Source: Phragmitibacter flavus (lineage in GTDB: Bacteria; Verrucomicrobiota; Verrucomicrobiia; Verrucomicrobiales; Verrucomicrobiaceae). Taken from it: a stretch of 64,000 nucleotides of DNA. The stretch spans positions 1-64,000 of the forward strand of contig NZ_VAUV01000013.1 of assembly GCF_005780165.1 (NCBI RefSeq), read 5' to 3'. Each line of letters begins with the position of its first letter. The stretch's first letter is position 1. A program made the position numbers and the translations under genes. Shown here piece by piece: positions 1 to 64,000 of the stretch. The notes under the pieces were generated by a model. The model did not search any database. It was not told the origin of the DNA and saw nothing but the letters and a program-made list of their open reading frames with translations.

Positions 1-195
1 GTAGGCGCGGCAGCATTTCTTCTCGGACTTTTTGACTCATCGGCATGGGTATGGGTTGCCGGTGTCATCCTTTTTGAGTCAACGACCTTTTTTCCTCCGC
101 CCATCCACCCCGCCCCCGGTGTCAAAACTTTTGAGGCAACAGGCCGCCTGACACCCCCGAAAAAAACCCTTTCCAGCCCCGGCCCGGCCCGCTAA
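1..195 (+). CDS. Possible C-terminal end of a membrane protein (cut by window start)
   Basis: Frame 1 is open from the first base to a TAA at 193-195. The first 30 residues are strongly hydrophobic and could be a membrane segment (AAAFLLGLF, WVWVAGVILF), followed by a Pro- and Lys-rich tail. This would fit the end of a gene starting left of the window, but the stretch is short and the tail has low complexity, so it may also be a chance open frame. No family is recognised. The rest of the stretch up to 269 shows no other gene. Confidence 0.35.
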   Translation, partial: VGAAAFLLGLFDSSAWVWVAGVILFESTTFFPPPIHPAPGVKTFEATGRLTPPKKTLSSPGPAR

Positions 196-269
196 GTTCA
201 GCAGAAAGCCAAGAGGATCAGCGAAACTTCGGACACCCCGAAATCCTCCCCCAGCTCCAGCTTTAGTTC

Positions 270-2480
270 ATGCGCCTGTTCGTTCTCGTTCTCATCGCGA
301 CTGCGACCGCAATCGCCATCAGCCTGCCCCATCCCGGCAAGGCCAGGGAAAACGACCCGCCTTCCAAGCGCACCCTCAGCATCGAGAACATCACCCAGAC
401 CGCCCGCGCGTCCATCGTCACCGTCACCCAGTTCGGACGCGGCGGACAACAGGAAGCTCTCGGCACCGGATTTGTCATCAGCCCCGACGGCCTCATCGCC
501 ACCAACAGCCACGTCATCGGCAACGCCCGCCGCCTACAGGTCCAAACCTCTGACGGCCTCCGCCACGACGTCACCGAAATTCACGCCACCGACGCCAGTC
601 TCGACCTCGCCATCATCAAAATCGCCAAAACCGGCCTGACCCCGCTCCCCCTCGGCGACTCCGACCGCCTCAAGCAAGGCCAACGCATCCTCGCCCTCGG
701 CAATCCCCAAGGCCTCACCTACAGCGTGGTTGAAGGCGTGCTCTCCGCCGTTCGCGAAGTCGAAAGCAGCCCCATGCTCCAGCTCGCCATCCCTATTGAA
801 GAAGGCAACAGCGGCGGCCCTGTCCTCGACCGCCAGGGCAAGGTTCAGGGCATCATCACCCTCAAATCCGCCATCACCGACAACCTCGGTTTCGCCCATC
901 CCGTCAACCAGCTCAAGCTCCTCATCGACCGCCCCAATCCCGTCCCCATGACCCGCTGGCTGACCATCGGCAAACTCAACCCCAGCCTCTGGCAGCCCAC
1001 CCTCGGTGCCTTGTGGACCCAGCACGCCGGCCAAATCCATGTTGAAGGCCCCGGCGACGGCTTCGGTGGTCGCAGCAACCTCCTGCATCAGACCACGCCC
1101 CCCGCCATCCCCTACGAACTTTCCGTCGACGTCAAACTCGACAGCGAATCTGGAGCCGCCGCCCTCATCTTCTGCCCCGAAGGCACCGACCAGCATTCCG
1201 GATTCTCCCCTACCGCCGGCAAACTCCGCCTCACCCGCTTCAACGGACCCGACCTCTTCAGTTGGACCATCCTCGCCGACGAAACCAGCCCCGCCTACAT
1301 CCCCGGCACCTGGAACACCCTGCGCGTTCGCGTCGAAGCCGACAACCTCCTTTGCTACGTCAACGACCAGCTTGTCATCCAATTCACCGACAACCACCTG
1401 CGCGGCGGCAAGGTCGGCCTCTGCAAATTCCGCAACACCAAAGCCGCCTACAAAAACTTCCAGCTCGGAACCACCCTCGCACCCACCAATCCCGTCTCGC
1501 CAGAAATCCTCACCGACCTGCAGAGCGAGATTCAAAAACTCCTTACCCAGAAGGAAATCGACAAAGCCCCTTCCGAAAAACTTCTCACCACTCCCGCTGC
1601 GGCCCGCCGCCTCCTCCAGCAACAAACCAAAACCCTCGAACAACAAGCCGCCGCCCTGCGCGTTCTCGAGAAAAACCTTCACCGACAAGACATCACCCGA
1701 CAGCTCGTCGACCATCTGAAAAAACCCGACGACCAGGTAGAACTCCTTAGCGCCGCCCTCCTCATTGCCTCCCACGACAATCCCGACATCGACATCCGCG
1801 CTCCCCAGCAAACCGTTCAGCAAATGGTCGATGAGCTGCGCAACGACCCCGCCCTCCAGAAAGATCCCCAGACCGCCGCCCGTCGTCTCAGCGACTATCT
1901 TTTCCGCGAAAACGGCTTCCACGGCACCCGTGGCGACGCCATCAACGAACTCTCCAACAGCTATCTCAACGAAGTCATCGACGACCGCGAAGGCATCCCC
2001 CTCACCCTCTCCATCGTCTATCTCGAGCTCGTCCGTCAGCTCAAGCTCCAGGACATTCACGGTGCCAATCTTCCCGGTCGCTTCATGATCTTTTATCAAG
2101 ATGTGGACGGCCCCCAATACGTTGACGTTTTCAACAATGGCACCCATCTCGACCGCGAAGAACTTGAAACCTTCATTCGCTCAAGCACCGGGCAGCAGCC
2201 CACGCCCGAGCACCTCGCCGCCGCCACTCCGCGCGACATGATCCTCCGCCTTCTCTACAACCTCGTCAGCTTCTGCGAAGTTCCCGAACAAAGCATTCCC
2301 TATCTGGACCTCATCCTCGCCATCGACCCCAACTCCACCGCCGAACGTCTCAACCGCGCCCTCCTCCGCTCCCGCATTGGTGACTCCAATGGTGCCCGCG
2401 AGGACCTCGACTTCCTCAAAAAACTCGCCCCCGCCGGCGTCGACCTCCAAAAACTCGACGCCATCTACAACTCCTTTTAA
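270..2480 (+). CDS. Exported trypsin-like serine protease fused to lectin-like and SirB1 transglutaminase-like domains
   Basis: This 736-residue protein begins with a signal-peptide-like stretch (residues 1-26). Residues 35-225 form an HtrA/DegP-type trypsin fold with the triad His81 (TNSHV), Asp112 (SLDLAI) and Ser181 (GNSGGP), but no PDZ domain follows. Residues about 235-400 look like a concanavalin-like DUF1080-type sandwich, as in many planctomycete and verrucomicrobial sugar-binding proteins. A coiled, Gln-rich linker (about 415-480) leads to a SirB1/transglutaminase-like region (about 485-680; NELSNSYLNEVIDDREGIPL, ANLPGRF) and a TPR-like tail. The protein probably acts in the periplasm or at the envelope. 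The three-part order is unusual. Assignment of the protease is firm; the roles of the other parts are inferred. Confidence 0.85.
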   Translation: MRLFVLVLIATATAIAISLPHPGKARENDPPSKRTLSIENITQTARASIVTVTQFGRGGQQEALGTGFVISPDGLIATNSHVIGNARRLQVQTSDGLRHDVTEIHATDASLDLAIIKIAKTGLTPLPLGDSDRLKQGQRILALGNPQGLTYSVVEGVLSAVREVESSPMLQLAIPIEEGNSGGPVLDRQGKVQGIITLKSAITDNLGFAHPVNQLKLLIDRPNPVPMTRWLTIGKLNPSLWQPTLGALWTQHAGQIHVEGPGDGFGGRSNLLHQTTPPAIPYELSVDVKLDSESGAAALIFCPEGTDQHSGFSPTAGKLRLTRFNGPDLFSWTILADETSPAYIPGTWNTLRVRVEADNLLCYVNDQLVIQFTDNHLRGGKVGLCKFRNTKAAYKNFQLGTTLAPTNPVSPEILTDLQSEIQKLLTQKEIDKAPSEKLLTTPAAARRLLQQQTKTLEQQAAALRVLEKNLHRQDITRQLVDHLKKPDDQVELLSAALLIASHDNPDIDIRAPQQTVQQMVDELRNDPALQKDPQTAARRLSDYLFRENGFHGTRGDAINELSNSYLNEVIDDREGIPLTLSIVYLELVRQLKLQDIHGANLPGRFMIFYQDVDGPQYVDVFNNGTHLDREELETFIRSSTGQQPTPEHLAAATPRDMILRLLYNLVSFCEVPEQSIPYLDLILAIDPNSTAERLNRALLRSRIGDSNGAREDLDFLKKLAPAGVDLQKLDAIYNSF

Positions 2481-2502
2481 ACAAAGGAATCTAAGGAAGG
2501 CC

Positions 2503-2617
2503 GCGAAGTTTCACTTCGCATGACGCGCATGAAGCGTTCCGACAGAACGCGATCCCACTCCTCCCCACCTACCCGGCACCGTGTGCCGGGCTGTTATGAT
2601 GCGTCCCAACAGGACGC
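2503..2617. repeat. Cluster of four short palindromes between convergent genes
   Basis: Four hairpin-forming palindromes lie between the stop codons of two convergent genes. They are GCGAAGT-TTC-ACTTCGC (2503-2519), GCGTTC-CGACA-GAACGC (2534-2550), CCCGGCAC-CGT-GTGCCGGG (2572-2590) and GCGTCC-CAACA-GGACGC (2601-2617). Stems differ but are perfectly paired and loops are only 3-5 bases. The first is nearly repeated at 27644. They may be REP-like elements or bidirectional transcript ends; there are no T-runs typical of intrinsic terminators. Confidence 0.7.
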
Positions 2618-2625
2618 CCCAGTTA

Positions 2626-2654
2626 CCCTTCATCCTTCATCCTTTATCCTTTCG
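2626..2654. repeat. TTCATCC/GGATGAA tract at the gene end
   Basis: A pyrimidine-rich tract of imperfect TTCATCC units, read as GGATGAAGG on the minus strand. It overlaps the last codons and the stop of the minus-strand gene that ends at 2637. Similar tracts occur at 23205, 27679 and 29737, each at the end of a minus-strand gene and each next to palindromes. Confidence 0.6.
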
Positions 2655-5600
2655 AAGATACTCCACGATGTCCGCTACGCTCTGCGCGTCCAATCCCAGC
2701 ATCCCCGGCTCATACATCAACGAGCGCTCCATCTTCTTCACCGACTCCACCTTCGACCGCGGCACCGTCTGGATCAATCCTCCCATGCATTTAATGATCA
2801 ACGGATCGCCATCCGACAACATCATCCCCGTGATCACCAACCCGTCCTTCGTCCGCACCTCGCTCCCTTCAAATCCATGCGAAATGTCCGCCGACGGGTG
2901 CGCGATTCCCGTCGCAATCACTTCCGCCGGTTGCTGCTTACCATAACTCGTCAAATCCGGCCCGAACTCCACGCCCGCCGCGCCGATCTTATGGCACGTG
3001 TAACACACCGCCACCTTCGCCTGCCCCCGCGCCGCGTCGCCCTTCAACTTCGCGATCTCCGCACCCGCCGGTAACTTTACTGCGCCAGGCACCTCTGCCG
3101 GCATCTCCACCGCCACCAGCTTGACCTTGTCCGGATCATACAAGCCCAGCGCCTTCATCCCCTCATCCACCCCAAACGCCTTCCAGTCGTTTGACTTGCG
3201 GTTCATCAACCACCACTTCGCCAGATCCTTCATCACAAAATCCTTCTCATGCGCCAGTTGCATCATCGCACTCGCCGCCTCCCGACTCTTCACAAACGCC
3301 AGCGCCGTCACCATCAACTTGCGCTGATCCTCACTCAACTTCGCCGACAAAGCCCGCGTCTTAAAATCACTCACCGCCGTCGCCAACGCCGGATGCAACC
3401 GCCACGCGATCCACGCAAACGCCTCGCTCCACTCTTCCGCTGGACCGCCCATCACTTTCGCGACCGCCTCATAAACCTCGACCTCAATCCCGGTGCTCCC
3501 CAATCCCAATGCCTCCAGATAAGCTCGGTCCTTGCCATCAAAACCTTTCGCCACCTCCACCAACAACGGCACGCATACCTCCGCCTTCACCCCACGCAAA
3601 CTCAACGCCACCTCACGCCGCACTGCCGCCGAACCATCCCCCACCATCTTCCTGGCCATTTCCAAAACATCCACATCCGCCGTCCGCAACGCCCGAAACG
3701 CCACCAGCCTCACCGCTTCATCCTTCGACTCCAACAACCCTTTCACTTTCGCCACCCCGTCCGAACCCATCTGCGCCAGCAACCAAATCGCCCGCGCCGC
3801 CACATACTTGTCCTCATCCTCAAGCAACGCCGATACCGCAGGCACCGCCTTCGCCCCCTGCTCTCTCAACCGCCGAAGTCCCCCGTCCCGCACATTCACC
3901 GCCGGACTGCGCAACGCCAGCAACTGACCCTCCGTCGTTGCCAAATCCAACTTCGGCACCACCGACTTGAACCCTTTCGGCGCAATCCGGTAGATCGCCC
4001 CCGTGTGACCCTCATCCAGCGTCCCGTGCCCTCCCACCCGCGCATCAAACCAGTCCGCCACATAGATCGCCCCGTCGGGACCCACACACACATCGCTCGG
4101 CCGAAACCTCGTTTTCAACTCCTTGTTCGGCTTCCCTCCTTGAAAATCCGATCCCGCAAATTCCTTCTCCGCATTCGACGTCATAAAATCAAACCGCTCC
4201 AGCTTGAACCCGGCTCCATCAGGCTTCGGAAAATACCCAAACACCACATTCTTGCCGGCCTCGCACGCCAACAATAAACCCTTCCAGTTGTCCCCCAAAG
4301 CTCCATTCTCATAATACGCCACCCCCGTCGGCGATCCGCCCCCATAAATGTCCCCCGCCGGCATCGTCCCCGGATCTTCCTGACGCCACTCCGCCGTCGG
4401 CGTGTCCTGTCCCGGCCGCTTGTCCGCCCCCCAACTGCGCAATCCGTCCGCCGAAGCAAACCCCGCGTTGCCCCCCTCCATCACCACCGACACCCGGCAC
4501 GCCGGCGGATCATCATTGTCACTTTGAAACACGTCACCAAACGACGTCACCGTCTGCTCATAACTGTTCCGAAAATTGTGCCCGATGATCTTCACGTTCG
4601 ACCCGTCAGGCCGCATCTTCGCCATAAATCCGCCGATCCAAACATTGCCATCATCACTCTTCTGACCCGCCAGTTCCTGCAACATATACGGACTCCCCAT
4701 GCGAAACGTCTTGCCCGACTTGTCGGTAAACTTCGCCCCCATGTTGCCCTGATTCCAATACCACAACCCATCCGGACCCGCCGTCACACTATGCAAACTG
4801 TGATCATGCTGACGCCCATTGAACCCCGTCAACAATACCTCCCTCTCTCCGCCATTGGCATCGAACTTCCCGTCCCCGTTCACATCCGTATAAACCAAAA
4901 GATCCGGTGGCTGCGACACCACCAACTTGTTCTCAAAAACCGCCACGCCCAACGGGGCCGCCAACCCCGGCTCCTGCATCAGCACCGTGCTTTTGTCTGC
5001 CGACCCCGAACCATCCGTGTCCTCAAGCATCACCACCCGGTCCCCCTCCTTCTGCCTTCCTCCCTTGCCCCGATAGTTCACCCCCTCCGTCACCACCAAC
5101 CGACCGAGCGCATCAAAATCCATGTTGGTCGGATTGTTCAACAACGGCGAAGCCGCCCACAACGTCACCTCCAGCCCCTCCGGCACCTTAAACATATCCA
5201 CCGGCACCAGCACCGCCTCAGGCAACGGCTTCTGAGTATAAATCGCAAACTTCACCTCCGCATTGCTCGGCTTCCCATCCCTCACCATGGCCCCGTCATC
5301 CAACGCAATCTTCGCCCGAAACTTCACCACCCCCTCCGGCAAGGCATACACAATCCGCGAAGCCGCATGCGTCCCAATCCCCTTCTCAAACTTCTTCCCC
5401 TCCACCAACAACGGCGATCCCCCCGTCGCCAGATTCTTGCGTGCCTCGCCATAGGTCGACTCCGAGGATACCCACTCGCTCTCCATCAAATCCTTCACCG
5501 ATCCATCTGCCATCACCAGCTGCGGCTCAAGCCAGTTGGCCCAGTCACAACTAATCCCCCCTTCGTCCGACACCATCAGATAAAGCTCCCTCGCCCCCTT

Positions 5601-5762
5601 CAACTCCACCTCAATCTCCGACATCCTCGGCTTCGAAAGACTCGTCATCGCCGCACTCTCAAACACCGGCTTGACATCACCAGCCAGCCCCCTGCCAACA
5701 CCCATCGTCACCACCACCAAACCCAGCATGCAAAAAGAAGAAACACGAAACATCGTCCCCAT
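2637..5762 (-). CDS. PVC-type membrane-bound dehydrogenase with NPCBM, HEAT repeats and C-terminal cytochrome c
   Basis: This is a large secreted protein of about 1041 residues. The longest ORF starts at 5843, but the signal peptide (MFRVSSFCMLGLVVVTMG) begins at an ATG at 5753, and the ATG at 5762 has a GGAG seven bases upstream, so 5762 is preferred. Domains in order are the signal peptide, an NPCBM-like galactose-binding region (GIGTHAASRIVYALP), a PVC-type beta-propeller dehydrogenase (VPEGLEVTLWAASPLLNNPTN), HEAT-like repeats, and a cytochrome c module with one CYTCH haem motif near the C-terminus. The family is expanded in Planctomycetes and Verrucomicrobia and is presumed to oxidise sugars in the periplasm; the substrate is unknown. 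The stop codon lies inside a GGATGAAGG repeat tract. Confidence 0.9.
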   Translation of the reverse strand: MGTMFRVSSFCMLGLVVVTMGVGRGLAGDVKPVFESAAMTSLSKPRMSEIEVELKGARELYLMVSDEGGISCDWANWLEPQLVMADGSVKDLMESEWVSSESTYGEARKNLATGGSPLLVEGKKFEKGIGTHAASRIVYALPEGVVKFRAKIALDDGAMVRDGKPSNAEVKFAIYTQKPLPEAVLVPVDMFKVPEGLEVTLWAASPLLNNPTNMDFDALGRLVVTEGVNYRGKGGRQKEGDRVVMLEDTDGSGSADKSTVLMQEPGLAAPLGVAVFENKLVVSQPPDLLVYTDVNGDGKFDANGGEREVLLTGFNGRQHDHSLHSVTAGPDGLWYWNQGNMGAKFTDKSGKTFRMGSPYMLQELAGQKSDDGNVWIGGFMAKMRPDGSNVKIIGHNFRNSYEQTVTSFGDVFQSDNDDPPACRVSVVMEGGNAGFASADGLRSWGADKRPGQDTPTAEWRQEDPGTMPAGDIYGGGSPTGVAYYENGALGDNWKGLLLACEAGKNVVFGYFPKPDGAGFKLERFDFMTSNAEKEFAGSDFQGGKPNKELKTRFRPSDVCVGPDGAIYVADWFDARVGGHGTLDEGHTGAIYRIAPKGFKSVVPKLDLATTEGQLLALRSPAVNVRDGGLRRLREQGAKAVPAVSALLEDEDKYVAARAIWLLAQMGSDGVAKVKGLLESKDEAVRLVAFRALRTADVDVLEMARKMVGDGSAAVRREVALSLRGVKAEVCVPLLVEVAKGFDGKDRAYLEALGLGSTGIEVEVYEAVAKVMGGPAEEWSEAFAWIAWRLHPALATAVSDFKTRALSAKLSEDQRKLMVTALAFVKSREAASAMMQLAHEKDFVMKDLAKWWLMNRKSNDWKAFGVDEGMKALGLYDPDKVKLVAVEMPAEVPGAVKLPAGAEIAKLKGDAARGQAKVAVCYTCHKIGAAGVEFGPDLTSYGKQQPAEVIATGIAHPSADISHGFEGSEVRTKDGLVITGMMLSDGDPLIIKCMGGLIQTVPRSKVESVKKMERSLMYEPGMLGLDAQSVADIVEYLRKDKG

Positions 5763-5908
5763 TCTACATCTCCAAACCCCAAAACCTTTCACCGCTCTCC
5801 AAATCGTCCCCTCGAAATCCACGCGAACAAATCCGCTGGCCAAACTCCCCTCAAGATCCTAATATAACCCCCTCTCCAGACTCCCAAGTTCTTCGTCCCG
5901 ACCGCCTC

Positions 5909-6664
5909 ATGACCGCCATCACACCAGCTCCTCAAAAATGGGTCATCAACTCTCTCCTGGCCGTCTCGTTCCTCATCCTCACCACGTCTCTCAGCCAAGC
6001 CGTCACCATCTTCGTCAGACCCACCGCCGTCACCGCCGCCGTCGTCACCGGATACTCCGTCGATTCCACCTTTGACCGCGCCATCGACGGCTCCGGACTT
6101 TCCAACGCCGCCCTGGTTGCCACCGGTCAGCTCGTCCCCGCCCTCGTCACCAGCGGCCCCACCCACACCGAAACCTTCGGAACCAACACCGCCCGTTTTT
6201 TCAACAACGCCAATCTCGAGAACCAAAACGGCCAGGGCACCTCATTCACTCCCGCCGGCGTCAGTCTCACCTTCAACCTGGGTGACACCTACGACATCGG
6301 CGGCCTCTGGCTGTGGAACTACCGCGAAGGAACCGGCAACCGGCTGAATCGTGGCATCGACTCCGTCTTCGTCGAATTTTCCACCAATGGCACCGACTGG
6401 ACCAATGGCCAGACCATCAACCCAGCCCTCATCAACAGCAGCGGCCAGGCCCAGTCACTGACCTTTACCGGCACCAACACCGGAATTCAATTCATCCGCT
6501 TCAGCAGCTTCTCCAACTTCGGCCCCGCCGAAAACAGCAACTTCATCGGCTTCAGCGAGATTCGTTTTACCGCCGAAGCCATCCCCGAGCCGGGCATTTC
6601 CCTCCTCGGCACCATGGGCCTCATGGCGCTGACTCTCCGTCGTCGCCGAAGCCGCCAAGCATAA
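5909..6664 (+). CDS. PEP-CTERM protein with discoidin-like domain
   Basis: A 251-residue exported protein. It has an N-terminal signal peptide (residues about 10-32), a beta-rich body resembling an F5/8 type C (discoidin) domain (DIGGLWLWNYREGTGNRLNRG, then IQFIRFSSFSNFG), and a classical C-terminal sorting signal: IPEPG, a hydrophobic stretch (LLGTMGLMALTL) and RRRRSR. PEP-CTERM proteins are processed by exosortase and end up at the cell surface or in the matrix. No exosortase gene lies in this window. The carbohydrate-binding role is inferred from the fold only. Confidence 0.85.
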   Translation: MTAITPAPQKWVINSLLAVSFLILTTSLSQAVTIFVRPTAVTAAVVTGYSVDSTFDRAIDGSGLSNAALVATGQLVPALVTSGPTHTETFGTNTARFFNNANLENQNGQGTSFTPAGVSLTFNLGDTYDIGGLWLWNYREGTGNRLNRGIDSVFVEFSTNGTDWTNGQTINPALINSSGQAQSLTFTGTNTGIQFIRFSSFSNFGPAENSNFIGFSEIRFTAEAIPEPGISLLGTMGLMALTLRRRRSRQA

Positions 6665-6733
6665 GTTTTTCTCATCTTAGGGCGGATTGCGCTTGCGGTG
6701 AAACCACTCACTGCCACGATGCGCTAGCAATTC

Positions 6734-7552
6734 ATGTCCCCAACCATCGCAACGCGGAACCACGTGAACGTTTCCGGTCACGGTCCCGAAACGATCCTGT
6801 TCGCCCACGGATTTGGCTGCGATCAAAACATGTGGCGCTTCGTCGCCCCCGCTTTTGAAAATGAATACCGCACCGTCCTCTTCGACTACGTCGGCTCAGG
6901 AAAATCCGACACCTCCGCCTACAACGACCAGCGTTACCGCCGACTCGAAGGTTACGCCCAGGACCTCATCGACATCTGCCAGGAACTGCAGCTCCAGGAC
7001 CTCATCTTCGTCGGTCATTCCGTCAGCTGCATCATCGGCATGCTCGCGGCCAAACAACATCCCCATCTTTTCAAGACCCTCATCCTCATCGGACCCTCCC
7101 CCTGCTACATCAACCACCCGCCGCATTATCACGGCGGATTCAACCGCGAAGACCTGCAAGGCCTTCTGCACATGATGGACAAAAACCGCATGGGCTGGGC
7201 CAGCTTCCTCGCCCCCGTGGTCATGAAAAATCCTGACCAGCCCGAGCTCACCCAGGAGCTGGAACAAAGCTTCTGCGCCATCCATCCGAAAATCGCCCGA
7301 CAGTTCGCCGAGACCACCTTCTTCTCCGACAACCGCGCCGACCTCGCCCATGTCGCGCTCAACCTTCCCATCCTCATCCTGCAATGCAGCGACGACAGCA
7401 TCGCCCCGCTTGAAGTCGGCCAATACCTGCATCGCGAGCTGCCGGGAAGCACCCTGAAAATTCTCCAGGCCACCGGACATTGCCCCCATCTAAGTCATCC
7501 TCAGGAAACGATTCAACACATTGAAGACTACTTGAATACCACCTCTCGTTGA
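6734..7552 (+). CDS. rsbQ: RsbQ-like alpha/beta hydrolase
   Basis: This 272-residue protein follows Bacillus RsbQ almost motif by motif: FAHGFGCDQNMW, FDYVGSGKSD, the nucleophile elbow GHSVS (Ser96), IGPSPCYIN, YHGGF and GHCPHLSHP. The triad is Ser96, Asp220 (QCSDDSIAP) and His249. In Bacillus, RsbQ supplies a small hydrophobic ligand to the PAS domain of the phosphatase RsbP in the energy-stress branch of sigma-B control. Here the next gene, 40 bases downstream, is a PAS-containing histidine kinase, so the hydrolase probably feeds a kinase rather than a PP2C phosphatase. No sigma-B, RsbV or RsbW homologue is in the window. Confidence 0.9.
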   Translation: MSPTIATRNHVNVSGHGPETILFAHGFGCDQNMWRFVAPAFENEYRTVLFDYVGSGKSDTSAYNDQRYRRLEGYAQDLIDICQELQLQDLIFVGHSVSCIIGMLAAKQHPHLFKTLILIGPSPCYINHPPHYHGGFNREDLQGLLHMMDKNRMGWASFLAPVVMKNPDQPELTQELEQSFCAIHPKIARQFAETTFFSDNRADLAHVALNLPILILQCSDDSIAPLEVGQYLHRELPGSTLKILQATGHCPHLSHPQETIQHIEDYLNTTSR

Positions 7553-7592
7553 AACCAGCCCACCCCCCTTTGCTGCTGCCCCACCACCGCAA

Positions 7593-9089
7593 ATGGATCC
7601 TTTCTATCACACCCTTCCCTGCGGATTTCTTAGAATCCAGGAAGACGGCAAAATTTCCTTCATCAATCATACCCTGCTGCAAACGCTCGGTTATGACACG
7701 GACCATTCCTCCCTCTCAGAACTCAGGGACCTCCTCGCTCCCGCCTCGCAAATCTTCTACCAGACCCACATCTTCCCCACCCTCAAACTACGTGGCCGAC
7801 TCGACGAACTCTACCTCTCCCTGAGAAACAGCATCGGCAGAGACGTCCCCTTCCTCGCCAACGTCACCCTCCAAAATTCCGGCGACACCACCTTTCACGA
7901 AGCCGTCTTCATCCGCATCCTCGAACGCGATCGTTTCGAAGAAGAGCTGCTCGAAGCCAAGAAGGAAGCCGAACGGGCCAACCGCGCCAAAGACCAGTTC
8001 ATCGCCGCCCTGAGCCACGAGTTGCGCACCCCGCTCACCCCCATCCTGCTGATGTCGACCGCGCTGGAATCCGACCCCGGCCTGTCCGAATCCACGCGGG
8101 CGCAGATGAGCATCATGCGCCGCAATGCCGAACTCGAAGCGCGCATGATCGACGACCTTCTCGACGTCACCCGCATCGCCAATGGCAAACTCCGACTCCT
8201 GCTCTCCGACATCAATCTGCACGAACTGCTAGGATACACCGTCGAACTCGTCAGCGAAGACGCCCAGGCAAAACACATTGAACTCACCCTGTCCCTGCAA
8301 GCCGCACAACCTTACGTCCACGGCGACCCGGCCCGGCTGCAGCAAGTGTTCTGGAACCTCTTCAAGAACGCCGTCAAATTCACGCCTGAGGGCGGACAGG
8401 TGACCGTCTCGACCACCAACACCAACTCCGCCAATTCAAAAAAGATCGTCATCCGCGTGGCCGACAACGGCATCGGCATCCCCGCCAACGAGATCACCCG
8501 CATCTTCGACGCCTTCGAACAAGGCAATCGCGAAGAACCCCACCGCTTTGGCGGCCTTGGGCTCGGCCTCGCCGTCTCCGCAGGCATCACCCTCATGCAT
8601 GAAGGCACCCTCCGCGCCGAAAGCGAAGGTCCCATGACCGGATCCACCTTCATCCTTGAACTCCCGTCCATTCCAAGTCCTGCAACCCCCGCATCCCCGC
8701 CCACCGTCAACAGTGGCAGCAGCCCCTCCTCCAATCTCCGCATCCTGCTCGTCGAAGACCACGACTCCACCCGCGATGTCTTGAGCCGCCTCCTCACCCG
8801 ATCCGGCCATCAGGTCAGCGTTGCCGCCACCGCCAAAGAAGCCGTTCAGCTCGCCCGCAATCAATCGTTCGACCTCGTCATCAGCGACCTCGGCCTGCCT
8901 GACCGCAGTGGACTGGAACTCATGCGCGAACTCAAAGCCTGCTACGGCCTCGGCGGCATCGCATTGAGCGGTTACGGCATGGAGGAAGACCTCGCCAACA
9001 GCCTTGATGCCGGCTTCCACACCCACCTCGTCAAACCCGTCCGCTTCGACCAACTAAAAACCACCCTCGAGAGATACAAGGCAATCTAA
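7593..9089 (+). CDS. Hybrid histidine kinase: PAS, HisKA, HATPase, receiver
   Basis: A 498-residue soluble hybrid kinase without membrane segments. An N-terminal PAS (residues 1-110; GFLRIQEDGKISFINHTLL, then IFYQTHIFP) resembles PAS domains paired with RsbQ-type hydrolases. The HisKA box SHELRTPLTP carries His142. The ATPase shows the N box (NLFKNAVKF), G1 (DNGIGIP) and G2 (GGLGLGLA). The receiver at 382-498 has Asp432 (VISDLGLP). It follows the RsbQ-like gene and precedes a second hybrid kinase by about 100 bases. No output domain is attached, so phosphate must pass to another protein. Confidence 0.9.
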   Translation: MDPFYHTLPCGFLRIQEDGKISFINHTLLQTLGYDTDHSSLSELRDLLAPASQIFYQTHIFPTLKLRGRLDELYLSLRNSIGRDVPFLANVTLQNSGDTTFHEAVFIRILERDRFEEELLEAKKEAERANRAKDQFIAALSHELRTPLTPILLMSTALESDPGLSESTRAQMSIMRRNAELEARMIDDLLDVTRIANGKLRLLLSDINLHELLGYTVELVSEDAQAKHIELTLSLQAAQPYVHGDPARLQQVFWNLFKNAVKFTPEGGQVTVSTTNTNSANSKKIVIRVADNGIGIPANEITRIFDAFEQGNREEPHRFGGLGLGLAVSAGITLMHEGTLRAESEGPMTGSTFILELPSIPSPATPASPPTVNSGSSPSSNLRILLVEDHDSTRDVLSRLLTRSGHQVSVAATAKEAVQLARNQSFDLVISDLGLPDRSGLELMRELKACYGLGGIALSGYGMEEDLANSLDAGFHTHLVKPVRFDQLKTTLERYKAI

Positions 9090-9186
9090 AACTCCCCACC
9101 TTCCAAGTGGCACGCCGACACCAGTCTCGATTTGCATCGACCCAACCCCTCCGTAACGTCCTGGGCACCGCACCGCTTCTATTCCC

Positions 9187-11388
9187 ATGGAAAAGCCGCC
9201 TGACGAAGAATTCCACCTTCTCTCACCGAAAGGCCTGCTGCCATCGTTCGCCATCGTGGGAACTGTTACCCTCGTCTGCCTCGCCATGATGTATCTGACC
9301 GGCCTGCGTGTCATCAGCGTCCACCAGCAAATCAACCGCAAAGAGGAATCCCTCAGCACCCTGCACACCGTCATCCAGACCATCCAGGCCGCAGAAAGCG
9401 CCCAACGCGGCTACCTCCTCACCGGCAAACGGCACTACCTGGAACCCTACGAACTCGCCAGGAAAGAACTCGATGCCGATCTCGCCAGCCTGAAAGACTT
9501 CCGCCCCGTTCATGTCGATCAACTCACCACCCTCGCCCGTGAAAAAATGGCCGGGTTTGCCAAAATCATCCAATTGCGAGAAGCCGGCAACCTTGATGCT
9601 GCCATGGCCATCATCAATACCGACAAAAGTGAAAACTCCACCAGCGACATGCTCTTCTGGGCCCAGCTGATGAACAGCAACGCCGACGCGGAACTCGACC
9701 GGCTTCTCCACCTCACCGAACGCCTCGCCCACATCCGCACCACTTTGTTCGGCTTCTCCTCCCTCATCACGCTTGGCTTCCTCGCCTGGGCCTATCGACG
9801 CATCCGCCGCGAAATCGAAACCAGCCACCACGCCGCCTCCCGCTATCTCCAGCAAAAAGAAATCCTCGCCGTCGCGCTCACCAGCATCGGCGACGGCGTC
9901 ATCATGACCGACCAGCACGCCAAAATCACCCTCATGAACAAGGTCGCCGAAACCCTCACCGGCTGGACCTCCGCCGAGGCCATGGGACGCGACTGCCGCG
10001 AGGTCTACCACATCATCAGCGAAGAAAGCAGAACCGCCGTCGAGAACCCCGTCCACCAGGTCCTCCACTCCCGCCAGATCATCGGGCCCACCGACCCCAC
10101 CCTGTTGATCCGCCGCGACGGCACCGAGCTGCCCGTTGACGACAGCGGCGCCCCCATTCGAGATCAGCACGGCAATCTCCACGGCGTCGTGCTCGTCTTC
10201 CGCGACTTTACCCAGCATCGCCAGTTGGAAACCTCTCTCCGCTCCGCCAAAGAAGCCGCCGAAACCGCCAACGACACCAAGGACAACTTCCTTGCCGCCC
10301 TCTCCCATGAACTGCGCACCCCCCTTACCCCCGTCGTCGCCACCCTCGCAGGTTGGGAAACCGACCCGGCCCTCCCCGGAACCCTGCTCCCCACCGTGCA
10401 AATGATGCGGCGCAACATCGAACTCGAAGCCCGCCTCATCGACGACCTCCTCGACCTCACCCGCATCGTCAAAGGCAAACTCCCGCTCAACCTCGAACCC
10501 GTCGACCTCCACCAGCTCATTCATTCCATCAGCCAGATACTCGACAGCGAGATCCACAGCAAAAACCTCCGCCTCACCCTTCATCTCAACGCCACCTCTC
10601 ATCACGCCATGGTCGATACCGGCCGCATGCAGCAGGTGTTTCTCAACATCCTCAAAAACGCCACCAAATTCACCCCCGAAAACGGCACCATCGAAATCAC
10701 CACCCGGCAAACCGACACCCACATCCACACCATCCTCCGCGACAACGGCATCGGCATGACCCCCGAAATGCTCACCCGCCTGTTCCGTCCCTTTGAGCAG
10801 GGCACCGAACAATCCATCCGCCGTTACGGCGGCCTCGGCCTCGGCATGTCCATCTCCAAAGCCCTCGTCGAAGCCCAGAACGGCGACATCCAGGCCACCA
10901 GCGAAGGCCCCGACCAGGGCTCCACCTTCACCGTCATCCTGCCCCTCATCACCGAACCCCAACCATCCATCGCGACCAGCCAACCCCCACCTTCGAAACC
11001 CCAGACCCAAGACCAGGTCGCCCTTGAAATCCTGCTGGTGGAAGACCATGTCGATACCGCCCGTGTTCTCACCCATCTGCTCACCCGCTCCGGTCACCGC
11101 GTTGTCAACGCCGACACCGTCGCCACCGCCCTCGCCACCTTCAGCCAGCACCCCTTCGATCTACTCCTTTGCGACCTCGGCCTGCCCGACGGCAGCGGCC
11201 TCAACATCATCCGCACCATTCGCCAAACCAGCTCCCTCCCCGCCATCGCCCTCACCGGCTACGGCATGGAAGAAGACATCGAAGCCTGCAAAACCGCCGG
11301 CTTCAACGCCCACCTCACCAAACCCCTCAACCTGCAAAAGCTCAAAGAAGTCATCAGCAGCGTCACCGCCCCGGCACCTTTGTCATAA
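9187..11388 (+). CDS. Membrane hybrid histidine kinase: CHASE3, PAS, HisKA, HATPase, receiver
   Basis: A 733-residue sensor. A membrane segment (residues about 18-40) leads to a CHASE3 extracytoplasmic region (ESAQRGYLLTGKRHYLEPY) and a second membrane segment (about 187-203). The cytoplasmic part has a PAS domain (225-345), a HisKA box with His374 (SHELRTPLTP), an ATPase with DNGIGMT and GGLGLGMS, and a C-terminal receiver with Asp663 (LCDLGLPDGSG). The kinase core and receiver closely match those of the preceding gene, suggesting duplication with exchange of the input part. No output domain is present. Confidence 0.9.
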   Translation: MEKPPDEEFHLLSPKGLLPSFAIVGTVTLVCLAMMYLTGLRVISVHQQINRKEESLSTLHTVIQTIQAAESAQRGYLLTGKRHYLEPYELARKELDADLASLKDFRPVHVDQLTTLAREKMAGFAKIIQLREAGNLDAAMAIINTDKSENSTSDMLFWAQLMNSNADAELDRLLHLTERLAHIRTTLFGFSSLITLGFLAWAYRRIRREIETSHHAASRYLQQKEILAVALTSIGDGVIMTDQHAKITLMNKVAETLTGWTSAEAMGRDCREVYHIISEESRTAVENPVHQVLHSRQIIGPTDPTLLIRRDGTELPVDDSGAPIRDQHGNLHGVVLVFRDFTQHRQLETSLRSAKEAAETANDTKDNFLAALSHELRTPLTPVVATLAGWETDPALPGTLLPTVQMMRRNIELEARLIDDLLDLTRIVKGKLPLNLEPVDLHQLIHSISQILDSEIHSKNLRLTLHLNATSHHAMVDTGRMQQVFLNILKNATKFTPENGTIEITTRQTDTHIHTILRDNGIGMTPEMLTRLFRPFEQGTEQSIRRYGGLGLGMSISKALVEAQNGDIQATSEGPDQGSTFTVILPLITEPQPSIATSQPPPSKPQTQDQVALEILLVEDHVDTARVLTHLLTRSGHRVVNADTVATALATFSQHPFDLLLCDLGLPDGSGLNIIRTIRQTSSLPAIALTGYGMEEDIEACKTAGFNAHLTKPLNLQKLKEVISSVTAPAPLS

Positions 11389-11510
11389 CTTCCAGATACT
11401 CCCACGCTGCTGCTGGTTGGTCCGCAACTCACGCCTCCGTGCCGTTCCTTTTTCCTTTGCAGACTCTCACAGGCCCTGATCACCCTCCATGCAATCAATG
11501 ACATCCAGAT

Positions 11511-12698
11511 TTGCACCCCCCTCCGAATCCCACCGTGCAAGATCAACGAGCGAATGACGAATCTTTACCCTGTTCCCGTTTCGCAGACTATTTGCAGCCC
11601 AAAATCAACGCCGTTTTGGAACGGTGGATGGAGGACGTCAGGCACGATCCCAGCCTGCCCAAGGCGGATGAACTTCCCAAAACGCTGCTGAAGGACCATG
11701 TCCCCGATCTGCTTCATTCGTTCATCGAGTTCCTGCGCTCAGGCCGCAACGACGCCAATCAGAATGCCAAAAAACATGGCACAGAACGTTGGGGCCAGGG
11801 TTACAGCATCAAGGAACTGATCTGGGAAATCCACCAACTGCGCGCCGTGCTGCTGCGCGAAATGGTCACCTTCGCCAAGGTCGAATCCGATTCGCTCACC
11901 AGTTATGCCGCGGCCTGCAAGGCGACTGACGTGTTCTTCGATGAGATGCAGGTCGTGTCGGTGGCGAAATTCATGGAGGAAAGAGAATTGGCACAGCGGC
12001 GGTCCGATGTGGCACGTCTGCGCCTGGTGCGCTCCATCTCCCATGAGCTTCGCAACACGCTCAACGCCCTCGGACTTTCGTCGATGCTGCTGGATGACAG
12101 CGGCTCCGAATCCACTGACACCGTCAAACTCCAGCTCGATCAAAGCTGCCTGCAAATGCAGGAGGTGCTGGACGATCTTTTGGGTCTTTCCCACATTTTG
12201 GGACCCAACCGCAGCCTGCGAATGTCGTTTGTTGATGCACCGAAACTGCTGGAAGAAATGGACGCGATCTTCCGACCCGTGGCCGAAGCCAAAGGTCTGC
12301 GCTTCTCCACCTCCATAAAGGGCGATCTGAGCCATCTGGTCGGCGATGAAGCCAAGGTGCGGCAAATCACCCAAATCATGGTGTCCAACGCCATCACCTA
12401 CACTTCCACCGGATCAGTCGACCTCTCTTTTGACGAGTTGGATGGACAACAATGGGCGATTGTGGTGAAGGACACCGGCATCGGCATTGCCAAAGAAGAC
12501 CGTGAGCACATCTTCTCCGAGTTCTACCGGGTGGAAAACGAATCGCCCCTTCGCGGTTCCGGTCTTGGACTCGCCATCATGACCGCCGTGGTGGATCTGC
12601 TGGGCGGTTCGATTCATCTGGAATCCGCCATGGACGAAGGCAGCCAGTTCCGTGTGGTTTTGCCCAGTCAACCCAGTATCAGTGATCCAATTAGTTGA
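11511..12698 (+). CDS. Histidine kinase with RsbRD-type N-terminal domain
   Basis: A 395-residue protein if read from the TTG at 11511; a GTG at 11535 is the other candidate, as no in-frame ATG lies near. Residues 20-160 look like an RsbRD_N/RsbR-type sensor domain (helical; FADYLQPKINAVLERWMEDV, ELIWEIHQLRAVLL). The HisKA-like box SISHELRNTLNAL carries His178. The ATPase shows DTGIGIAKED and GSGLGLAI. RsbR-type input domains usually belong to stressosomes with STAS domains; here the domain drives a kinase. It ends 14 bases from the stop of the convergent kinase at 12713, which has the same build. Confidence 0.8.
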   Translation: MHPPPNPTVQDQRANDESLPCSRFADYLQPKINAVLERWMEDVRHDPSLPKADELPKTLLKDHVPDLLHSFIEFLRSGRNDANQNAKKHGTERWGQGYSIKELIWEIHQLRAVLLREMVTFAKVESDSLTSYAAACKATDVFFDEMQVVSVAKFMEERELAQRRSDVARLRLVRSISHELRNTLNALGLSSMLLDDSGSESTDTVKLQLDQSCLQMQEVLDDLLGLSHILGPNRSLRMSFVDAPKLLEEMDAIFRPVAEAKGLRFSTSIKGDLSHLVGDEAKVRQITQIMVSNAITYTSTGSVDLSFDELDGQQWAIVVKDTGIGIAKEDREHIFSEFYRVENESPLRGSGLGLAIMTAVVDLLGGSIHLESAMDEGSQFRVVLPSQPSISDPIS

Positions 12699-12712
12699 TG
12701 CTGGCCGTCAGT

Positions 12713-13855
12713 TTAATTTAAAGGCATCGCATGCCTTGGAAGATCAATGGTAAACACGCAGCCCTGCTCGTCGGGTTTGTTGCGGACGCTGAGGATTCCA
12801 TCATTGGCCTCGACACCCCGACGGGCAATCGAAAGACCAAGCCCCATGCCGCTTTTGTCTTTTCCGCCTTGGGTGAAGGGTTCAAACATCGTTTCCGCCT
12901 CGCCGGGAGGCAGTCCATCGCCGTGATCCTCAACATCGATCAATATCCGGTCCCCGACCGAATAGGCATTCAAGATCACTTCGGTTCCACGGTGGGTAAA
13001 TTTGAAGGCGTTCTGCAAAAGATTGCCCACCGCCGAGAGCAGCAGATCGCGGTCGGCATCCAACGCAAGCCGCAGATCGACTGCGGAAACCGTGAGCACA
13101 CATTCCTTTACCTTCGCCTCGAGCGCGGCGGACAGTTTGATTTCACCAATGAAGTCAGAAAGGGCAAACAGGGCGTTGCGCACCGGAAGACCGGCAATCA
13201 GGCGCACATCCGTGAGGGAACGATCAATCAGTGATCCCATGCCTACAAGAGAACGGTTTAGCACTGAACCCGTGGCACCACTGAGACTGAGGTTGCCATC
13301 CTTGATCGCGAAAAGGGCGAGGGTCGCTGTATTGAGGAGGTTGCGCAGTTCATGGGTGAAAAATCCGATCTGCACGTTGAGCGTCTGAATGTGTTTGTCG
13401 GCCATCACGAAGTCTCTCTGATAGTTGAACTCCGTGACCGCCATCGCAATGGCATTGTCCAAACAGCGGTTGAGCGTGCGAAACTCATCCACTTCGACCG
13501 GCTCATCGACCTCAAACGCAAGATCGGTGATCGACTGGCAGAGATCGCCGTAGTCATGCACCACCTGTTCCACGGTAAATCCCCGTCTCAGCAATTCCCG
13601 ACCATGCTGCGCTGCGACCTCACTCAATTCGGAAAGAGCGGGTTTGCCACCGCCCGAAGCACCGGAAACCTTGCGGCTCTCCATCGGCTTGTCGGTCTGT
13701 TCAACCTTCAGGGTCTTGATCAACTGATCGAGGAAAAAAGGCACCCCGTGATCCATCTCGTCCGCCGTGGCTTCAGGCGAAGCACGCTTTGCCACCTTGG
13801 CCCGGCAGCGCTCAATTAGCTCCGCCCGTTGGTTGGTGAGAAAAACATGGAGCAT
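12713..13855 (-). CDS. Histidine kinase with RsbRD-type N-terminal domain (convergent paralogue)
   Basis: A 380-residue kinase with an ATG start at 13855. The first 150 residues are helical and resemble an RsbRD_N sensor region (FLTNQRAELIERCRAKVAK, AQHGRELLRRGFTVEQVVHDY). His168 sits in FFTHELRNLLNTA, and the ATPase region shows NLLQNAFKF, EDHGDGLPPGE and GMGLGLSIARRG. It is arranged tail to tail with the similar kinase ending at 12698, and the two probably form a pair. No receiver is attached. The phosphotransfer partner is not in this window. Confidence 0.8.
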   Translation of the reverse strand: MLHVFLTNQRAELIERCRAKVAKRASPEATADEMDHGVPFFLDQLIKTLKVEQTDKPMESRKVSGASGGGKPALSELSEVAAQHGRELLRRGFTVEQVVHDYGDLCQSITDLAFEVDEPVEVDEFRTLNRCLDNAIAMAVTEFNYQRDFVMADKHIQTLNVQIGFFTHELRNLLNTATLALFAIKDGNLSLSGATGSVLNRSLVGMGSLIDRSLTDVRLIAGLPVRNALFALSDFIGEIKLSAALEAKVKECVLTVSAVDLRLALDADRDLLLSAVGNLLQNAFKFTHRGTEVILNAYSVGDRILIDVEDHGDGLPPGEAETMFEPFTQGGKDKSGMGLGLSIARRGVEANDGILSVRNKPDEQGCVFTIDLPRHAMPLN

Positions 13856-13933
13856 TAGTCCACAGTAATGGCGATTCCTGAGATTGCTGAACTATCTGCA
13901 TGTTCGTATGTATTAGCTTAATGGGAAATGCTT

Positions 13934-14839
13934 TCATTTCATGGATTGCGTCGCCATCATCGCAGGAACCGCAGAATCATCAGAAATCCCAACCTCTCGA
14001 ACATACAAATCCACTTCAGACTCAATAAATGCCTTGGCCGTGCCCAGATAACTTCCTGCAATAGGCGGCACGTGCTCAGAATGCCTCGAAACCGCCACGG
14101 GAATGTAGTTCGAGGTAGTGAGGATGCCCCAGCTTGGATCAAAGCCGACCCAACCGGCTCCCGGCAGATACAGTTCAGCCCAACCATGCATGGACATGCG
14201 ACCGCTGATGTCAGGAGAATACATGTAGCCGCTCACAAAGCGGGCCGCGAGCCCCAGATGGCGGCAGGTTTCAATAAATAAAGTGGCGGAGTCTCGACAG
14301 GATCCGGTGCCCTTCTCCAAGGTTTCCGCCGGGGACTGCACGCCTTTCTCCATGCGGCGCTGATAGCCGATGGATTTATAAATGTGAAGGTTAAGTTGCT
14401 GCAACAAGTCCAGCGTGCCGAGTCTTTTGCCGGGATGCCATAAATCGTAAAGCCAGTCGCGGATTTCGTCGATGTCGCGCACATAGATGCTGCGACTAAG
14501 TGGCCGGAGTTCCGCTCCTAAATCATGCTCGTAAGTGAAAGGATATTCCATCGCCTCATGGGCAATGACAAAATTGAACGGGTTATCCTCCCGGACATTA
14601 ATGAAAAACTCAGCCTCAATCACCAGCTCCAACGCGGTTGAATTAAAATCCACCAGCGCGATGTTGTTTTCATACGGATCACGAATCCATCGGGTTCGAT
14701 GCGGCACGGAGATTTCGATGGAACAGGATTCGAGATCAATGGCGTGACTTTCGCGAGGTCGCATCATCAGTTGATGCGTGCTGAAGGAGACGTGGGTCGA
14801 GTATCGATAGCTCGTCCGATGGTGGATGTGGATTTTCAA
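13934..14839 (-). CDS. Transglutaminase-like cysteine protease family protein
   Basis: A 301-residue protein in which the TTG at 14839 is the likely start, because the family begins with a beta-strand like KIHIHHRTSYRYS. It has the bacterial transglutaminase-like N-terminal region (residues 1-85) followed by a transglutaminase core. Expected catalytic residues are Cys in GTGSCRDSATLF, His in SMHGWAELYLPG and Asp in GFDPSWG. Such proteins cleave or form amide bonds in peptides. The next gene upstream (14880) is a diverged family member in the same direction, 40 bases away, so the two form an operon. Circularly permuted ATP-grasp and alpha-E partners seen elsewhere are absent here. Confidence 0.88.
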   Translation of the reverse strand: MKIHIHHRTSYRYSTHVSFSTHQLMMRPRESHAIDLESCSIEISVPHRTRWIRDPYENNIALVDFNSTALELVIEAEFFINVREDNPFNFVIAHEAMEYPFTYEHDLGAELRPLSRSIYVRDIDEIRDWLYDLWHPGKRLGTLDLLQQLNLHIYKSIGYQRRMEKGVQSPAETLEKGTGSCRDSATLFIETCRHLGLAARFVSGYMYSPDISGRMSMHGWAELYLPGAGWVGFDPSWGILTTSNYIPVAVSRHSEHVPPIAGSYLGTAKAFIESEVDLYVREVGISDDSAVPAMMATQSMK

Positions 14840-14879
14840 ATAGGTGGTGTTTCTTATTCTTATTTAGTAAGCGGGTGTT

Positions 14880-15776
14880 TCAGGAAATGCGCAGTTCCAC
14901 CGTCCCATCAATGCGTTTGGAGAGATCAACCGGATCGCCCACCGACACGGTGTTCGGAGGCACCTGATAGGCCCAAACCATGAAATGACTCAAGGTCGCC
15001 GGACCATAAATGGTGGAAAAGGCACCGTCCACTGCGTCCATGCCATGGCCCAGTTTGATCCGCCCAATTCGCGGCACGTTAAATCGCGCATCAATGGTGA
15101 ACCATTCACCGAGATAGACCTCGCCATATGCATGGAAATCCATCGGGGTGCCGTTGTCGAAATAACCGATGTCTGGAAGGTGTCCTGTCACATATCGCGT
15201 TGGCAAATTGAATGCCCGGCACAGGGCCACCACAAGGTGGGCGAAGTCACGACATACTCCATAACCGCGCTGCAACACATCGAAGGCGGTGAGATCCGGA
15301 CTTCCTGAACCGTAGCGATACTCAATGTTGTCATGGACCCAGTCGCAGATGGCGTGAACCCGCTGCATGCCGTTGTTGATGTGACCGAACTGCTGCCACG
15401 CAAAGTTGGAGAGGGTGTCGGAATCGCAATACCGGCTTGGCAACGTGTAACGAAGCAGCTCCTGTGGCAGCTCATTGACTGGCAGGGAATTCAGCACCTG
15501 TTCGTGTTTGTCAGGCAATGATGAAACGGCGACCAGCGCGTCCATGTTGATGACGTTGCGACCTGGCACCAGCATCGACCGGCAGGTGACGTTGCCATGC
15601 GAATCATGAAATTCGTAGGGATTTAGATAGGGACCGTAGTCACAGCTTTCCTGAAGCACAAGGCAGCCACGATCACGACGCGGGCGCAGCAGATACGAAA
15701 TGGGGGTGAAGAGAGAAGTTTCGTAAACAAGGTTGCACCCGACGCGAACAGTGAGATCAAGGTAGTCTGAATTCAT
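14880..15776 (-). CDS. Transglutaminase-like cysteine protease family protein (second copy)
   Basis: A 298-residue protein starting at an ATG. It has the N-terminal beta region (DLTVRVGCNLVYETS) and a transglutaminase core with Cys in GYGVCRDFAHLVVALCRAF, His in DFHAYGEVYLGE and Asp in TIDARFN. It carries the family's C-terminal signature GRIKLGHGMDAVDGAF. It is the first gene of a two-gene unit with the paralogue at 13934 and is divergent from the M20 deacylase at 15923. The substrate is unknown; a joint role in peptide or isopeptide breakdown is an inference. Confidence 0.87.
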   Translation of the reverse strand: MNSDYLDLTVRVGCNLVYETSLFTPISYLLRPRRDRGCLVLQESCDYGPYLNPYEFHDSHGNVTCRSMLVPGRNVINMDALVAVSSLPDKHEQVLNSLPVNELPQELLRYTLPSRYCDSDTLSNFAWQQFGHINNGMQRVHAICDWVHDNIEYRYGSGSPDLTAFDVLQRGYGVCRDFAHLVVALCRAFNLPTRYVTGHLPDIGYFDNGTPMDFHAYGEVYLGEWFTIDARFNVPRIGRIKLGHGMDAVDGAFSTIYGPATLSHFMVWAYQVPPNTVSVGDPVDLSKRIDGTVELRIS

Positions 15777-15922
15777 GGGGCTAAGAACGGACTCGGAAGA
15801 CCATCCTCAGAGAACACGCGCTTTCTGCTTCAGCGCGGATGTCGTGCCATCAATGACACAATCACCACCCTTACCCTGAAATCAGGTCAATAGCGAACTC
15901 CATTACCTTTTCTTTTCTTTTC

Positions 15923-17041
15923 ATGCCGGACTCCATCTCCATCCTTGATCGACTCATCGCGCTTACTCGCGAACTGATGCATATCCCCAGCACCGAAAGC
16001 CGGCCCGAAGAGCGGGCGCGGTGTTTTGATGTTTGCCGCAACTTTTTGCAGGCCGTTCCCGGGGTGTCGATCCGCGAATACGACAGCAATGGTTTTGCCT
16101 CGCTGGTGGCGGGTCCCGCGGGTCTGGAAGTGCCCGGCATTTTGCTGGTGGGACACCTTGATGTCATTGAACACCCCGATGTAACTGTTTATCGCTCAAC
16201 GATTCGTGACGGACGCCTGTGGGGTCCCGGATCGGGCGACATGAAGGGACAATGCGCCATCATGATCGAACTCTTTTGTGATCTTCACCGTCGCTTTCCC
16301 GGCATTTCACTAGGCATTGCGTTGACCTCCGATGAGGAACGCGGTGGCGAAGACGGCGTGGGATATCTGTTTGAAAAGCTGGGAATCCGTTGTGGACTGG
16401 CGATGGTTCCCGATGGCGGCTCAATCAACCGGATCACCGTGGAAGAGAAAGGCATCCTGCAAATTCGCCTTCGTGTGATTGGTCACGAAGGCCATGCGGC
16501 GGCCCCGTGGCTCGGGCCCAATGCGCTCAAAACCCTTGCGTTATGCATCGCTCGATTGACACAACATTTCGATTCCTTGCAAGATGCCACATCGCCAGAC
16601 CACTGGTATCCAACCTGCGTGCCGACCATTTGCAGCACGCCCAATCGCACCGTGAACTGCATCCCCGGTGAGGCCGAAGCGATTGTCGATATCCGATTCC
16701 CCTATCCCAACACGATAGAAAGCATGCTCGATGTCGTCAGGGAAATCGCCGGACCAGAGGTGATCATCGAACCCGTCAACACCGCCGCGACCACGCGCTT
16801 GTCACCTGATCCACTTTATCTGCAAATCACCGAACAACTCACTGGAGCACCCGCCAAACTGGTGCGGGCCTCCGGCGGCAGTGATGCGCTGTTCATCGCG
16901 CAATACGGCATCCCGGTGGTGCTCTCCAGCCCTGTGGTCGGCAATCTGCATCGAGAGGATGAGTGGATGGACCTCGCCTCCATGGAACTTTACCATCGGA
17001 TCTGCGAGCGATTCCTCATCGAGAAATTGGTGGTGGCGTGA
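15923..17041 (+). CDS. M20 family metallopeptidase/deacylase (ArgE/DapE type)
   Basis: A 372-residue zinc-dependent amidohydrolase. Ligands and active residues are visible: His78 and Asp80 (GHLDV), Asp106 (GSGDMKGQ), the Glu pair 138/139 (SDEERGGEDG) and Asp163 (VPDGGS). The dimerisation lid begins near GHEGHAAAPW. ArgE, DapE and carboxypeptidase G2 belong to this family and the sequence does not separate them; there are no arginine or lysine biosynthesis genes nearby. It is divergent from the transglutaminase pair, which may point to peptide or amide catabolism. Confidence 0.88.
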   Translation: MPDSISILDRLIALTRELMHIPSTESRPEERARCFDVCRNFLQAVPGVSIREYDSNGFASLVAGPAGLEVPGILLVGHLDVIEHPDVTVYRSTIRDGRLWGPGSGDMKGQCAIMIELFCDLHRRFPGISLGIALTSDEERGGEDGVGYLFEKLGIRCGLAMVPDGGSINRITVEEKGILQIRLRVIGHEGHAAAPWLGPNALKTLALCIARLTQHFDSLQDATSPDHWYPTCVPTICSTPNRTVNCIPGEAEAIVDIRFPYPNTIESMLDVVREIAGPEVIIEPVNTAATTRLSPDPLYLQITEQLTGAPAKLVRASGGSDALFIAQYGIPVVLSSPVVGNLHREDEWMDLASMELYHRICERFLIEKLVVA

Positions 17042-17053
17042 AGCTTCACCGCA

Positions 17054-18202
17054 TCAAAGCGAGCAAAGGGAGAGGTTGGTCGCCGCCTCCGCCATGGCAA
17101 CAGAGTCCCGGCCGTTTTGCTCGGTGATCTTGCGCGGATGATTGCGATCCTTTAGCCATGCGAGCTGATCGGCAAACAGGGAACGCAGCAGCTGACAGTA
17201 GAGCCGCATCTTGTCACCTTCACCACCGCCATCATGACGCAGGTCGATTTGCTGGGAAATATCCAGGTCCTTGTGCCGCCCCCTGGCGACGCGATCCCGG
17301 CCGCCGAAAGTCTTCAACACATCAAGCCGCGCCCCCGGGAAAAGCTCCATCAGTTGACGTGTTTGCGCTTCATTCACCGCCCCGCGAACCCGCGCGCGGG
17401 TGGGCACCCATTCTTCGAGCGTCAGATCGCCGTGCTCAAACAGCAGCCGAAACTCCTGCCGATCAAGCCGGGAGGGTTGCGTAAAACCATGATAAAAATT
17501 CACCAGTGGTCCGCTGGCATGACGCACCGTGCATTGCACCTGTTCTTCAACACCGATTTCGGAACCGGGGCGAAGAGTGCGCTGGGCGGCGACGACCTCA
17601 CCCACGCCCAGCCAGCCTTCGAACAAATCAAAAAAATGCACGCCATGCTCGACGAAGATGCCACCACTTTTTTCGCGATCCCAAAACCAATGGTCAGCCG
17701 CAAGTCCCTCATCGCTCGCGTAATTTTCAAACCATCCATGCAGGCATTCGCCGAGCACACCTGTCTGCACCACGCCTGACACGGCATCAAACAAAGGATT
17801 GTAGCGCTGCATCAAGTTCGCCACACAAAGCAAATTCTTCGAACGCGCCAAAGCGATGAGTTCATCCGCCTGCGCGACATTCATCGCCAATGGCTTTTCA
17901 CAGATGACGTGTTTCCCCGCCTGCAAAGCGGCGAGCGCCTGCGGATAGTGTAGAAACGGCGGTGTGGCAATGTAGATCAAGTCCACCGTCGGATCGGCCA
18001 GCAAGGTTTCCGTCTCCACCAGATCCGCCACGCCAAAACGCAACGACATGGCGAGCGCCGCTTCCCGATGCGTGCCCGCGATCGCCGCGAGTTCGACATG
18101 GGGCGTTTGCAGAAATTGCTGGAGGGCAAACAAACCAAAACCCCCGGCACCAATGGCACCGATACGCAATGGACCGGCACTTGAAGAAGGATTTGGATTC
18201 AC
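17054..18202 (-). CDS. Gfo/Idh/MocA family oxidoreductase
   Basis: A 382-residue protein with a GTG start. The N-terminal Rossmann fold has the dinucleotide motif GAIGAGGFGLFA, followed by DLIYIATPPFLHYP and the conserved CEKPLAMN, whose Lys takes part in catalysis in this family. The C-terminal alpha/beta domain holds the family pattern GGIFVEHGVHFFDLF. These enzymes oxidise or reduce sugars, inositols or related compounds with NAD(P). It is convergent with the deacylase (12 bases between stops). The substrate cannot be told from sequence. Confidence 0.88.
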   Translation of the reverse strand: MNPNPSSSAGPLRIGAIGAGGFGLFALQQFLQTPHVELAAIAGTHREAALAMSLRFGVADLVETETLLADPTVDLIYIATPPFLHYPQALAALQAGKHVICEKPLAMNVAQADELIALARSKNLLCVANLMQRYNPLFDAVSGVVQTGVLGECLHGWFENYASDEGLAADHWFWDREKSGGIFVEHGVHFFDLFEGWLGVGEVVAAQRTLRPGSEIGVEEQVQCTVRHASGPLVNFYHGFTQPSRLDRQEFRLLFEHGDLTLEEWVPTRARVRGAVNEAQTRQLMELFPGARLDVLKTFGGRDRVARGRHKDLDISQQIDLRHDGGGEGDKMRLYCQLLRSLFADQLAWLKDRNHPRKITEQNGRDSVAMAEAATNLSLCSL

Positions 18203-18324
18203 AACGACCTACGTCGTCCCCCACGCTGCAATAGCAATGGCAAATGCCACAATAGATGGGGCCACCTCGAAGTCTGCGACCTTGGCGATGATCTCCGTCC
18301 CATCGAGACGACTCATATCAGCCC

Positions 18325-18449
18325 GGCACAGGGTGCCAGGATTTGATTGAAAAGCATTGGCGTCCTACCAGGACGCCAATGCGGATCACGACACCAAAAA
18401 ACAATTGGCCTCGGCATATGCGGCTGAATTCCGCAGCGATTCGCGGAAT
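18325..18449. repeat. Intergenic palindromes in a 317-bp gap
   Basis: The gap 18203-18519 holds no gene. It carries GGCAC-AGG-GTGCC (18325-18337), a 13-bp perfect stem with a 3-base loop at 18354-18382 (GCATTGGCGTCCT / AGGACGCCAATGC) and a 7-bp stem ATTCCGC/GCGGAAT (18428-18449). The middle one shares its GCGTCC core with the palindrome at 2601. They probably belong to the dispersed palindrome family. Confidence 0.6.
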
Positions 18450-18519
18450 CCCCAAAGCCCCCCATTGACACATTCATTAGTTCCTCTAATAATTCGCCGC
18501 CGCAAATCATACCCCAACT

Positions 18520-19815
18520 ATGAAATCAGCGCCCAACTTGCGTTACCGAATTTACGTGGACTCCAGCGTCGCGTGGAATGATCAACTGACCGTATTTCTC
18601 TCCAAAACGTTTCTGAGTGCGCTGGCGAAAATACGCACCACGGCCAACATTGACGTGCGCATTCCACGCATCGTCGCCGATGAGATCATTTACCAAAAGA
18701 GCTCACTGCTGGCCGCAGAGGCCGCCCAGCTGCGCCATTCGAAGAAGCAGGTGAACCTCGCCACGACATGCCCGTTTGATGACGTGCCCGACGATGCCAC
18801 CCTATTGCAGCAATTGAAGAAACGCTTCGACAGCTTTCTTCGCCAGCATGACATCACCATCATCGAGCCCTCCATCCGCGCCATCGATTGGGGGCGCCTC
18901 ATTTATGACAGCACCTGGCGCCAACCTCCATTTGAAACCTTTTCAGGCGACAAATCGAAGTGGGAAAAAGGGTTCAGAGATCGCCTGATTTTGGAAACCA
19001 TTGCACACGACGTATCCACCGCCAATGACACCGGGATCGCCGTCGTATGCAGCGATATCCGACTCAGAACGGCACTGAAACAAAACCTGCCATCCGAAAA
19101 GCCGGTGCTGATTTTTGCGACCATGAGCGAGTTGTTGGATCATCTCGAACTGCTGCGCCACGACATGACCGACGCCGATATCAGGGAAGCGCTGGCCCTG
19201 ACCCAATCCACCTTCGTTGGCACCGAAGACGAACCCGGTCTGCTGCCAGCATCAGCCTTGGAAAAGATCACTGATCTAACAGGCGACCGACTTTCGCAGC
19301 TCAAGCCCGCAGAAGCCTTTCGGGTCCGCAGCGCGAATCAGGACTCCGTTATCGATGAACTGTATCCCATGCTGCATGGCACGGGCAATCCAGCACTGCG
19401 GGTGTGGGCGCTCAAAGATTGGGAAGCCGTGGGCAAGCCCGATTTCATTCCACTCACTTCCACGTTGGAAGGGGCCGATCACGATGGCAAACTGCTCAAT
19501 CTCACCTGGCGCACCCCGCTGTTGGCGACCCAGGCTTTTGTGGAACTGGGCAACGACCCGCGTCAATCCGCCCAATGGTCCGACGTGGTCGTCAAAGCAC
19601 TCGGCTTCAGTGTCTATTGGAATGTGGTCATCAAAGCCGGTGAGGTCCAGAGTTCCAAACTGCTTGAGGTGATGAATGATCAAATCGACACGGTGGTTCT
19701 CCGCCCAGACCAGGAATTTCTCGCTGAATACGCCCCGTCATTTGCGTCGGATTATCTCCTTGAAGCGACGGCAGCAGCGAATGTCATCGCGACGTTGTTT
19801 TCCACAAGGGCGTAG
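18520..19815 (+). CDS. PIN-domain protein (DUF4935-like) with uncharacterised C-terminal half
   Basis: A 431-residue protein. The first 210 residues resemble the large PIN nuclease type found in DUF4935 proteins, with acidic residues Asp14 (YVDSSV), Glu55 (ADEII), Asp154 (GFRDRLILE) and Asp179 (VCSDIRLR) at the expected places. Residues 211-431 are not recognised. PIN proteins cut RNA. No small antitoxin gene accompanies it, so it differs from the VapC-type pairs at 44.5-45.9 kb. It may be a stand-alone RNase, a stress or defence effector. The stop codon lies in a small palindrome (19808-19818). Confidence 0.7.
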   Translation: MKSAPNLRYRIYVDSSVAWNDQLTVFLSKTFLSALAKIRTTANIDVRIPRIVADEIIYQKSSLLAAEAAQLRHSKKQVNLATTCPFDDVPDDATLLQQLKKRFDSFLRQHDITIIEPSIRAIDWGRLIYDSTWRQPPFETFSGDKSKWEKGFRDRLILETIAHDVSTANDTGIAVVCSDIRLRTALKQNLPSEKPVLIFATMSELLDHLELLRHDMTDADIREALALTQSTFVGTEDEPGLLPASALEKITDLTGDRLSQLKPAEAFRVRSANQDSVIDELYPMLHGTGNPALRVWALKDWEAVGKPDFIPLTSTLEGADHDGKLLNLTWRTPLLATQAFVELGNDPRQSAQWSDVVVKALGFSVYWNVVIKAGEVQSSKLLEVMNDQIDTVVLRPDQEFLAEYAPSFASDYLLEATAAANVIATLFSTRA

Positions 19816-19944
19816 CCCTGCTCCAATAAATTCGCCAAGTTCTGGCTGCAACCCCCTGTGGACTGCGGCAGCCTGCTGCCGCTGTGAAGCCAGCAGCCCG
19901 CTGCTGTCGCGCCCCCCCATCCCCCAGTCCTCGCAGCAAGCTGC
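19808..19944. repeat. Palindrome cluster downstream of the PIN gene
   Basis: Palindromes GGGC-GTA-GCCC (19808-19818, spanning the stop codon), GCGGCAG-CCTG-CTGCCGC (19865-19882), CAGCAG-CCCG-CTGCTG (19891-19906) and GCAGC-AA-GCTGC (19933-19944) follow the PIN gene and lie before the end of the convergent sialidase. The last three share a CAGC/GCTG core with different surroundings, like the other clusters in this window. No T-run follows them. Confidence 0.6.
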
Positions 19945-20009
19945 ATCAGACCCAACGGCAGCAAGCAGCCGCACTCCAAGTCTAACTCCTTCGTAGAAAG
20001 CTCAATCTG

Positions 20010-21044
20010 TTATCTAGAGGTCACCCAAGGCAAATTGAACCGGGCGATTTTCAGATCCGCAGAAAAGCCAACGGTGTAGGCAGCAATGATGGTTCCGTCT
20101 TTGGTAACACCGAGATCGGAATACCAACCTTGGTCATCAATCATCCTTCTTGCCGACCAAGTCCTTCCCTGGTCGCTGCTGGAAGTGATGCAAAACGCTT
20201 TGCCTTCCTTCTCGATGATTCCCGACATGAGCAACAACGATGAACTTTTGGTATCCGATGAAGGATAACTCACCAATCCCGGATTGCGCCCCATCGTCGT
20301 GAACGGATTGCCATGCTTTCCCGTTTCCAAATGCTTGTCGCCATATGATCCGAAAATCTGATACTCCAAGGTCTTTCGCCCAATGCTGTAAATGGAATCC
20401 GCACCGGTCCCTTCGGTCGACGAAAGTGGCGCCACCTTGGTCTCCACTGAATCCACCGCACGATGCGTTCTCCACGAAATCCCCCCATCATCACTGGTGA
20501 GAAAACTCTTTCTTCCCGGGATCACCATCCGGCCATTCGCGAACTGAAATCCATGTCCTCCATTGCTGGGTTTCGACTCGGCGTCACCATCATTCTTCAC
20601 CAGGAACGGTTCGCTCCAGGTATCTCCTTCATCAACGCTGCGTCGACCATACCAGATCAATTGATGAGATTCCCACGGCACCGGACCCGTGGTGTAATAA
20701 GCAAACACCGTGTGGGGCGTTGTGCGGCGATCCTCCACCAGCATGCAACTGTAACCGAGATTGCTGCTGCCATCGGAGGCAAATAGTTTGAAAGGCTCCG
20801 TCCACGTCCTGCCCTGATCCAGGCTGCGGGAAATGACCACGTCCGCCGGGTCCCAATCGCCCTTCTTGATGCGGCTTTGGGCAATGAGCAGCACCGTGTC
20901 AGCCTCGGTCACCAAAAGTCCCGGAAGATGGATCATCCCGCGCATCACCGGCTCGGGCAGCACCTCAAGAAACGGCTCATCCTCCACCGCAAGCAAACCG
21001 CCCGCCAACCCAACCACCACGAAAAGAGTTAAACCAAAACGCAT
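20010..21044 (-). CDS. Exported exo-alpha-sialidase-like protein (BNR repeats)
   Basis: The start is placed at the ATG at 21044, where a signal peptide begins (MRFGLTLFVVVGLAGGLLA); the longer ORF to 21218 adds an unlikely hydrophilic stretch. The 344-residue protein has several Asp boxes typical of sialidase propellers: SRSLDQGRTW, RSVDEGDTWSEP, SDDGGISW and SSDQGRTWS. The family covers sialidases and related sugar hydrolases or lyases acting outside the cytoplasm; in Verrucomicrobia the true substrate is often unknown. It lies downstream of rpsA but beyond that gene's terminator, so it should be transcribed separately. Confidence 0.82.
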   Translation of the reverse strand: MRFGLTLFVVVGLAGGLLAVEDEPFLEVLPEPVMRGMIHLPGLLVTEADTVLLIAQSRIKKGDWDPADVVISRSLDQGRTWTEPFKLFASDGSSNLGYSCMLVEDRRTTPHTVFAYYTTGPVPWESHQLIWYGRRSVDEGDTWSEPFLVKNDGDAESKPSNGGHGFQFANGRMVIPGRKSFLTSDDGGISWRTHRAVDSVETKVAPLSSTEGTGADSIYSIGRKTLEYQIFGSYGDKHLETGKHGNPFTTMGRNPGLVSYPSSDTKSSSLLLMSGIIEKEGKAFCITSSSDQGRTWSARRMIDDQGWYSDLGVTKDGTIIAAYTVGFSADLKIARFNLPWVTSR

Positions 21045-21160
21045 CACCCCAATAAACGCCGCCACAACAACCCAGCTATCTCCTGATGCTTCAGCCGCTT
21101 CCTCAATCCATCCATCCCGCTCCCCTCTCTGATTTCTTTGTGATCCTTCATAGCAAACCC

Positions 21161-21193
21161 CAAAAAAAGAGCAGCCCCTCTCGAGGCTGCTCT
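21161..21193 (-). terminator. Intrinsic terminator of rpsA
   Basis: On the minus strand, a 9-bp GC-rich stem (AGAGCAGCC / GGCTGCTCT, 8-base loop) is followed directly by seven T residues, 34 bases past the rpsA stop codon. This is a textbook rho-independent terminator and separates rpsA from the downstream sialidase gene. Confidence 0.92.
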
Positions 21194-21227
21194 GATCAAA
21201 CAAATAAACAGGTCGCAAGACTTAGCC

Positions 21228-22901
21228 TTAACCTTGACCGGGGCGGTATTCCTCGGTGGCAAACTTGAACGCTTGCTCCAGGCCGACGAGGTCGGTGGTG
21301 GGGCGAAGGCTGTCGAATGCCTGGCTCTCTTTCTTGAGGGACTCTTCGTCGTAGTTGACGGCCTTGATCGAAAGACCAATGCGGCGCTCGACTTTGTCCA
21401 CCTTGATGACGCGGGCTTCCACTTCGTCGCCCACGTTGAGCACGTCTTTGACTTTCGCCACGTGGTCTTCGCTGAGCTGGCTGATGTGAACCAAACCGTC
21501 GATGTCGTCTTCCAGCTCCACGAAGGCGCCAAAGCTGGCGATCTTCGCGACGCGGCCTTTGACAAGGTCGCCGACTTTGAAGCGGTTGTCGATCTCGCTC
21601 CATGGATCGGTTTCCATCTGCTTGATGCCAAGGCTGATGCGTTGATTCGCCTTGTCGATCTCGAGGATGGTGGCCTCCACTTCCTGACCCTTTTTGAGGA
21701 TCTCGGATGGGTGGTTGATTTTGCGGGTCCAGCTGAGGTCGGACACGTGAATCATGCCGTCGATGCCTTCTTCGAGTTCCACAAACGCACCATAAGCGGT
21801 GAGGTTGCGGACCTTGCCCTTCATGAGAGCACCGAGAGGGAAACGACCTTCGATGTCGTCCCAAGGATTGCCTTCGAGCTGACGGACACCAAGGGAGATC
21901 TTGCGCTCTTCCTTGTTGATGCCAAGCACCTGGGCTTCGACTTTCTGGCCGACTTGCAGCACGTCGGATGGACGGGCAATGCGTTTGGTCCAGGAAAGTT
22001 CGGACACGTGGATGAGACCTTCGACGCCTTCTTCGACTTCGACGAACGCACCGTAAGCCACCAGCTTGGTGATGAGACCGCTGACTTTCTGACCAACCGG
22101 GTAACGAGCTTCGATGCTCTCCCATGGGTTGTTCTGCATCTGCTTGAGACCGAGGCTGACGCGCTCTTTCTCGCGGTTGACCTCGAGAATCTGCACGTTG
22201 AGCTTTTGACCAATCGAAACCATCTCGGAAGGATGGTTCAAGCGGCCCCAAGTCATGTCGGTGATGTGAAGCAAGCCGTCCATGCCATTGAGGTCGACGA
22301 ACACACCGAAGTCGGTGATGTTTTTGACGACACCTTCGACCATGTCGCCAGGAGCGACGCTGCCGAGGAAGGACTGACGCTGTTCAGCGCGCTCTGCTTC
22401 GATGACTTCACGACGGGAAAGGACGATGTTTTTGCGCTCATCGTTGACCTTGACGATCTTGAATTCGTAAACCTTGCCAACGTATTCGTTGAGGTCTTTC
22501 GGTGGGATGATGTCGATCTGCGAACCAGGAAGGAAAGCTTCGACACCGACGTTGACCATAAGTCCGCCTTTGACGACGCTCTTGACCTTGCCTTTGACGA
22601 GACCGCCGTCGAGGAAGACGCGATAAATTTTGTCCCAGTTCTGCTTGTGGGCGGCTTTCTCTTTCGAGAGGACGACCATGCCTTCGTCGTTTTCGAGACG
22701 CTCAAGGAGCACTTCGATTTCGTCGCCCACCTGAATGTCCTCGTCTTCGAACTCGGAGTGTGGGATGGCCCCTTCGGATTTGTAACCGATGTCCACCAGG
22801 ACAACTTGGGGCTTGATTTCAAGGATCCGGCCTTTGACGATGGATCCTTCGTGATAAATGCGAAATGATCCTGCGATCAGTTCCGAGAGCGATGCGCTCA
22901 T
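21228..22901 (-). CDS. rpsA: 30S ribosomal protein S1
   Basis: The ATG at 22901 (MSASLSELIAGSF) is chosen over the longer ORF because it fits the family's start. The 557-residue protein holds six S1/OB repeats, the last four closely alike (for example GLITKLVAYGAFVEVEEGVEGLIHVSELSW). S1 binds mRNA at the 30S platform and helps unfold leaders during initiation. No Shine-Dalgarno sequence precedes the start (only CAATACACATACGC), as is usual for rpsA, whose own translation is S1-controlled. Codon use is that of a highly expressed gene. It ends in a strong terminator. Confidence 0.97.
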   Translation of the reverse strand: MSASLSELIAGSFRIYHEGSIVKGRILEIKPQVVLVDIGYKSEGAIPHSEFEDEDIQVGDEIEVLLERLENDEGMVVLSKEKAAHKQNWDKIYRVFLDGGLVKGKVKSVVKGGLMVNVGVEAFLPGSQIDIIPPKDLNEYVGKVYEFKIVKVNDERKNIVLSRREVIEAERAEQRQSFLGSVAPGDMVEGVVKNITDFGVFVDLNGMDGLLHITDMTWGRLNHPSEMVSIGQKLNVQILEVNREKERVSLGLKQMQNNPWESIEARYPVGQKVSGLITKLVAYGAFVEVEEGVEGLIHVSELSWTKRIARPSDVLQVGQKVEAQVLGINKEERKISLGVRQLEGNPWDDIEGRFPLGALMKGKVRNLTAYGAFVELEEGIDGMIHVSDLSWTRKINHPSEILKKGQEVEATILEIDKANQRISLGIKQMETDPWSEIDNRFKVGDLVKGRVAKIASFGAFVELEDDIDGLVHISQLSEDHVAKVKDVLNVGDEVEARVIKVDKVERRIGLSIKAVNYDEESLKKESQAFDSLRPTTDLVGLEQAFKFATEEYRPGQG

Positions 22902-23070
22902 GCGTATGTGTATTGGTTTGTTGGGTTTCTGACAACTGCAGCGGGTCACGCAACAGTGTCCGTCCGGCCTGAACCCCGCAGCGAACGTTTATTAGAGGCC
23001 GGAAACGCGGGCAAGAAAGATGCGTGGGATCGCGTCACAAGCAAGGGAAATGTGGAAAGAAGTGAGTGAC

Positions 23071-23185
23071 ACAGGCTTGCAGCCTGTGGGTGAGGTAGGC
23101 ATTTTGCCTGCCCGGTCGGGAGCTTCCGCGCGGAGCGGTAGCATAGGCTTGCAGCCTGTGGGTGCAACGGACATCCTGTCCGTTG
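23071..23185. repeat. Palindrome array upstream of rpsA (ACAGGCTTGCAGCCTGT family)
   Basis: The 328-bp gap 22902-23229 holds no gene. It contains ACAGGCT-TGC-AGCCTGT (23071-23087), AGGCA-TTT-TGCCT (23097-23109), an imperfect GCTTCCGC/GCGGAGC palindrome near 23122-23136, AGGCT-TGC-AGCCT (23145-23157) and CAACGGACA-TCC-TGTCCGTTG (23165-23185). It is two copies of a double-hairpin unit: a constant first hairpin, a GTGGGTG spacer and a variable second hairpin. The same unit recurs at 27566 and 50540. Confidence 0.75.
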
Positions 23186-23204
23186 TTTCAGTGACCCGCG
23201 CCTG

Positions 23205-23227
23205 CCTTCATCCCTCATCCTTCCGCC
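23205..23227. repeat. TTCATCC/GGATGAA tract
   Basis: Pyrimidine-rich tract directly downstream of the stop codon of the minus-strand gene ending at 23230 and next to the palindrome array. It reads AAGGATGAGGGATGAAGG on the minus strand, like the tracts at 2626, 27679 and 29737. Confidence 0.6.
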
Positions 23228-23229
23228 TT

Positions 23230-23463
23230 TTAAACAGCCCCCCGCACCTCGCTCAACGTCTCATACTCCACCACCAACCGCTGCGCCTCCTGCTCCTGCG
23301 TCACCGGCACCTCCACCCGCACACTGCCCGGGGTCGTTCCGCCCAACAAGTTGCCCCCCAACGCACTTTCATCCACCACCATGGCGTCGACTCCTTGATT
23401 CAACATCCAGGCGGCGAACAAATGCGCCTCCTCCGACCTTGCAAAGTTTTTGATCGCAATCAT
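23230..23463 (-). CDS. Small DUF2007-like putative signal-transducing protein
   Basis: A 77-residue protein starting at the ATG at 23463 (MIAIKNFARSEEAHLFAAWML). It has the pattern of the DUF2007 family: an N-terminal strand, a helix reading along EAHLFAAWMLNQGVDAMVVDE, and a conserved Val/Glu-rich end. The fold is related to PII-like domains and the family is called putative signal transducing protein, but its function is not known. The longer ORF to 23568 adds 35 residues without family resemblance. No cofactor or partner is visible from the neighbours. Confidence 0.65.
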   Translation of the reverse strand: MIAIKNFARSEEAHLFAAWMLNQGVDAMVVDESALGGNLLGGTTPGSVRVEVPVTQEQEAQRLVVEYETLSEVRGAV

Positions 23464-23591
23464 GCCCAAGATTCGTTCACCCCCAATCTCCCGGCCTCCA
23501 TTTTCACCGGCAATCGGCCAAAAACTCCACCGCTCGCTTTTTTGGCAAATATTTTGCTCGCCACACACGTTAATTTTATGACATCATCCAC

Positions 23592-23616
23592 GCTGCCATC
23601 TCATCTTGATGGCAGC
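23592..23616 (+). promoter_or_regulatory. Leader stem-loop upstream of the YHS-like gene
   Basis: A perfect 9-bp stem GCTGCCATC / GATGGCAGC with a 7-base loop ends 36 bases before the start codon at 23653. There is no T-run, so it is not an intrinsic terminator. It could stabilise the mRNA or serve as an operator; the gene itself has no clear Shine-Dalgarno sequence. A regulatory role is inferred from position only. Confidence 0.4.
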
Positions 23617-23652
23617 TCACCTATCTAAATCCAATCATCCCGCTGATCTGAT

Positions 23653-23868
23653 ATGAAAAAACTTCTCCTTGCCCTCGCCTTTGCATCCCTCGCCAGCGTC
23701 GCCTCTGCCGCTCCGGTCAACAAAACCTGCCCGGTCGGCTCCCGCCCTGCCCGCACCGACATCACCGTGACCCATAAAGGTGAAGAAGTCGCCCTCTGCT
23801 GCAACAACTGCAAAAAGAAATTCGAAGCCGATCCCGCCAAATACGAAGGCAATATCAAAAAGGGCTAG
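23653..23868 (+). CDS. Small exported YHS-like Cys-rich protein
   Basis: A 71-residue protein with a clear signal peptide (MKKLLLALAFASLASVASA). The mature part has Cys in NKTCPVGSRPAR and a CCNNCKKKF motif followed by DPAKY, which matches the YHS/TRASH-like metal-binding pattern. Such short modules bind copper or iron, or help in metal handling in the periplasm. A terminator follows at 23905, so the gene is its own transcription unit. The metal has not been identified. Confidence 0.75.
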   Translation: MKKLLLALAFASLASVASAAPVNKTCPVGSRPARTDITVTHKGEEVALCCNNCKKKFEADPAKYEGNIKKG

Positions 23869-23904
23869 CTCGACCGACTGGCCCAAGTGCCAGAGTCAAT
23901 CTCC

Positions 23905-23945
23905 AGGGATCACCGCCCAAAAAGCGGCTTGATCCCTTATTTTTT
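23905..23945 (+). terminator. Intrinsic terminator after the YHS-like gene
   Basis: An 8-bp stem AGGGATCA / TGATCCCT continues as CCGC/GCGG after a small bulge, with a CCAAAAA loop, and is followed by TATTTTTT. It lies 37 bases past the stop codon of the small Cys-rich protein. Confidence 0.85.
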
Positions 23946-23982
23946 GTCGCCCATCCATCCCATTCATCTACTCAATCCGATC

Positions 23983-24144
23983 ATGCGTCCACGTGAAGCC
24001 ACCATGCCCAGCTCCAAGCTGATCATGTTTGCCCTGCTCATCCTTGTCATCGTCCTCATCAAATTCGCCTCCACCCGCGCCACTCAATCTCTCGAGCAAC
24101 GCGCCCGCCAGTCACCGGCCCCCGCCCCTGCTGCCACCCCTTGA
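23983..24144 (+). CDS. Small single-pass membrane protein, hypothetical
   Basis: A reading frame of 53 residues from the ATG at 23983 (46 from the ATG at 24004). It holds one strongly hydrophobic segment (LIMFALLILVIVLIKF), then a charged stretch and an Ala/Pro-rich end. It sits between a terminator and ileS. The composition fits a small inner-membrane protein but no family is recognised, and a short open frame by chance is possible. Confidence 0.45.
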   Translation: MRPREATMPSSKLIMFALLILVIVLIKFASTRATQSLEQRARQSPAPAPAATP

Positions 24145-24243
24145 TCTGGATCCCGATTCCACACCCACCGACGGCAAACATCGGCAATCCATTGCCAAGC
24201 ACAGCATGCAGTGCTAGCCTTCGCGCTCCTTTTTTTCTTCATC

Positions 24244-27033
<2,790 letters not shown>

Positions 27034-27075
27034 CTTAACACTCCAACTTCCCATCTCCGACTTCCGACTTTTTCC

Positions 27076-27564
27076 ATGCTTCGCCTCCTTCTCCTACTGA
27101 GCCTTCCGCTCTACATCATCGATCAAATCACCAAATACTGGGCCGCGCACAAATATCCTTTGCGCGGACCCGGTGAAGAAGTCATTCCCAACTTCCTCAC
27201 CCTGCACTACATCGACAACACCGGCATCGCTTTTGGCAACTTCAACGGCGGCGCCTACTCCAACTACATCTTCGGCGCCATCGCCCTCGGAGCCCTGGTG
27301 CTGATCGCGGTCCTCTATCGCAAAGGCATGTTCCCCGGCCCCATCAGCCGGCTCGCCATCGCCCTTCTCGCCGCCGGTGTCTGTGGCAACTTCACCGACC
27401 GCATCGTCTACGGTCATGTCGTCGACTTCCTCAGCTTCGACCTCCACATCCCCTTCGCCAACCCGTGGCCATCCTTCAACGTTGCCGACGCCTGCGTCGT
27501 CAGCGCCGCCATCCTCCTCGCCATCGCTTCCTTCAAAGAAGCCCCCCCAGAAAAGGCAAAGTGA
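27076..27564 (+). CDS. lspA: Lipoprotein signal peptidase (signal peptidase II)
   Basis: A 162-residue inner-membrane aspartyl protease with four hydrophobic segments. It has the family motifs DQITKYWA, IDNTGIAFGNF, GNFTDRIVYGHVVDF and FNVADACV; the Asp residues in the last two are the catalytic pair. It cleaves signal peptides from diacylglyceryl prolipoproteins, such as the MlaA-type lipoprotein in this window. It lies 42 bases after ileS, the classical ileS-lspA pairing. A palindrome of the ACAGGCTTGCAG type begins one base after its stop codon. Confidence 0.95.
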   Translation: MLRLLLLLSLPLYIIDQITKYWAAHKYPLRGPGEEVIPNFLTLHYIDNTGIAFGNFNGGAYSNYIFGAIALGALVLIAVLYRKGMFPGPISRLAIALLAAGVCGNFTDRIVYGHVVDFLSFDLHIPFANPWPSFNVADACVVSAAILLAIASFKEAPPEKAK

Positions 27565-27660
27565 CACAGGCTTGCAGCCTGTGGGTGGAACAGGCATTTT
27601 GCCTGTTTCATTCCATCGTCCCGGCAATCCCCCCCCAAGGACCGCGAAGTTTCCCTTCGC
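27565..27660. repeat. Double-hairpin unit after lspA plus GCGAAG palindrome
   Basis: CACAGGCT-TGC-AGCCTGTG (27565-27583) begins directly after the lspA stop codon. It is followed by the GTGGGTG spacer, AACAGGCA-TTT-TGCCTGTT (27589-27607) and GCGAAG-TTTCC-CTTCGC (27644-27660). The first hairpin is identical to those at 23071 and 50540, the last nearly identical to 2503. Position suggests transcript 3'-end processing or protection. Confidence 0.75.
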
Positions 27661-27678
27661 CAGTTTCATCGCGCCCGC

Positions 27679-27714
27679 TTCATCCCTTATCCTTCATCCC
27701 TCATCCTTTCATTC
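27679..27714. repeat. TTCATCC/GGATGAA tract
   Basis: Imperfect tandem of TTCATCCC/TTATCC/TTCATCCC/TCATCCTT abutting the stop codon of the convergent minus-strand gene at 27713. It is the longest of four such tracts in the window and again lies next to palindromes. Confidence 0.65.
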
Positions 27715-28219
27715 ACTCCCCCTCCACCACCACCCGCTCCAATCGGATCCGCGCAATCTGATAAATCTGCTTCAACGCGTGACCGATCTCCGCCTCCCGT
27801 GAATTGTTAAGCCGCGTTTTCATCGACTCCAAAATCTCCTTCTTGTCGTGTTTGCTGGCACAGATCACAAAAGGAAACCCAAAGCGCATTTTGTAAGCCT
27901 GGCTCACCTCCCCCAAGACCTCCGCTTCATCCTCATCCAGCTCGTCCAGTCCCGCCTCGTCGCTCTCCCTGCTCGACTCCGCCGTCACCCCATTGCGACT
28001 TCTCAAATCGTGATGCTCGCGAATCAGCGCCAACTGCTGTTCCTCATCCAAGTTCTTCACCACCGCACACAACGACTCCAGCAAGTCCACCCGCGATTCA
28101 AACGGACGCCTCGCCGCCACCGCCCCGGCCACCCAGGACGAATGGTCAAACACCGGACGAAGCAGAAAAGAGAATTCGTCTATAGGACAGCGGTTCAGAT
28201 GATTCAATGAGGTATGCAT
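27713..28219 (-). CDS. uraD: OHCU decarboxylase
   Basis: The ATG at 28219 is supported by GGAGG seven bases upstream; the longer ORF to 28264 is not needed. The 168-residue protein matches 2-oxo-4-hydroxy-4-carboxy-5-ureidoimidazoline decarboxylase: LNRCPIDEFSFLLRPVFDHSSWVA, the REHHDL motif (HPDL in most relatives, with the catalytic His), AGLDELDEDEA and MRFGFPFVICASKHDKKEIL. The enzyme yields S-allantoin in urate breakdown. No other urate genes are nearby, so it is either a scattered pathway member or has another role. It is convergent with lspA. Confidence 0.88.
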   Translation of the reverse strand: MHTSLNHLNRCPIDEFSFLLRPVFDHSSWVAGAVAARRPFESRVDLLESLCAVVKNLDEEQQLALIREHHDLRSRNGVTAESSRESDEAGLDELDEDEAEVLGEVSQAYKMRFGFPFVICASKHDKKEILESMKTRLNNSREAEIGHALKQIYQIARIRLERVVVEGE

Positions 28220-28371
28220 AGTCGTCCTCCATGGTTGACTGATTTGATCGCTCTGAAATGGCATTTTACCCCTCCCACGCCGTCAAAGGCAATGCCAATC
28301 ACCCATCCCTACCTCACCTGAGTAGGCGAAGTAAATTTCTCATCAAAACCACAGCCACTAAAGAAGTCGCA

Positions 28372-28443
28372 CTCTCCCCGAGCAAGGAGAGCGGACATTC
28401 CTGTCCGCTTCATCTCAACCGCCAAGGGGACACGAATGTCCCC
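28372..28443. repeat. GGACATTCCTGTCC-type palindromes
   Basis: The gap between the uraD start and the end of the oxidoreductase at 28454 contains CTCTCC/GGAGAG (28372-28391), AGCGGACA-TTCC-TGTCCGCT (28390-28409) and GGGGACA-CGAA-TGTCCCC (28426-28443). The core GGACA/TGTCC is also present at 23165-23185. Stems change while pairing is kept. Confidence 0.65.
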
Positions 28444-28453
28444 ACTCCTGTGA

Positions 28454-29578
28454 TCAAGATATTGTCTCCGCCGGCAATCTCCGAATCTCCCCACCCGCCA
28501 GCGCACTTTCATGTGCCAGAATCCCCGTGCAGGTCCAGTTCGCCGACTGCTTCGCATTTGGAAACGGCTCGCGATCCTCGATCAACGCCGAGATAAACTC
28601 ATGTGCCAGATGCGGATGCGATCCTCCATGCCCACCGCCCTGCACAAAACTCAAATGCGCGTGATCCTCCGCATCATACACGCCCTTGGTCGTAAACCGC
28701 TGGATCTCCTCCGGCAACCGATTGGCAAAATCCGGACACGACACCTTCTCTGCAATCTCATGCTCCGCCTTCTTCGCCGTATGCACCACCAGCGGCTCGT
28801 TCTCAATCAACGGCCATTCCACCGCCTTCTGTGAACCATACACGTCAATGCTCTCCCGATACTGACGCGCCGTGTCAAACAACGAACGGATGATCCGTGC
28901 ACTCAAATCCGACTTCGCCACCTTGATGTGCGCCGTCTCCACCGCAAACGACGAACCATAATGCGCGATCAACTCCTCACGGATCGTCCCTGAACCAAAA
29001 CACGACACATACTCCGCATCCCCACCCGCCAATCCCAGCACCGGACCCACACAATGCGTTGCATAAAACATTGGAGGCAACCCCGGCCAGTAATTCGGCC
29101 ATCCATCCATGTCCTGCTGATGACTCGCCTGCACAAACTGCACCTTGCCCAACTCACCCGTATCCTTCATTTCCTTCATGAACAAATACTCCCGACTGTA
29201 AACCACCGTCTCCATCATCATATACTTCAACCCCGTCGACTTGGTCAGTTCAATGATCTCCAAACACTCCTCCACCGAGGTCGCCATCGGCACCGTGCAG
29301 GCCACATGCTTCCCCGCCTTCAGCGCTGCAATGCTCATCCAGCCATGATCTGGAATCGGCGAATTGATATGCACCGCATCCACCTCCGGATCATTGAGTA
29401 AATCCTCATAACTCGTGTATCTCCGCTCCACTCCATACTGATCCCCCACCTCATCCAGCTTCGCCTGATTGCGCTGACAGATGGCCAGCATGTTTGCCTG
29501 CGGATGCCGTTGAAAAATCGGAATAAACTCCGCCCCAAATCCGAGGCCCACAATCGCGATATTAATTTGTCTGCTCAT
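28454..29578 (-). CDS. Gfo/Idh/MocA family oxidoreductase (second)
   Basis: The ATG at 29578 (MSRQINIAIVGLGFG) is preferred; the ORF extends two codons further only through a TTG. This 374-residue protein has the Rossmann motif VGLGFGAEFIP, AVHINSPIPDHGWMS at the end of the fold, a motif CTVPMATS in place of the usual EKP, and the C-terminal alpha/beta domain with many His residues late in the protein (HAHLSFVQGGGHGGSHPHLAHEF). Replacement of EKP by TVP is typical of one subfamily and may change catalysis. The substrate is unknown. Confidence 0.85.
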   Translation of the reverse strand: MSRQINIAIVGLGFGAEFIPIFQRHPQANMLAICQRNQAKLDEVGDQYGVERRYTSYEDLLNDPEVDAVHINSPIPDHGWMSIAALKAGKHVACTVPMATSVEECLEIIELTKSTGLKYMMMETVVYSREYLFMKEMKDTGELGKVQFVQASHQQDMDGWPNYWPGLPPMFYATHCVGPVLGLAGGDAEYVSCFGSGTIREELIAHYGSSFAVETAHIKVAKSDLSARIIRSLFDTARQYRESIDVYGSQKAVEWPLIENEPLVVHTAKKAEHEIAEKVSCPDFANRLPEEIQRFTTKGVYDAEDHAHLSFVQGGGHGGSHPHLAHEFISALIEDREPFPNAKQSANWTCTGILAHESALAGGEIRRLPAETIS

Positions 29579-29668
29579 ATTCAATCAAGAAGGAAAACGT
29601 TGCTCAACATACAACGCAATCCGTCCCCAAACTGCACGGACGAAATTTATCAAAAATCGGACATTCCC

Positions 29669-29737
29669 AAAAAGTAGAATGCTCGTCCCGAGCATTTCAT
29701 CCAGACCCCAAGGCCCGGGACGGGCCTTCTACTTTTT
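29669..29737. repeat. Three-way-junction palindrome
   Basis: An 11-bp outer stem (AAAAAGTAGAA at 29669-29679 and TTCTACTTTTT at 29727-29737) encloses two inner hairpins, TGCTCG-TCC-CGAGCA (29680-29694) and AGGCCCG-GGA-CGGGCCT (29711-29727). The two loops, TCC and GGA, are complementary. It lies between the Gfo/Idh/MocA gene start and the end of the GH15 gene. On the plus strand it ends in five T residues and could also act as a terminator. Confidence 0.7.
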
Positions 29738-29765
29738 ATCCCTCATCCTTTCGCCTTCATCTTTT
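29737..29765. repeat. TTCATCC/GGATGAA tract
   Basis: Pyrimidine tract overlapping the stop codon of the GH15 gene (ends 29757) and touching the three-way-junction palindrome. Fourth example of the palindrome-tract pairing at a minus-strand gene end. Confidence 0.6.
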
Positions 29766-32126
29766 AACTTCCACCTCCCCCTTCTCCCCACCCACTTCAA
29801 ACCTCACCCTCGCTCCCGCCGCCAACCCCTCCGTCGCCACATCCACAAACCACACATTCAGCGTTTCCACCCCCCTCGCCTCCAACTCCAAAACCTCCTC
29901 CTCACTCGCGCCCAACCCCCAAACCTTCACCACCGCCGCCTCTCCCAATACCAGCCTCAATCCCTTCCCATACCCCACCCAACGCGTGCGGTGATTCATC
30001 GTCCACATCTCCATCTCATATCCCGTCCGCAGCTTCACATACCGCTCATAACACGCCGGAATCCGATCAAACACCACCCCATCCCTACGACTTCTCACCA
30101 GGCTCAAATACTCCGCGTGACTCCAACACAACGGCATCGCCGCCCCTGTCGGCTCCCCCTTTTTGAACCCATGCCCCGGCTGATCCTCGCCATCCCACAA
30201 CTGCTCCGAAATCATCCCGCCCTCATTCGCCATCTTCTCCATCGTCTCGATAAATGGCAACGGATCACGCCCCGCCGCCAGCTCGTAATGCCCCCGTTCC
30301 CCTGTTAAAATCGGCCAGCACCGACCCACCCCGACCTCATCAAATCCCTCCCCGTCATCACGCTGACCATACCCATCAAAATTGTATCGTCGCCACCCCG
30401 GTCCCTGCGGCAACTCATGCCGAATCATCTCATCCATCACTTCAATCGAACTCAACACCAACGGCTCGTCCGCCGCCCTCAACCCCAGCCTCACCAGATG
30501 CAGAAAATCCCCACCCACCACCTCCCGCGCCAGATGTTTCCCACCCCCGTTCGCCAGTTGAATCTCCAACGAATCAGGATCGGGATGAGCATCCGGCCTC
30601 ACCGAACTCGACGGCGTGATCCGCAAATAGTGCGCCTTCCGCCCATCCTTCTCCCCACACGCACACCACTCATCCACATGCCCGTTCAGCCAGTCCGCAT
30701 ACGCCAGTAAAAACTCCGCGCCCTCCTCATCCCCCGCCATCCCCGCAAACTCCGCCGTGCACACCAACCCGGCAATCACGACCGCCAATGTCGAAGGCGA
30801 ATAACCCGACTGCTCCTCCCATCGCTCCTGATGCGTCACCGGACCCTGCAACATCAAAAACCGCGCCGACCTCGTCAGCACTGTCATCGGATTAAAATCC
30901 TTCATTCCGCCCGCCCGCCACAGCCGCCACGCCAGCAACGCCGGAGCCGCCGACTCGTCCAGCTGCACTCCCTTCCAATACGGCCTCCCATCCATCCAGC
31001 TATTCTGCGGAAACGAACCGTCCTCCTGCTGAATGCACGACAACCAGATCAATGCATGCCGAGGTGTCGCCAACTGACCACTCGCCAGCAACGCACTCGC
31101 GCTCTGCACCAAATCCCGCGTCCACACCAGGTGATAACCGCCGATCTCCCCATCGCCCCGATCGTCCCCCCAAGGAATCGACAGCGACGCAATGATTGCC
31201 CCCGCAAACACCTTGTCCTCATGCGCCAGCAGCACACACCGGCTCAGCCTCGCCATGCTACCGCCATCCCCCGTATGGCCACTTAGATCATCCTTCTCAT
31301 CTGCCTCCGCCCTTCGCCACTGTTGACAATATTCCACCCGCTTCTCTTCAAACGGCACCGCCAGCGACTGCAACAGACAGGTCGCCGCATGCACCCCCGA
31401 AGCACTCAACGAAATCCCACACGTCCACTCCAACCCCTCCGATAAATCAATCTCCCCCGTCAGCGCCACATTGCCATTCTCCGCCTTCCCATACTCCCAC
31501 TCCATTCCCCTGTGCTGCATCACGTCCTGCCACCCGTCACTCACTCCTACAAACCCCGCCGACCGCTTCACGAAATCTCGATCACACCCCAACGCCAGAA
31601 ACGTCCTTCCACGCTCCGCCCTCAACAACCTTCTCCCCGCGAAATCACACACCCAGGCCGAGTTGCCCTTCCCCCTTCCCTCCAAATGCGGAGCCATCAA
31701 CGCAAACACCCGCAACTTCCCCTTCAACGCCTCATCCAACACCTCCAGCCGACTTTTCACCAGCACCACACTCCGATGCGGATCCGCCAGCACCTCCTTC
31801 ACCAACCGATACCGCCCATCCTTGTCTGAATTCGTCAGCCGGTAGAACAAACAATCCTTTTCCGGATACTCCACCTCATGCAGCAAATCCCGCTTCTCCT
31901 CATGCACAAACGATTCCCCATCCGTGATCAAAAACCCAAAATCCCTCACCTGCGGCGTGTCGATCGTCGGCCAGTAAATTTCATTCACAATCCCATGCGA
32001 CAGCGTGAACCACACCCGGCACGACGTGTGGTAAGCCGTCCCCACCCCCACCTTCGAGCTTGAAGTCCATCTCGGTTCCAACCCCGGTGCCCCCGGTGCA
32101 GCCAAACAATGCGCATCATCACTCAT
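29757..32126 (-). CDS. GH15 glucoamylase / glucodextranase-type glucosidase
   Basis: A 789-residue protein starting at ATG 32126. The N-terminal beta-rich region (to about 270) matches the glucodextranase N domain (SKVGVGTAYHTSCRVWFTLSHG, GIVNEIYWP). An alpha/alpha barrel follows with GYHLVWTRDLVQ, SWMDGRPYWKGVQLDE, GPGWRRYNFDGYG and WPILTGERGHYELAAG, the last holding the expected catalytic Glu. GH15 enzymes release glucose from alpha-glucans; no signal peptide is seen, so it may act on internal glycogen or trehalose. A short C-terminal beta domain ends the protein. It may lie in an operon with the Gfo/Idh gene downstream. Confidence 0.9.
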   Translation of the reverse strand: MSDDAHCLAAPGAPGLEPRWTSSSKVGVGTAYHTSCRVWFTLSHGIVNEIYWPTIDTPQVRDFGFLITDGESFVHEEKRDLLHEVEYPEKDCLFYRLTNSDKDGRYRLVKEVLADPHRSVVLVKSRLEVLDEALKGKLRVFALMAPHLEGRGKGNSAWVCDFAGRRLLRAERGRTFLALGCDRDFVKRSAGFVGVSDGWQDVMQHRGMEWEYGKAENGNVALTGEIDLSEGLEWTCGISLSASGVHAATCLLQSLAVPFEEKRVEYCQQWRRAEADEKDDLSGHTGDGGSMARLSRCVLLAHEDKVFAGAIIASLSIPWGDDRGDGEIGGYHLVWTRDLVQSASALLASGQLATPRHALIWLSCIQQEDGSFPQNSWMDGRPYWKGVQLDESAAPALLAWRLWRAGGMKDFNPMTVLTRSARFLMLQGPVTHQERWEEQSGYSPSTLAVVIAGLVCTAEFAGMAGDEEGAEFLLAYADWLNGHVDEWCACGEKDGRKAHYLRITPSSSVRPDAHPDPDSLEIQLANGGGKHLAREVVGGDFLHLVRLGLRAADEPLVLSSIEVMDEMIRHELPQGPGWRRYNFDGYGQRDDGEGFDEVGVGRCWPILTGERGHYELAAGRDPLPFIETMEKMANEGGMISEQLWDGEDQPGHGFKKGEPTGAAMPLCWSHAEYLSLVRSRRDGVVFDRIPACYERYVKLRTGYEMEMWTMNHRTRWVGYGKGLRLVLGEAAVVKVWGLGASEEEVLELEARGVETLNVWFVDVATEGLAAGARVRFEVGGEKGEVEVKR

Positions 32127-32185
32127 AAGGCCCCCACTCTACCCAACCAAACCCCAGTCAGGCAAGCCCCACCTCAACCTCCGCT

Positions 32186-32827
32186 TTAATGCGCCGCTAC
32201 CTCTCCGACCACACTCTTGCCTTTGGGGGCATGAGTGGCACTCGACCAGGTAAGACGGTCAATCCACGCCAGCGCAACCGCCGAAAGCAAAAACACCACG
32301 TGGATGATCACCTGCCACATCAACGCCTGACCACCGGTGTCGGTCTTCAACATCTCCGTCGCATTGATGAAACTCTTCAACAAATGCACCGACGAAATTC
32401 CGATCAATGCCGTCGCCAGTTTCACCTTCAAAATCCCCGCGTTAACATGGGAAAGCCACTCCGGTTGATCCGGATGCCCCTGCAGATTCAACCGCGAAAC
32501 AAACGTCTCATAACCGCCGATGATGACCATGATCAACAGGTTCGCGATCATCACCACATCAATAAGCCCCAGCACCGTCAGCATCACAATCGTCTCCGCC
32601 GATGCCTGCGGTGCCCCTAAAGCCAGCGTCGCCGCCTCGAATGCGTGCTTGTCGCCAAACACCGAGTGACCGATCAAATGCCACAGCTCAATCATGAACC
32701 GGTAAACATAAATCGCCTGGGCGACGATCAGTCCTACATAAAGCGGTGCCTGTAACCAGCGGCTTAGGAAAATGAGATTACTGAGGGTGCGACGGAATCC
32801 ACTTTGAGCAGGGAGAGATGCAGGCAT
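32186..32827 (-). CDS. UPF0114 (YqhA) family membrane protein
   Basis: The ATG at 32827 (MPASLPAQSGFRRT) is chosen over a TTG five codons upstream. This 213-residue protein has about four membrane segments (LYVGLIVAQAIYVYRF, ETIVMLTVLGLIDVVMIANLL, LATALIGISSV, WQVIIHVVFLLSAVALAWID) and the family signature VMIANLLIMVIIGGYETFVS. The family is conserved but its function is unknown. It is not closely linked to neighbours. Confidence 0.85.
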   Translation of the reverse strand: MPASLPAQSGFRRTLSNLIFLSRWLQAPLYVGLIVAQAIYVYRFMIELWHLIGHSVFGDKHAFEAATLALGAPQASAETIVMLTVLGLIDVVMIANLLIMVIIGGYETFVSRLNLQGHPDQPEWLSHVNAGILKVKLATALIGISSVHLLKSFINATEMLKTDTGGQALMWQVIIHVVFLLSAVALAWIDRLTWSSATHAPKGKSVVGEVAAH

Positions 32828-32969
32828 GGGGAGATAGATCAACGATCAAAAAAACAACGAAACAGGGCGCTGGCAATAGCGCGGGACCCGCCCTAGAGCA
32901 AGTCCCAGTTCCTGGCATTTTTGGAAGAGCGACTTCCCTGCTATTTTAGTAGCCAACCCACCCCGCCAA

Positions 32970-33800
32970 TCACTTCTCCACCGCATGCTTGCGGTTTTGA
33001 ATATACACACTCCGCGCTGAAATATACGGATCCACCGAGTTCTCCACCGCCACATCATACAAGTCCAACTGGGCCGGCATCATCTGGATCGTGTTGGCAT
33101 ACGGAGGAATCTGTTTCCAGTCGCCACCACTGCTCCAGAACACCCCCCAGTTCACTGGATTCAACGCGTAGTCGAAGGCCAGTCCAAACCCATCCCTTAC
33201 ACTGGAAGGACCCAACACCGGCATGACGAAATACGGGCCGTGACCCATCCCCCATGTCCCAAACGTCTGCCCGGTGTCCTCCGGTGGCACATCGGACAAA
33301 GCCGGAATCTGCCTTGAAACCTTAAACAGACCACCCAGGCCCGCCACGGTATTCACGGCAAACATCCCCGTCTCCTGCCCCGCCCGTTTGAACTTGCCCT
33401 GCAAGGTGCTGTTCACAAAACGAATCGGGAACCGAACATTGTCAAAAGCATTGGAGATCCCCTTGCGCACTGGCTGCGGAAACACCACTTGATACCCTTT
33501 TGAAACCGGCCTGAACAACACCGTGTAAACGCCGTCATTAAAACGAAACACTCCGCGATTGAACCCCTCCCAAGGATCAGACACCTCGGCCATCGCATAG
33601 TCATCGCCATCATCGACAATGCCTCCGTCCCCCATCGAAGACGCAGTTGCAGAGTCAGCCCCGGCAACCGTCGAAGGCAAAGGCGAAGTCTCATCACCCT
33701 GACCGGTTGACGAAACGTTCTGTTTGGTGGCACATGAAGTCGTCGCCAGCAGCCCCGCTGCAAAAACCAGACCGGTAAAGGATTGCGTCAATGTTTTCAT
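32970..33800 (-). CDS. mlaA: MlaA family lipoprotein
   Basis: A 276-residue outer-membrane lipoprotein with a signal segment ending in ATTSCATK (a loose lipobox, Cys23). The MlaA/VacJ motifs are DPWEGFNRGVFRFNDGVY, RKGISNAFDNVRFPIRFVN, FAVNTVAGLGGLF, PPEDTGQTFGTWGMGHGPY and VLGPSSVRDG. MlaA removes phospholipids from the outer leaflet of the outer membrane and hands them to MlaC. Its start overlaps the mlaC stop by four bases, so it is the last gene of the mla operon; in Escherichia coli mlaA lies elsewhere. Confidence 0.95.
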   Translation of the reverse strand: MKTLTQSFTGLVFAAGLLATTSCATKQNVSSTGQGDETSPLPSTVAGADSATASSMGDGGIVDDGDDYAMAEVSDPWEGFNRGVFRFNDGVYTVLFRPVSKGYQVVFPQPVRKGISNAFDNVRFPIRFVNSTLQGKFKRAGQETGMFAVNTVAGLGGLFKVSRQIPALSDVPPEDTGQTFGTWGMGHGPYFVMPVLGPSSVRDGFGLAFDYALNPVNWGVFWSSGGDWKQIPPYANTIQMMPAQLDLYDVAVENSVDPYISARSVYIQNRKHAVEK

Positions 33801-34381
33801 GATCGGGACAAGGATTGGTTAAGGGCACTGATCACGGATGCCGCACCGCCTTTTTTGAACTGCGCATCCAGCTGACTCCGGTAGTTGGCAATCATGCTGA
33901 CCCCCTCGATCACCACATCGGTGATCAACCAGCCACCTCCCTGCTCAAGGCGGTAGTCCACACTGTAGCGACTGCCCTGATACTGCATCTTGGTCGGCAC
34001 ATCCACCCGCCCCTTGGCAGGATTGGTTGCCGTTTGATAATCAATCACCGGTTTTGCGCCCGGCGTGAATTTCGCGCTGTAGGTGCGAATCACCAGTGTC
34101 GAAAAGAGCTTGGTCGCCTCTTTCTGCTGATCCGGCGAAAAACTTCTCCAACCTGGTCCCACCGCGCGGCGGGTCATTGCCTCAAAGCTAACGTGTTTGT
34201 TCAACACCGGCCCCAGCTTCTGCGCGAGGGCCGCCGGACTTGATGCCCCATCCGCCACCGCCAGCACATCGCCCACGGCCGATTTGAGCTTCTGCACGGC
34301 CGCCTCAGTCTCGGCCGAAGCCGTCATGGGCAACACCAGCGTGGCCAAGCAAAGGGAAAGAATAAATGGCAATCTTTTCAT
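33797..34381 (-). CDS. mlaC: Periplasmic phospholipid-binding protein MlaC
   Basis: A 194-residue protein with a signal peptide (MKRLPFILSLCLATLVLPMTASA) and the Tgt2/MlaC fold, with VAVGPGWR-like signature here as RRAVGPGWRSFSPDQQKEA, then GGGWLITDVVIEGVSMIANYRSQ, the usual MlaC ending. It carries phospholipids across the periplasm between MlaA and the MlaFED complex. It overlaps mlaA by four bases and lies 21 bases after mlaD. Confidence 0.93.
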   Translation of the reverse strand: MKRLPFILSLCLATLVLPMTASAETEAAVQKLKSAVGDVLAVADGASSPAALAQKLGPVLNKHVSFEAMTRRAVGPGWRSFSPDQQKEATKLFSTLVIRTYSAKFTPGAKPVIDYQTATNPAKGRVDVPTKMQYQGSRYSVDYRLEQGGGWLITDVVIEGVSMIANYRSQLDAQFKKGGAASVISALNQSLSRS

Positions 34382-34402
34382 GAATAAATTCAGGTCGGGT
34401 TG

Positions 34403-34903
34403 TTAAGGAACGGGGTCGAGAGCAGGGGCAGGAGCAGCAGGTTTTTCCGAAGCCTCTTCAACCCCACCAAAGGCCATCTTGCCGATCAACGATTCAATAT
34501 CGACAGATGACTCGGTCATGGTGATAAGGTTTCCAGGTTCAAGAACCGTTTCATCAGCACCAGGAGCAAGCAGGATGTATTTGTCTCCAATCAAACCCGT
34601 GGTTTTGATCGAAGCCATCGAATCGGTCGGCAGCTTCAATCCTGAATCGACGCGAATCTTCGCAATGGCGCTATAATCTTTTGGGTCGACGTGAATCCGT
34701 TCGACCCGACCCACCGTCACCCCCGCCACCACCACCGTGCTGCCAACATTTAATCCACTCACGTTGGTGAACCTCGCTTCAAGTTCATACGAGTCGCCGC
34801 CCAGCAACGAACCCGCGCCCAGCTTCACCGTCAGATAAAAAATCGCAGCCAACCCTAGCATCACAAAGATGCCCACCAGATACTCTAACTTTGCTTGCTT
34901 CAT
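34403..34903 (-). CDS. mlaD: MCE-domain protein MlaD
   Basis: A 166-residue inner-membrane-anchored protein with one membrane segment (YLVGIFVMLGLAAIFYLTV) and one MCE domain (ARFTNVSGLNVGSTVVVAGVTVGRV, TTGLIGDKYILLAPG). MlaD forms a hexameric ring that binds lipid and links MlaC to the MlaFE transporter. The Pro/Ala-rich end is short compared with some relatives. It is the middle gene of the mla operon. Confidence 0.93.
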   Translation of the reverse strand: MKQAKLEYLVGIFVMLGLAAIFYLTVKLGAGSLLGGDSYELEARFTNVSGLNVGSTVVVAGVTVGRVERIHVDPKDYSAIAKIRVDSGLKLPTDSMASIKTTGLIGDKYILLAPGADETVLEPGNLITMTESSVDIESLIGKMAFGGVEEASEKPAAPAPALDPVP

Positions 34904-34936
34904 GTCGTTGATCTCTAAACTCTAATCTAAACTAAT

Positions 34937-35743
34937 TTAAACAGGCATCCCGTCGTTTCTCTTTCCAAGTCCAGCAATGGCTACGCCAAGCGCCACCGTG
35001 CTGTCACGAAAATTCCTCACCGCGTCCAACGGAGAAACCGAAAACTCCTCCGGCGTCCCCTCGAAACACATCGTCCCATCCTCCAGCATCGCCACCCGGT
35101 CGCTGCACGCCAGCGCCTCCGGCACATCATGCGTCACCACCAGCGCCGAGAAATTGAATTGCCGCTGATACTTCGCGATCATCAAAAATACCGCATTGCG
35201 CCGCAACGGATCCAGCCCCGCCGTCGGCTCATCAAACAACACCAGTTCCGGCTTCGTCACCAACGCCCTCGCCAATGCCAGTCGCTTCTGCATGCCTCCC
35301 GAAAGCTCCGACGGAAAGCGGTCCTTGAACTCCTCAAGCTCAAGCTGACTCAACGCCTCCAAACTCCGCTCACGAACCTCCTTCGCCGACAAATCCATCG
35401 TCTGTTCCAGCGGCAGCGCCACATTCTCCAATGCCGTCATCGAATCAAACAACGCATTGCTCTGAAACAAGAACCCACTGCGCTTGCGGAAATCCGTCCT
35501 AGCCACGCGATCTCCCGCCGCCAGTAATCGGCCATCAAAATAAATCTCTCCAGCATCCGGCTCCAGCACATTCGCCAGACACTTCAAAAACACCGACTTG
35601 CCCGTCCCGCTGCGCCCCAACACCGAAACCAGACTTCCCTTCGGCACCTTCAAAGTCGCACCCGCCAGCACCGCGCGATCATCAAAGGCCTTGTGCAGAC
35701 CTTCCACCCGAAGCAACAGCGCTGTATCTTCCTTTAAGTTCAT
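34937..35743 (-). CDS. mlaF: ABC transporter ATP-binding protein MlaF
   Basis: A 268-residue ABC ATPase with Walker A GRSGTGKSVFLK, the signature LSGGMQKRLALARAL, Walker B LVLFDEPTAGLDP and the H-loop THDVPEAL. The spacing and the LSGGMQKR signature are of the MlaF type. It powers phospholipid transfer between the membranes together with MlaE. It lies directly between mlaE and mlaD. Confidence 0.94.
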   Translation of the reverse strand: MNLKEDTALLLRVEGLHKAFDDRAVLAGATLKVPKGSLVSVLGRSGTGKSVFLKCLANVLEPDAGEIYFDGRLLAAGDRVARTDFRKRSGFLFQSNALFDSMTALENVALPLEQTMDLSAKEVRERSLEALSQLELEEFKDRFPSELSGGMQKRLALARALVTKPELVLFDEPTAGLDPLRRNAVFLMIAKYQRQFNFSALVVTHDVPEALACSDRVAMLEDGTMCFEGTPEEFSVSPLDAVRNFRDSTVALGVAIAGLGKRNDGMPV

Positions 35744-35757
35744 CCTAAGTTCACTTA

Positions 35758-36579
35758 CTAAACCAGTAACGAGGTGATTACATAATCCACCGCCAGCACC
35801 GCGATGCTCGACTGCACCACCGCCCTTGTGGTCGAAGCACTCACCGCCATCGCCCCCGTCGCGGTCCGGTAACGATGCGCATTAAATCCATGATACGCAC
35901 ACAGCGACATCGTCAGCAGTCCAAACACCACCGCCTTGATAAAACACTCCATCACATCATCCATCTGCACCGCCCGCTCCACTGCCGACCAATACACGCT
36001 CGACTCCAGCCCCAGCAATAACGAACCCGACAAACTCCCCCCCCACAAACCCACCGTCACGAACAACGCCACCTGCATCGGAAACACCAGCAACGCGGCA
36101 ATCAACCTAGGTGCCACCAGATACCCGTGACTGCTCACCCCCATGGTCTCCAACGCCGCAATCTGTTCCGTGTTGCGTTGAATCCCCAACTCCGCCGCCA
36201 AAGCCGAACCCGCCTGGCCCACCAGCATCAACGCCGCCAGCACCGGACCCAACTCGCGCACCAAACTCAGCGACACCAATGCCCCCAGCAGGGTCTCCGA
36301 GCCAAAACGATTAAGCACATAATATCCCTGCAAGCCCAGCACCAGTCCCGTGAAAACGCCGACAATTAGAATCACCGGCAAACACCTCACCCCCTGCTCA
36401 AACCCCGCCCTCACGATCCGCCGTCCAATCTTCCGAGAGCCCAAGATCGACTTGAAAGCCTTTCCGACGAACAGGGTAAAGTCCCCCAACGCCTCAACCA
36501 AACTAAGAGATTGTCTTCCGACCGCACGAATCACAATAACGTTACATTGCCCAGCCAGCCGTCGGACGCAACTTTGCAC
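35758..36579 (-). CDS. mlaE: MlaE family permease
   Basis: A 273-residue integral membrane protein with a GTG start at 36579; an internal GTG cannot be excluded. Family signatures are GVFTGLVLGLQGYYVLNRFG, LSLVRELGPVLAALMLVGQAGSALAAELG and the C-terminal VYWSAVERAVQMDDVMECFIKAVVFGLLTMSLCAYHGF. It is the first gene of the unit mlaE-mlaF-mlaD-mlaC-mlaA. No mlaB-type STAS gene is present. Confidence 0.93.
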   Translation of the reverse strand: MQSCVRRLAGQCNVIVIRAVGRQSLSLVEALGDFTLFVGKAFKSILGSRKIGRRIVRAGFEQGVRCLPVILIVGVFTGLVLGLQGYYVLNRFGSETLLGALVSLSLVRELGPVLAALMLVGQAGSALAAELGIQRNTEQIAALETMGVSSHGYLVAPRLIAALLVFPMQVALFVTVGLWGGSLSGSLLLGLESSVYWSAVERAVQMDDVMECFIKAVVFGLLTMSLCAYHGFNAHRYRTATGAMAVSASTTRAVVQSSIAVLAVDYVITSLLV

Positions 36580-36681
36580 CGCTCACGATGCAACTTTTTG
36601 CCTCGACATGCCTAAAAATTCCTTCGCTTCCGCCAAAGACCGCAGTTGAAACCCACGTTTTCGCCACGAAATTCCGATTCC

Positions 36682-39839
<3,158 letters not shown>

Positions 39840-39883
39840 CACAGCCTTCCAGGCTGTGAACTCCCACGGGCATCCTGCCTGTG
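39840..39883. repeat. Double-hairpin unit after icd
   Basis: CACAGCCT-TCC-AGGCTGTG (39840-39858) starts directly after the icd stop codon. CACGGGCA-TCC-TGCCTGTG (39865-39883) follows; the second stem is perfect only if a G-U pair is allowed, which favours RNA rather than DNA as the functional form. The layout matches the units at 23071, 27566 and 50540. Confidence 0.65.
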
Positions 39884-39907
39884 GATCGAAATCCTCATAG
39901 ATATTCC

Positions 39908-40417
39908 ATGAAAGAAACCTTGGCCGAAATCAAAGCATTGACCGATGCAAAGATCATCGGCCAAAGCGCCATCGGCGGAGCCATCGGTGCCACCTTCTAT
40001 CTCGAACCCATCTCCACCTACGATCTCGACATCTTTGTCCTTTTCGAATCCCCCCCCCTCATTTTAACCCTCACTCCAATCTATGAGTTTTTAGAAGCCC
40101 GCGGCCACCAACCCGAGGGTGATGCCATTCAAATTCATGGATGGCCCGTGCAATTTCTTCCTGCAGAGTCGCCACTTCTAACCGAAGCGGTCGAACAGGC
40201 CATCACGGTCGACTTCGAAGGCACCCCAACTCGCGTCATGAAAGCAGAGCATCTCATGGCCATCGCTCTCCAGACAGGACGCGCCAAAGATTTCGCCCGC
40301 CTCCACGCCTTCCTCGAATCCGGCACCTCAGACGCAACCGTCTTTGAGTCAATCCTTCAACGCCACCACCTCGTTGACACATGGACTAAGTTTCAAAAAC
40401 GCTTCCTTGAGCCATGA
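39908..40417 (+). CDS. Nucleotidyltransferase-like protein
   Basis: A 169-residue protein from the ATG at 39908. The N-terminal part (IGQSAIGGAIGATFYLEPISTYDLDIFVLF) has the glycine-rich turn and the TYDLDIF acidic motif of a nucleotidyltransferase fold of the AbiEii/DUF6036 type, but the classical GS...DxD is not complete. The end has RAKDFARLHAFLES, seen in substrate-binding helices of such proteins. It overlaps by four bases the small ORF that follows, so they are a pair. Such pairs can be toxin-antitoxin systems; here this is an inference. Confidence 0.65.
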   Translation: MKETLAEIKALTDAKIIGQSAIGGAIGATFYLEPISTYDLDIFVLFESPPLILTLTPIYEFLEARGHQPEGDAIQIHGWPVQFLPAESPLLTEAVEQAITVDFEGTPTRVMKAEHLMAIALQTGRAKDFARLHAFLESGTSDATVFESILQRHHLVDTWTKFQKRFLEP

Positions 40418-40605
40418 GCCCCTTATTTCGAGAAATTCTCGACCAAAAAATCCAGCGGCGCCAAACACTGGCCCACCTCCCCTTCCCCGAAAAAATCCGC
40501 ATCGTGGAAAAACTTCGCGCCACGTCCCTGCGCATCTCTGCCGTCGCATCCAGATCAAAGCTGTGCACTCCATCTCCCGCTGAACTACCAGCAAAACATA
40601 GTTAA
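40414..40605 (+). CDS. Small protein paired with the nucleotidyltransferase-like gene
   Basis: A 63-residue basic protein (FREILDQKIQRRQTLAHLPF, FPEKIRIVEKLRATSLRIS). Its ATG overlaps the TGA of the preceding gene (ATGA), a sign of translational coupling. A similar FxEKI..VEKLR pattern is common in short partners of nucleotidyltransferases. The function is not known; an antitoxin or regulator role is inferred from the linkage. Confidence 0.6.
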   Translation: MSPLFREILDQKIQRRQTLAHLPFPEKIRIVEKLRATSLRISAVASRSKLCTPSPAELPAKHS

Positions 40606-40665
40606 TATTCTGCCTTCGCACAAAGCTTTGTGAACTTGCCCCCTTTTTTGAGCGGACCTCGTCAA

Positions 40666-43600
40666 TTAAATGAATGGAACCAACACATCCTCAAGCTTTG
40701 CGTAAAGCTCATCGGCAACCCCATTCTCCCTCAGATCCTCTTTCAGCTTGAGCACCGCATCACACTCCGCCATTCTCGATAGCCTTTGAGAATGCTCAAG
40801 CAACCATGTGGTGAACCGACAGGTGGCATCAGGAAATCGTAACGCTAGCTGTCTTTCATTAATCGTTTTAACGATTGGAATCGGTCTATTAGCCCTTAGT
40901 CCATTCAAGACAGGTCCAATTTCGCGCATCACCCACTCCGCCATATGGGGAAACTCGTTATTCATGCAGGCAGGGAGACACATGATTTTTGTCACCTCAT
41001 CATCAATCAACCCAACCGGCAATCCAGTTTTTCTGTCCGCCAAATATTCTGCCAACCACGAAATCCATGCTTCATCAGCCTCCGAAGAAGGACGAAACAA
41101 CAGCCGATTGCACATAGTTTCGGCGGTTAGTATTCGCATCCCATCATTCATCATCCCGACCATGCTTTTGAGCCACTTGGTCTTGTGTTGGACTTCAATG
41201 AAATCAAAAACTAAGTGAACCACGCATCTGGTGACACGGTCATCAAAATCACTTTTCTTTTCTGCTTCACGCTTCAACAATTTCTCAAAATGTGGCAGCA
41301 CACTTGGGATATAATCTTTATGCCACCTGTCGTGCAAAAAGCCGCTCCAGCAACGCTTGGCGGTAACCTCATCGCGCTCCCAATCTAGCAACGGTAGAAT
41401 ATGTTCTAATACCAGCTTGGGTGCGCGATTATAAAGAGTGCTGCAATGCCAGCAAAAAGTAATTTGGGCCAGCGCGCCAGCATCGGATCTCGATTCTGCC
41501 ATGGTGATGATTTGGTCATTGGCCAAATTTTCGTCACTGTCACTTGATAAATATGTAACCCAGAAGAGCCAAAACCGGGCGATATCTCCCGGCGCACGGT
41601 TCAATACAAGAAATAGCCAGTCATGCTTTCTTTCATCATGCCAGTCTCCAGAGAAATCCCTCTCCAACTGCGGCCAAGTTATCACAGCAATATCACCCGC
41701 TTTTTGCAGGAACTGATCCGGCATCCCGCCCTCCTTGCGCTCCACACCTCTCAATAAGAGTCCTGCAATGCCCTTCCAAAATTCAAACGAAGCCATTTGC
41801 ACTTCATCAACCAGATCAAACAACTTCTGCCAATGGCTCGCGTCAGGGGATGACTCTCTCCAACTTGAGAACCAATAGTGCAATACATTGTCAGGAAACC
41901 CATCATCCTGCAAAGCTGCTTTCAGGAACTTAAGATGCCACTCCAAATTTTTCTGACCGGTCAACATGAGCACCTCAGAAACGGTGCGCGCGTTGGAATG
42001 CCGTCGATCACCCTGAGCATTTTGATCTTGTATGATCACCTTCACCCATTCCTCTGCCGTGCATTGCAAAGCTCGTTCTAATGGCTTGGGCGCACGCGGG
42101 CCCGCAATCATTTCCATATCAGTAACCTCTTCGAACCTTGGCCAGCGCTCCTTAATTTTTTTCTTGGCATTTGATATGGAGTGCGTTGGCGCAATTTTAT
42201 CCAGTGAATGCAAGTTCCGCCATAGCCTCCTAGCTCTGTTCTCGTCGTCCAGATTTTGACTTAGGAGCAGCCAATCAACCGCCTGATCACGAACATCATC
42301 TGACATATCGCTCCAAAAAACATCTAATAGATAATAGATGCCATGTTCCGCTCTGAGCACCCCATTGGCAAAGCGTTCCATCATCCAGCGAATTTTGTGG
42401 TCAGCTGTCCATGACTTCAGATGCTCCAACCCATGTAATGCCAAGCGATTCAGAACAAAATGTTCCGAACGGCTCCACGGTTCAATAAGCGCAATGGCCG
42501 AATCAGGCCTCTGACTACCAAGTTCTTCCAGAAGTCTCCGAGCTAGCAGCAGAAGCAAATTGTCATGGTCGAGATGATGCGCTCCAAACCCGAGGTCATC
42601 ACCCAAGTAAACCTCTTCATCTGGATAAGTTCTTGAACTCAGACAACTCGCCTGGCCAAGATGGCAGGTAAGTATGAAACCGATTTCATCACCATATAGA
42701 TTCAGATAATTCCTCAGGATTCTATCCGTCCAGTCATAAAGCCCTGCACCATGCAATTCAGGAGGCACCAGTTTGAAAATTGCTTTTGGAGCATTCGAAT
42801 CTTCCCAAGAAAACCTGAATTCCTCACGCAATTCAAGCCTCGGTCGTGTAAGCCTCCGAAATATCTCCAGCGCTAGCACTCGATGCTGTGGAATTTGACA
42901 CCGATCCAACATTTGGCCCCAATTCTCAGTAGTAAGAACACCATCAGCTTGCTGCAACAGCAGCCAGCCACCTTTATCAAAAACTTCATCCGGCACTTTT
43001 TCGGGCGGGCCGTAGGCTATGCTTACAAACAACTGCCAGACCAGTTTGCTATGAAGCTTTCCACCGTGCCTTTGGCATACACTCAGCGCCTCTTGATGAT
43101 TCCGCTTGAACTGTCCTGCATACCATTTTGCCAATTCAATCAGAGTCGGATGCGCCGCTCTGTCCGATTCACCATCCAATTCAAACAGCGGCTTTAATGT
43201 CCCCTGTCCATTGAGCCAGTCCATCCACTCCACAGATTCGGCCCCCTTCAGAAATTGCTCAGCTAGAAAAGGTTCTCCAAATACCTCAAGGACTTCTGTG
43301 GCGTTGTCTGGATCAGCTACAGAAAGTGGATCTCTGGCAAACTCTCTTAAACGCAGGACGCGCTCGGAGTTTGAGCGACGATAGTGTGATGCCCAAAGGT
43401 GGATTGACGTATCGAGCGAATGATGCGGGTTGAATTTTCGACCTTTGCCTTTCTCCTTGGGATCAACAGTATATAAAATTGGTTGTATCCCTAGATATTT
43501 CCATCGCTCGCGGCTTCCCAGATCATCCGTGACTATGGCGTATCGCTCAGGCACGAACCCATTTTCATCGTCATTTTTATCATTGCTGATCTTGGCCATG

Positions 43601-44241
43601 CCCCTGGCAAGATGATGCATGATCGGGTCCTCGTGACTGTAGCCCACAAAGAGCACGGTATAGTTTTGAAACAGCGAGATGAGAAACCGACGTGCCCATC
43701 CATCGGTGACATAGGCTTTGCCGAAATCCATGTCCGTCAAAACTAGCCCTTGCTGAGGACGAGTCAGCTTACCATGAAGATAAGCAATGCCTCCAAAGTC
43801 GTTTCCAAGCGGCAGCGCCGGCGCGTAGAATTCTTCCGGCGCAATGCCTTTAAAGACATTTCTTGCTGCCGTTGAAAAATGCCCATCGAAATTCGTAGTG
43901 ACCAGCCGAACTGATTCAGAATCAACAAAGATCCTCAATAGGTCCTCATGAAGCTGCCGGTGGGGTGCGGTCCCGCCAAGGAATTCTCCGGCCCTTGCAT
44001 GCACGTCGACTCCCGACTCTTTTAGCCTGCCCAAATATTGATCAAAAGGTTCACGACTTTTCTGTTTAAAATGCCCGCCTCCAATCTTTTTTACCAATCC
44101 TCGAAAATCCGGCAGGCAACTTGGCCATGGCTTGGAAACTCCAGCACCTGCAAAAACTACCAATTTGCCAGCATTCTGCGCATCCAGTAGTCCGCCAGGA
44201 AACTGTATGCCGCCATAGGTGCATGAGGTGCGTCGATTCAT
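40666..44241 (-). CDS. SIR2-DUF4020 protein, likely antiphage effector
   Basis: This 1191-residue protein is read from the ATG at 44241, just before the first family sequence (LLDAQNAGKLVVFAGAGVS). The ORF runs open to 44751, but the extra 170 residues overlap the plus-strand antitoxin gene and look unlike protein. The SIR2 domain has FAGAGVS (residues 30-36), TTNFD with the expected NAD-site Asn117 and YLHGK with His156, then VGYSHEDPIMHHL. The long C-terminal part (about 330-1191) is helical and DUF4020-like. Such sirtuin-type proteins destroy NAD on phage infection. The DNA has a lower GC content (sampled lines 45-55%) than nearby genes, which suggests transfer. ATGs at 44301 and 44310 are other possible starts. 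Confidence 0.8.
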   Translation of the reverse strand: MNRRTSCTYGGIQFPGGLLDAQNAGKLVVFAGAGVSKPWPSCLPDFRGLVKKIGGGHFKQKSREPFDQYLGRLKESGVDVHARAGEFLGGTAPHRQLHEDLLRIFVDSESVRLVTTNFDGHFSTAARNVFKGIAPEEFYAPALPLGNDFGGIAYLHGKLTRPQQGLVLTDMDFGKAYVTDGWARRFLISLFQNYTVLFVGYSHEDPIMHHLARGMAKISNDKNDDENGFVPERYAIVTDDLGSRERWKYLGIQPILYTVDPKEKGKGRKFNPHHSLDTSIHLWASHYRRSNSERVLRLREFARDPLSVADPDNATEVLEVFGEPFLAEQFLKGAESVEWMDWLNGQGTLKPLFELDGESDRAAHPTLIELAKWYAGQFKRNHQEALSVCQRHGGKLHSKLVWQLFVSIAYGPPEKVPDEVFDKGGWLLLQQADGVLTTENWGQMLDRCQIPQHRVLALEIFRRLTRPRLELREEFRFSWEDSNAPKAIFKLVPPELHGAGLYDWTDRILRNYLNLYGDEIGFILTCHLGQASCLSSRTYPDEEVYLGDDLGFGAHHLDHDNLLLLLARRLLEELGSQRPDSAIALIEPWSRSEHFVLNRLALHGLEHLKSWTADHKIRWMMERFANGVLRAEHGIYYLLDVFWSDMSDDVRDQAVDWLLLSQNLDDENRARRLWRNLHSLDKIAPTHSISNAKKKIKERWPRFEEVTDMEMIAGPRAPKPLERALQCTAEEWVKVIIQDQNAQGDRRHSNARTVSEVLMLTGQKNLEWHLKFLKAALQDDGFPDNVLHYWFSSWRESSPDASHWQKLFDLVDEVQMASFEFWKGIAGLLLRGVERKEGGMPDQFLQKAGDIAVITWPQLERDFSGDWHDERKHDWLFLVLNRAPGDIARFWLFWVTYLSSDSDENLANDQIITMAESRSDAGALAQITFCWHCSTLYNRAPKLVLEHILPLLDWERDEVTAKRCWSGFLHDRWHKDYIPSVLPHFEKLLKREAEKKSDFDDRVTRCVVHLVFDFIEVQHKTKWLKSMVGMMNDGMRILTAETMCNRLLFRPSSEADEAWISWLAEYLADRKTGLPVGLIDDEVTKIMCLPACMNNEFPHMAEWVMREIGPVLNGLRANRPIPIVKTINERQLALRFPDATCRFTTWLLEHSQRLSRMAECDAVLKLKEDLRENGVADELYAKLEDVLVPFI

Positions 44242-44474
44242 TGAATGCCCATCAGCATTACCCAAGCGTCGTATAAATCCACATTCAAATACATTTCCCA
44301 TCACCCCCATGACAGGTTCTGAATATATTTGCATCTCGACCACCCGATCCAAATTGATCATCGACACTACGAGACTCGGCTTTCTACACATTTTTGCAGA
44401 CCTGCAGAACGAAGTCCACAACTCAACCCTCGAAACAAACCCGAACACCGTCCCCATGACTTCGAAACCAATTC

Positions 44475-44505
44475 TTGACAATCTAGCCAGACTAGCTAGA
44501 TTGTC
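44475..44505 (+). promoter_or_regulatory. Operator-promoter of the first toxin-antitoxin pair
   Basis: A perfect 11-bp inverted repeat (GACAATCTAGC at 44477-44487, GCTAGATTGTC at 44495-44505, 7-base spacer) lies four bases before the antitoxin ATG. A consensus -35 box TTGACA (44475-44480) overlaps its left arm and, 16 bases on, TAGATT (44497-44502) can be the -10 box. This fits autorepression by the antitoxin. Transcription would begin about at the ATG, so the message could be leaderless. Confidence 0.7.
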
Positions 44506-44508
44506 ATC

Positions 44509-44748
44509 ATGGTCTGGCAACTCCAAAAGGCGAAAAACCAACTCAGTGAACTGGTCGACCTCGCCTTGAGCGAAGGCCCGCAAACGATCACCCGTCATGG
44601 TCGACCCACCGTGGTTGTCATCGCAGCAGACGAATACAACCGTCAGACCAAAAAAGAAAAACTCTCCAGCATTCTTCGCGATTGCCCGGCCAAGGGATGG
44701 AACCTTACCCGCGACAAGGATACAGGCCGCACCATCCACCTCGACTGA
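44509..44748 (+). CDS. Phd/YefM-type antitoxin
   Basis: A 79-residue protein with the Phd/YefM pattern: WQLQKAKNQLSELVDLALSEGPQTITRHGRPTVVVIAADEY, an N-terminal dimer and DNA-binding part, and a flexible tail that masks the toxin. It is followed after one base by a PIN toxin, and an inverted repeat operator lies before it. Antitoxins of this type repress their own operon together with the toxin. It is divergent from the SIR2 gene and lies opposite the open extension of that reading frame. Confidence 0.9.
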   Translation: MVWQLQKAKNQLSELVDLALSEGPQTITRHGRPTVVVIAADEYNRQTKKEKLSSILRDCPAKGWNLTRDKDTGRTIHLD

Positions 44749-44749
44749 C

Positions 44750-45163
44750 ATGGGCTATCTGCTCGACACCGATGTTCTGAGCGAATCATCGAAAGCAATC
44801 CCGAATGAAAAGGTCATGTCCTGGCTGGACGCCCATGATCACGAAATCTACCTGTCCACCATCTCCTATGGAGAACTCGTCAAAGGCATCGAGCTTCTAG
44901 CCCCTGGAAAACGCCGTAAACAAATCGCCGCTTGGTTTGACCGCCTGAATCACTGGGCCGCTGACAGACTGCTCCCACCGAGCACCGAAGTCATGCGCAC
45001 TTGGGGCCAGCTCTGCGCCAAATATGAACGCAAAGGACGACGCCTCCCCGTCCTCGACAGCCTCATTGCTGCGACCGCCATCACTCACGGACACCGCCTG
45101 GTCACCAGAAACACCAGTGATCACCCAACTGAGATTACCTTGATCAATCCTTGGGAAATGTGA
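44750..45163 (+). CDS. PIN-domain toxin (VapC-like) of the first pair
   Basis: The ATG at 44750 (MGYLLDTDVLSESSK), one base after the antitoxin stop, is the start; the longer ORF from 44597 is an artefact. The 137-residue PIN protein has the acidic residues Asp6 (LLDTDV), Glu in SYGELVKG and Asp in VLDSLIAATA. PIN toxins cleave RNA, for VapC types usually tRNA or rRNA, and are kept silent by the antitoxin encoded just upstream. Confidence 0.9.
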   Translation: MGYLLDTDVLSESSKAIPNEKVMSWLDAHDHEIYLSTISYGELVKGIELLAPGKRRKQIAAWFDRLNHWAADRLLPPSTEVMRTWGQLCAKYERKGRRLPVLDSLIAATAITHGHRLVTRNTSDHPTEITLINPWEM

Positions 45164-45242
45164 GTGGTGCCATCGGATCAGCGAATTGACTTTCTCGTGC
45201 AACCGTGCAATCGTGCTGCACGAACCTCGTCAGTTTACCGCC

Positions 45243-45515
45243 ATGAACGTTACCCTCAAACTCCCCGACGACCTCGTCCGCGAAGCCCGGCACCTGGCGG
45301 TCAACCAATCCCAATCCCTCTCTGCTTGGATGGCTAACCTTGTTCGCCGAGAACTCGCCACAAAGTCCGCCACCGAAATCGAAAAGCCAAAAACCTGGAT
45401 CGAAGCCCTGACCCTTCCCGACATGCCCGCTTCGTTCTACGAGAAGGATTTCCCCCTGCCAGATCGAAAAGCCACAAAACACCGTGAGTTCACCTTCGAG
45501 CCTGACGAGGACTGA
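45243..45515 (+). CDS. Ribbon-helix-helix antitoxin (VapB-like) of the second pair
   Basis: The ATG at 45243 begins MNVTLKLPDDLVREARHLA, a typical ribbon-helix-helix start, and gives 90 residues. The tail (KTWIEALTLPDMPASFYEKDFPLP) would wrap the toxin. Its TGA overlaps the ATG of the toxin by one base (TGATG). The gap of 79 bases after the first pair lets it have its own promoter. Confidence 0.85.
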   Translation: MNVTLKLPDDLVREARHLAVNQSQSLSAWMANLVRRELATKSATEIEKPKTWIEALTLPDMPASFYEKDFPLPDRKATKHREFTFEPDED

Positions 45516-45937
45516 TGCCGTTCCTCCTCGACACCGTGACGATATCAGCTTTCCGTCGTCCTGCGAAGGCCGGTCCCCAGCTGGTTCAATGGCAGCAATC
45601 GCAGCAGGGTCAGATTGGCTACTTGAGCGTTGTGACCCTAAATGAGCTCCGCTTTGGGATGAAAAAAGTGCAGTCCCGTGATCCCGTTTTTGCGTCAAAC
45701 CTCGCCACTTGGTATGACCAAATCATCGCCCTGCCTGACCATTTCCGTATCCTCAACGTGGACCGCGCCATTGCCGAGCAAGCAGCCGACTTCCGCGCAG
45801 AGCACGGAACTTCCTTCGAAGACTCCCTCATCGCCGCCACCGCCAAGATCCACGGCCTCACCCTTGCCACCCGCAACACCGCCGACTTCAAACCCACCGG
45901 CATCTCCCTCGTCAACCCCTGGGAATTCTCTCCCTAA
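45515..45937 (+). CDS. PIN-domain toxin (VapC-like) of the second pair
   Basis: A 140-residue PIN protein with Asp6 (FLLDTVTIS), Glu in TLNELRFGMKK and Asp in SFEDSLIAATAKIHG, followed by LATRNTADF. This is a typical VapC fold that cleaves RNA. It resembles the toxin at 44750 in layout but the sequences differ clearly, so the pairs were probably gained separately or have long diverged. Confidence 0.9.
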   Translation: MPFLLDTVTISAFRRPAKAGPQLVQWQQSQQGQIGYLSVVTLNELRFGMKKVQSRDPVFASNLATWYDQIIALPDHFRILNVDRAIAEQAADFRAEHGTSFEDSLIAATAKIHGLTLATRNTADFKPTGISLVNPWEFSP

Positions 45938-45961
45938 AACCTTCTATCATTTACTCCTCAC

Positions 45962-46825
45962 ATGACCAAGCACCTCCTCTCCCTCCTCGCGACGGTTCCT
46001 CTCTTCATCCAACCCCTCCTCGCCGAACCACCCGCCGCCCTCCCGCTCTGGCCTAACGGCGCCCTTGGCTCCGAATCCCGCCGCACCGAACCCGAGAAAC
46101 TCGAAGGCAGCAACGTCACCAACGTTCACAACCCCTCCATTACGCCCTATCTCCCGACTCCCGAAACCAACACTGGCGTCGCCGTCATCATCGCCCCCGG
46201 CGGCGGCCATTCCAAACTCTGCCTCGGTCACGAAGGTTATGCCCTCGCCGAATGGTTCCGCGATCAAGGCATCGCCGCCTTTGTCCTCAAATACCGCCTC
46301 GCCCGCGACAAAGACTCCAACGGCGCTTACACCATCCAGGACCATGCCATGGCCGACACCCGCCGCGCTTTGCGCATCATCCGCAGCCGCGCCACCGAAT
46401 GGAACATTAAACCCGACCACATCGGCATCCTCGGCTTCTCCGCCGGTGGCGAACTCGCCGCCTTCTCCGCCATGAAATCCGATTCCGGCAACTTAGACAA
46501 CACCGATCCCATCGAACGCACCAGTTCCCGCCCTGACTTCCAAGCCCTCATCTATCCCGGCACTTCTCATCTCTTCACCGTCGAGAAAGGCATGCCTCCA
46601 TTGTTCATTGCCTGCGGTTACAGCGACCGGCCCGACATCGCCAAAGGCATGGCCTCCCTCTACCTCAAATACAAGGAAGCCGACGTCAAAGCCGAGCTGC
46701 ACATCTACTCCAACGCCGGTCACGGTTTCGGCTACAAACCCGGCACCAAAACCGCCGCCGGTGCCTGGCCCTACCGGTTCCGCGAATGGCTCACCGACAG
46801 CGGGTTTATCCCGTCCAAATCCTGA
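45962..46825 (+). CDS. Exported alpha/beta hydrolase (acetyl esterase-like)
   Basis: A 287-residue protein with a signal peptide (MTKHLLSLLATVPLFIQPLLA). It shows the oxyanion region IIAPGGGHSKL, ILGFSAGGELAAF with the nucleophile Ser, and a C-terminal HIYSNAGHGFGY with the catalytic His. These features fit the bifunctional feruloyl/acetyl-xylan esterase-like group of carbohydrate esterases. It likely deacetylates polysaccharides outside the cytoplasm. It is followed by another esterase 23 bases downstream, so the two may be co-transcribed. Confidence 0.85.
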   Translation: MTKHLLSLLATVPLFIQPLLAEPPAALPLWPNGALGSESRRTEPEKLEGSNVTNVHNPSITPYLPTPETNTGVAVIIAPGGGHSKLCLGHEGYALAEWFRDQGIAAFVLKYRLARDKDSNGAYTIQDHAMADTRRALRIIRSRATEWNIKPDHIGILGFSAGGELAAFSAMKSDSGNLDNTDPIERTSSRPDFQALIYPGTSHLFTVEKGMPPLFIACGYSDRPDIAKGMASLYLKYKEADVKAELHIYSNAGHGFGYKPGTKTAAGAWPYRFREWLTDSGFIPSKS

Positions 46826-46848
46826 GAACCGCGAAGTTCGTTCAACCA

Positions 46849-47733
46849 ATGATCCATCGCGCCATCTTCTCTTTTATCTTGTTGGTAAGTTTATCCACCC
46901 AGGCTCAATCAGTCGAACCACAAGTTCAAATCGTCCCTCCATCAGACTACCAATCCCGCGATGCCGAAGTAGAAGCCTTGCATCAACGTCTGGAAAAGGA
47001 AAACCCCCGTCGCTTTCAAGCCCGCACCTTTGAACATGCCGGCCGGGAAGTGCGCTATCGTTGGTTCACTCCGAAGTCAGCCGACGGACGATTGCCACTT
47101 ATCATCACCCTACACGGCAGCTCCGGCAAAGGCAGCGACAACCTCACCCAACTCACTGGCGGCAACGCCACCCTCAGCGCAGGCGTCTGGGCGAGCCCCG
47201 AATCCCAAGCAAAACACCCCTGTTTCGTCCTCGCCCCCCAATGCCCACCGGGCGAAATGTGGACTCACACCGCTTCCTGGACTTCGCCCGACCATCCCCT
47301 CGCACCCCAACCCGCCCCTGCCCTCGCCGATGTGATGGCCTTGCTCGATGAACTCCTCAAAACCCACCCCATCGACCCCACCCGCATCTACCTCGCCGGT
47401 GCATCCATGGGCGGTTACGGCACCTGGGACTGGATCGTGCGCGAACCCCAACGCTTCGCCGCCGCCATCCCCGTCTGCGGCGGCATGCCCGAAGGTCAGG
47501 CTGCCCAACTCAAGCGCCTTCCCCTGTGGATCTTCCACGGCGAAAACGACAACATCGTGCCCGTTGCCGAATCCCGACGCGCCTTTGCCGAAATCACCGC
47601 CGCCGGAGGGCACCCCCGTTACACCGAGTTCGCCAAAGGGGCCCATCGAATCTCCGTCTATGTTTGGAGCGATCCAAAGATTGCCGAATGGCTCTTTGCC
47701 CAAAAACGAAAACCATCCAATTTCAAAAATTGA
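46849..47733 (+). CDS. Exported esterase/peptidase of the PHB-depolymerase-like type
   Basis: The ATG at 46849 starts a signal peptide (MIHRAIFSFILLVSLSTQAQS). The 294-residue protein has the alpha/beta-hydrolase fold with LIITLHGSSGKGSDN, the elbow AGASMGGYGTWDW with the nucleophile Ser, WIFHGENDNIVP and an end with AHRISVYVW. This matches predicted peptidases and feruloyl/PHB-type esterases. The substrate is not known. It follows the preceding esterase closely. Confidence 0.84.
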   Translation: MIHRAIFSFILLVSLSTQAQSVEPQVQIVPPSDYQSRDAEVEALHQRLEKENPRRFQARTFEHAGREVRYRWFTPKSADGRLPLIITLHGSSGKGSDNLTQLTGGNATLSAGVWASPESQAKHPCFVLAPQCPPGEMWTHTASWTSPDHPLAPQPAPALADVMALLDELLKTHPIDPTRIYLAGASMGGYGTWDWIVREPQRFAAAIPVCGGMPEGQAAQLKRLPLWIFHGENDNIVPVAESRRAFAEITAAGGHPRYTEFAKGAHRISVYVWSDPKIAEWLFAQKRKPSNFKN

Positions 47734-47775
47734 TATCCCTGTTCTTTGTCCCGTCTCCGGCTAAACTCCCGTTCC

Positions 47776-48147
47776 ATGACCCAGCAATCGCGCCAAGCCA
47801 TCATCCAATTGCTTTTTCTTGCCCTCTACCGGGACAACCACGTCTCCCTCGCGGAAGACCGCGTCTTCAACGACGCCCTTGAATCCCTGGATTGGGAATC
47901 CGCCTCGTCACGCGAGAGCTTCATTTTCACCTCCTTCGACATCGCGCGCGAAGCAGCCATCGATCCCGAAAAAGCCGAAGCCCTTTTCCATCAACTCACC
48001 TCCACCATCAACGAGCAAGGCGGTTCCACCGAAGCGTTTACCTGGCTTTCCAAAGTTCTTTCCGTCGATGGACTTACCAGCTCGGAAGAGCGCTTCTTGA
48101 ACCGCATTCAATCCGCACTTTTCCCGGAGTCGTCCGACATCAATTAG
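47776..48147 (+). CDS. TerB-like small protein, hypothetical
   Basis: The ATG at 47776 gives 123 residues, all helical. The pattern AIIQLLFLALYRDNHVSLAEDRVFNDALESLDW, then VLSVDGLTSSEERFLNRI, resembles TerB/tellurite-resistance-like helical bundles, which have acidic residues at the start of two repeats. The relation is weak and no function can be claimed. Its stop overlaps the stop of the convergent gene by four bases. Confidence 0.6.
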   Translation: MTQQSRQAIIQLLFLALYRDNHVSLAEDRVFNDALESLDWESASSRESFIFTSFDIAREAAIDPEKAEALFHQLTSTINEQGGSTEAFTWLSKVLSVDGLTSSEERFLNRIQSALFPESSDIN

Positions 48148-49361
48148 TCGGCGCTACAACTCGCCAGCATCACCGCTCGATCAGGTGTCCCATGCGTTTC
48201 CAGATGATTGTGCGCAAAGTTACCCCCGGTGTAAAACAAGTGCCATAAACCATCCCGCTTCACCATCGCATGAGGCGCATGGAGGATGTAACTCGCCACC
48301 GTCACCTTGGCCTCATCCCGACTGATCAACGGCTTCCTCAAAGGCCTTTCCCAATGAATCCCATCCGTCGAAAAACACGGTTCAATATCGATCGTCTGGG
48401 CACCCAACCGGTAATGGCCCAAGAGACCAATCCTTCCCTGTTCCGTGTGCGTCACGGATAAATAATAAAACTGCAAATCATGCGGATCGCGCTCATCGGG
48501 AACCAGCACCCGTCGGCGATCGCCCCACCTCAAACCATCCTCGCTCACATAGCGGTCAATCACCCTCACCATACCAGCAATGTTATCATTCGCGGCATAA
48601 CGTGGATCATCCTTGCCCACCTGAATCAGCCCCACCGTAAACATCTCAAAGCTACCGTCCGGCAATTGATAAACATTCGTCGCGTCATTGGTGATCAATC
48701 TTGACGGAGCCAAATCCTCCCCATCCGCCGGAGCCGCCTTCCTTTTGGCAAACCGTTTCAGCCCCAACTCCAGCGCCACCTTGCCATCCACCGCCCGATC
48801 CGCCGGATGATAGATGCAAGGTTGCAACGCGTTCACCACCTTGAACGCCCGCCCGTCATCACTGTCTGCCGCCAAGTAACGCACAATGCCCTCCCCATGC
48901 GCCCAAAAATAAATCCTCGTGCGCCCGTCCTTTAGTCGCAACGTCACCCCCTGCACCGGATGCCATCCCTCAGGCAAACCTCCGATCGCCAAAGCCGCCT
49001 TTTCATCCGGCTCTCCCGGAGTGCATACCGCCAGCGTGCGCTTCCATTCGCCTCCCACCTTGCCTTCGTGAAACCCCATCTGTTTGAACTTTGATTTCGG
49101 CACTGAAACGCTGGTCCATATTCTCCATCGATCCCCCTCAATCGCCTCCACCGTGCTGGTAAAATTCTGCACCCAACCGCCCGCAGGCTCGCCCTCATGC
49201 CGAAACAACTCCCCATGCTTTTTCCACTTCGCGTCCCATAACCATTGCGGAGCCGATCCTTTGGCCATTCCTGATCCCGCCCCAACGAAAAATCCCAGAC
49301 CCATCATCCCGCATCGTCCCAAAAATTCACGCCTGTATTCCCCTGTGGTGGATCCGCTCAT
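48144..49361 (-). CDS. Exported sialidase-like/BNR glycosyl hydrolase with Tat-like signal
   Basis: The start is the ATG at 49361 (MSGSTTGEYRREFLGRCGMMG), supported by GAGG six bases upstream; the longer ORF to 49412 is not needed. The 405-residue protein begins with a twin-arginine-like signal (YRREFLGRCG) and has a beta-propeller body of the BNR/sialidase-like type (ISEDG-like segments such as VSEDGLRWGDRRRV, STDGIHWERP). Many Verrucomicrobia use such enzymes on sulphated or uronic-acid glycans. The substrate is unknown. It is convergent with the TerB-like gene. Confidence 0.75.
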   Translation of the reverse strand: MSGSTTGEYRREFLGRCGMMGLGFFVGAGSGMAKGSAPQWLWDAKWKKHGELFRHEGEPAGGWVQNFTSTVEAIEGDRWRIWTSVSVPKSKFKQMGFHEGKVGGEWKRTLAVCTPGEPDEKAALAIGGLPEGWHPVQGVTLRLKDGRTRIYFWAHGEGIVRYLAADSDDGRAFKVVNALQPCIYHPADRAVDGKVALELGLKRFAKRKAAPADGEDLAPSRLITNDATNVYQLPDGSFEMFTVGLIQVGKDDPRYAANDNIAGMVRVIDRYVSEDGLRWGDRRRVLVPDERDPHDLQFYYLSVTHTEQGRIGLLGHYRLGAQTIDIEPCFSTDGIHWERPLRKPLISRDEAKVTVASYILHAPHAMVKRDGLWHLFYTGGNFAHNHLETHGTPDRAVMLASCSAD

Positions 49362-49500
49362 GAGATACCTCAACGTCCTCAAGCCACAAAACTTTCGACC
49401 ACACGCGGTCATCCACTTGGCCGCCCAATTGCTAAAGCTTCACCTATCCGCCATTGCCAACCACTTTGCCGCAACGTATTTACTGAAGTAACTCACGAAC

Positions 49501-50523
49501 ATGCAGGACCTTCACATCCACCTCGGCGGTGCCGTCCCTTCCTCCGTCCTCTGGGAAACCCTCTGCGACAACGGACTGCAAACCGAGTTTGTCGATTTTG
49601 CCACCTTCCACGACTCCCTCACCGCGCGTCCCGACGAAGTCAAATCCCTCGACGATTTCCTCGGTCGTTACTTTCAAGTCACCGAAGAAATCCAGTCCTC
49701 CCCCTCCGCCGCCAACGTCTCCGCCTATCAGGTCGTCGCAAAAGCCTACCGACGCGCCAAAGTCACCTCCCTCGAACTGCGCTTCAATCCCCACAAACGC
49801 ATGCGCCATGGACTCCACACCATGGACGCCATCATCCTCGCCGTCATCCAGGGCCTCGAACGCGCCTCCCTCCACTACGGCGTCGCCACCGGCATCATTC
49901 TCTCGCTCGGACGCGACCTCCCCCTCGACGCCAACTGGCAGATCATCGAAGCCGCCATCAAATGGCGCAGCCGTGGACCCTTGAACGGAGCCAGTGGCGT
50001 CGTTGGCATCGACATGGCCGGACCCGAATCCCGCGCCCTCGAACTCGACCCCGACTGGCTCAGCGAAACCACCACCATGATGCACCAGGCGCGTGCAGCC
50101 GGACTGAAGATCACCTATCACATTGGCGAAAGTCCCAGCAGCGGTCCGCAAGGCATGCTGCGCGTGCTCGAAAACATTCAGCCTGATCGCATCGGACACG
50201 GCATCGAACTGCGTCACGCCACCGGCACCACCAAGGCCTCTCTCGTCCACCTCCTGCGCCAAAACAGCGTGTGCCTCGAACTCTGTCCAACCGTAAACAT
50301 CGTCACCCGCGTCATTCCCGACATCACCCACATCGCCCAGTTTGTGCGTGAGCTCGCCGCTTCAGACATCCCCTTTTGTATAAACACCGACAACCCCTAT
50401 CTCATTCACACCAACCTCAAACGCGAACACGAAATCATCGGCGCCGAACTCGGCAACGAGTCCACCGCCCTCCTCGCCCTGAGCGCCCAGCACGCCAGCC
50501 GCCACCACTTTCTCAGCGAGTAG
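49501..50523 (+). CDS. Adenosine deaminase-like protein
   Basis: A 340-residue metal-dependent deaminase starting MQDLHIHLGGA. It has the HxH metal pair (His5, His7), a third His in TYHIGES (HAGE in classical adenosine deaminases), the RIGHGIELRH motif and Asp in NTDNPYLIHT. It probably deaminates adenosine or a related aminopurine in the cytosol. The variant YHIGES suggests some distance from classical Add, so another purine or N6-modified base is possible. It is followed by a palindrome unit. Confidence 0.85.
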   Translation: MQDLHIHLGGAVPSSVLWETLCDNGLQTEFVDFATFHDSLTARPDEVKSLDDFLGRYFQVTEEIQSSPSAANVSAYQVVAKAYRRAKVTSLELRFNPHKRMRHGLHTMDAIILAVIQGLERASLHYGVATGIILSLGRDLPLDANWQIIEAAIKWRSRGPLNGASGVVGIDMAGPESRALELDPDWLSETTTMMHQARAAGLKITYHIGESPSSGPQGMLRVLENIQPDRIGHGIELRHATGTTKASLVHLLRQNSVCLELCPTVNIVTRVIPDITHIAQFVRELAASDIPFCINTDNPYLIHTNLKREHEIIGAELGNESTALLALSAQHASRHHFLSE

Positions 50524-50539
50524 GTCTGCCGTGAGTGAC

Positions 50540-50650
50540 ACAGGCTTGCAGCCTGTGGGTGAGCCGGGCATTCTGCCCGGCTTCCCTTTCAGTGCACATA
50601 GATACCTCCCCCCCGCAGATGCCATCTGCATTGACAGGCATTTTACCTGT
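50540..50650. repeat. Double-hairpin unit after the adenosine deaminase gene
   Basis: ACAGGCT-TGC-AGCCTGT (50540-50556) begins 16 bases after the stop codon and is followed by AGCCGGGCA-TTC-TGCCCGGCT (50562-50582), GCAGAT-GCC-ATCTGC (50615-50629) and ACAGG-CATTTTA-CCTGT (50634-50650). The first hairpin and its GTGGGTG spacer are identical to those at 23071 and 27566; the second differs in sequence but is fully paired. Confidence 0.7.
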
Positions 50651-50778
50651 TCCTCTGCCGTGGTCCTCCACTCCGCCACCCACCTTGCCTTTATCTTCTC
50701 TGTGATCCTTCGTGGCCACAAAAAGAATCCCCCAAAATCCCGTGCCATTTCCCCAATCCCGACGATAGTCCGCTTTCC

Positions 50779-52191
50779 ATGCCATTTCGTTCCCTCGGGT
50801 TAGACCCCCGCATTCTCCAAGCCATCCAAGAAGCCGGCTACACTGAACCCACCCCCATCCAGGCCGCTGCCATCCCGCAGATCCTCACCGGACAAGACCT
50901 CATCGGCATCGCCCAAACCGGCACCGGCAAAACCGCCGCCTTCACCCTGCCCATCCTCACCCACCTCGCCAGCCTTCAGGGCCAGGGCCGCATGCGCAGC
51001 ACCAAAGCCCTCATCCTCGCCCCCACCCGCGAACTCGTCGCCCAAATCAAAGACAACATCGACGCCTACGCCAAACACCTCCCCTTGCGCGTCGCCATGA
51101 TCTTCGGCGGCGTCGGCGAACGCCCCCAAATCCAGGCCCTGCGCGACGGAGCCGACATCATCATCGCCACCCCCGGCCGTCTCATCGACCTCATGGGCCA
51201 GCGCCACGGCAACTTCAGCAATCTCGAATGCCTCGTCCTCGACGAAGCCGACCGCATGCTCGACATGGGTTTCCTCCCCTCCATCAAGCGCATCGTCAAA
51301 GCCCTCCCCTCCCGGCGTCAGACCCTTATGTTCTCCGCCACCCTCAGCCGCGAGATCGAAGCCCTCACCCACGAATTTCAGCAGCGACCCAAAACCGTCC
51401 AGATTGGCAAACGCTCCAACCCCGCCGAAAGCGTCACCCAGCTCGTCTACGAGGTCCCCCAACACCTCAAATCCCCCCTTCTCCTCCACCTCCTCGTCGA
51501 CCCCTCCTTCAACACCGTCCTCGTCTTCGCCAAAATGAAGCACGGGGCCGACCGCATCGCCCGCTACCTCGACAGCTACGGCGTCAAAACCGCCACCCTT
51601 CACTCCAACCGCACCCAAAACCAGCGCCTTCGCGCCCTTGCCGACTTCAAAAGCGGCGCCGTTCGGGTGCTCATCGCCACCGACATCGCCGCCCGCGGCA
51701 TCGACGTCGACGGCATCTCCCACGTCATCAACTACGACTTCCCCAAAGCCCCCGAGGACTACATCCACCGCATCGGCCGCACCGGCCGCGCCCAGGCCAT
51801 CGGCGACGCCATCAGTTTCGTCACCAAAGAAGACCACGGCTCCCTCAAGGCCCTCGAACGTTTCATCAACCGCGGCCTCATCCGCAAACAAGCCGAAGGA
51901 TTCGACTACACCGTCTCCCCCGGTGCCAATCACGACGTCGCCCAGCGCGAACGCAAACCCCGCCAGCCCGGCGACCAAAACCAAAGCACCCGCAACAGCC
52001 GCCCCAATCGCAGCAACCCCATCAACCCTCGCGGCAGAGACAGCCAGCGCAGTAGCGGCGGTGGCACCGGTGGAGGCAGTGGACAAGGTCAGGGTCAAGG
52101 CAACCGATCCAATCGTCCCAACCGCCCCGAACAAACCGGCGGCCTCCGTCGCGGCGAATCCCCCCGCCCTCCCCGTTCCCCGCAATCCTGA
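50779..52191 (+). CDS. rhlE: DEAD-box RNA helicase
   Basis: A 470-residue helicase with all DEAD-box motifs: the Q-motif region TPIQAAAIPQILTGQD, motif I AQTGTGKTAAF, PTRELVAQI, TPGRLIDLM, motif II VLDEADRMLDMGF, motif III FSATLS, ATDIAARGIDVDG and motif VI HRIGRTGRA. The C-terminal tail (from about residue 390) is basic and rich in Arg, Gly, Asn and Gln, as in RhlE. It remodels RNA in ribosome assembly or decay. Codon use is very GC-rich. Palindromes of another type follow at 52203. Confidence 0.93.
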   Translation: MPFRSLGLDPRILQAIQEAGYTEPTPIQAAAIPQILTGQDLIGIAQTGTGKTAAFTLPILTHLASLQGQGRMRSTKALILAPTRELVAQIKDNIDAYAKHLPLRVAMIFGGVGERPQIQALRDGADIIIATPGRLIDLMGQRHGNFSNLECLVLDEADRMLDMGFLPSIKRIVKALPSRRQTLMFSATLSREIEALTHEFQQRPKTVQIGKRSNPAESVTQLVYEVPQHLKSPLLLHLLVDPSFNTVLVFAKMKHGADRIARYLDSYGVKTATLHSNRTQNQRLRALADFKSGAVRVLIATDIAARGIDVDGISHVINYDFPKAPEDYIHRIGRTGRAQAIGDAISFVTKEDHGSLKALERFINRGLIRKQAEGFDYTVSPGANHDVAQRERKPRQPGDQNQSTRNSRPNRSNPINPRGRDSQRSSGGGTGGGSGQGQGQGNRSNRPNRPEQTGGLRRGESPRPPRSPQS

Positions 52192-52202
52192 CGCGCCGCT
52201 TA

Positions 52203-52283
52203 CCGACGTTTCGTCTCATACCCTGGAGCGCCGACGTTTCGTCGGACATTCCTCCTCAATCGGACTACCGACGTTCCGTCGGT
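52203..52283. repeat. CCGACG-TTT-CGTCGG palindrome array
   Basis: Three related palindromes lie after the helicase gene: a shorter GACG-TTT-CGTC (52205-52215), CCGACG-TTT-CGTCGG (52231-52245) and ACCGACG-TTC-CGTCGGT (52267-52283). They share the CGACG/CGTCG core, differ in arm length and are spaced by about 25-35 bases. They differ from the ACAGGCTTGCAG units but have the same design of 3-base loops. Confidence 0.65.
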
Positions 52284-52409
52284 CTTGAGATCCGCCGTCC
52301 CATCCTCAAAATCCTTCAAGAAACTCTCACAACCCAGTTGACGACGTCCCTCCACTGGTGCTAACTAACGGACGCTTCAACGCGAACCAAGAGTCGCGTT
52401 GAACGATTT

Positions 52410-52499
52410 GGAGAGATGGCTGAGTGGTCGAAAGCACATCTTTGCTAAAGATGCGTAGGAGTAATCTTACCGAGGGTTCGAATCCCTCTCTCTCCGCCA
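52410..52499 (+). tRNA. tRNA-Ser (GCU)
   Basis: The acceptor stem GGAGAGA (52410-52416) pairs with TCTCTCC (52489-52495), discriminator G at 52496 and an encoded CCA at 52497-52499. The anticodon loop TTGCTAA in the stem CATCT/AGATG reads GCT. A long variable arm marks it as a class II tRNA and the TTCGAAT T-loop is intact. It decodes AGC/AGU serine codons. The open frame starting at 52424 within it is not a gene. Confidence 0.97.
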
Positions 52500-52714
52500 C
52501 TACTACTGCACAGCAGATCCTCCAATCGCAGCCATCGTGGCTGCCAATATTGTCGGCCAATTTCGCATCGGACCGCCACTTTCCAAAACCCGTTCACAAA
52601 GCCGCACGAAAGAATATCCGTCGATTAAGACGTCCACTTCGGACTTTGCATAGAATCCATAAAGGGCAGCGAACGCATTATTCGAAACCATGCATCGCCC
52701 TCAACCTCAACTTC

Positions 52715-55447
52715 ATGCGCACCATGATGAAACCCTTTCTGCTTTCGCTGCTGTTTTTCCTTTCGGCATTCTCTACGACCCATGCCCAGCTGGTGCGGGT
52801 TGCCAACACCACGCTTAACCTCCCCGCGGAACTCCCCTCTGCCACCGGCTACATCACCGAAAATGCACTCGGTTCACTGACTTTCTCCAGTCCAATTGAT
52901 GTCGCATCTCCTCCAGGCGTCACCAACCGTCTCTTCGTCATCGAACGCAATCTCGGCATCCAAATCGTGGATCTGGACACCATGACCAAATCCACTTTCC
53001 TTCCCCTCAAGGACTATCTCGACGACGAAGGCACCCCCCTTCGCACCGAAAGCGAAAGCGGCATCCTCAGCCTCGCCTTTCACCCCAACTACAACCAAAA
53101 CGGCTACTTCTACATCTTCTACAGCCTCGCCATCAACAATCAACTCCACCAACGCGTCACCCGCTTCACCGCCTCAGGAACCCCCGGCAACTTCAACGCC
53201 GCCACCGTCGCCAATGAAGAAACCGAAGCCCCGCTCATCACCCAGCGCGACGAAGCCGGCAACCACAACGGCGGCGACCTCGCCTTCGGACCCGACGGCT
53301 ACCTCTACATCTCCGTCGGCGACGAAGGCCCCCAAAACGACGGCGCCGACAACGCCCGCCGCATCGCCAAAGATTTCTTCGGCGCCATCCTGCGCATCGA
53401 CGTCGATAAAAAACCCGGCTCCCTCCCACCCAATCCGCACGACGAAAGCAGCACCGACACCGTCGGCGACAGCGCCATCACTGCCGACAGTTACGCCATC
53501 CCCCCCGACAACCCATTCCTCCCACTCGCCCAAGGCACCGGCGATGCCACCTACAACGGCTTCACCTTCCCCAAAACCGCCATCCGCACCGAATTCTACG
53601 CCATCGGCTTCCGCAACCCCTGGCGCATGTCCTTCGATCCCCAAAGCGGACGCCTCTTCTGCGCCGATGTCGGCCAAAACAACCGCGAAGAAATCAACCT
53701 CATCACCCCGGGCTTCAACGGCGGCTGGTCCTGGCGCGAAGGTCTCCAGCCCCACACCCCCGCCCTCGCCCCATTCGCCCCGCCAGAAGGTTGGACCAGC
53801 AATCCTCCCATCTACGACTACGGCCGCACCGCCAACTCCCTCCCATCCAATACCGTCATCCACGGCACCTCCGTCACCGGCGGCCTTGTCTACCGCGGCG
53901 ACCGCCTGCCCGAGCTTGCCGGCAAATACCTCTTCTGCGACTACAATTCCGGCTTCATCGTCGCCCTCACCGAACAACCCGACGGCACCTGGGCAGGCGG
54001 CGACGGCTTCGGCCAACAACTCGCCACCGACAACGGCATCTCCGGCTGGGGATACGACCCACGCAACGGCGATGCCCTGCTCTGTGATATCACCGGCAAC
54101 GAGGTCAAACGTCTCGCCCGTAGTGGCACTACCGGCACTGAACCACCCGCCACCCTTTCCGCCACCGGAGCCTTCTCCGACCTCACCACCCTCACCCCCA
54201 ACCCCGGCCTCGTCGCCTACGCTCCCAACGTGGATTTCTGGAGCGACCACGCCACCAAATCACGCTGGTTCGCCATTCGCAACCTCACCGACACCATCAC
54301 CTTCTCCCCCGACACCCCATGGACCTTCCCCACCGGCATGGTCTGGGTCAAACACTTCGACATCAACACCACCCGCGGCGACCCCGCCACCAGCCGCCGA
54401 CTAGAAACCCGCTTCCTCATCAAAACTGCCACCGACATCTACGGCCTCACCTACAAATGGCGCGAAGATCAATCCGACGCCGACCTCGTCCCCGAAGAAG
54501 GCCAGACCGAACCCATCCCTGCCTCCAGCCCCACCCAAACTTGGCGCTACCCCAGTCGCAACGAATGCCGCACCTGCCACACCCCTGTCGGCGGCTACGC
54601 CCTCAGCTTCAACACCCAACAGATGAACCGCTTCTTCGAATCCCCCACAACTACCCAAAACCAAATCGCCGCACTCAGCAACGCCGGCTATTTTTCCCAA
54701 CCGGTCACCAACACCCACATCCTGCCAGCCCTGGCCGCCGCCGATGACCAAAGCGCCTCCCTTGAATGGCGTGTCCGCTCCTACCTTGAAGTCAACTGCG
54801 TCCAATGCCACCAACCCGGAGGCCCCTCCACCGGATCCTGGGATGCCCGCTCCACCACCCCCACCGATCTCGCCAACCTCATCCGTGGACCCCTGGTCAA
54901 CGACGGCGGCGATCCCACCAATCGCTTCAGCATTCCCGGCGACACCGCCCGCTCCATGATCCTCAAACGTCTCCGCGGCGACGGCGTCCCACGCATGCCA
55001 CCTCTCGCCACCACCGAACGCGACCTCGCCGCCGAACAACTCCTCACCGACTGGATCAATCTCGCACTCCCCTCCCGACAAAGTTACGCCGAGTGGCAGC
55101 AAGAGAACTTCCCCACTCCCGATGCCCCCAACTCCCAGCCAGGCGATGACGCCGACAACGACGGCACCATCAACCGCCTCGAATTCCTCCTCGGCCAGGA
55201 TCCCCTCGCCATCAACCCGCCTTGGCAACCCACCCTGTCCACCACCAGCAGCCACATCTCCCTCACCTTCGAACACCCCGCCAACCGCACCGCCATCGTC
55301 GAAACCTCTCTCGACCTCATGAATTGGACCCCTTGGAACGTCCCCACCAACACTTGGCTAATCCCCGCCAACACTCAAACCCGCACCCTCACCACTCCCA
55401 TTGACGGCCCCTCAAGATTTTTCCGAATCCAGCTTTCAGCCCCCTAA
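52715..55447 (+). CDS. PQQ-type sugar dehydrogenase fused to a diheme cytochrome-like region
   Basis: The start is placed at the ATG at 52715 (MRTMMKPFLLSLLFFLSAFS), the beginning of the signal peptide; the larger ORF from 52424 runs through the tRNA. The 910-residue protein has a glucose/sorbosone dehydrogenase propeller (LAFGPDGYLYISVGDEG, FYAIGFRNPWRMSFD) at about residues 45-450. An HNE_0200-like cytochrome region follows with two haem motifs, CRTCH and CVQCH, then a short domain ending NRLEFLLGQDP and a beta-rich tail common in this phylum. It probably oxidises a sugar in the periplasm and passes electrons to its own haems. Confidence 0.88.
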   Translation: MRTMMKPFLLSLLFFLSAFSTTHAQLVRVANTTLNLPAELPSATGYITENALGSLTFSSPIDVASPPGVTNRLFVIERNLGIQIVDLDTMTKSTFLPLKDYLDDEGTPLRTESESGILSLAFHPNYNQNGYFYIFYSLAINNQLHQRVTRFTASGTPGNFNAATVANEETEAPLITQRDEAGNHNGGDLAFGPDGYLYISVGDEGPQNDGADNARRIAKDFFGAILRIDVDKKPGSLPPNPHDESSTDTVGDSAITADSYAIPPDNPFLPLAQGTGDATYNGFTFPKTAIRTEFYAIGFRNPWRMSFDPQSGRLFCADVGQNNREEINLITPGFNGGWSWREGLQPHTPALAPFAPPEGWTSNPPIYDYGRTANSLPSNTVIHGTSVTGGLVYRGDRLPELAGKYLFCDYNSGFIVALTEQPDGTWAGGDGFGQQLATDNGISGWGYDPRNGDALLCDITGNEVKRLARSGTTGTEPPATLSATGAFSDLTTLTPNPGLVAYAPNVDFWSDHATKSRWFAIRNLTDTITFSPDTPWTFPTGMVWVKHFDINTTRGDPATSRRLETRFLIKTATDIYGLTYKWREDQSDADLVPEEGQTEPIPASSPTQTWRYPSRNECRTCHTPVGGYALSFNTQQMNRFFESPTTTQNQIAALSNAGYFSQPVTNTHILPALAAADDQSASLEWRVRSYLEVNCVQCHQPGGPSTGSWDARSTTPTDLANLIRGPLVNDGGDPTNRFSIPGDTARSMILKRLRGDGVPRMPPLATTERDLAAEQLLTDWINLALPSRQSYAEWQQENFPTPDAPNSQPGDDADNDGTINRLEFLLGQDPLAINPPWQPTLSTTSSHISLTFEHPANRTAIVETSLDLMNWTPWNVPTNTWLIPANTQTRTLTTPIDGPSRFFRIQLSAP

Positions 55448-55514
55448 TCCACAGCCGTAACCAGCCAAATATCTCTTCACGCCTAAAGGATTATCCCCAT
55501 TTGTCCACCCCTCT

Positions 55515-58500
55515 TCACTTAAAATCATGCGACTTCGCCGTCACTTCTGACTCAAAAACCAGCGCCTCCACTCTCAACGCATATACCGAGGTCACCTCAT
55601 CCACGATTTGTAAACGACCCTGGATCTTCAAAAAACTCTCCTGATTGATTACCAGTCTCTGCGCCTCAAAGAGGGCCGACGGCACAAAGGCATTTCCAAT
55701 CCCCGTTTCGTCCTCAAGACTGATAAACACATGCCCGTTGGCGGTGCCGGGACGCTGTCGGCAGATGACCAGCCCGGCAATCGTCACCAACTGACCATGC
55801 TGGCCTCGCGGCAGCTCAATGGCCCTCCGCACCCCCGGCAATGATGCCCGCATCAAGCGCATCGGATGCACCCCCACCGTCAACGCCACCGCCTGATAAT
55901 CCGCTTCCAACCGCTCTTCCGGCGTCATTGCCTCCAGCACGTTGGACACGCTCGCTTCCGCTTCGCGTTGCTTCCACGAAAACAAATCCACCTCACGCTC
56001 GCGTTCCACCTCCCACAACGCCGAACGACGATGCCCGGCCAGCGCATTCAACGCCCCCGCCTTGGCCAGCACCCGACGCTCATCTCGCGGCAACGAACAT
56101 CGCAACAACAAATCATCCAGACTCCCCCAAGCCATGCGCGACCTCTCCATCAACAACCGCTCCGCCGACTTGCGACTGAACCCACGCAACATTTTCAAAC
56201 CCAGTCGAATCGTCTCATCATCCACCACTTCGCAGGCATACGCCGACTCCACCACACACACCGGCAACACCCGCAACCCATGATGCCTGGCATCACTCAC
56301 CAAGGTCGACGACGAATAAAATCCCATCGGCTGATTGTTCAACAACGCCGCCGTCAACTCCGCCAGCCGATGCGCCCTCAACCACGCACTCGCATAAGCC
56401 AGCAACGCAAAACTGATCGCATGCGATTCAGGAAATCCATACACCGCAAACGACTGGATCGACTGCACAATGCGCTCCTGCACATGACTATCCACCCGCC
56501 GCTCATCCATCGCCACACGCAGCTTCACCATCACCTTTTGCATCCGGTCCTGCGACCGATGAAAACTCAACGCGCGCCTTAACTCCTCCGCCTCACTGCC
56601 ACTAAACCCCGCCACCGTCATCGCCATGCTCAACATCTGCTCCTGAAACAACGGAATGCCCAGGGTGCGCTTCAACACCGGTTCAAAACAATCCGCAATG
56701 TAATCCACCTTCTCCTTGCCCGCGCGCCGGTTCAAAAAAGGATGCACCATCTTGCCCACAATCGGCCCCGGACGAATGATCGCCGTCGCGATCACAATGT
56801 CATAAAAACACTTCGGTTTCAGACGCGGCAGGGTCGCCATCTGTGCCCGGCTCTCAATCTGAAAAACCCCCACCGTGTCCGCCCGCTGGATCATCGCATA
56901 CGTCTTTTCATCATCCGCCGGAATGCGATGCAGTTCCACCGTGCGCGCCTCGCCGCGTGCCCTGCACGTCGCCAGCGTTTCCTCAATCACCGCCATCATG
57001 CCAAGCCCCAAGAGGTCCACCTTGATGATGCCCAGGTCTTCACAATCATCCTTGTCCCACTGCACCACCACCCGCCCCGGCATGCTCGCAGGTTCCAGCG
57101 GCACGATCCCATCCAACCCCTGACTGCACAACACCATGCCACCACTGTGCTGACCCAGATGCCGCGGCAAACCATACGCCGCCTGATACAGCTTCAACAA
57201 CGCCGGTAAACGCGGATGCCCATCCGGCAATCCCGACCGCTTCAAATGATCCTTCAACTCCAGCGTATGCGCAAAATCCCCATGCCCAAACAAATCCGAA
57301 AACCGGCTCAACACATCCGGCGTCAACCCCAACACCTTGCCCATCTCACGCATCGCACTCTTCCCCCGATAAGTAATCACATTCGCCGTCATCGCCGCGC
57401 CATGCGGAGCAAAACGACGATACACCTCCTGGATCACCCGTTCGCGTTTCTCCCCGCTCGGCAGATCCAGATCAATGTCCGGCCACGTCTTGCGACCCTC
57501 ACTCAGAAACCGCTCAAACAACAACTGCCCCGCAATCGGATCCGCATTGGTGATGCTCAACGAATAACACACCGCACTATTCGCCGCACTGCCCCGACCC
57601 TGCACCAAAATGCCCTCGTCCCGACAAAAATTCACCAGATCCCAGATCACCAAAAAGTAACCGCTGAACCCCAGCTTGGTAATAAGTGCCAGCTCCTTGT
57701 CCAACTGCCTGCGCACCTTCTCACTAACATCAGGAAAACGCCGACCCGCCCCCGCATAAGTCACTTCGCGAAGATACGAAGCCATATCATGCCCCTCCGG
57801 CACCTGATAACTCGGAAACTCATATCCCAAATCCTCCAACGTAAACTCCAACAGGTCCGCCACCCGCTGCGTGTTGTCCACCGCCTGCGGCAGATCCGCA
57901 AACAACTCCCGCATCTGCGCTTCACTCTTCAACCCCCGCTGCGAGTTCGCCGCCAAAATCAAACCCGCCTCATCCAATGTCGTATGATGCCTCAAACAAC
58001 TGAAGGCATCCAGCAACAAGCGCCCGTTCATGCGACTGTAACACACCCCATTCGAAGCCATCAACGGCACCCCAAACCGCTCCGCCAGTTCCACCAATCC
58101 ATCCACCCGCTTCTTGTCCTTGCGCAGCCGATGCCTCTGCACCTCCACCGCCACATGATCCCGACCAAAAATCCTCACCAATTTTTCCACCACCCCCGGC
58201 GCATCCCCTTTCCCATCTTTACCTATCATCGCCCTCGCCAAAGGCCCCTCCTCATCCCCGCTCAAGGCCAACAATCCTCCCGCATGTTCTGCAAGCTCAT
58301 CCCATAACACACGACTCTCTCCCTTCGCCGCCCGCAACTTCGCCCGCGTCAGCAACCGGCACAAATGTTGATACCCCTCCCGCGTTCGCACCAGCACCGG
58401 CAACACCGTCACATCCTCCATCGTCAACTCCGCCCCCACCAAACCGCGCAAGCCCAGCTCACCCGCCTTGTGATGCACCCGCGCACTGCCATAAACCCCA

Positions 58501-58625
58501 TCCCGATCACACACCGCCATTTGCCCCATGCCCAGCTCCGCCGCACGCGTCACCAACGCCTCCGGCGACGACGAACCTCGAAGAAAACTAAAAGCACTGC
58601 GCGCATGAAGTTCCACAAAAGCCAT
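55515..58625 (-). CDS. dnaE2: Error-prone DNA polymerase III alpha subunit DnaE2 (ImuC)
   Basis: A 1036-residue C-family polymerase. It starts with a PHP domain (FVELHARSAFSFLRGSSSPE) and has the catalytic triad region WPDIDLDLPSGEKRE, the ARHLGQHSGGM-like segment (LPRHLGQHSGGMVL), a helix-hairpin-helix region and an OB fold near the end. The length and the lack of the C-terminal tau-binding part fit DnaE2/ImuC rather than the replicative DnaE1. It performs translesion synthesis after DNA damage. It is the last gene of the imuA-imuB-dnaE2 cassette, 18 bases after imuB. Confidence 0.95.
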   Translation of the reverse strand: MAFVELHARSAFSFLRGSSSPEALVTRAAELGMGQMAVCDRDGVYGSARVHHKAGELGLRGLVGAELTMEDVTVLPVLVRTREGYQHLCRLLTRAKLRAAKGESRVLWDELAEHAGGLLALSGDEEGPLARAMIGKDGKGDAPGVVEKLVRIFGRDHVAVEVQRHRLRKDKKRVDGLVELAERFGVPLMASNGVCYSRMNGRLLLDAFSCLRHHTTLDEAGLILAANSQRGLKSEAQMRELFADLPQAVDNTQRVADLLEFTLEDLGYEFPSYQVPEGHDMASYLREVTYAGAGRRFPDVSEKVRRQLDKELALITKLGFSGYFLVIWDLVNFCRDEGILVQGRGSAANSAVCYSLSITNADPIAGQLLFERFLSEGRKTWPDIDLDLPSGEKRERVIQEVYRRFAPHGAAMTANVITYRGKSAMREMGKVLGLTPDVLSRFSDLFGHGDFAHTLELKDHLKRSGLPDGHPRLPALLKLYQAAYGLPRHLGQHSGGMVLCSQGLDGIVPLEPASMPGRVVVQWDKDDCEDLGIIKVDLLGLGMMAVIEETLATCRARGEARTVELHRIPADDEKTYAMIQRADTVGVFQIESRAQMATLPRLKPKCFYDIVIATAIIRPGPIVGKMVHPFLNRRAGKEKVDYIADCFEPVLKRTLGIPLFQEQMLSMAMTVAGFSGSEAEELRRALSFHRSQDRMQKVMVKLRVAMDERRVDSHVQERIVQSIQSFAVYGFPESHAISFALLAYASAWLRAHRLAELTAALLNNQPMGFYSSSTLVSDARHHGLRVLPVCVVESAYACEVVDDETIRLGLKMLRGFSRKSAERLLMERSRMAWGSLDDLLLRCSLPRDERRVLAKAGALNALAGHRRSALWEVEREREVDLFSWKQREAEASVSNVLEAMTPEERLEADYQAVALTVGVHPMRLMRASLPGVRRAIELPRGQHGQLVTIAGLVICRQRPGTANGHVFISLEDETGIGNAFVPSALFEAQRLVINQESFLKIQGRLQIVDEVTSVYALRVEALVFESEVTAKSHDFK

Positions 58626-58643
58626 ATCATCCTCTCCCTCCGC

Positions 58644-60197
58644 TCAACCAAACAAACCATCCAATACCCAGCCCTGTTTCTCGCGAACGAGTTGATACAA
58701 AGCCCCGTCATCGACCGCCACCTCCCACACCTCGCGCTCCCATGCACCACTATTCCACCAGTCCCCCGACACCAACCACGGCCCACCCGCCGCCGTCACC
58801 TTCAACCATCCACCACCACCCACCTGCAACGCCTCCGGTCTCCCTCCCTCATCCAAACCCACCAGCACCGGCCTCACCGGACGATACCGCCTCAACGGCA
58901 GCCCATTCGACATCAACAAGCGCTCTTCTGATCCCGGTAACGACGCCTCCGCAGCCGCCACCGGCTCCAGATAGTTCACCAAGGTAAACGCATCCGGTCG
59001 ACGACTCGGCAGCATCTTCACCCTGCCCACCTGACCCGCCCCCAGCAAGGCCTCCAGCTGCCCCAAGGTCTCCGCCAGGCGGTTCGGATCACGCAAACCT
59101 CGTTCAAACAATCCCGACTGCTGTCCAAACGGACGCACCGACACCAACTCCAAAGCAACTGCCACAATCGGCGCCCCCGCACTCACGCCCTCCAGATGCG
59201 TGTGCAACAACCGCAACAACAACGCCGCATTCCGCGTCGGCTCCGCCACTCGCAGGGTGTTTTCATAAACCGTGCGATCATCAAACCGCAACTGCACCCA
59301 CTGCGCCGAAGCCACCAGCCACGCATCCGCCAGCCTCCCACAAAGATCATCCAGAAGACGCCTCAATAAAAACAACAGCGGCTCCAGACACTCCACCGGA
59401 TGCTCCAGCTCCACCTCCTCGCGATACCCCACCACCGGACACACCCTTTTTAACAACCGCCCGCGTCCCCCGCGACACAGATCCCACAACCACAAGCCCT
59501 CCTGCCCCAGCCGCAACGCCATCTCCGCACGCGGCAACGCCGCCAGTTGCGCCAGCGTCCGAATGCCCCACAAACGCAGCACCTCCATCACCTCCCGCGA
59601 TGGCTTCAACACACTCAAAGGCAAATGCTGCAACAACTTCGCCCCATCCTCCGCATCATCGCCCAACGTCAACACCGGCCGCGCCGCAAACGCCGCCAGG
59701 ATCGCCAGATCCGCTTTGCACGCCATCCCCACCCGCACGCCCAAGCGCTTCTCGCGCAACCACTCGCGCATGCGCTGACCCGCCTCCCTGCTGTCGCGCT
59801 TCACCTCCGCGAAACTCGATCTCGACAAATCCAGCACACACAACCCCGGCTGCGTTGACTCATAATCCGGCGTCCACAACGACGCACATGCCAGCAACAC
59901 CTCCTGCGCCGCCCGCTCCCCCTGCGCATCCCGCCGCAGCAATTCCAAACGCGGACACCGCGCCAACGCCTGCGACGCCGTCATTCCCGCCACCACCCCC
60001 TGCGCTTCCGCGCGACCATTCGCATGCAGCACCCGCCCCTTGTTCTCCATGTCCTCATCCTCACCATTAGAACCATCACCATCACCATCCAACACCGCCA
60101 CCCATCGCTTCGAAAAAGCCTGACGACACAACACCGCCTGCAAATGAAAACGCGGCAGCCACAACGCCGCATAAAACGCTGAAAGACCTCCTTTCAT
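58644..60197 (-). CDS. imuB: Y-family polymerase-like protein ImuB
   Basis: The ATG at 60197 overlaps the imuA stop by one base (TGATG) and has GGAGG upstream; a GTG one codon earlier is another possibility. The 517-residue protein matches the DinB-like fold but the catalytic start reads ALWLPRFHLQAVL instead of DMDAFFA, as is normal for ImuB, which lacks polymerase activity and links DnaE2 to the beta clamp. Family features include LWGIRTLAQLAALP and ARCPRLELLRRD. It works with ImuA and DnaE2 in induced mutagenesis. Confidence 0.93.
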   Translation of the reverse strand: MKGGLSAFYAALWLPRFHLQAVLCRQAFSKRWVAVLDGDGDGSNGEDEDMENKGRVLHANGRAEAQGVVAGMTASQALARCPRLELLRRDAQGERAAQEVLLACASLWTPDYESTQPGLCVLDLSRSSFAEVKRDSREAGQRMREWLREKRLGVRVGMACKADLAILAAFAARPVLTLGDDAEDGAKLLQHLPLSVLKPSREVMEVLRLWGIRTLAQLAALPRAEMALRLGQEGLWLWDLCRGGRGRLLKRVCPVVGYREEVELEHPVECLEPLLFLLRRLLDDLCGRLADAWLVASAQWVQLRFDDRTVYENTLRVAEPTRNAALLLRLLHTHLEGVSAGAPIVAVALELVSVRPFGQQSGLFERGLRDPNRLAETLGQLEALLGAGQVGRVKMLPSRRPDAFTLVNYLEPVAAAEASLPGSEERLLMSNGLPLRRYRPVRPVLVGLDEGGRPEALQVGGGGWLKVTAAGGPWLVSGDWWNSGAWEREVWEVAVDDGALYQLVREKQGWVLDGLFG

Positions 60198-60880
60198 CAC
60201 CCCGCCTCCGCCATTGAGTTTAGTCGACGCTCCAAGCCCTTTCTCCCGCCCCGCTGCTGCACCCTGCCGCGCAACTCTGACAGCAAACCCTCACGCGACC
60301 CATCCAACGCCTCCACCGCATGTGTCTCCTCCAAAAACAACCTCGCCCGAGCACACGGCACCATCTGAAACGACGTAAACGCACACAACAACGTCCCCGC
60401 CTTCTCCGCCAGCATGCGCAAGCGATGCCATGCAGGCGCAGGAATCTGCCGCAACGCCTGCGCCGGACAAAACTGCAAATCCAACAACACCCGCGTGATG
60501 TTGCCATCGCGAAGCAACAAATCCGCCGCCCGAATCGCCCGGTTCGCATCCCGACACCGCACCCACAACAAACGGTTCAGCGTCTCCATCGAAGCACTCG
60601 CAGGATCAAACGCATCCGCCCCATCCACCAACGCCACCCTGGGTCGCAAGCTTTCCCGTTCTGCCTCCATCAACGCCAGCAACAACAACCCCGCCCCCGC
60701 ACTGCCCCGCTCATCCACAATCTCCGCCACCGTTCCCTGCATCAGCCGCATTCCATCCAGACAAGCCCACCCCGTCTGAATCGCCCCCATTTCTCCCCCC
60801 GACGAAAGCGCATGCGCATGCGCCTCCGGGTATTGCTCCCGCAATACTTCACGCAAAGAAATCACATTGGCCGGGATCAT
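60197..60880 (-). CDS. imuA: ImuA, RecA-like mutagenesis protein
   Basis: The ATG at 60880 (MIPANVISLREVLREQYPEAHAH) is chosen because ImuA proteins begin with this LRE..R..PEAH pattern and because a LexA box lies directly upstream; the ORF runs open to 60967. The 227-residue protein is a RecA/SulA-like domain without a clear Walker A motif (EIVDERGSAGAGLLLLALM). It is part of the damage-induced polymerase complex with ImuB and DnaE2. It is the first gene of the unit and its stop overlaps imuB. Confidence 0.9.
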   Translation of the reverse strand: MIPANVISLREVLREQYPEAHAHALSSGGEMGAIQTGWACLDGMRLMQGTVAEIVDERGSAGAGLLLLALMEAERESLRPRVALVDGADAFDPASASMETLNRLLWVRCRDANRAIRAADLLLRDGNITRVLLDLQFCPAQALRQIPAPAWHRLRMLAEKAGTLLCAFTSFQMVPCARARLFLEETHAVEALDGSREGLLSELRGRVQQRGGRKGLERRLNSMAEAG

Positions 60881-60882
60881 AG

Positions 60883-60896
60883 TGTTCTTTTGAACA
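60883..60896 (-). promoter_or_regulatory. LexA box of the imuA-imuB-dnaE2 cassette
   Basis: The palindrome TGTTC-TTTT-GAACA matches exactly the consensus TGTTC-N4-GAACA known for LexA of Verrucomicrobium. It lies two bases from the imuA start codon. TTGCAG and, 17 bases on, TATGTT (the latter overlapping the box) form a possible promoter. The cassette is therefore likely repressed by LexA and induced by DNA damage. Confidence 0.88.
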
Positions 60897-61161
60897 TATT
60901 TCATAAGCATAGTATCTGCAATCCTTATGAACCGAAAGTTTCTGCGGTCCCCTAAAACCGTCGGCAACCACCGGTTTTTTTGTCTTCACCAATACCAAAC
61001 ACGGATGTTCCGCCCATGAGTTGATCCGCAAACAAGAACCTGACAAACACAACCTTGACTCATCGGATAAGGGCACCACCCTTGCGCTGACGGCAAGCCA
61101 ATCTCGCCAACTTCGACTTGGCTCATTCCCTGCGTTGATGGCTGCCACATCAACCCCCGCC

Positions 61162-62793
61162 ATGGACACGCTTCAAACCTTCCTCTTCGCCCATCCGCTC
61201 GCACTCCTCACCCTGGTCATCGCCCTCGGATATGCGTTGGGAGAAATCCGCCTGCCAGGCAATTTCCGATTCGGCATGGCAGCCATCCTTTTCGTGGGGC
61301 TCGCCTTCGGATTCTGGAATCCCGCGTTTGGTCATGCCATTCCGGAACTGATCCAAACGCTCGGACTCGCGATCTTTGTCTACTGCGTTGGACTGGAAGC
61401 CGGACCCGGTTTTTTCCGCTCGCTGGGCAAATCAGGACTGCGCGTCAACCTGATGGTGGTCCTCTGCATCAGCAGCGGTGCCGGGCTCATCTGGCTCTGC
61501 ATGCGCAGCCAGCTGGCCAGCAAAGAACTGCTCACCGGACTGCTCTGCGGCTTGATGAACAACACCCCCGCCCTCGCCGCCGCCACCGATTCCATCCGCC
61601 GCATCAGCAGCGACCCCGAACTGCCCAACCAGATCGTCGTCGGATACGGCATCGCCTACCCCTTCAGCCTCATCGCCTTGCTGATTTTTTACCATTTGCT
61701 CTGCCGCAGAGCCTTCGGCCCCTCCGCCATCGCCCCGCCCAGTTCGTCTCATACCGACGTCGCCGACACCTTGAAAGTGGAGCAACTGCCTGCTGACAAA
61801 GACCATTGGCTTGCCGAAGAAATCACCCAAAAAACCGGCCTTCTTCTCTCCCGTGTGTTTCATACCGACACCAACGCGGAAGTGGTCCATCCCACCACCC
61901 GCATTCATCAAGGGGCCCGCCTTGTCGTCATCGGCAATGCCGAGCAACTGGCCGATGGTGCCCGGCTGCTGGGCCGCTTCTCCGGCGGCACCTTCGAGAC
62001 CCGGCAAAAAGGTTTCACCGTTCATCGTTACGTGCTCTCCAATCCGAAACTGGCCGGACGCAGCCTTGGCGAGATCGCCGATCACCTGGAAAAGATGGAC
62101 GGCGTCCTCACCCGCGTGCGCCGCGGTGATGTCGAGCTTTCCGTCAACCGCAACATCCGGCTTCTGCCTGGAGATCGGGTCCGCATCGTTGCCAAACAGG
62201 GTCAGGAAGGTGACATCAAAAAATACATCGGCGACTCCCTGCATGCCCTCGGGTCACAAGGGTCACTCACCTTTGTCCTTGGCATCTTCCTCGGCCTCGT
62301 GTTCGGCGCGATTCCCCTAGCCCTGCCCGGGTTGTCAAATCCCCTCAAGCTCGGCGCCGCAGGCGGGCCACTGGTCATCGCCCTTCTCTTTGGTTACCTT
62401 GGCCGCACCGGACCACTCATCTGGAACATCCCCTTTTCCAACAACCTCGCCCTGCGTCACCTTGGTATCGCGCTGTTCTTCGCCGTCGTCGGCTGCCGCG
62501 CAGGCGGTGGCCTTTCCGCCGTGTTCAACCTTCAAGGCATGATGCTGGTCGCCACCGCCGTCTCCATCGTCTTGCTGTTTCACTTCATGCTCTGGCTGCT
62601 GCTGCGACTCAGCGGCGAGCGCAATCTCGGCGCTTTCCTCGGCTTCAGCGCCGGCATGCAAACCCAGCCCGCCGCCCTCACCTTCGCCTCCCACCGCATT
62701 CCCGGAGACGCCGTCCCGATCAGTTACGCCACGGTATTCCCCCTCGCCCTGGTGTTGAAGATCATCATCGCGCAACTGTTGGTGCTTGGCTGA
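61162..62793 (+). CDS. AspT/YbjL-type membrane transporter
   Basis: The ATG at 61162 (MDTLQTFLFAHPLALLTLVIALGYALG) is preferred; 61138 is another candidate. The 543-residue protein has two AspT-type membrane halves (IFVYCVGLEAGPGFFRSLG in the first, GLMNNTPALAAA and GAAGGPLVIALL further on) separated by two TrkA-C-like domains (about residues 200-390; HPTTRIHQGARLVVIG and LLPGDRVRIVAKQG). The family covers aspartate/alanine exchangers and putative transporters such as YidE and YbjL. The substrate is unknown. It is divergent from the SOS cassette across a 281-bp gap with the LexA box. Confidence 0.85.
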   Translation: MDTLQTFLFAHPLALLTLVIALGYALGEIRLPGNFRFGMAAILFVGLAFGFWNPAFGHAIPELIQTLGLAIFVYCVGLEAGPGFFRSLGKSGLRVNLMVVLCISSGAGLIWLCMRSQLASKELLTGLLCGLMNNTPALAAATDSIRRISSDPELPNQIVVGYGIAYPFSLIALLIFYHLLCRRAFGPSAIAPPSSSHTDVADTLKVEQLPADKDHWLAEEITQKTGLLLSRVFHTDTNAEVVHPTTRIHQGARLVVIGNAEQLADGARLLGRFSGGTFETRQKGFTVHRYVLSNPKLAGRSLGEIADHLEKMDGVLTRVRRGDVELSVNRNIRLLPGDRVRIVAKQGQEGDIKKYIGDSLHALGSQGSLTFVLGIFLGLVFGAIPLALPGLSNPLKLGAAGGPLVIALLFGYLGRTGPLIWNIPFSNNLALRHLGIALFFAVVGCRAGGGLSAVFNLQGMMLVATAVSIVLLFHFMLWLLLRLSGERNLGAFLGFSAGMQTQPAALTFASHRIPGDAVPISYATVFPLALVLKIIIAQLLVLG

Positions 62794-62805
62794 TGATGAA
62801 AGCAC

Positions 62806-64000
62806 TTACTTCTTCATCTTCACCAACACCCGCAGTCGCTTGTGCTGATAAGTCCCGGCATTCTGCGTAAACGTCCAGTCGCGCGACTGCCCCGTGCTGT
62901 TGCCAATACCAATATCAGCGCTCTGCGCAGCATTCCAATTGTTGATGGCAAACAAGGTTGTGTTGCTGCCATGATGATGGATCTGCATCGAACCATAACC
63001 CGCCTCCGCACCTGCGATCAGATCCCCCGAATCATACAAGGCATCCGAGGCATTGGGCACCCCGACCCCATTCGCCGGACCATAATTGCCCGGCCAGAAC
63101 TCCACATTCAACAAGTCGCCCACCTCGCCATTTGGCAAACCCGGCACATTGCTCAACACCCGCGCGTTTTTGATAACTTGCTGAAACGAGGCCCCTGAAG
63201 CAGCCGTTGGAATGCCCAGCTTCTTCAGTTCATTGGTCAAAGCATCCGCCGAAACATAACAGTATTTCAACGCCCCACTGCTATCTCGCAAATCCACAAA
63301 CCATGCCACGCGTTCAACCGTTCCTTTAATCTTATCCGAGTTATCCACATCATAAATAGGAGCACCACTAAGTTTCGACAAATCCATATCATAAAGCACC
63401 TCATACTCCGCCGCTTCAGCCACCTTTTCCTTGAGCATGTCCTTGATCCTGATCTCCCCCGCCTTGAATGGATAGGCTGGCAATCCCACCGAGTTCACCA
63501 AGTTGGGCTGCGCCGCTTTGTTGAAACCAAAACGCACCGCCGTCGGCTGCTTGACTCCTGCCGCCGACAACACCACGTCGCTTCCTTCAATCACCGCGTC
63601 CGCTTTCACATAGCCCGTGTCCTCACCCACAATCTCAAACCAGTCGAGCGGCTGTCCATTGCGCGATTTCAGACCACCTGCCACCTGATCAAACGTCACC
63701 CGCAACTTGCCGGGTTCCTCCTTCAACGCCTTGAACACGGGACCTGAAGCCACCACTTCCTCACGACCATAAGTCCCCTTCAAAGCCAGCAACGCCAGCC
63801 GCTTCCCCACGTCCTGTTTGTTCTTCGGATGAATGTCATTCAAGTCAGCAATGTCCATCGTTGAAACGATCCCGGTATTAGGAATTTCCAGTGCTGCGTA
63901 TTGCGCCTCCCAAAAAGTCGGCAACACCAAGGGATCTTCCTGACCGTAGAGAAACGGCGCAATTTGCACATAATAAAATGGGAACTCGCCCTGATTCCAT
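62806..64000 (-). CDS. Sialate O-acetylesterase, C-terminal part (continues beyond window)
   Basis: The reading frame runs off the right end; upstream residues at the edge read WNQGEFPFYYVQIAPFLYGQ, a family hallmark, so the apparent ATG is internal. The visible part has LPTFWEAQYAALEIPNTGIV, the catalytic DLNDIHPKNKQDVGKRLA and NLVNSVGLPAYPF, which belong to the SGNH-type sialate O-acetylesterase family. A further 200 residues (from about KAGEIRIKDML) form a C-terminal extension, ending with HKRLRVLVKMKK. It probably deacetylates sugars outside the cell, in keeping with the sialidase-like genes at 20 and 48 kb. Confidence 0.88.
   Translation of the reverse strand, partial: WNQGEFPFYYVQIAPFLYGQEDPLVLPTFWEAQYAALEIPNTGIVSTMDIADLNDIHPKNKQDVGKRLALLALKGTYGREEVVASGPVFKALKEEPGKLRVTFDQVAGGLKSRNGQPLDWFEIVGEDTGYVKADAVIEGSDVVLSAAGVKQPTAVRFGFNKAAQPNLVNSVGLPAYPFKAGEIRIKDMLKEKVAEAAEYEVLYDMDLSKLSGAPIYDVDNSDKIKGTVERVAWFVDLRDSSGALKYCYVSADALTNELKKLGIPTAASGASFQQVIKNARVLSNVPGLPNGEVGDLLNVEFWPGNYGPANGVGVPNASDALYDSGDLIAGAEAGYGSMQIHHHGSNTTLFAINNWNAAQSADIGIGNSTGQSRDWTFTQNAGTYQHKRLRVLVKMKK

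Follow-up and report, generated by a model that had tools for sequence, protein, structure and literature searches.

RsbQ and PAS domains of the RsbP type form a bipartite sensing module that was described in 2011 (Nadezhdin, Brody and Price; PMC3183031). Its reported outputs are PPM phosphatases, histidine kinases (hybrid kinases included) and diguanylate cyclases; three of the kinases in that study already carried a C-terminal receiver. The PAS domains of the class are marked by residues C10, L13, L48, F55, H/Y59, P62, E72 and P86, with a basic residue common at position 53. They also lack the DIT motif and are joined to the output by a linker that is helical or a coiled coil. In Bacillus subtilis RsbP, F55A breaks the contact with RsbQ, and alanine at Q53 or C56 has no significant effect (PMC3183031). 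A search of the open-access literature found no experiment on any kinase-type module.

The locus studied here belongs to Phragmitibacter flavus (NZ_VAUV01000013.1, assembly GCF_005780165.1). The window, that is the whole stretch of DNA analysed, comprises positions 1-64,000, and the block under study spans 6,734-13,855. An earlier note had described RsbQ followed on the same strand by two hybrid kinases and an RsbRD-type kinase, and this gene order is confirmed. All five open reading frames of the block are present:

6734-7552, plus strand: RsbQ homologue, an alpha/beta hydrolase of 272 residues (phmmer match to 1wom, 80 RsbQ loci, Abhydrolase_1).
7593-9089, plus strand: HK1, RsbP-type PAS (residues 6-124), helical linker, HisKA (H142), HATPase and receiver (D432) (Pfam, PAS profile, class residues, predicted fold, catalytic motifs).
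9187-11388, plus strand: HK2, CHASE3, generic PAS, HisKA (H374), HATPase and receiver (D663) (Pfam).
11511-12698, plus strand: soluble RsbRD_N, HisKA (H178) and HATPase kinase (Pfam RsbRD_N, E 1.3e-8).
12713-13855, minus strand: HK_B, all-helical N-terminal domain, kinase (H168) and HATPase, convergent to the RsbRD kinase (Pfam HATPase, 7e-20).

The phospho-acceptor motif and an ATP-binding domain are present in each of the four kinases, and both receivers have the acceptor Asp and the conserved Lys. The flanks of the block carry a trypsin-transglutaminase fusion (270-2480) on one side and two tandem transglutaminase-like genes (13934-15776) on the other.

The top PDB match of the first protein is B. 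subtilis RsbQ (1wom), along its whole length (phmmer, E 4e-108). Pfam assigns it to Abhydrolase_1 (4e-23) and its identity to the 80 RsbQ loci is 53-66%. Judged from its sequence, it is a true RsbQ homologue, as the earlier note had proposed. Ser96 and His249 of the catalytic triad are where that note had placed them. The catalytic Asp, given there as D220, is most likely D221, the second D of DDSIAP, at the DxxxP position in the alignment with 1wom; here we presume, in part, the usual layout of the alpha/beta hydrolase fold. RsbQ is the bacterial relative of the plant karrikin and strigolactone receptors.

HK1 begins with an ATG at 7593, 40 nt after the RsbQ stop codon at 7552. The 498-residue protein has a PAS-HisKA-HATPase-REC organization. 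Pfam finds the kinase and receiver domains and does not detect the N-terminal PAS. A profile built from the RsbP-type PAS (the first 125 residues of HK1) gives 142 bits with this domain versus 10 bits with the PAS of HK2, and it picks up the RsbQ-adjacent gene in nearly every locus. All eight class residues (C10, L13, L48, F55, H59, P62, E72 and P86) are present, with numbering identical to that of Bacillus RsbP. At position 53 HK1 shares Q with B. subtilis, R or K being common there in our set of loci; residue 56 is Y versus C in B. subtilis RsbP. The DIT motif is absent at the end of the domain, where the sequence reads IRILERDRFEEELLEAKKEAERANRAKDQF. The AlphaFold2 model has a PAS fold (pLDDT 91), with PAS and LOV domains as top structural matches, and predicts a helix at 112-125 after the PAS; a PDB sequence search gave weak generic matches only. 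The profile, the class residues and the predicted fold together identify this domain as a genuine RsbP-class PAS. The HisKA and HATPase_c catalytic motifs are intact. HK1 has no PPM/SpoIIE phosphatase domain (PF07228), and the four PF07228 domains of the genome lie elsewhere. Thus, a PAS-histidine kinase does stand in RsbP's place beside RsbQ.

Scanning 84,980 bacterial and archaeal species genomes yielded 585 confirmed RsbQ relatives, the best 80 of which were kept. Adding three loci from the same order, a second copy in locus L024 and the window gave 85 RsbQ genes. A gene with an RsbP-type PAS lies directly downstream in 81 of the 85, from at least eight phyla, a count that may be biased upwards since the 80 database loci were chosen for closeness to the query. 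These 81 genes encode PAS-HK (41), PAS-HK-REC (9), PAS-GGDEF (22) and PAS-PPM (2) proteins; the remaining 7 gave no output domain, some of these loci being broken by a contig end or a disrupted frame. Kinases therefore make up 50 of the 81, nine of them with a receiver, the window included. The survey repeats and enlarges the 2011 set of outputs. In the RsbQ tree, the output types are clustered, yet they switch repeatedly. The window RsbQ does not fall into any small well-supported clade, and because its position is not firm we do not claim horizontal transfer.

Four RsbQ genes do not follow this pattern: L018 stops at a contig end, L028 yielded no PAS, L074 has a PAS-cyclase gene upstream and L076 is a fusion. 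In L074 (6880-8819, Planktothrix paucivesiculata), one protein combines an RsbP-type PAS with a class III nucleotidyl cyclase domain (PF00211, 3e-20), and its gene lies just upstream of RsbQ; the gene order is reversed and the output lies outside the three classes of 2011. In L076 (7977-9149, Modicisalibacter luteus), RsbQ and the RsbP-type PAS form a single 390-residue chain with no output domain. Unless it results from a sequencing error, this fusion would be natural support for a direct RsbQ-PAS contact. Three Paenibacillus loci (L054, L058 and L061) have PAS-only genes of 152-163 residues, with no output domain, directly 3' of RsbQ, followed in L054 and L061 by a long opposite-strand ORF. 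Two complete RsbQ-PAS-GGDEF modules occupy about 5 kb in Sporosarcina gallistercoris (L024:4480-9807).

Within the family of P. flavus, RsbQ is rare: it occurs in 3 of 59 genomes, that of the window being one of them, and is followed by a PAS-HK-REC gene in all three. The proteins of the two other genomes (G414 and G409) have the same architecture as HK1 and 48% identity. The genus of G414, searched in 48 genomes, yielded no further RsbQ. The RsbQ-HK1 arrangement is thus ordinary, since it was published in 2011 and recurs in most related loci examined. It represents the kinase branch of the published module, common today and not peculiar to this locus.

The earlier note had stressed that the receivers of the block lack output domains. 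HK1 and HK2 do end in a receiver, but this is usual for kinase-type modules: the receiver is fused in 9 of 50, and a stand-alone receiver of 130-160 residues lies directly beside the kinase in 15 of 27 Bacteroidota loci (e.g. L030, L035, L041, L045, L062 and L070), compared with 0 of 22 cyclase loci. In that branch, the stand-alone receiver is likely the cognate phosphate acceptor.

Taken together, the reading that best explains the locus, and in which we have high confidence, is that RsbQ and HK1 form a kinase-type RsbQ-PAS module, with HK2, the RsbRD kinase and HK_B as separate neighbours. By analogy with the B. subtilis work, RsbQ would contact the N-terminal PAS dimer of HK1, or its active site would make a signal or deliver it to that dimer. 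The PAS would then act through the helical linker (residues ~112-135) on the HisKA-HATPase core, altering autophosphorylation at H142, after which the phosphate would pass to the protein's own receiver at D432. The final target is presumably not encoded nearby. Because the genome has no stand-alone HPt, the HK1 receiver is most likely an intramolecular switch or phosphate sink; otherwise H142 may pass its phosphate to an orphan regulator encoded at another site. HK2, the RsbRD kinase and HK_B would be sensor kinases adjacent by chance.

An alternative is that the entire block is one branched network, with RsbQ-HK1, HK2, the RsbRD kinase and HK_B combining energy signals with other stress cues and acting on a common set of receivers. 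RsbQ and the first three kinases lie on a single strand, separated by 40, 97 and 122 nt, which fits such a network, but promoter and terminator scans of the region gave nothing above chance. HK2 is 46% identical to the HK-REC part of HK1. However, the genome encodes 13 paralogues of the HK1 kinase-receiver core (E <= 1e-40), and sequence comparison puts HK2 in this large hybrid-kinase family rather than in the RsbQ module, its PAS not being of the RsbP class. A recent tandem duplication of HK1 into HK2 was rejected, since two other paralogues score higher than HK2 against the HK1 core. The RsbRD kinase starts with TTG at 11511, an in-frame GTG at 11535 being a likely alternative, and has a kinase core instead of a STAS domain. 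Of the 58 other family genomes, 5 encode homologues of it, and all five lack RsbQ; in two genomes (G216 and G401) the homologue faces a convergent PAS hybrid kinase gene, which could favour the network. The N-termini of HK2 and the RsbRD kinase show no linkage to RsbQ in any other locus examined, the partial match to HK2 in L017 and the weak one in L037 being of CHASE3/PAS type only. The block therefore fails as a unit, and the idea that RsbQ and the four kinases are conserved together was rejected. The earlier note had taken the linkage of RsbQ and the kinases in related genomes as the test of its reading: it holds for HK1 but not for HK2 or the RsbRD kinase; HK_B lies near RsbQ in one relative. 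We consider the network unlikely.

That relative is G414, where 5.9 kb separate HK_B from RsbQ-HK1; the two are on opposite strands and TPR genes lie in the interval. HK_B orthologues (67-79% identity) are present in three family genomes with no flanking genes in common, and G409, the third RsbQ genome of the family, gave no match. The earlier note had placed RsbR-like inputs on two kinases. This is right for 11511-12698; the HK_B N-terminal domain has no Pfam match and compares with RsbRD_N kinases at an hhalign probability of 41% (P 3e-4). Its model (pLDDT 69) gives globin-like Foldseek matches (E >= 0.01) and is too weak to prove the fold. The domain is probably RsbRD- or globin-like, "RsbRD-type" being weakly supported. 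RsbQ-HK1 and HK_B might form a conserved cross-talking pair in some Verrucomicrobiota, with energy-type and stressosome-type signals meeting at phosphotransfer, which we find distinctly improbable. The proximity in G414 is the one observation in favour of a link to any kinase other than HK1; an ancestral neighbourhood without function could account for it.

The reading of the earlier note, a stress chain rebuilt on phosphorelay chemistry in place of the Bacillus partner-switching output, is largely refuted and very improbable. It drew on the kinase found where the RsbP phosphatase would be and on the RsbRD_N domain of a kinase. As that note had said, searches for STAS and sigma-70 region 2 in the window were empty. 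However, contig C3 (191203-196189 of genome G000; L110:4204-9190) carries a stressosome-type RsbR-RsbS-RsbT operon, encoding in a row RsbRD_N-STAS, STAS, an RsbT-like ATPase and an ATPase-SpoIIE protein. It is followed by an 813-residue kinase with its own HATPase_c_2 domain, GAF, HK and receiver. On contig C5, a Cache-HAMP-SpoIIE phosphatase is clustered with STAS (RsbV) and RsbW-like genes. Because the genome retains both the RsbR/S/T/X-like and the RsbV/W/PPM-like modules, the window kinases have not replaced the partner-switching parts. Moreover, the two HPt domains of the genome both lie within large proteins, and kinase-type modules extend across many phyla with no need for sigma-B ancestry.

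Finally, it is hardly credible that RsbQ is an ordinary metabolic esterase with HK1 beside it by coincidence: alpha/beta hydrolases are often metabolic, and NCBIfam gives sub-threshold matches to PcaD and others, but the RsbQ match is closer than that to any metabolic enzyme and the pairing with a PAS gene is kept across phyla.

The RsbQ-HK1 pairing is therefore sound and published as a class, and the block-level story is not supported. The results confirm the RsbQ-PAS pair as a portable sensor module and add well-placed family members for probing RsbQ in a kinase context, with autophosphorylation as a simple readout. A clean kinase assay would be useful because RsbQ is kin to the karrikin and strigolactone receptors and the triggering cue of the module was unknown in 2011 (PMC3183031). 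The window locus is one among many suited to it.

Among the closest known systems, the stressosome RsbR(D)-S-T module shares RsbRD_N with one window kinase, and probably with HK_B, but stressosome RsbR combines an N-terminal RsbRD with a C-terminal STAS domain, which is absent from the window; the RsbR-S-T operon of this genome is on C3. Like B. subtilis RsbQ-RsbP, the energy-stress branch of sigma-B, the locus pairs an RsbQ whose triad is intact with an RsbP-class PAS that keeps the functional residues. The output of HK1 is a histidine kinase with a receiver, whereas RsbP is a PPM phosphatase, and the locus lacks sigma-B, RsbV and RsbW. From the kinase branch of the published module (PMC3183031) we found no difference other than the host, a member of the Verrucomicrobiota, which the text of that paper does not mention: in both, RsbQ is immediately upstream, the RsbP-type PAS is most N-terminal, and a helical linker leads to a kinase with a C-terminal receiver.
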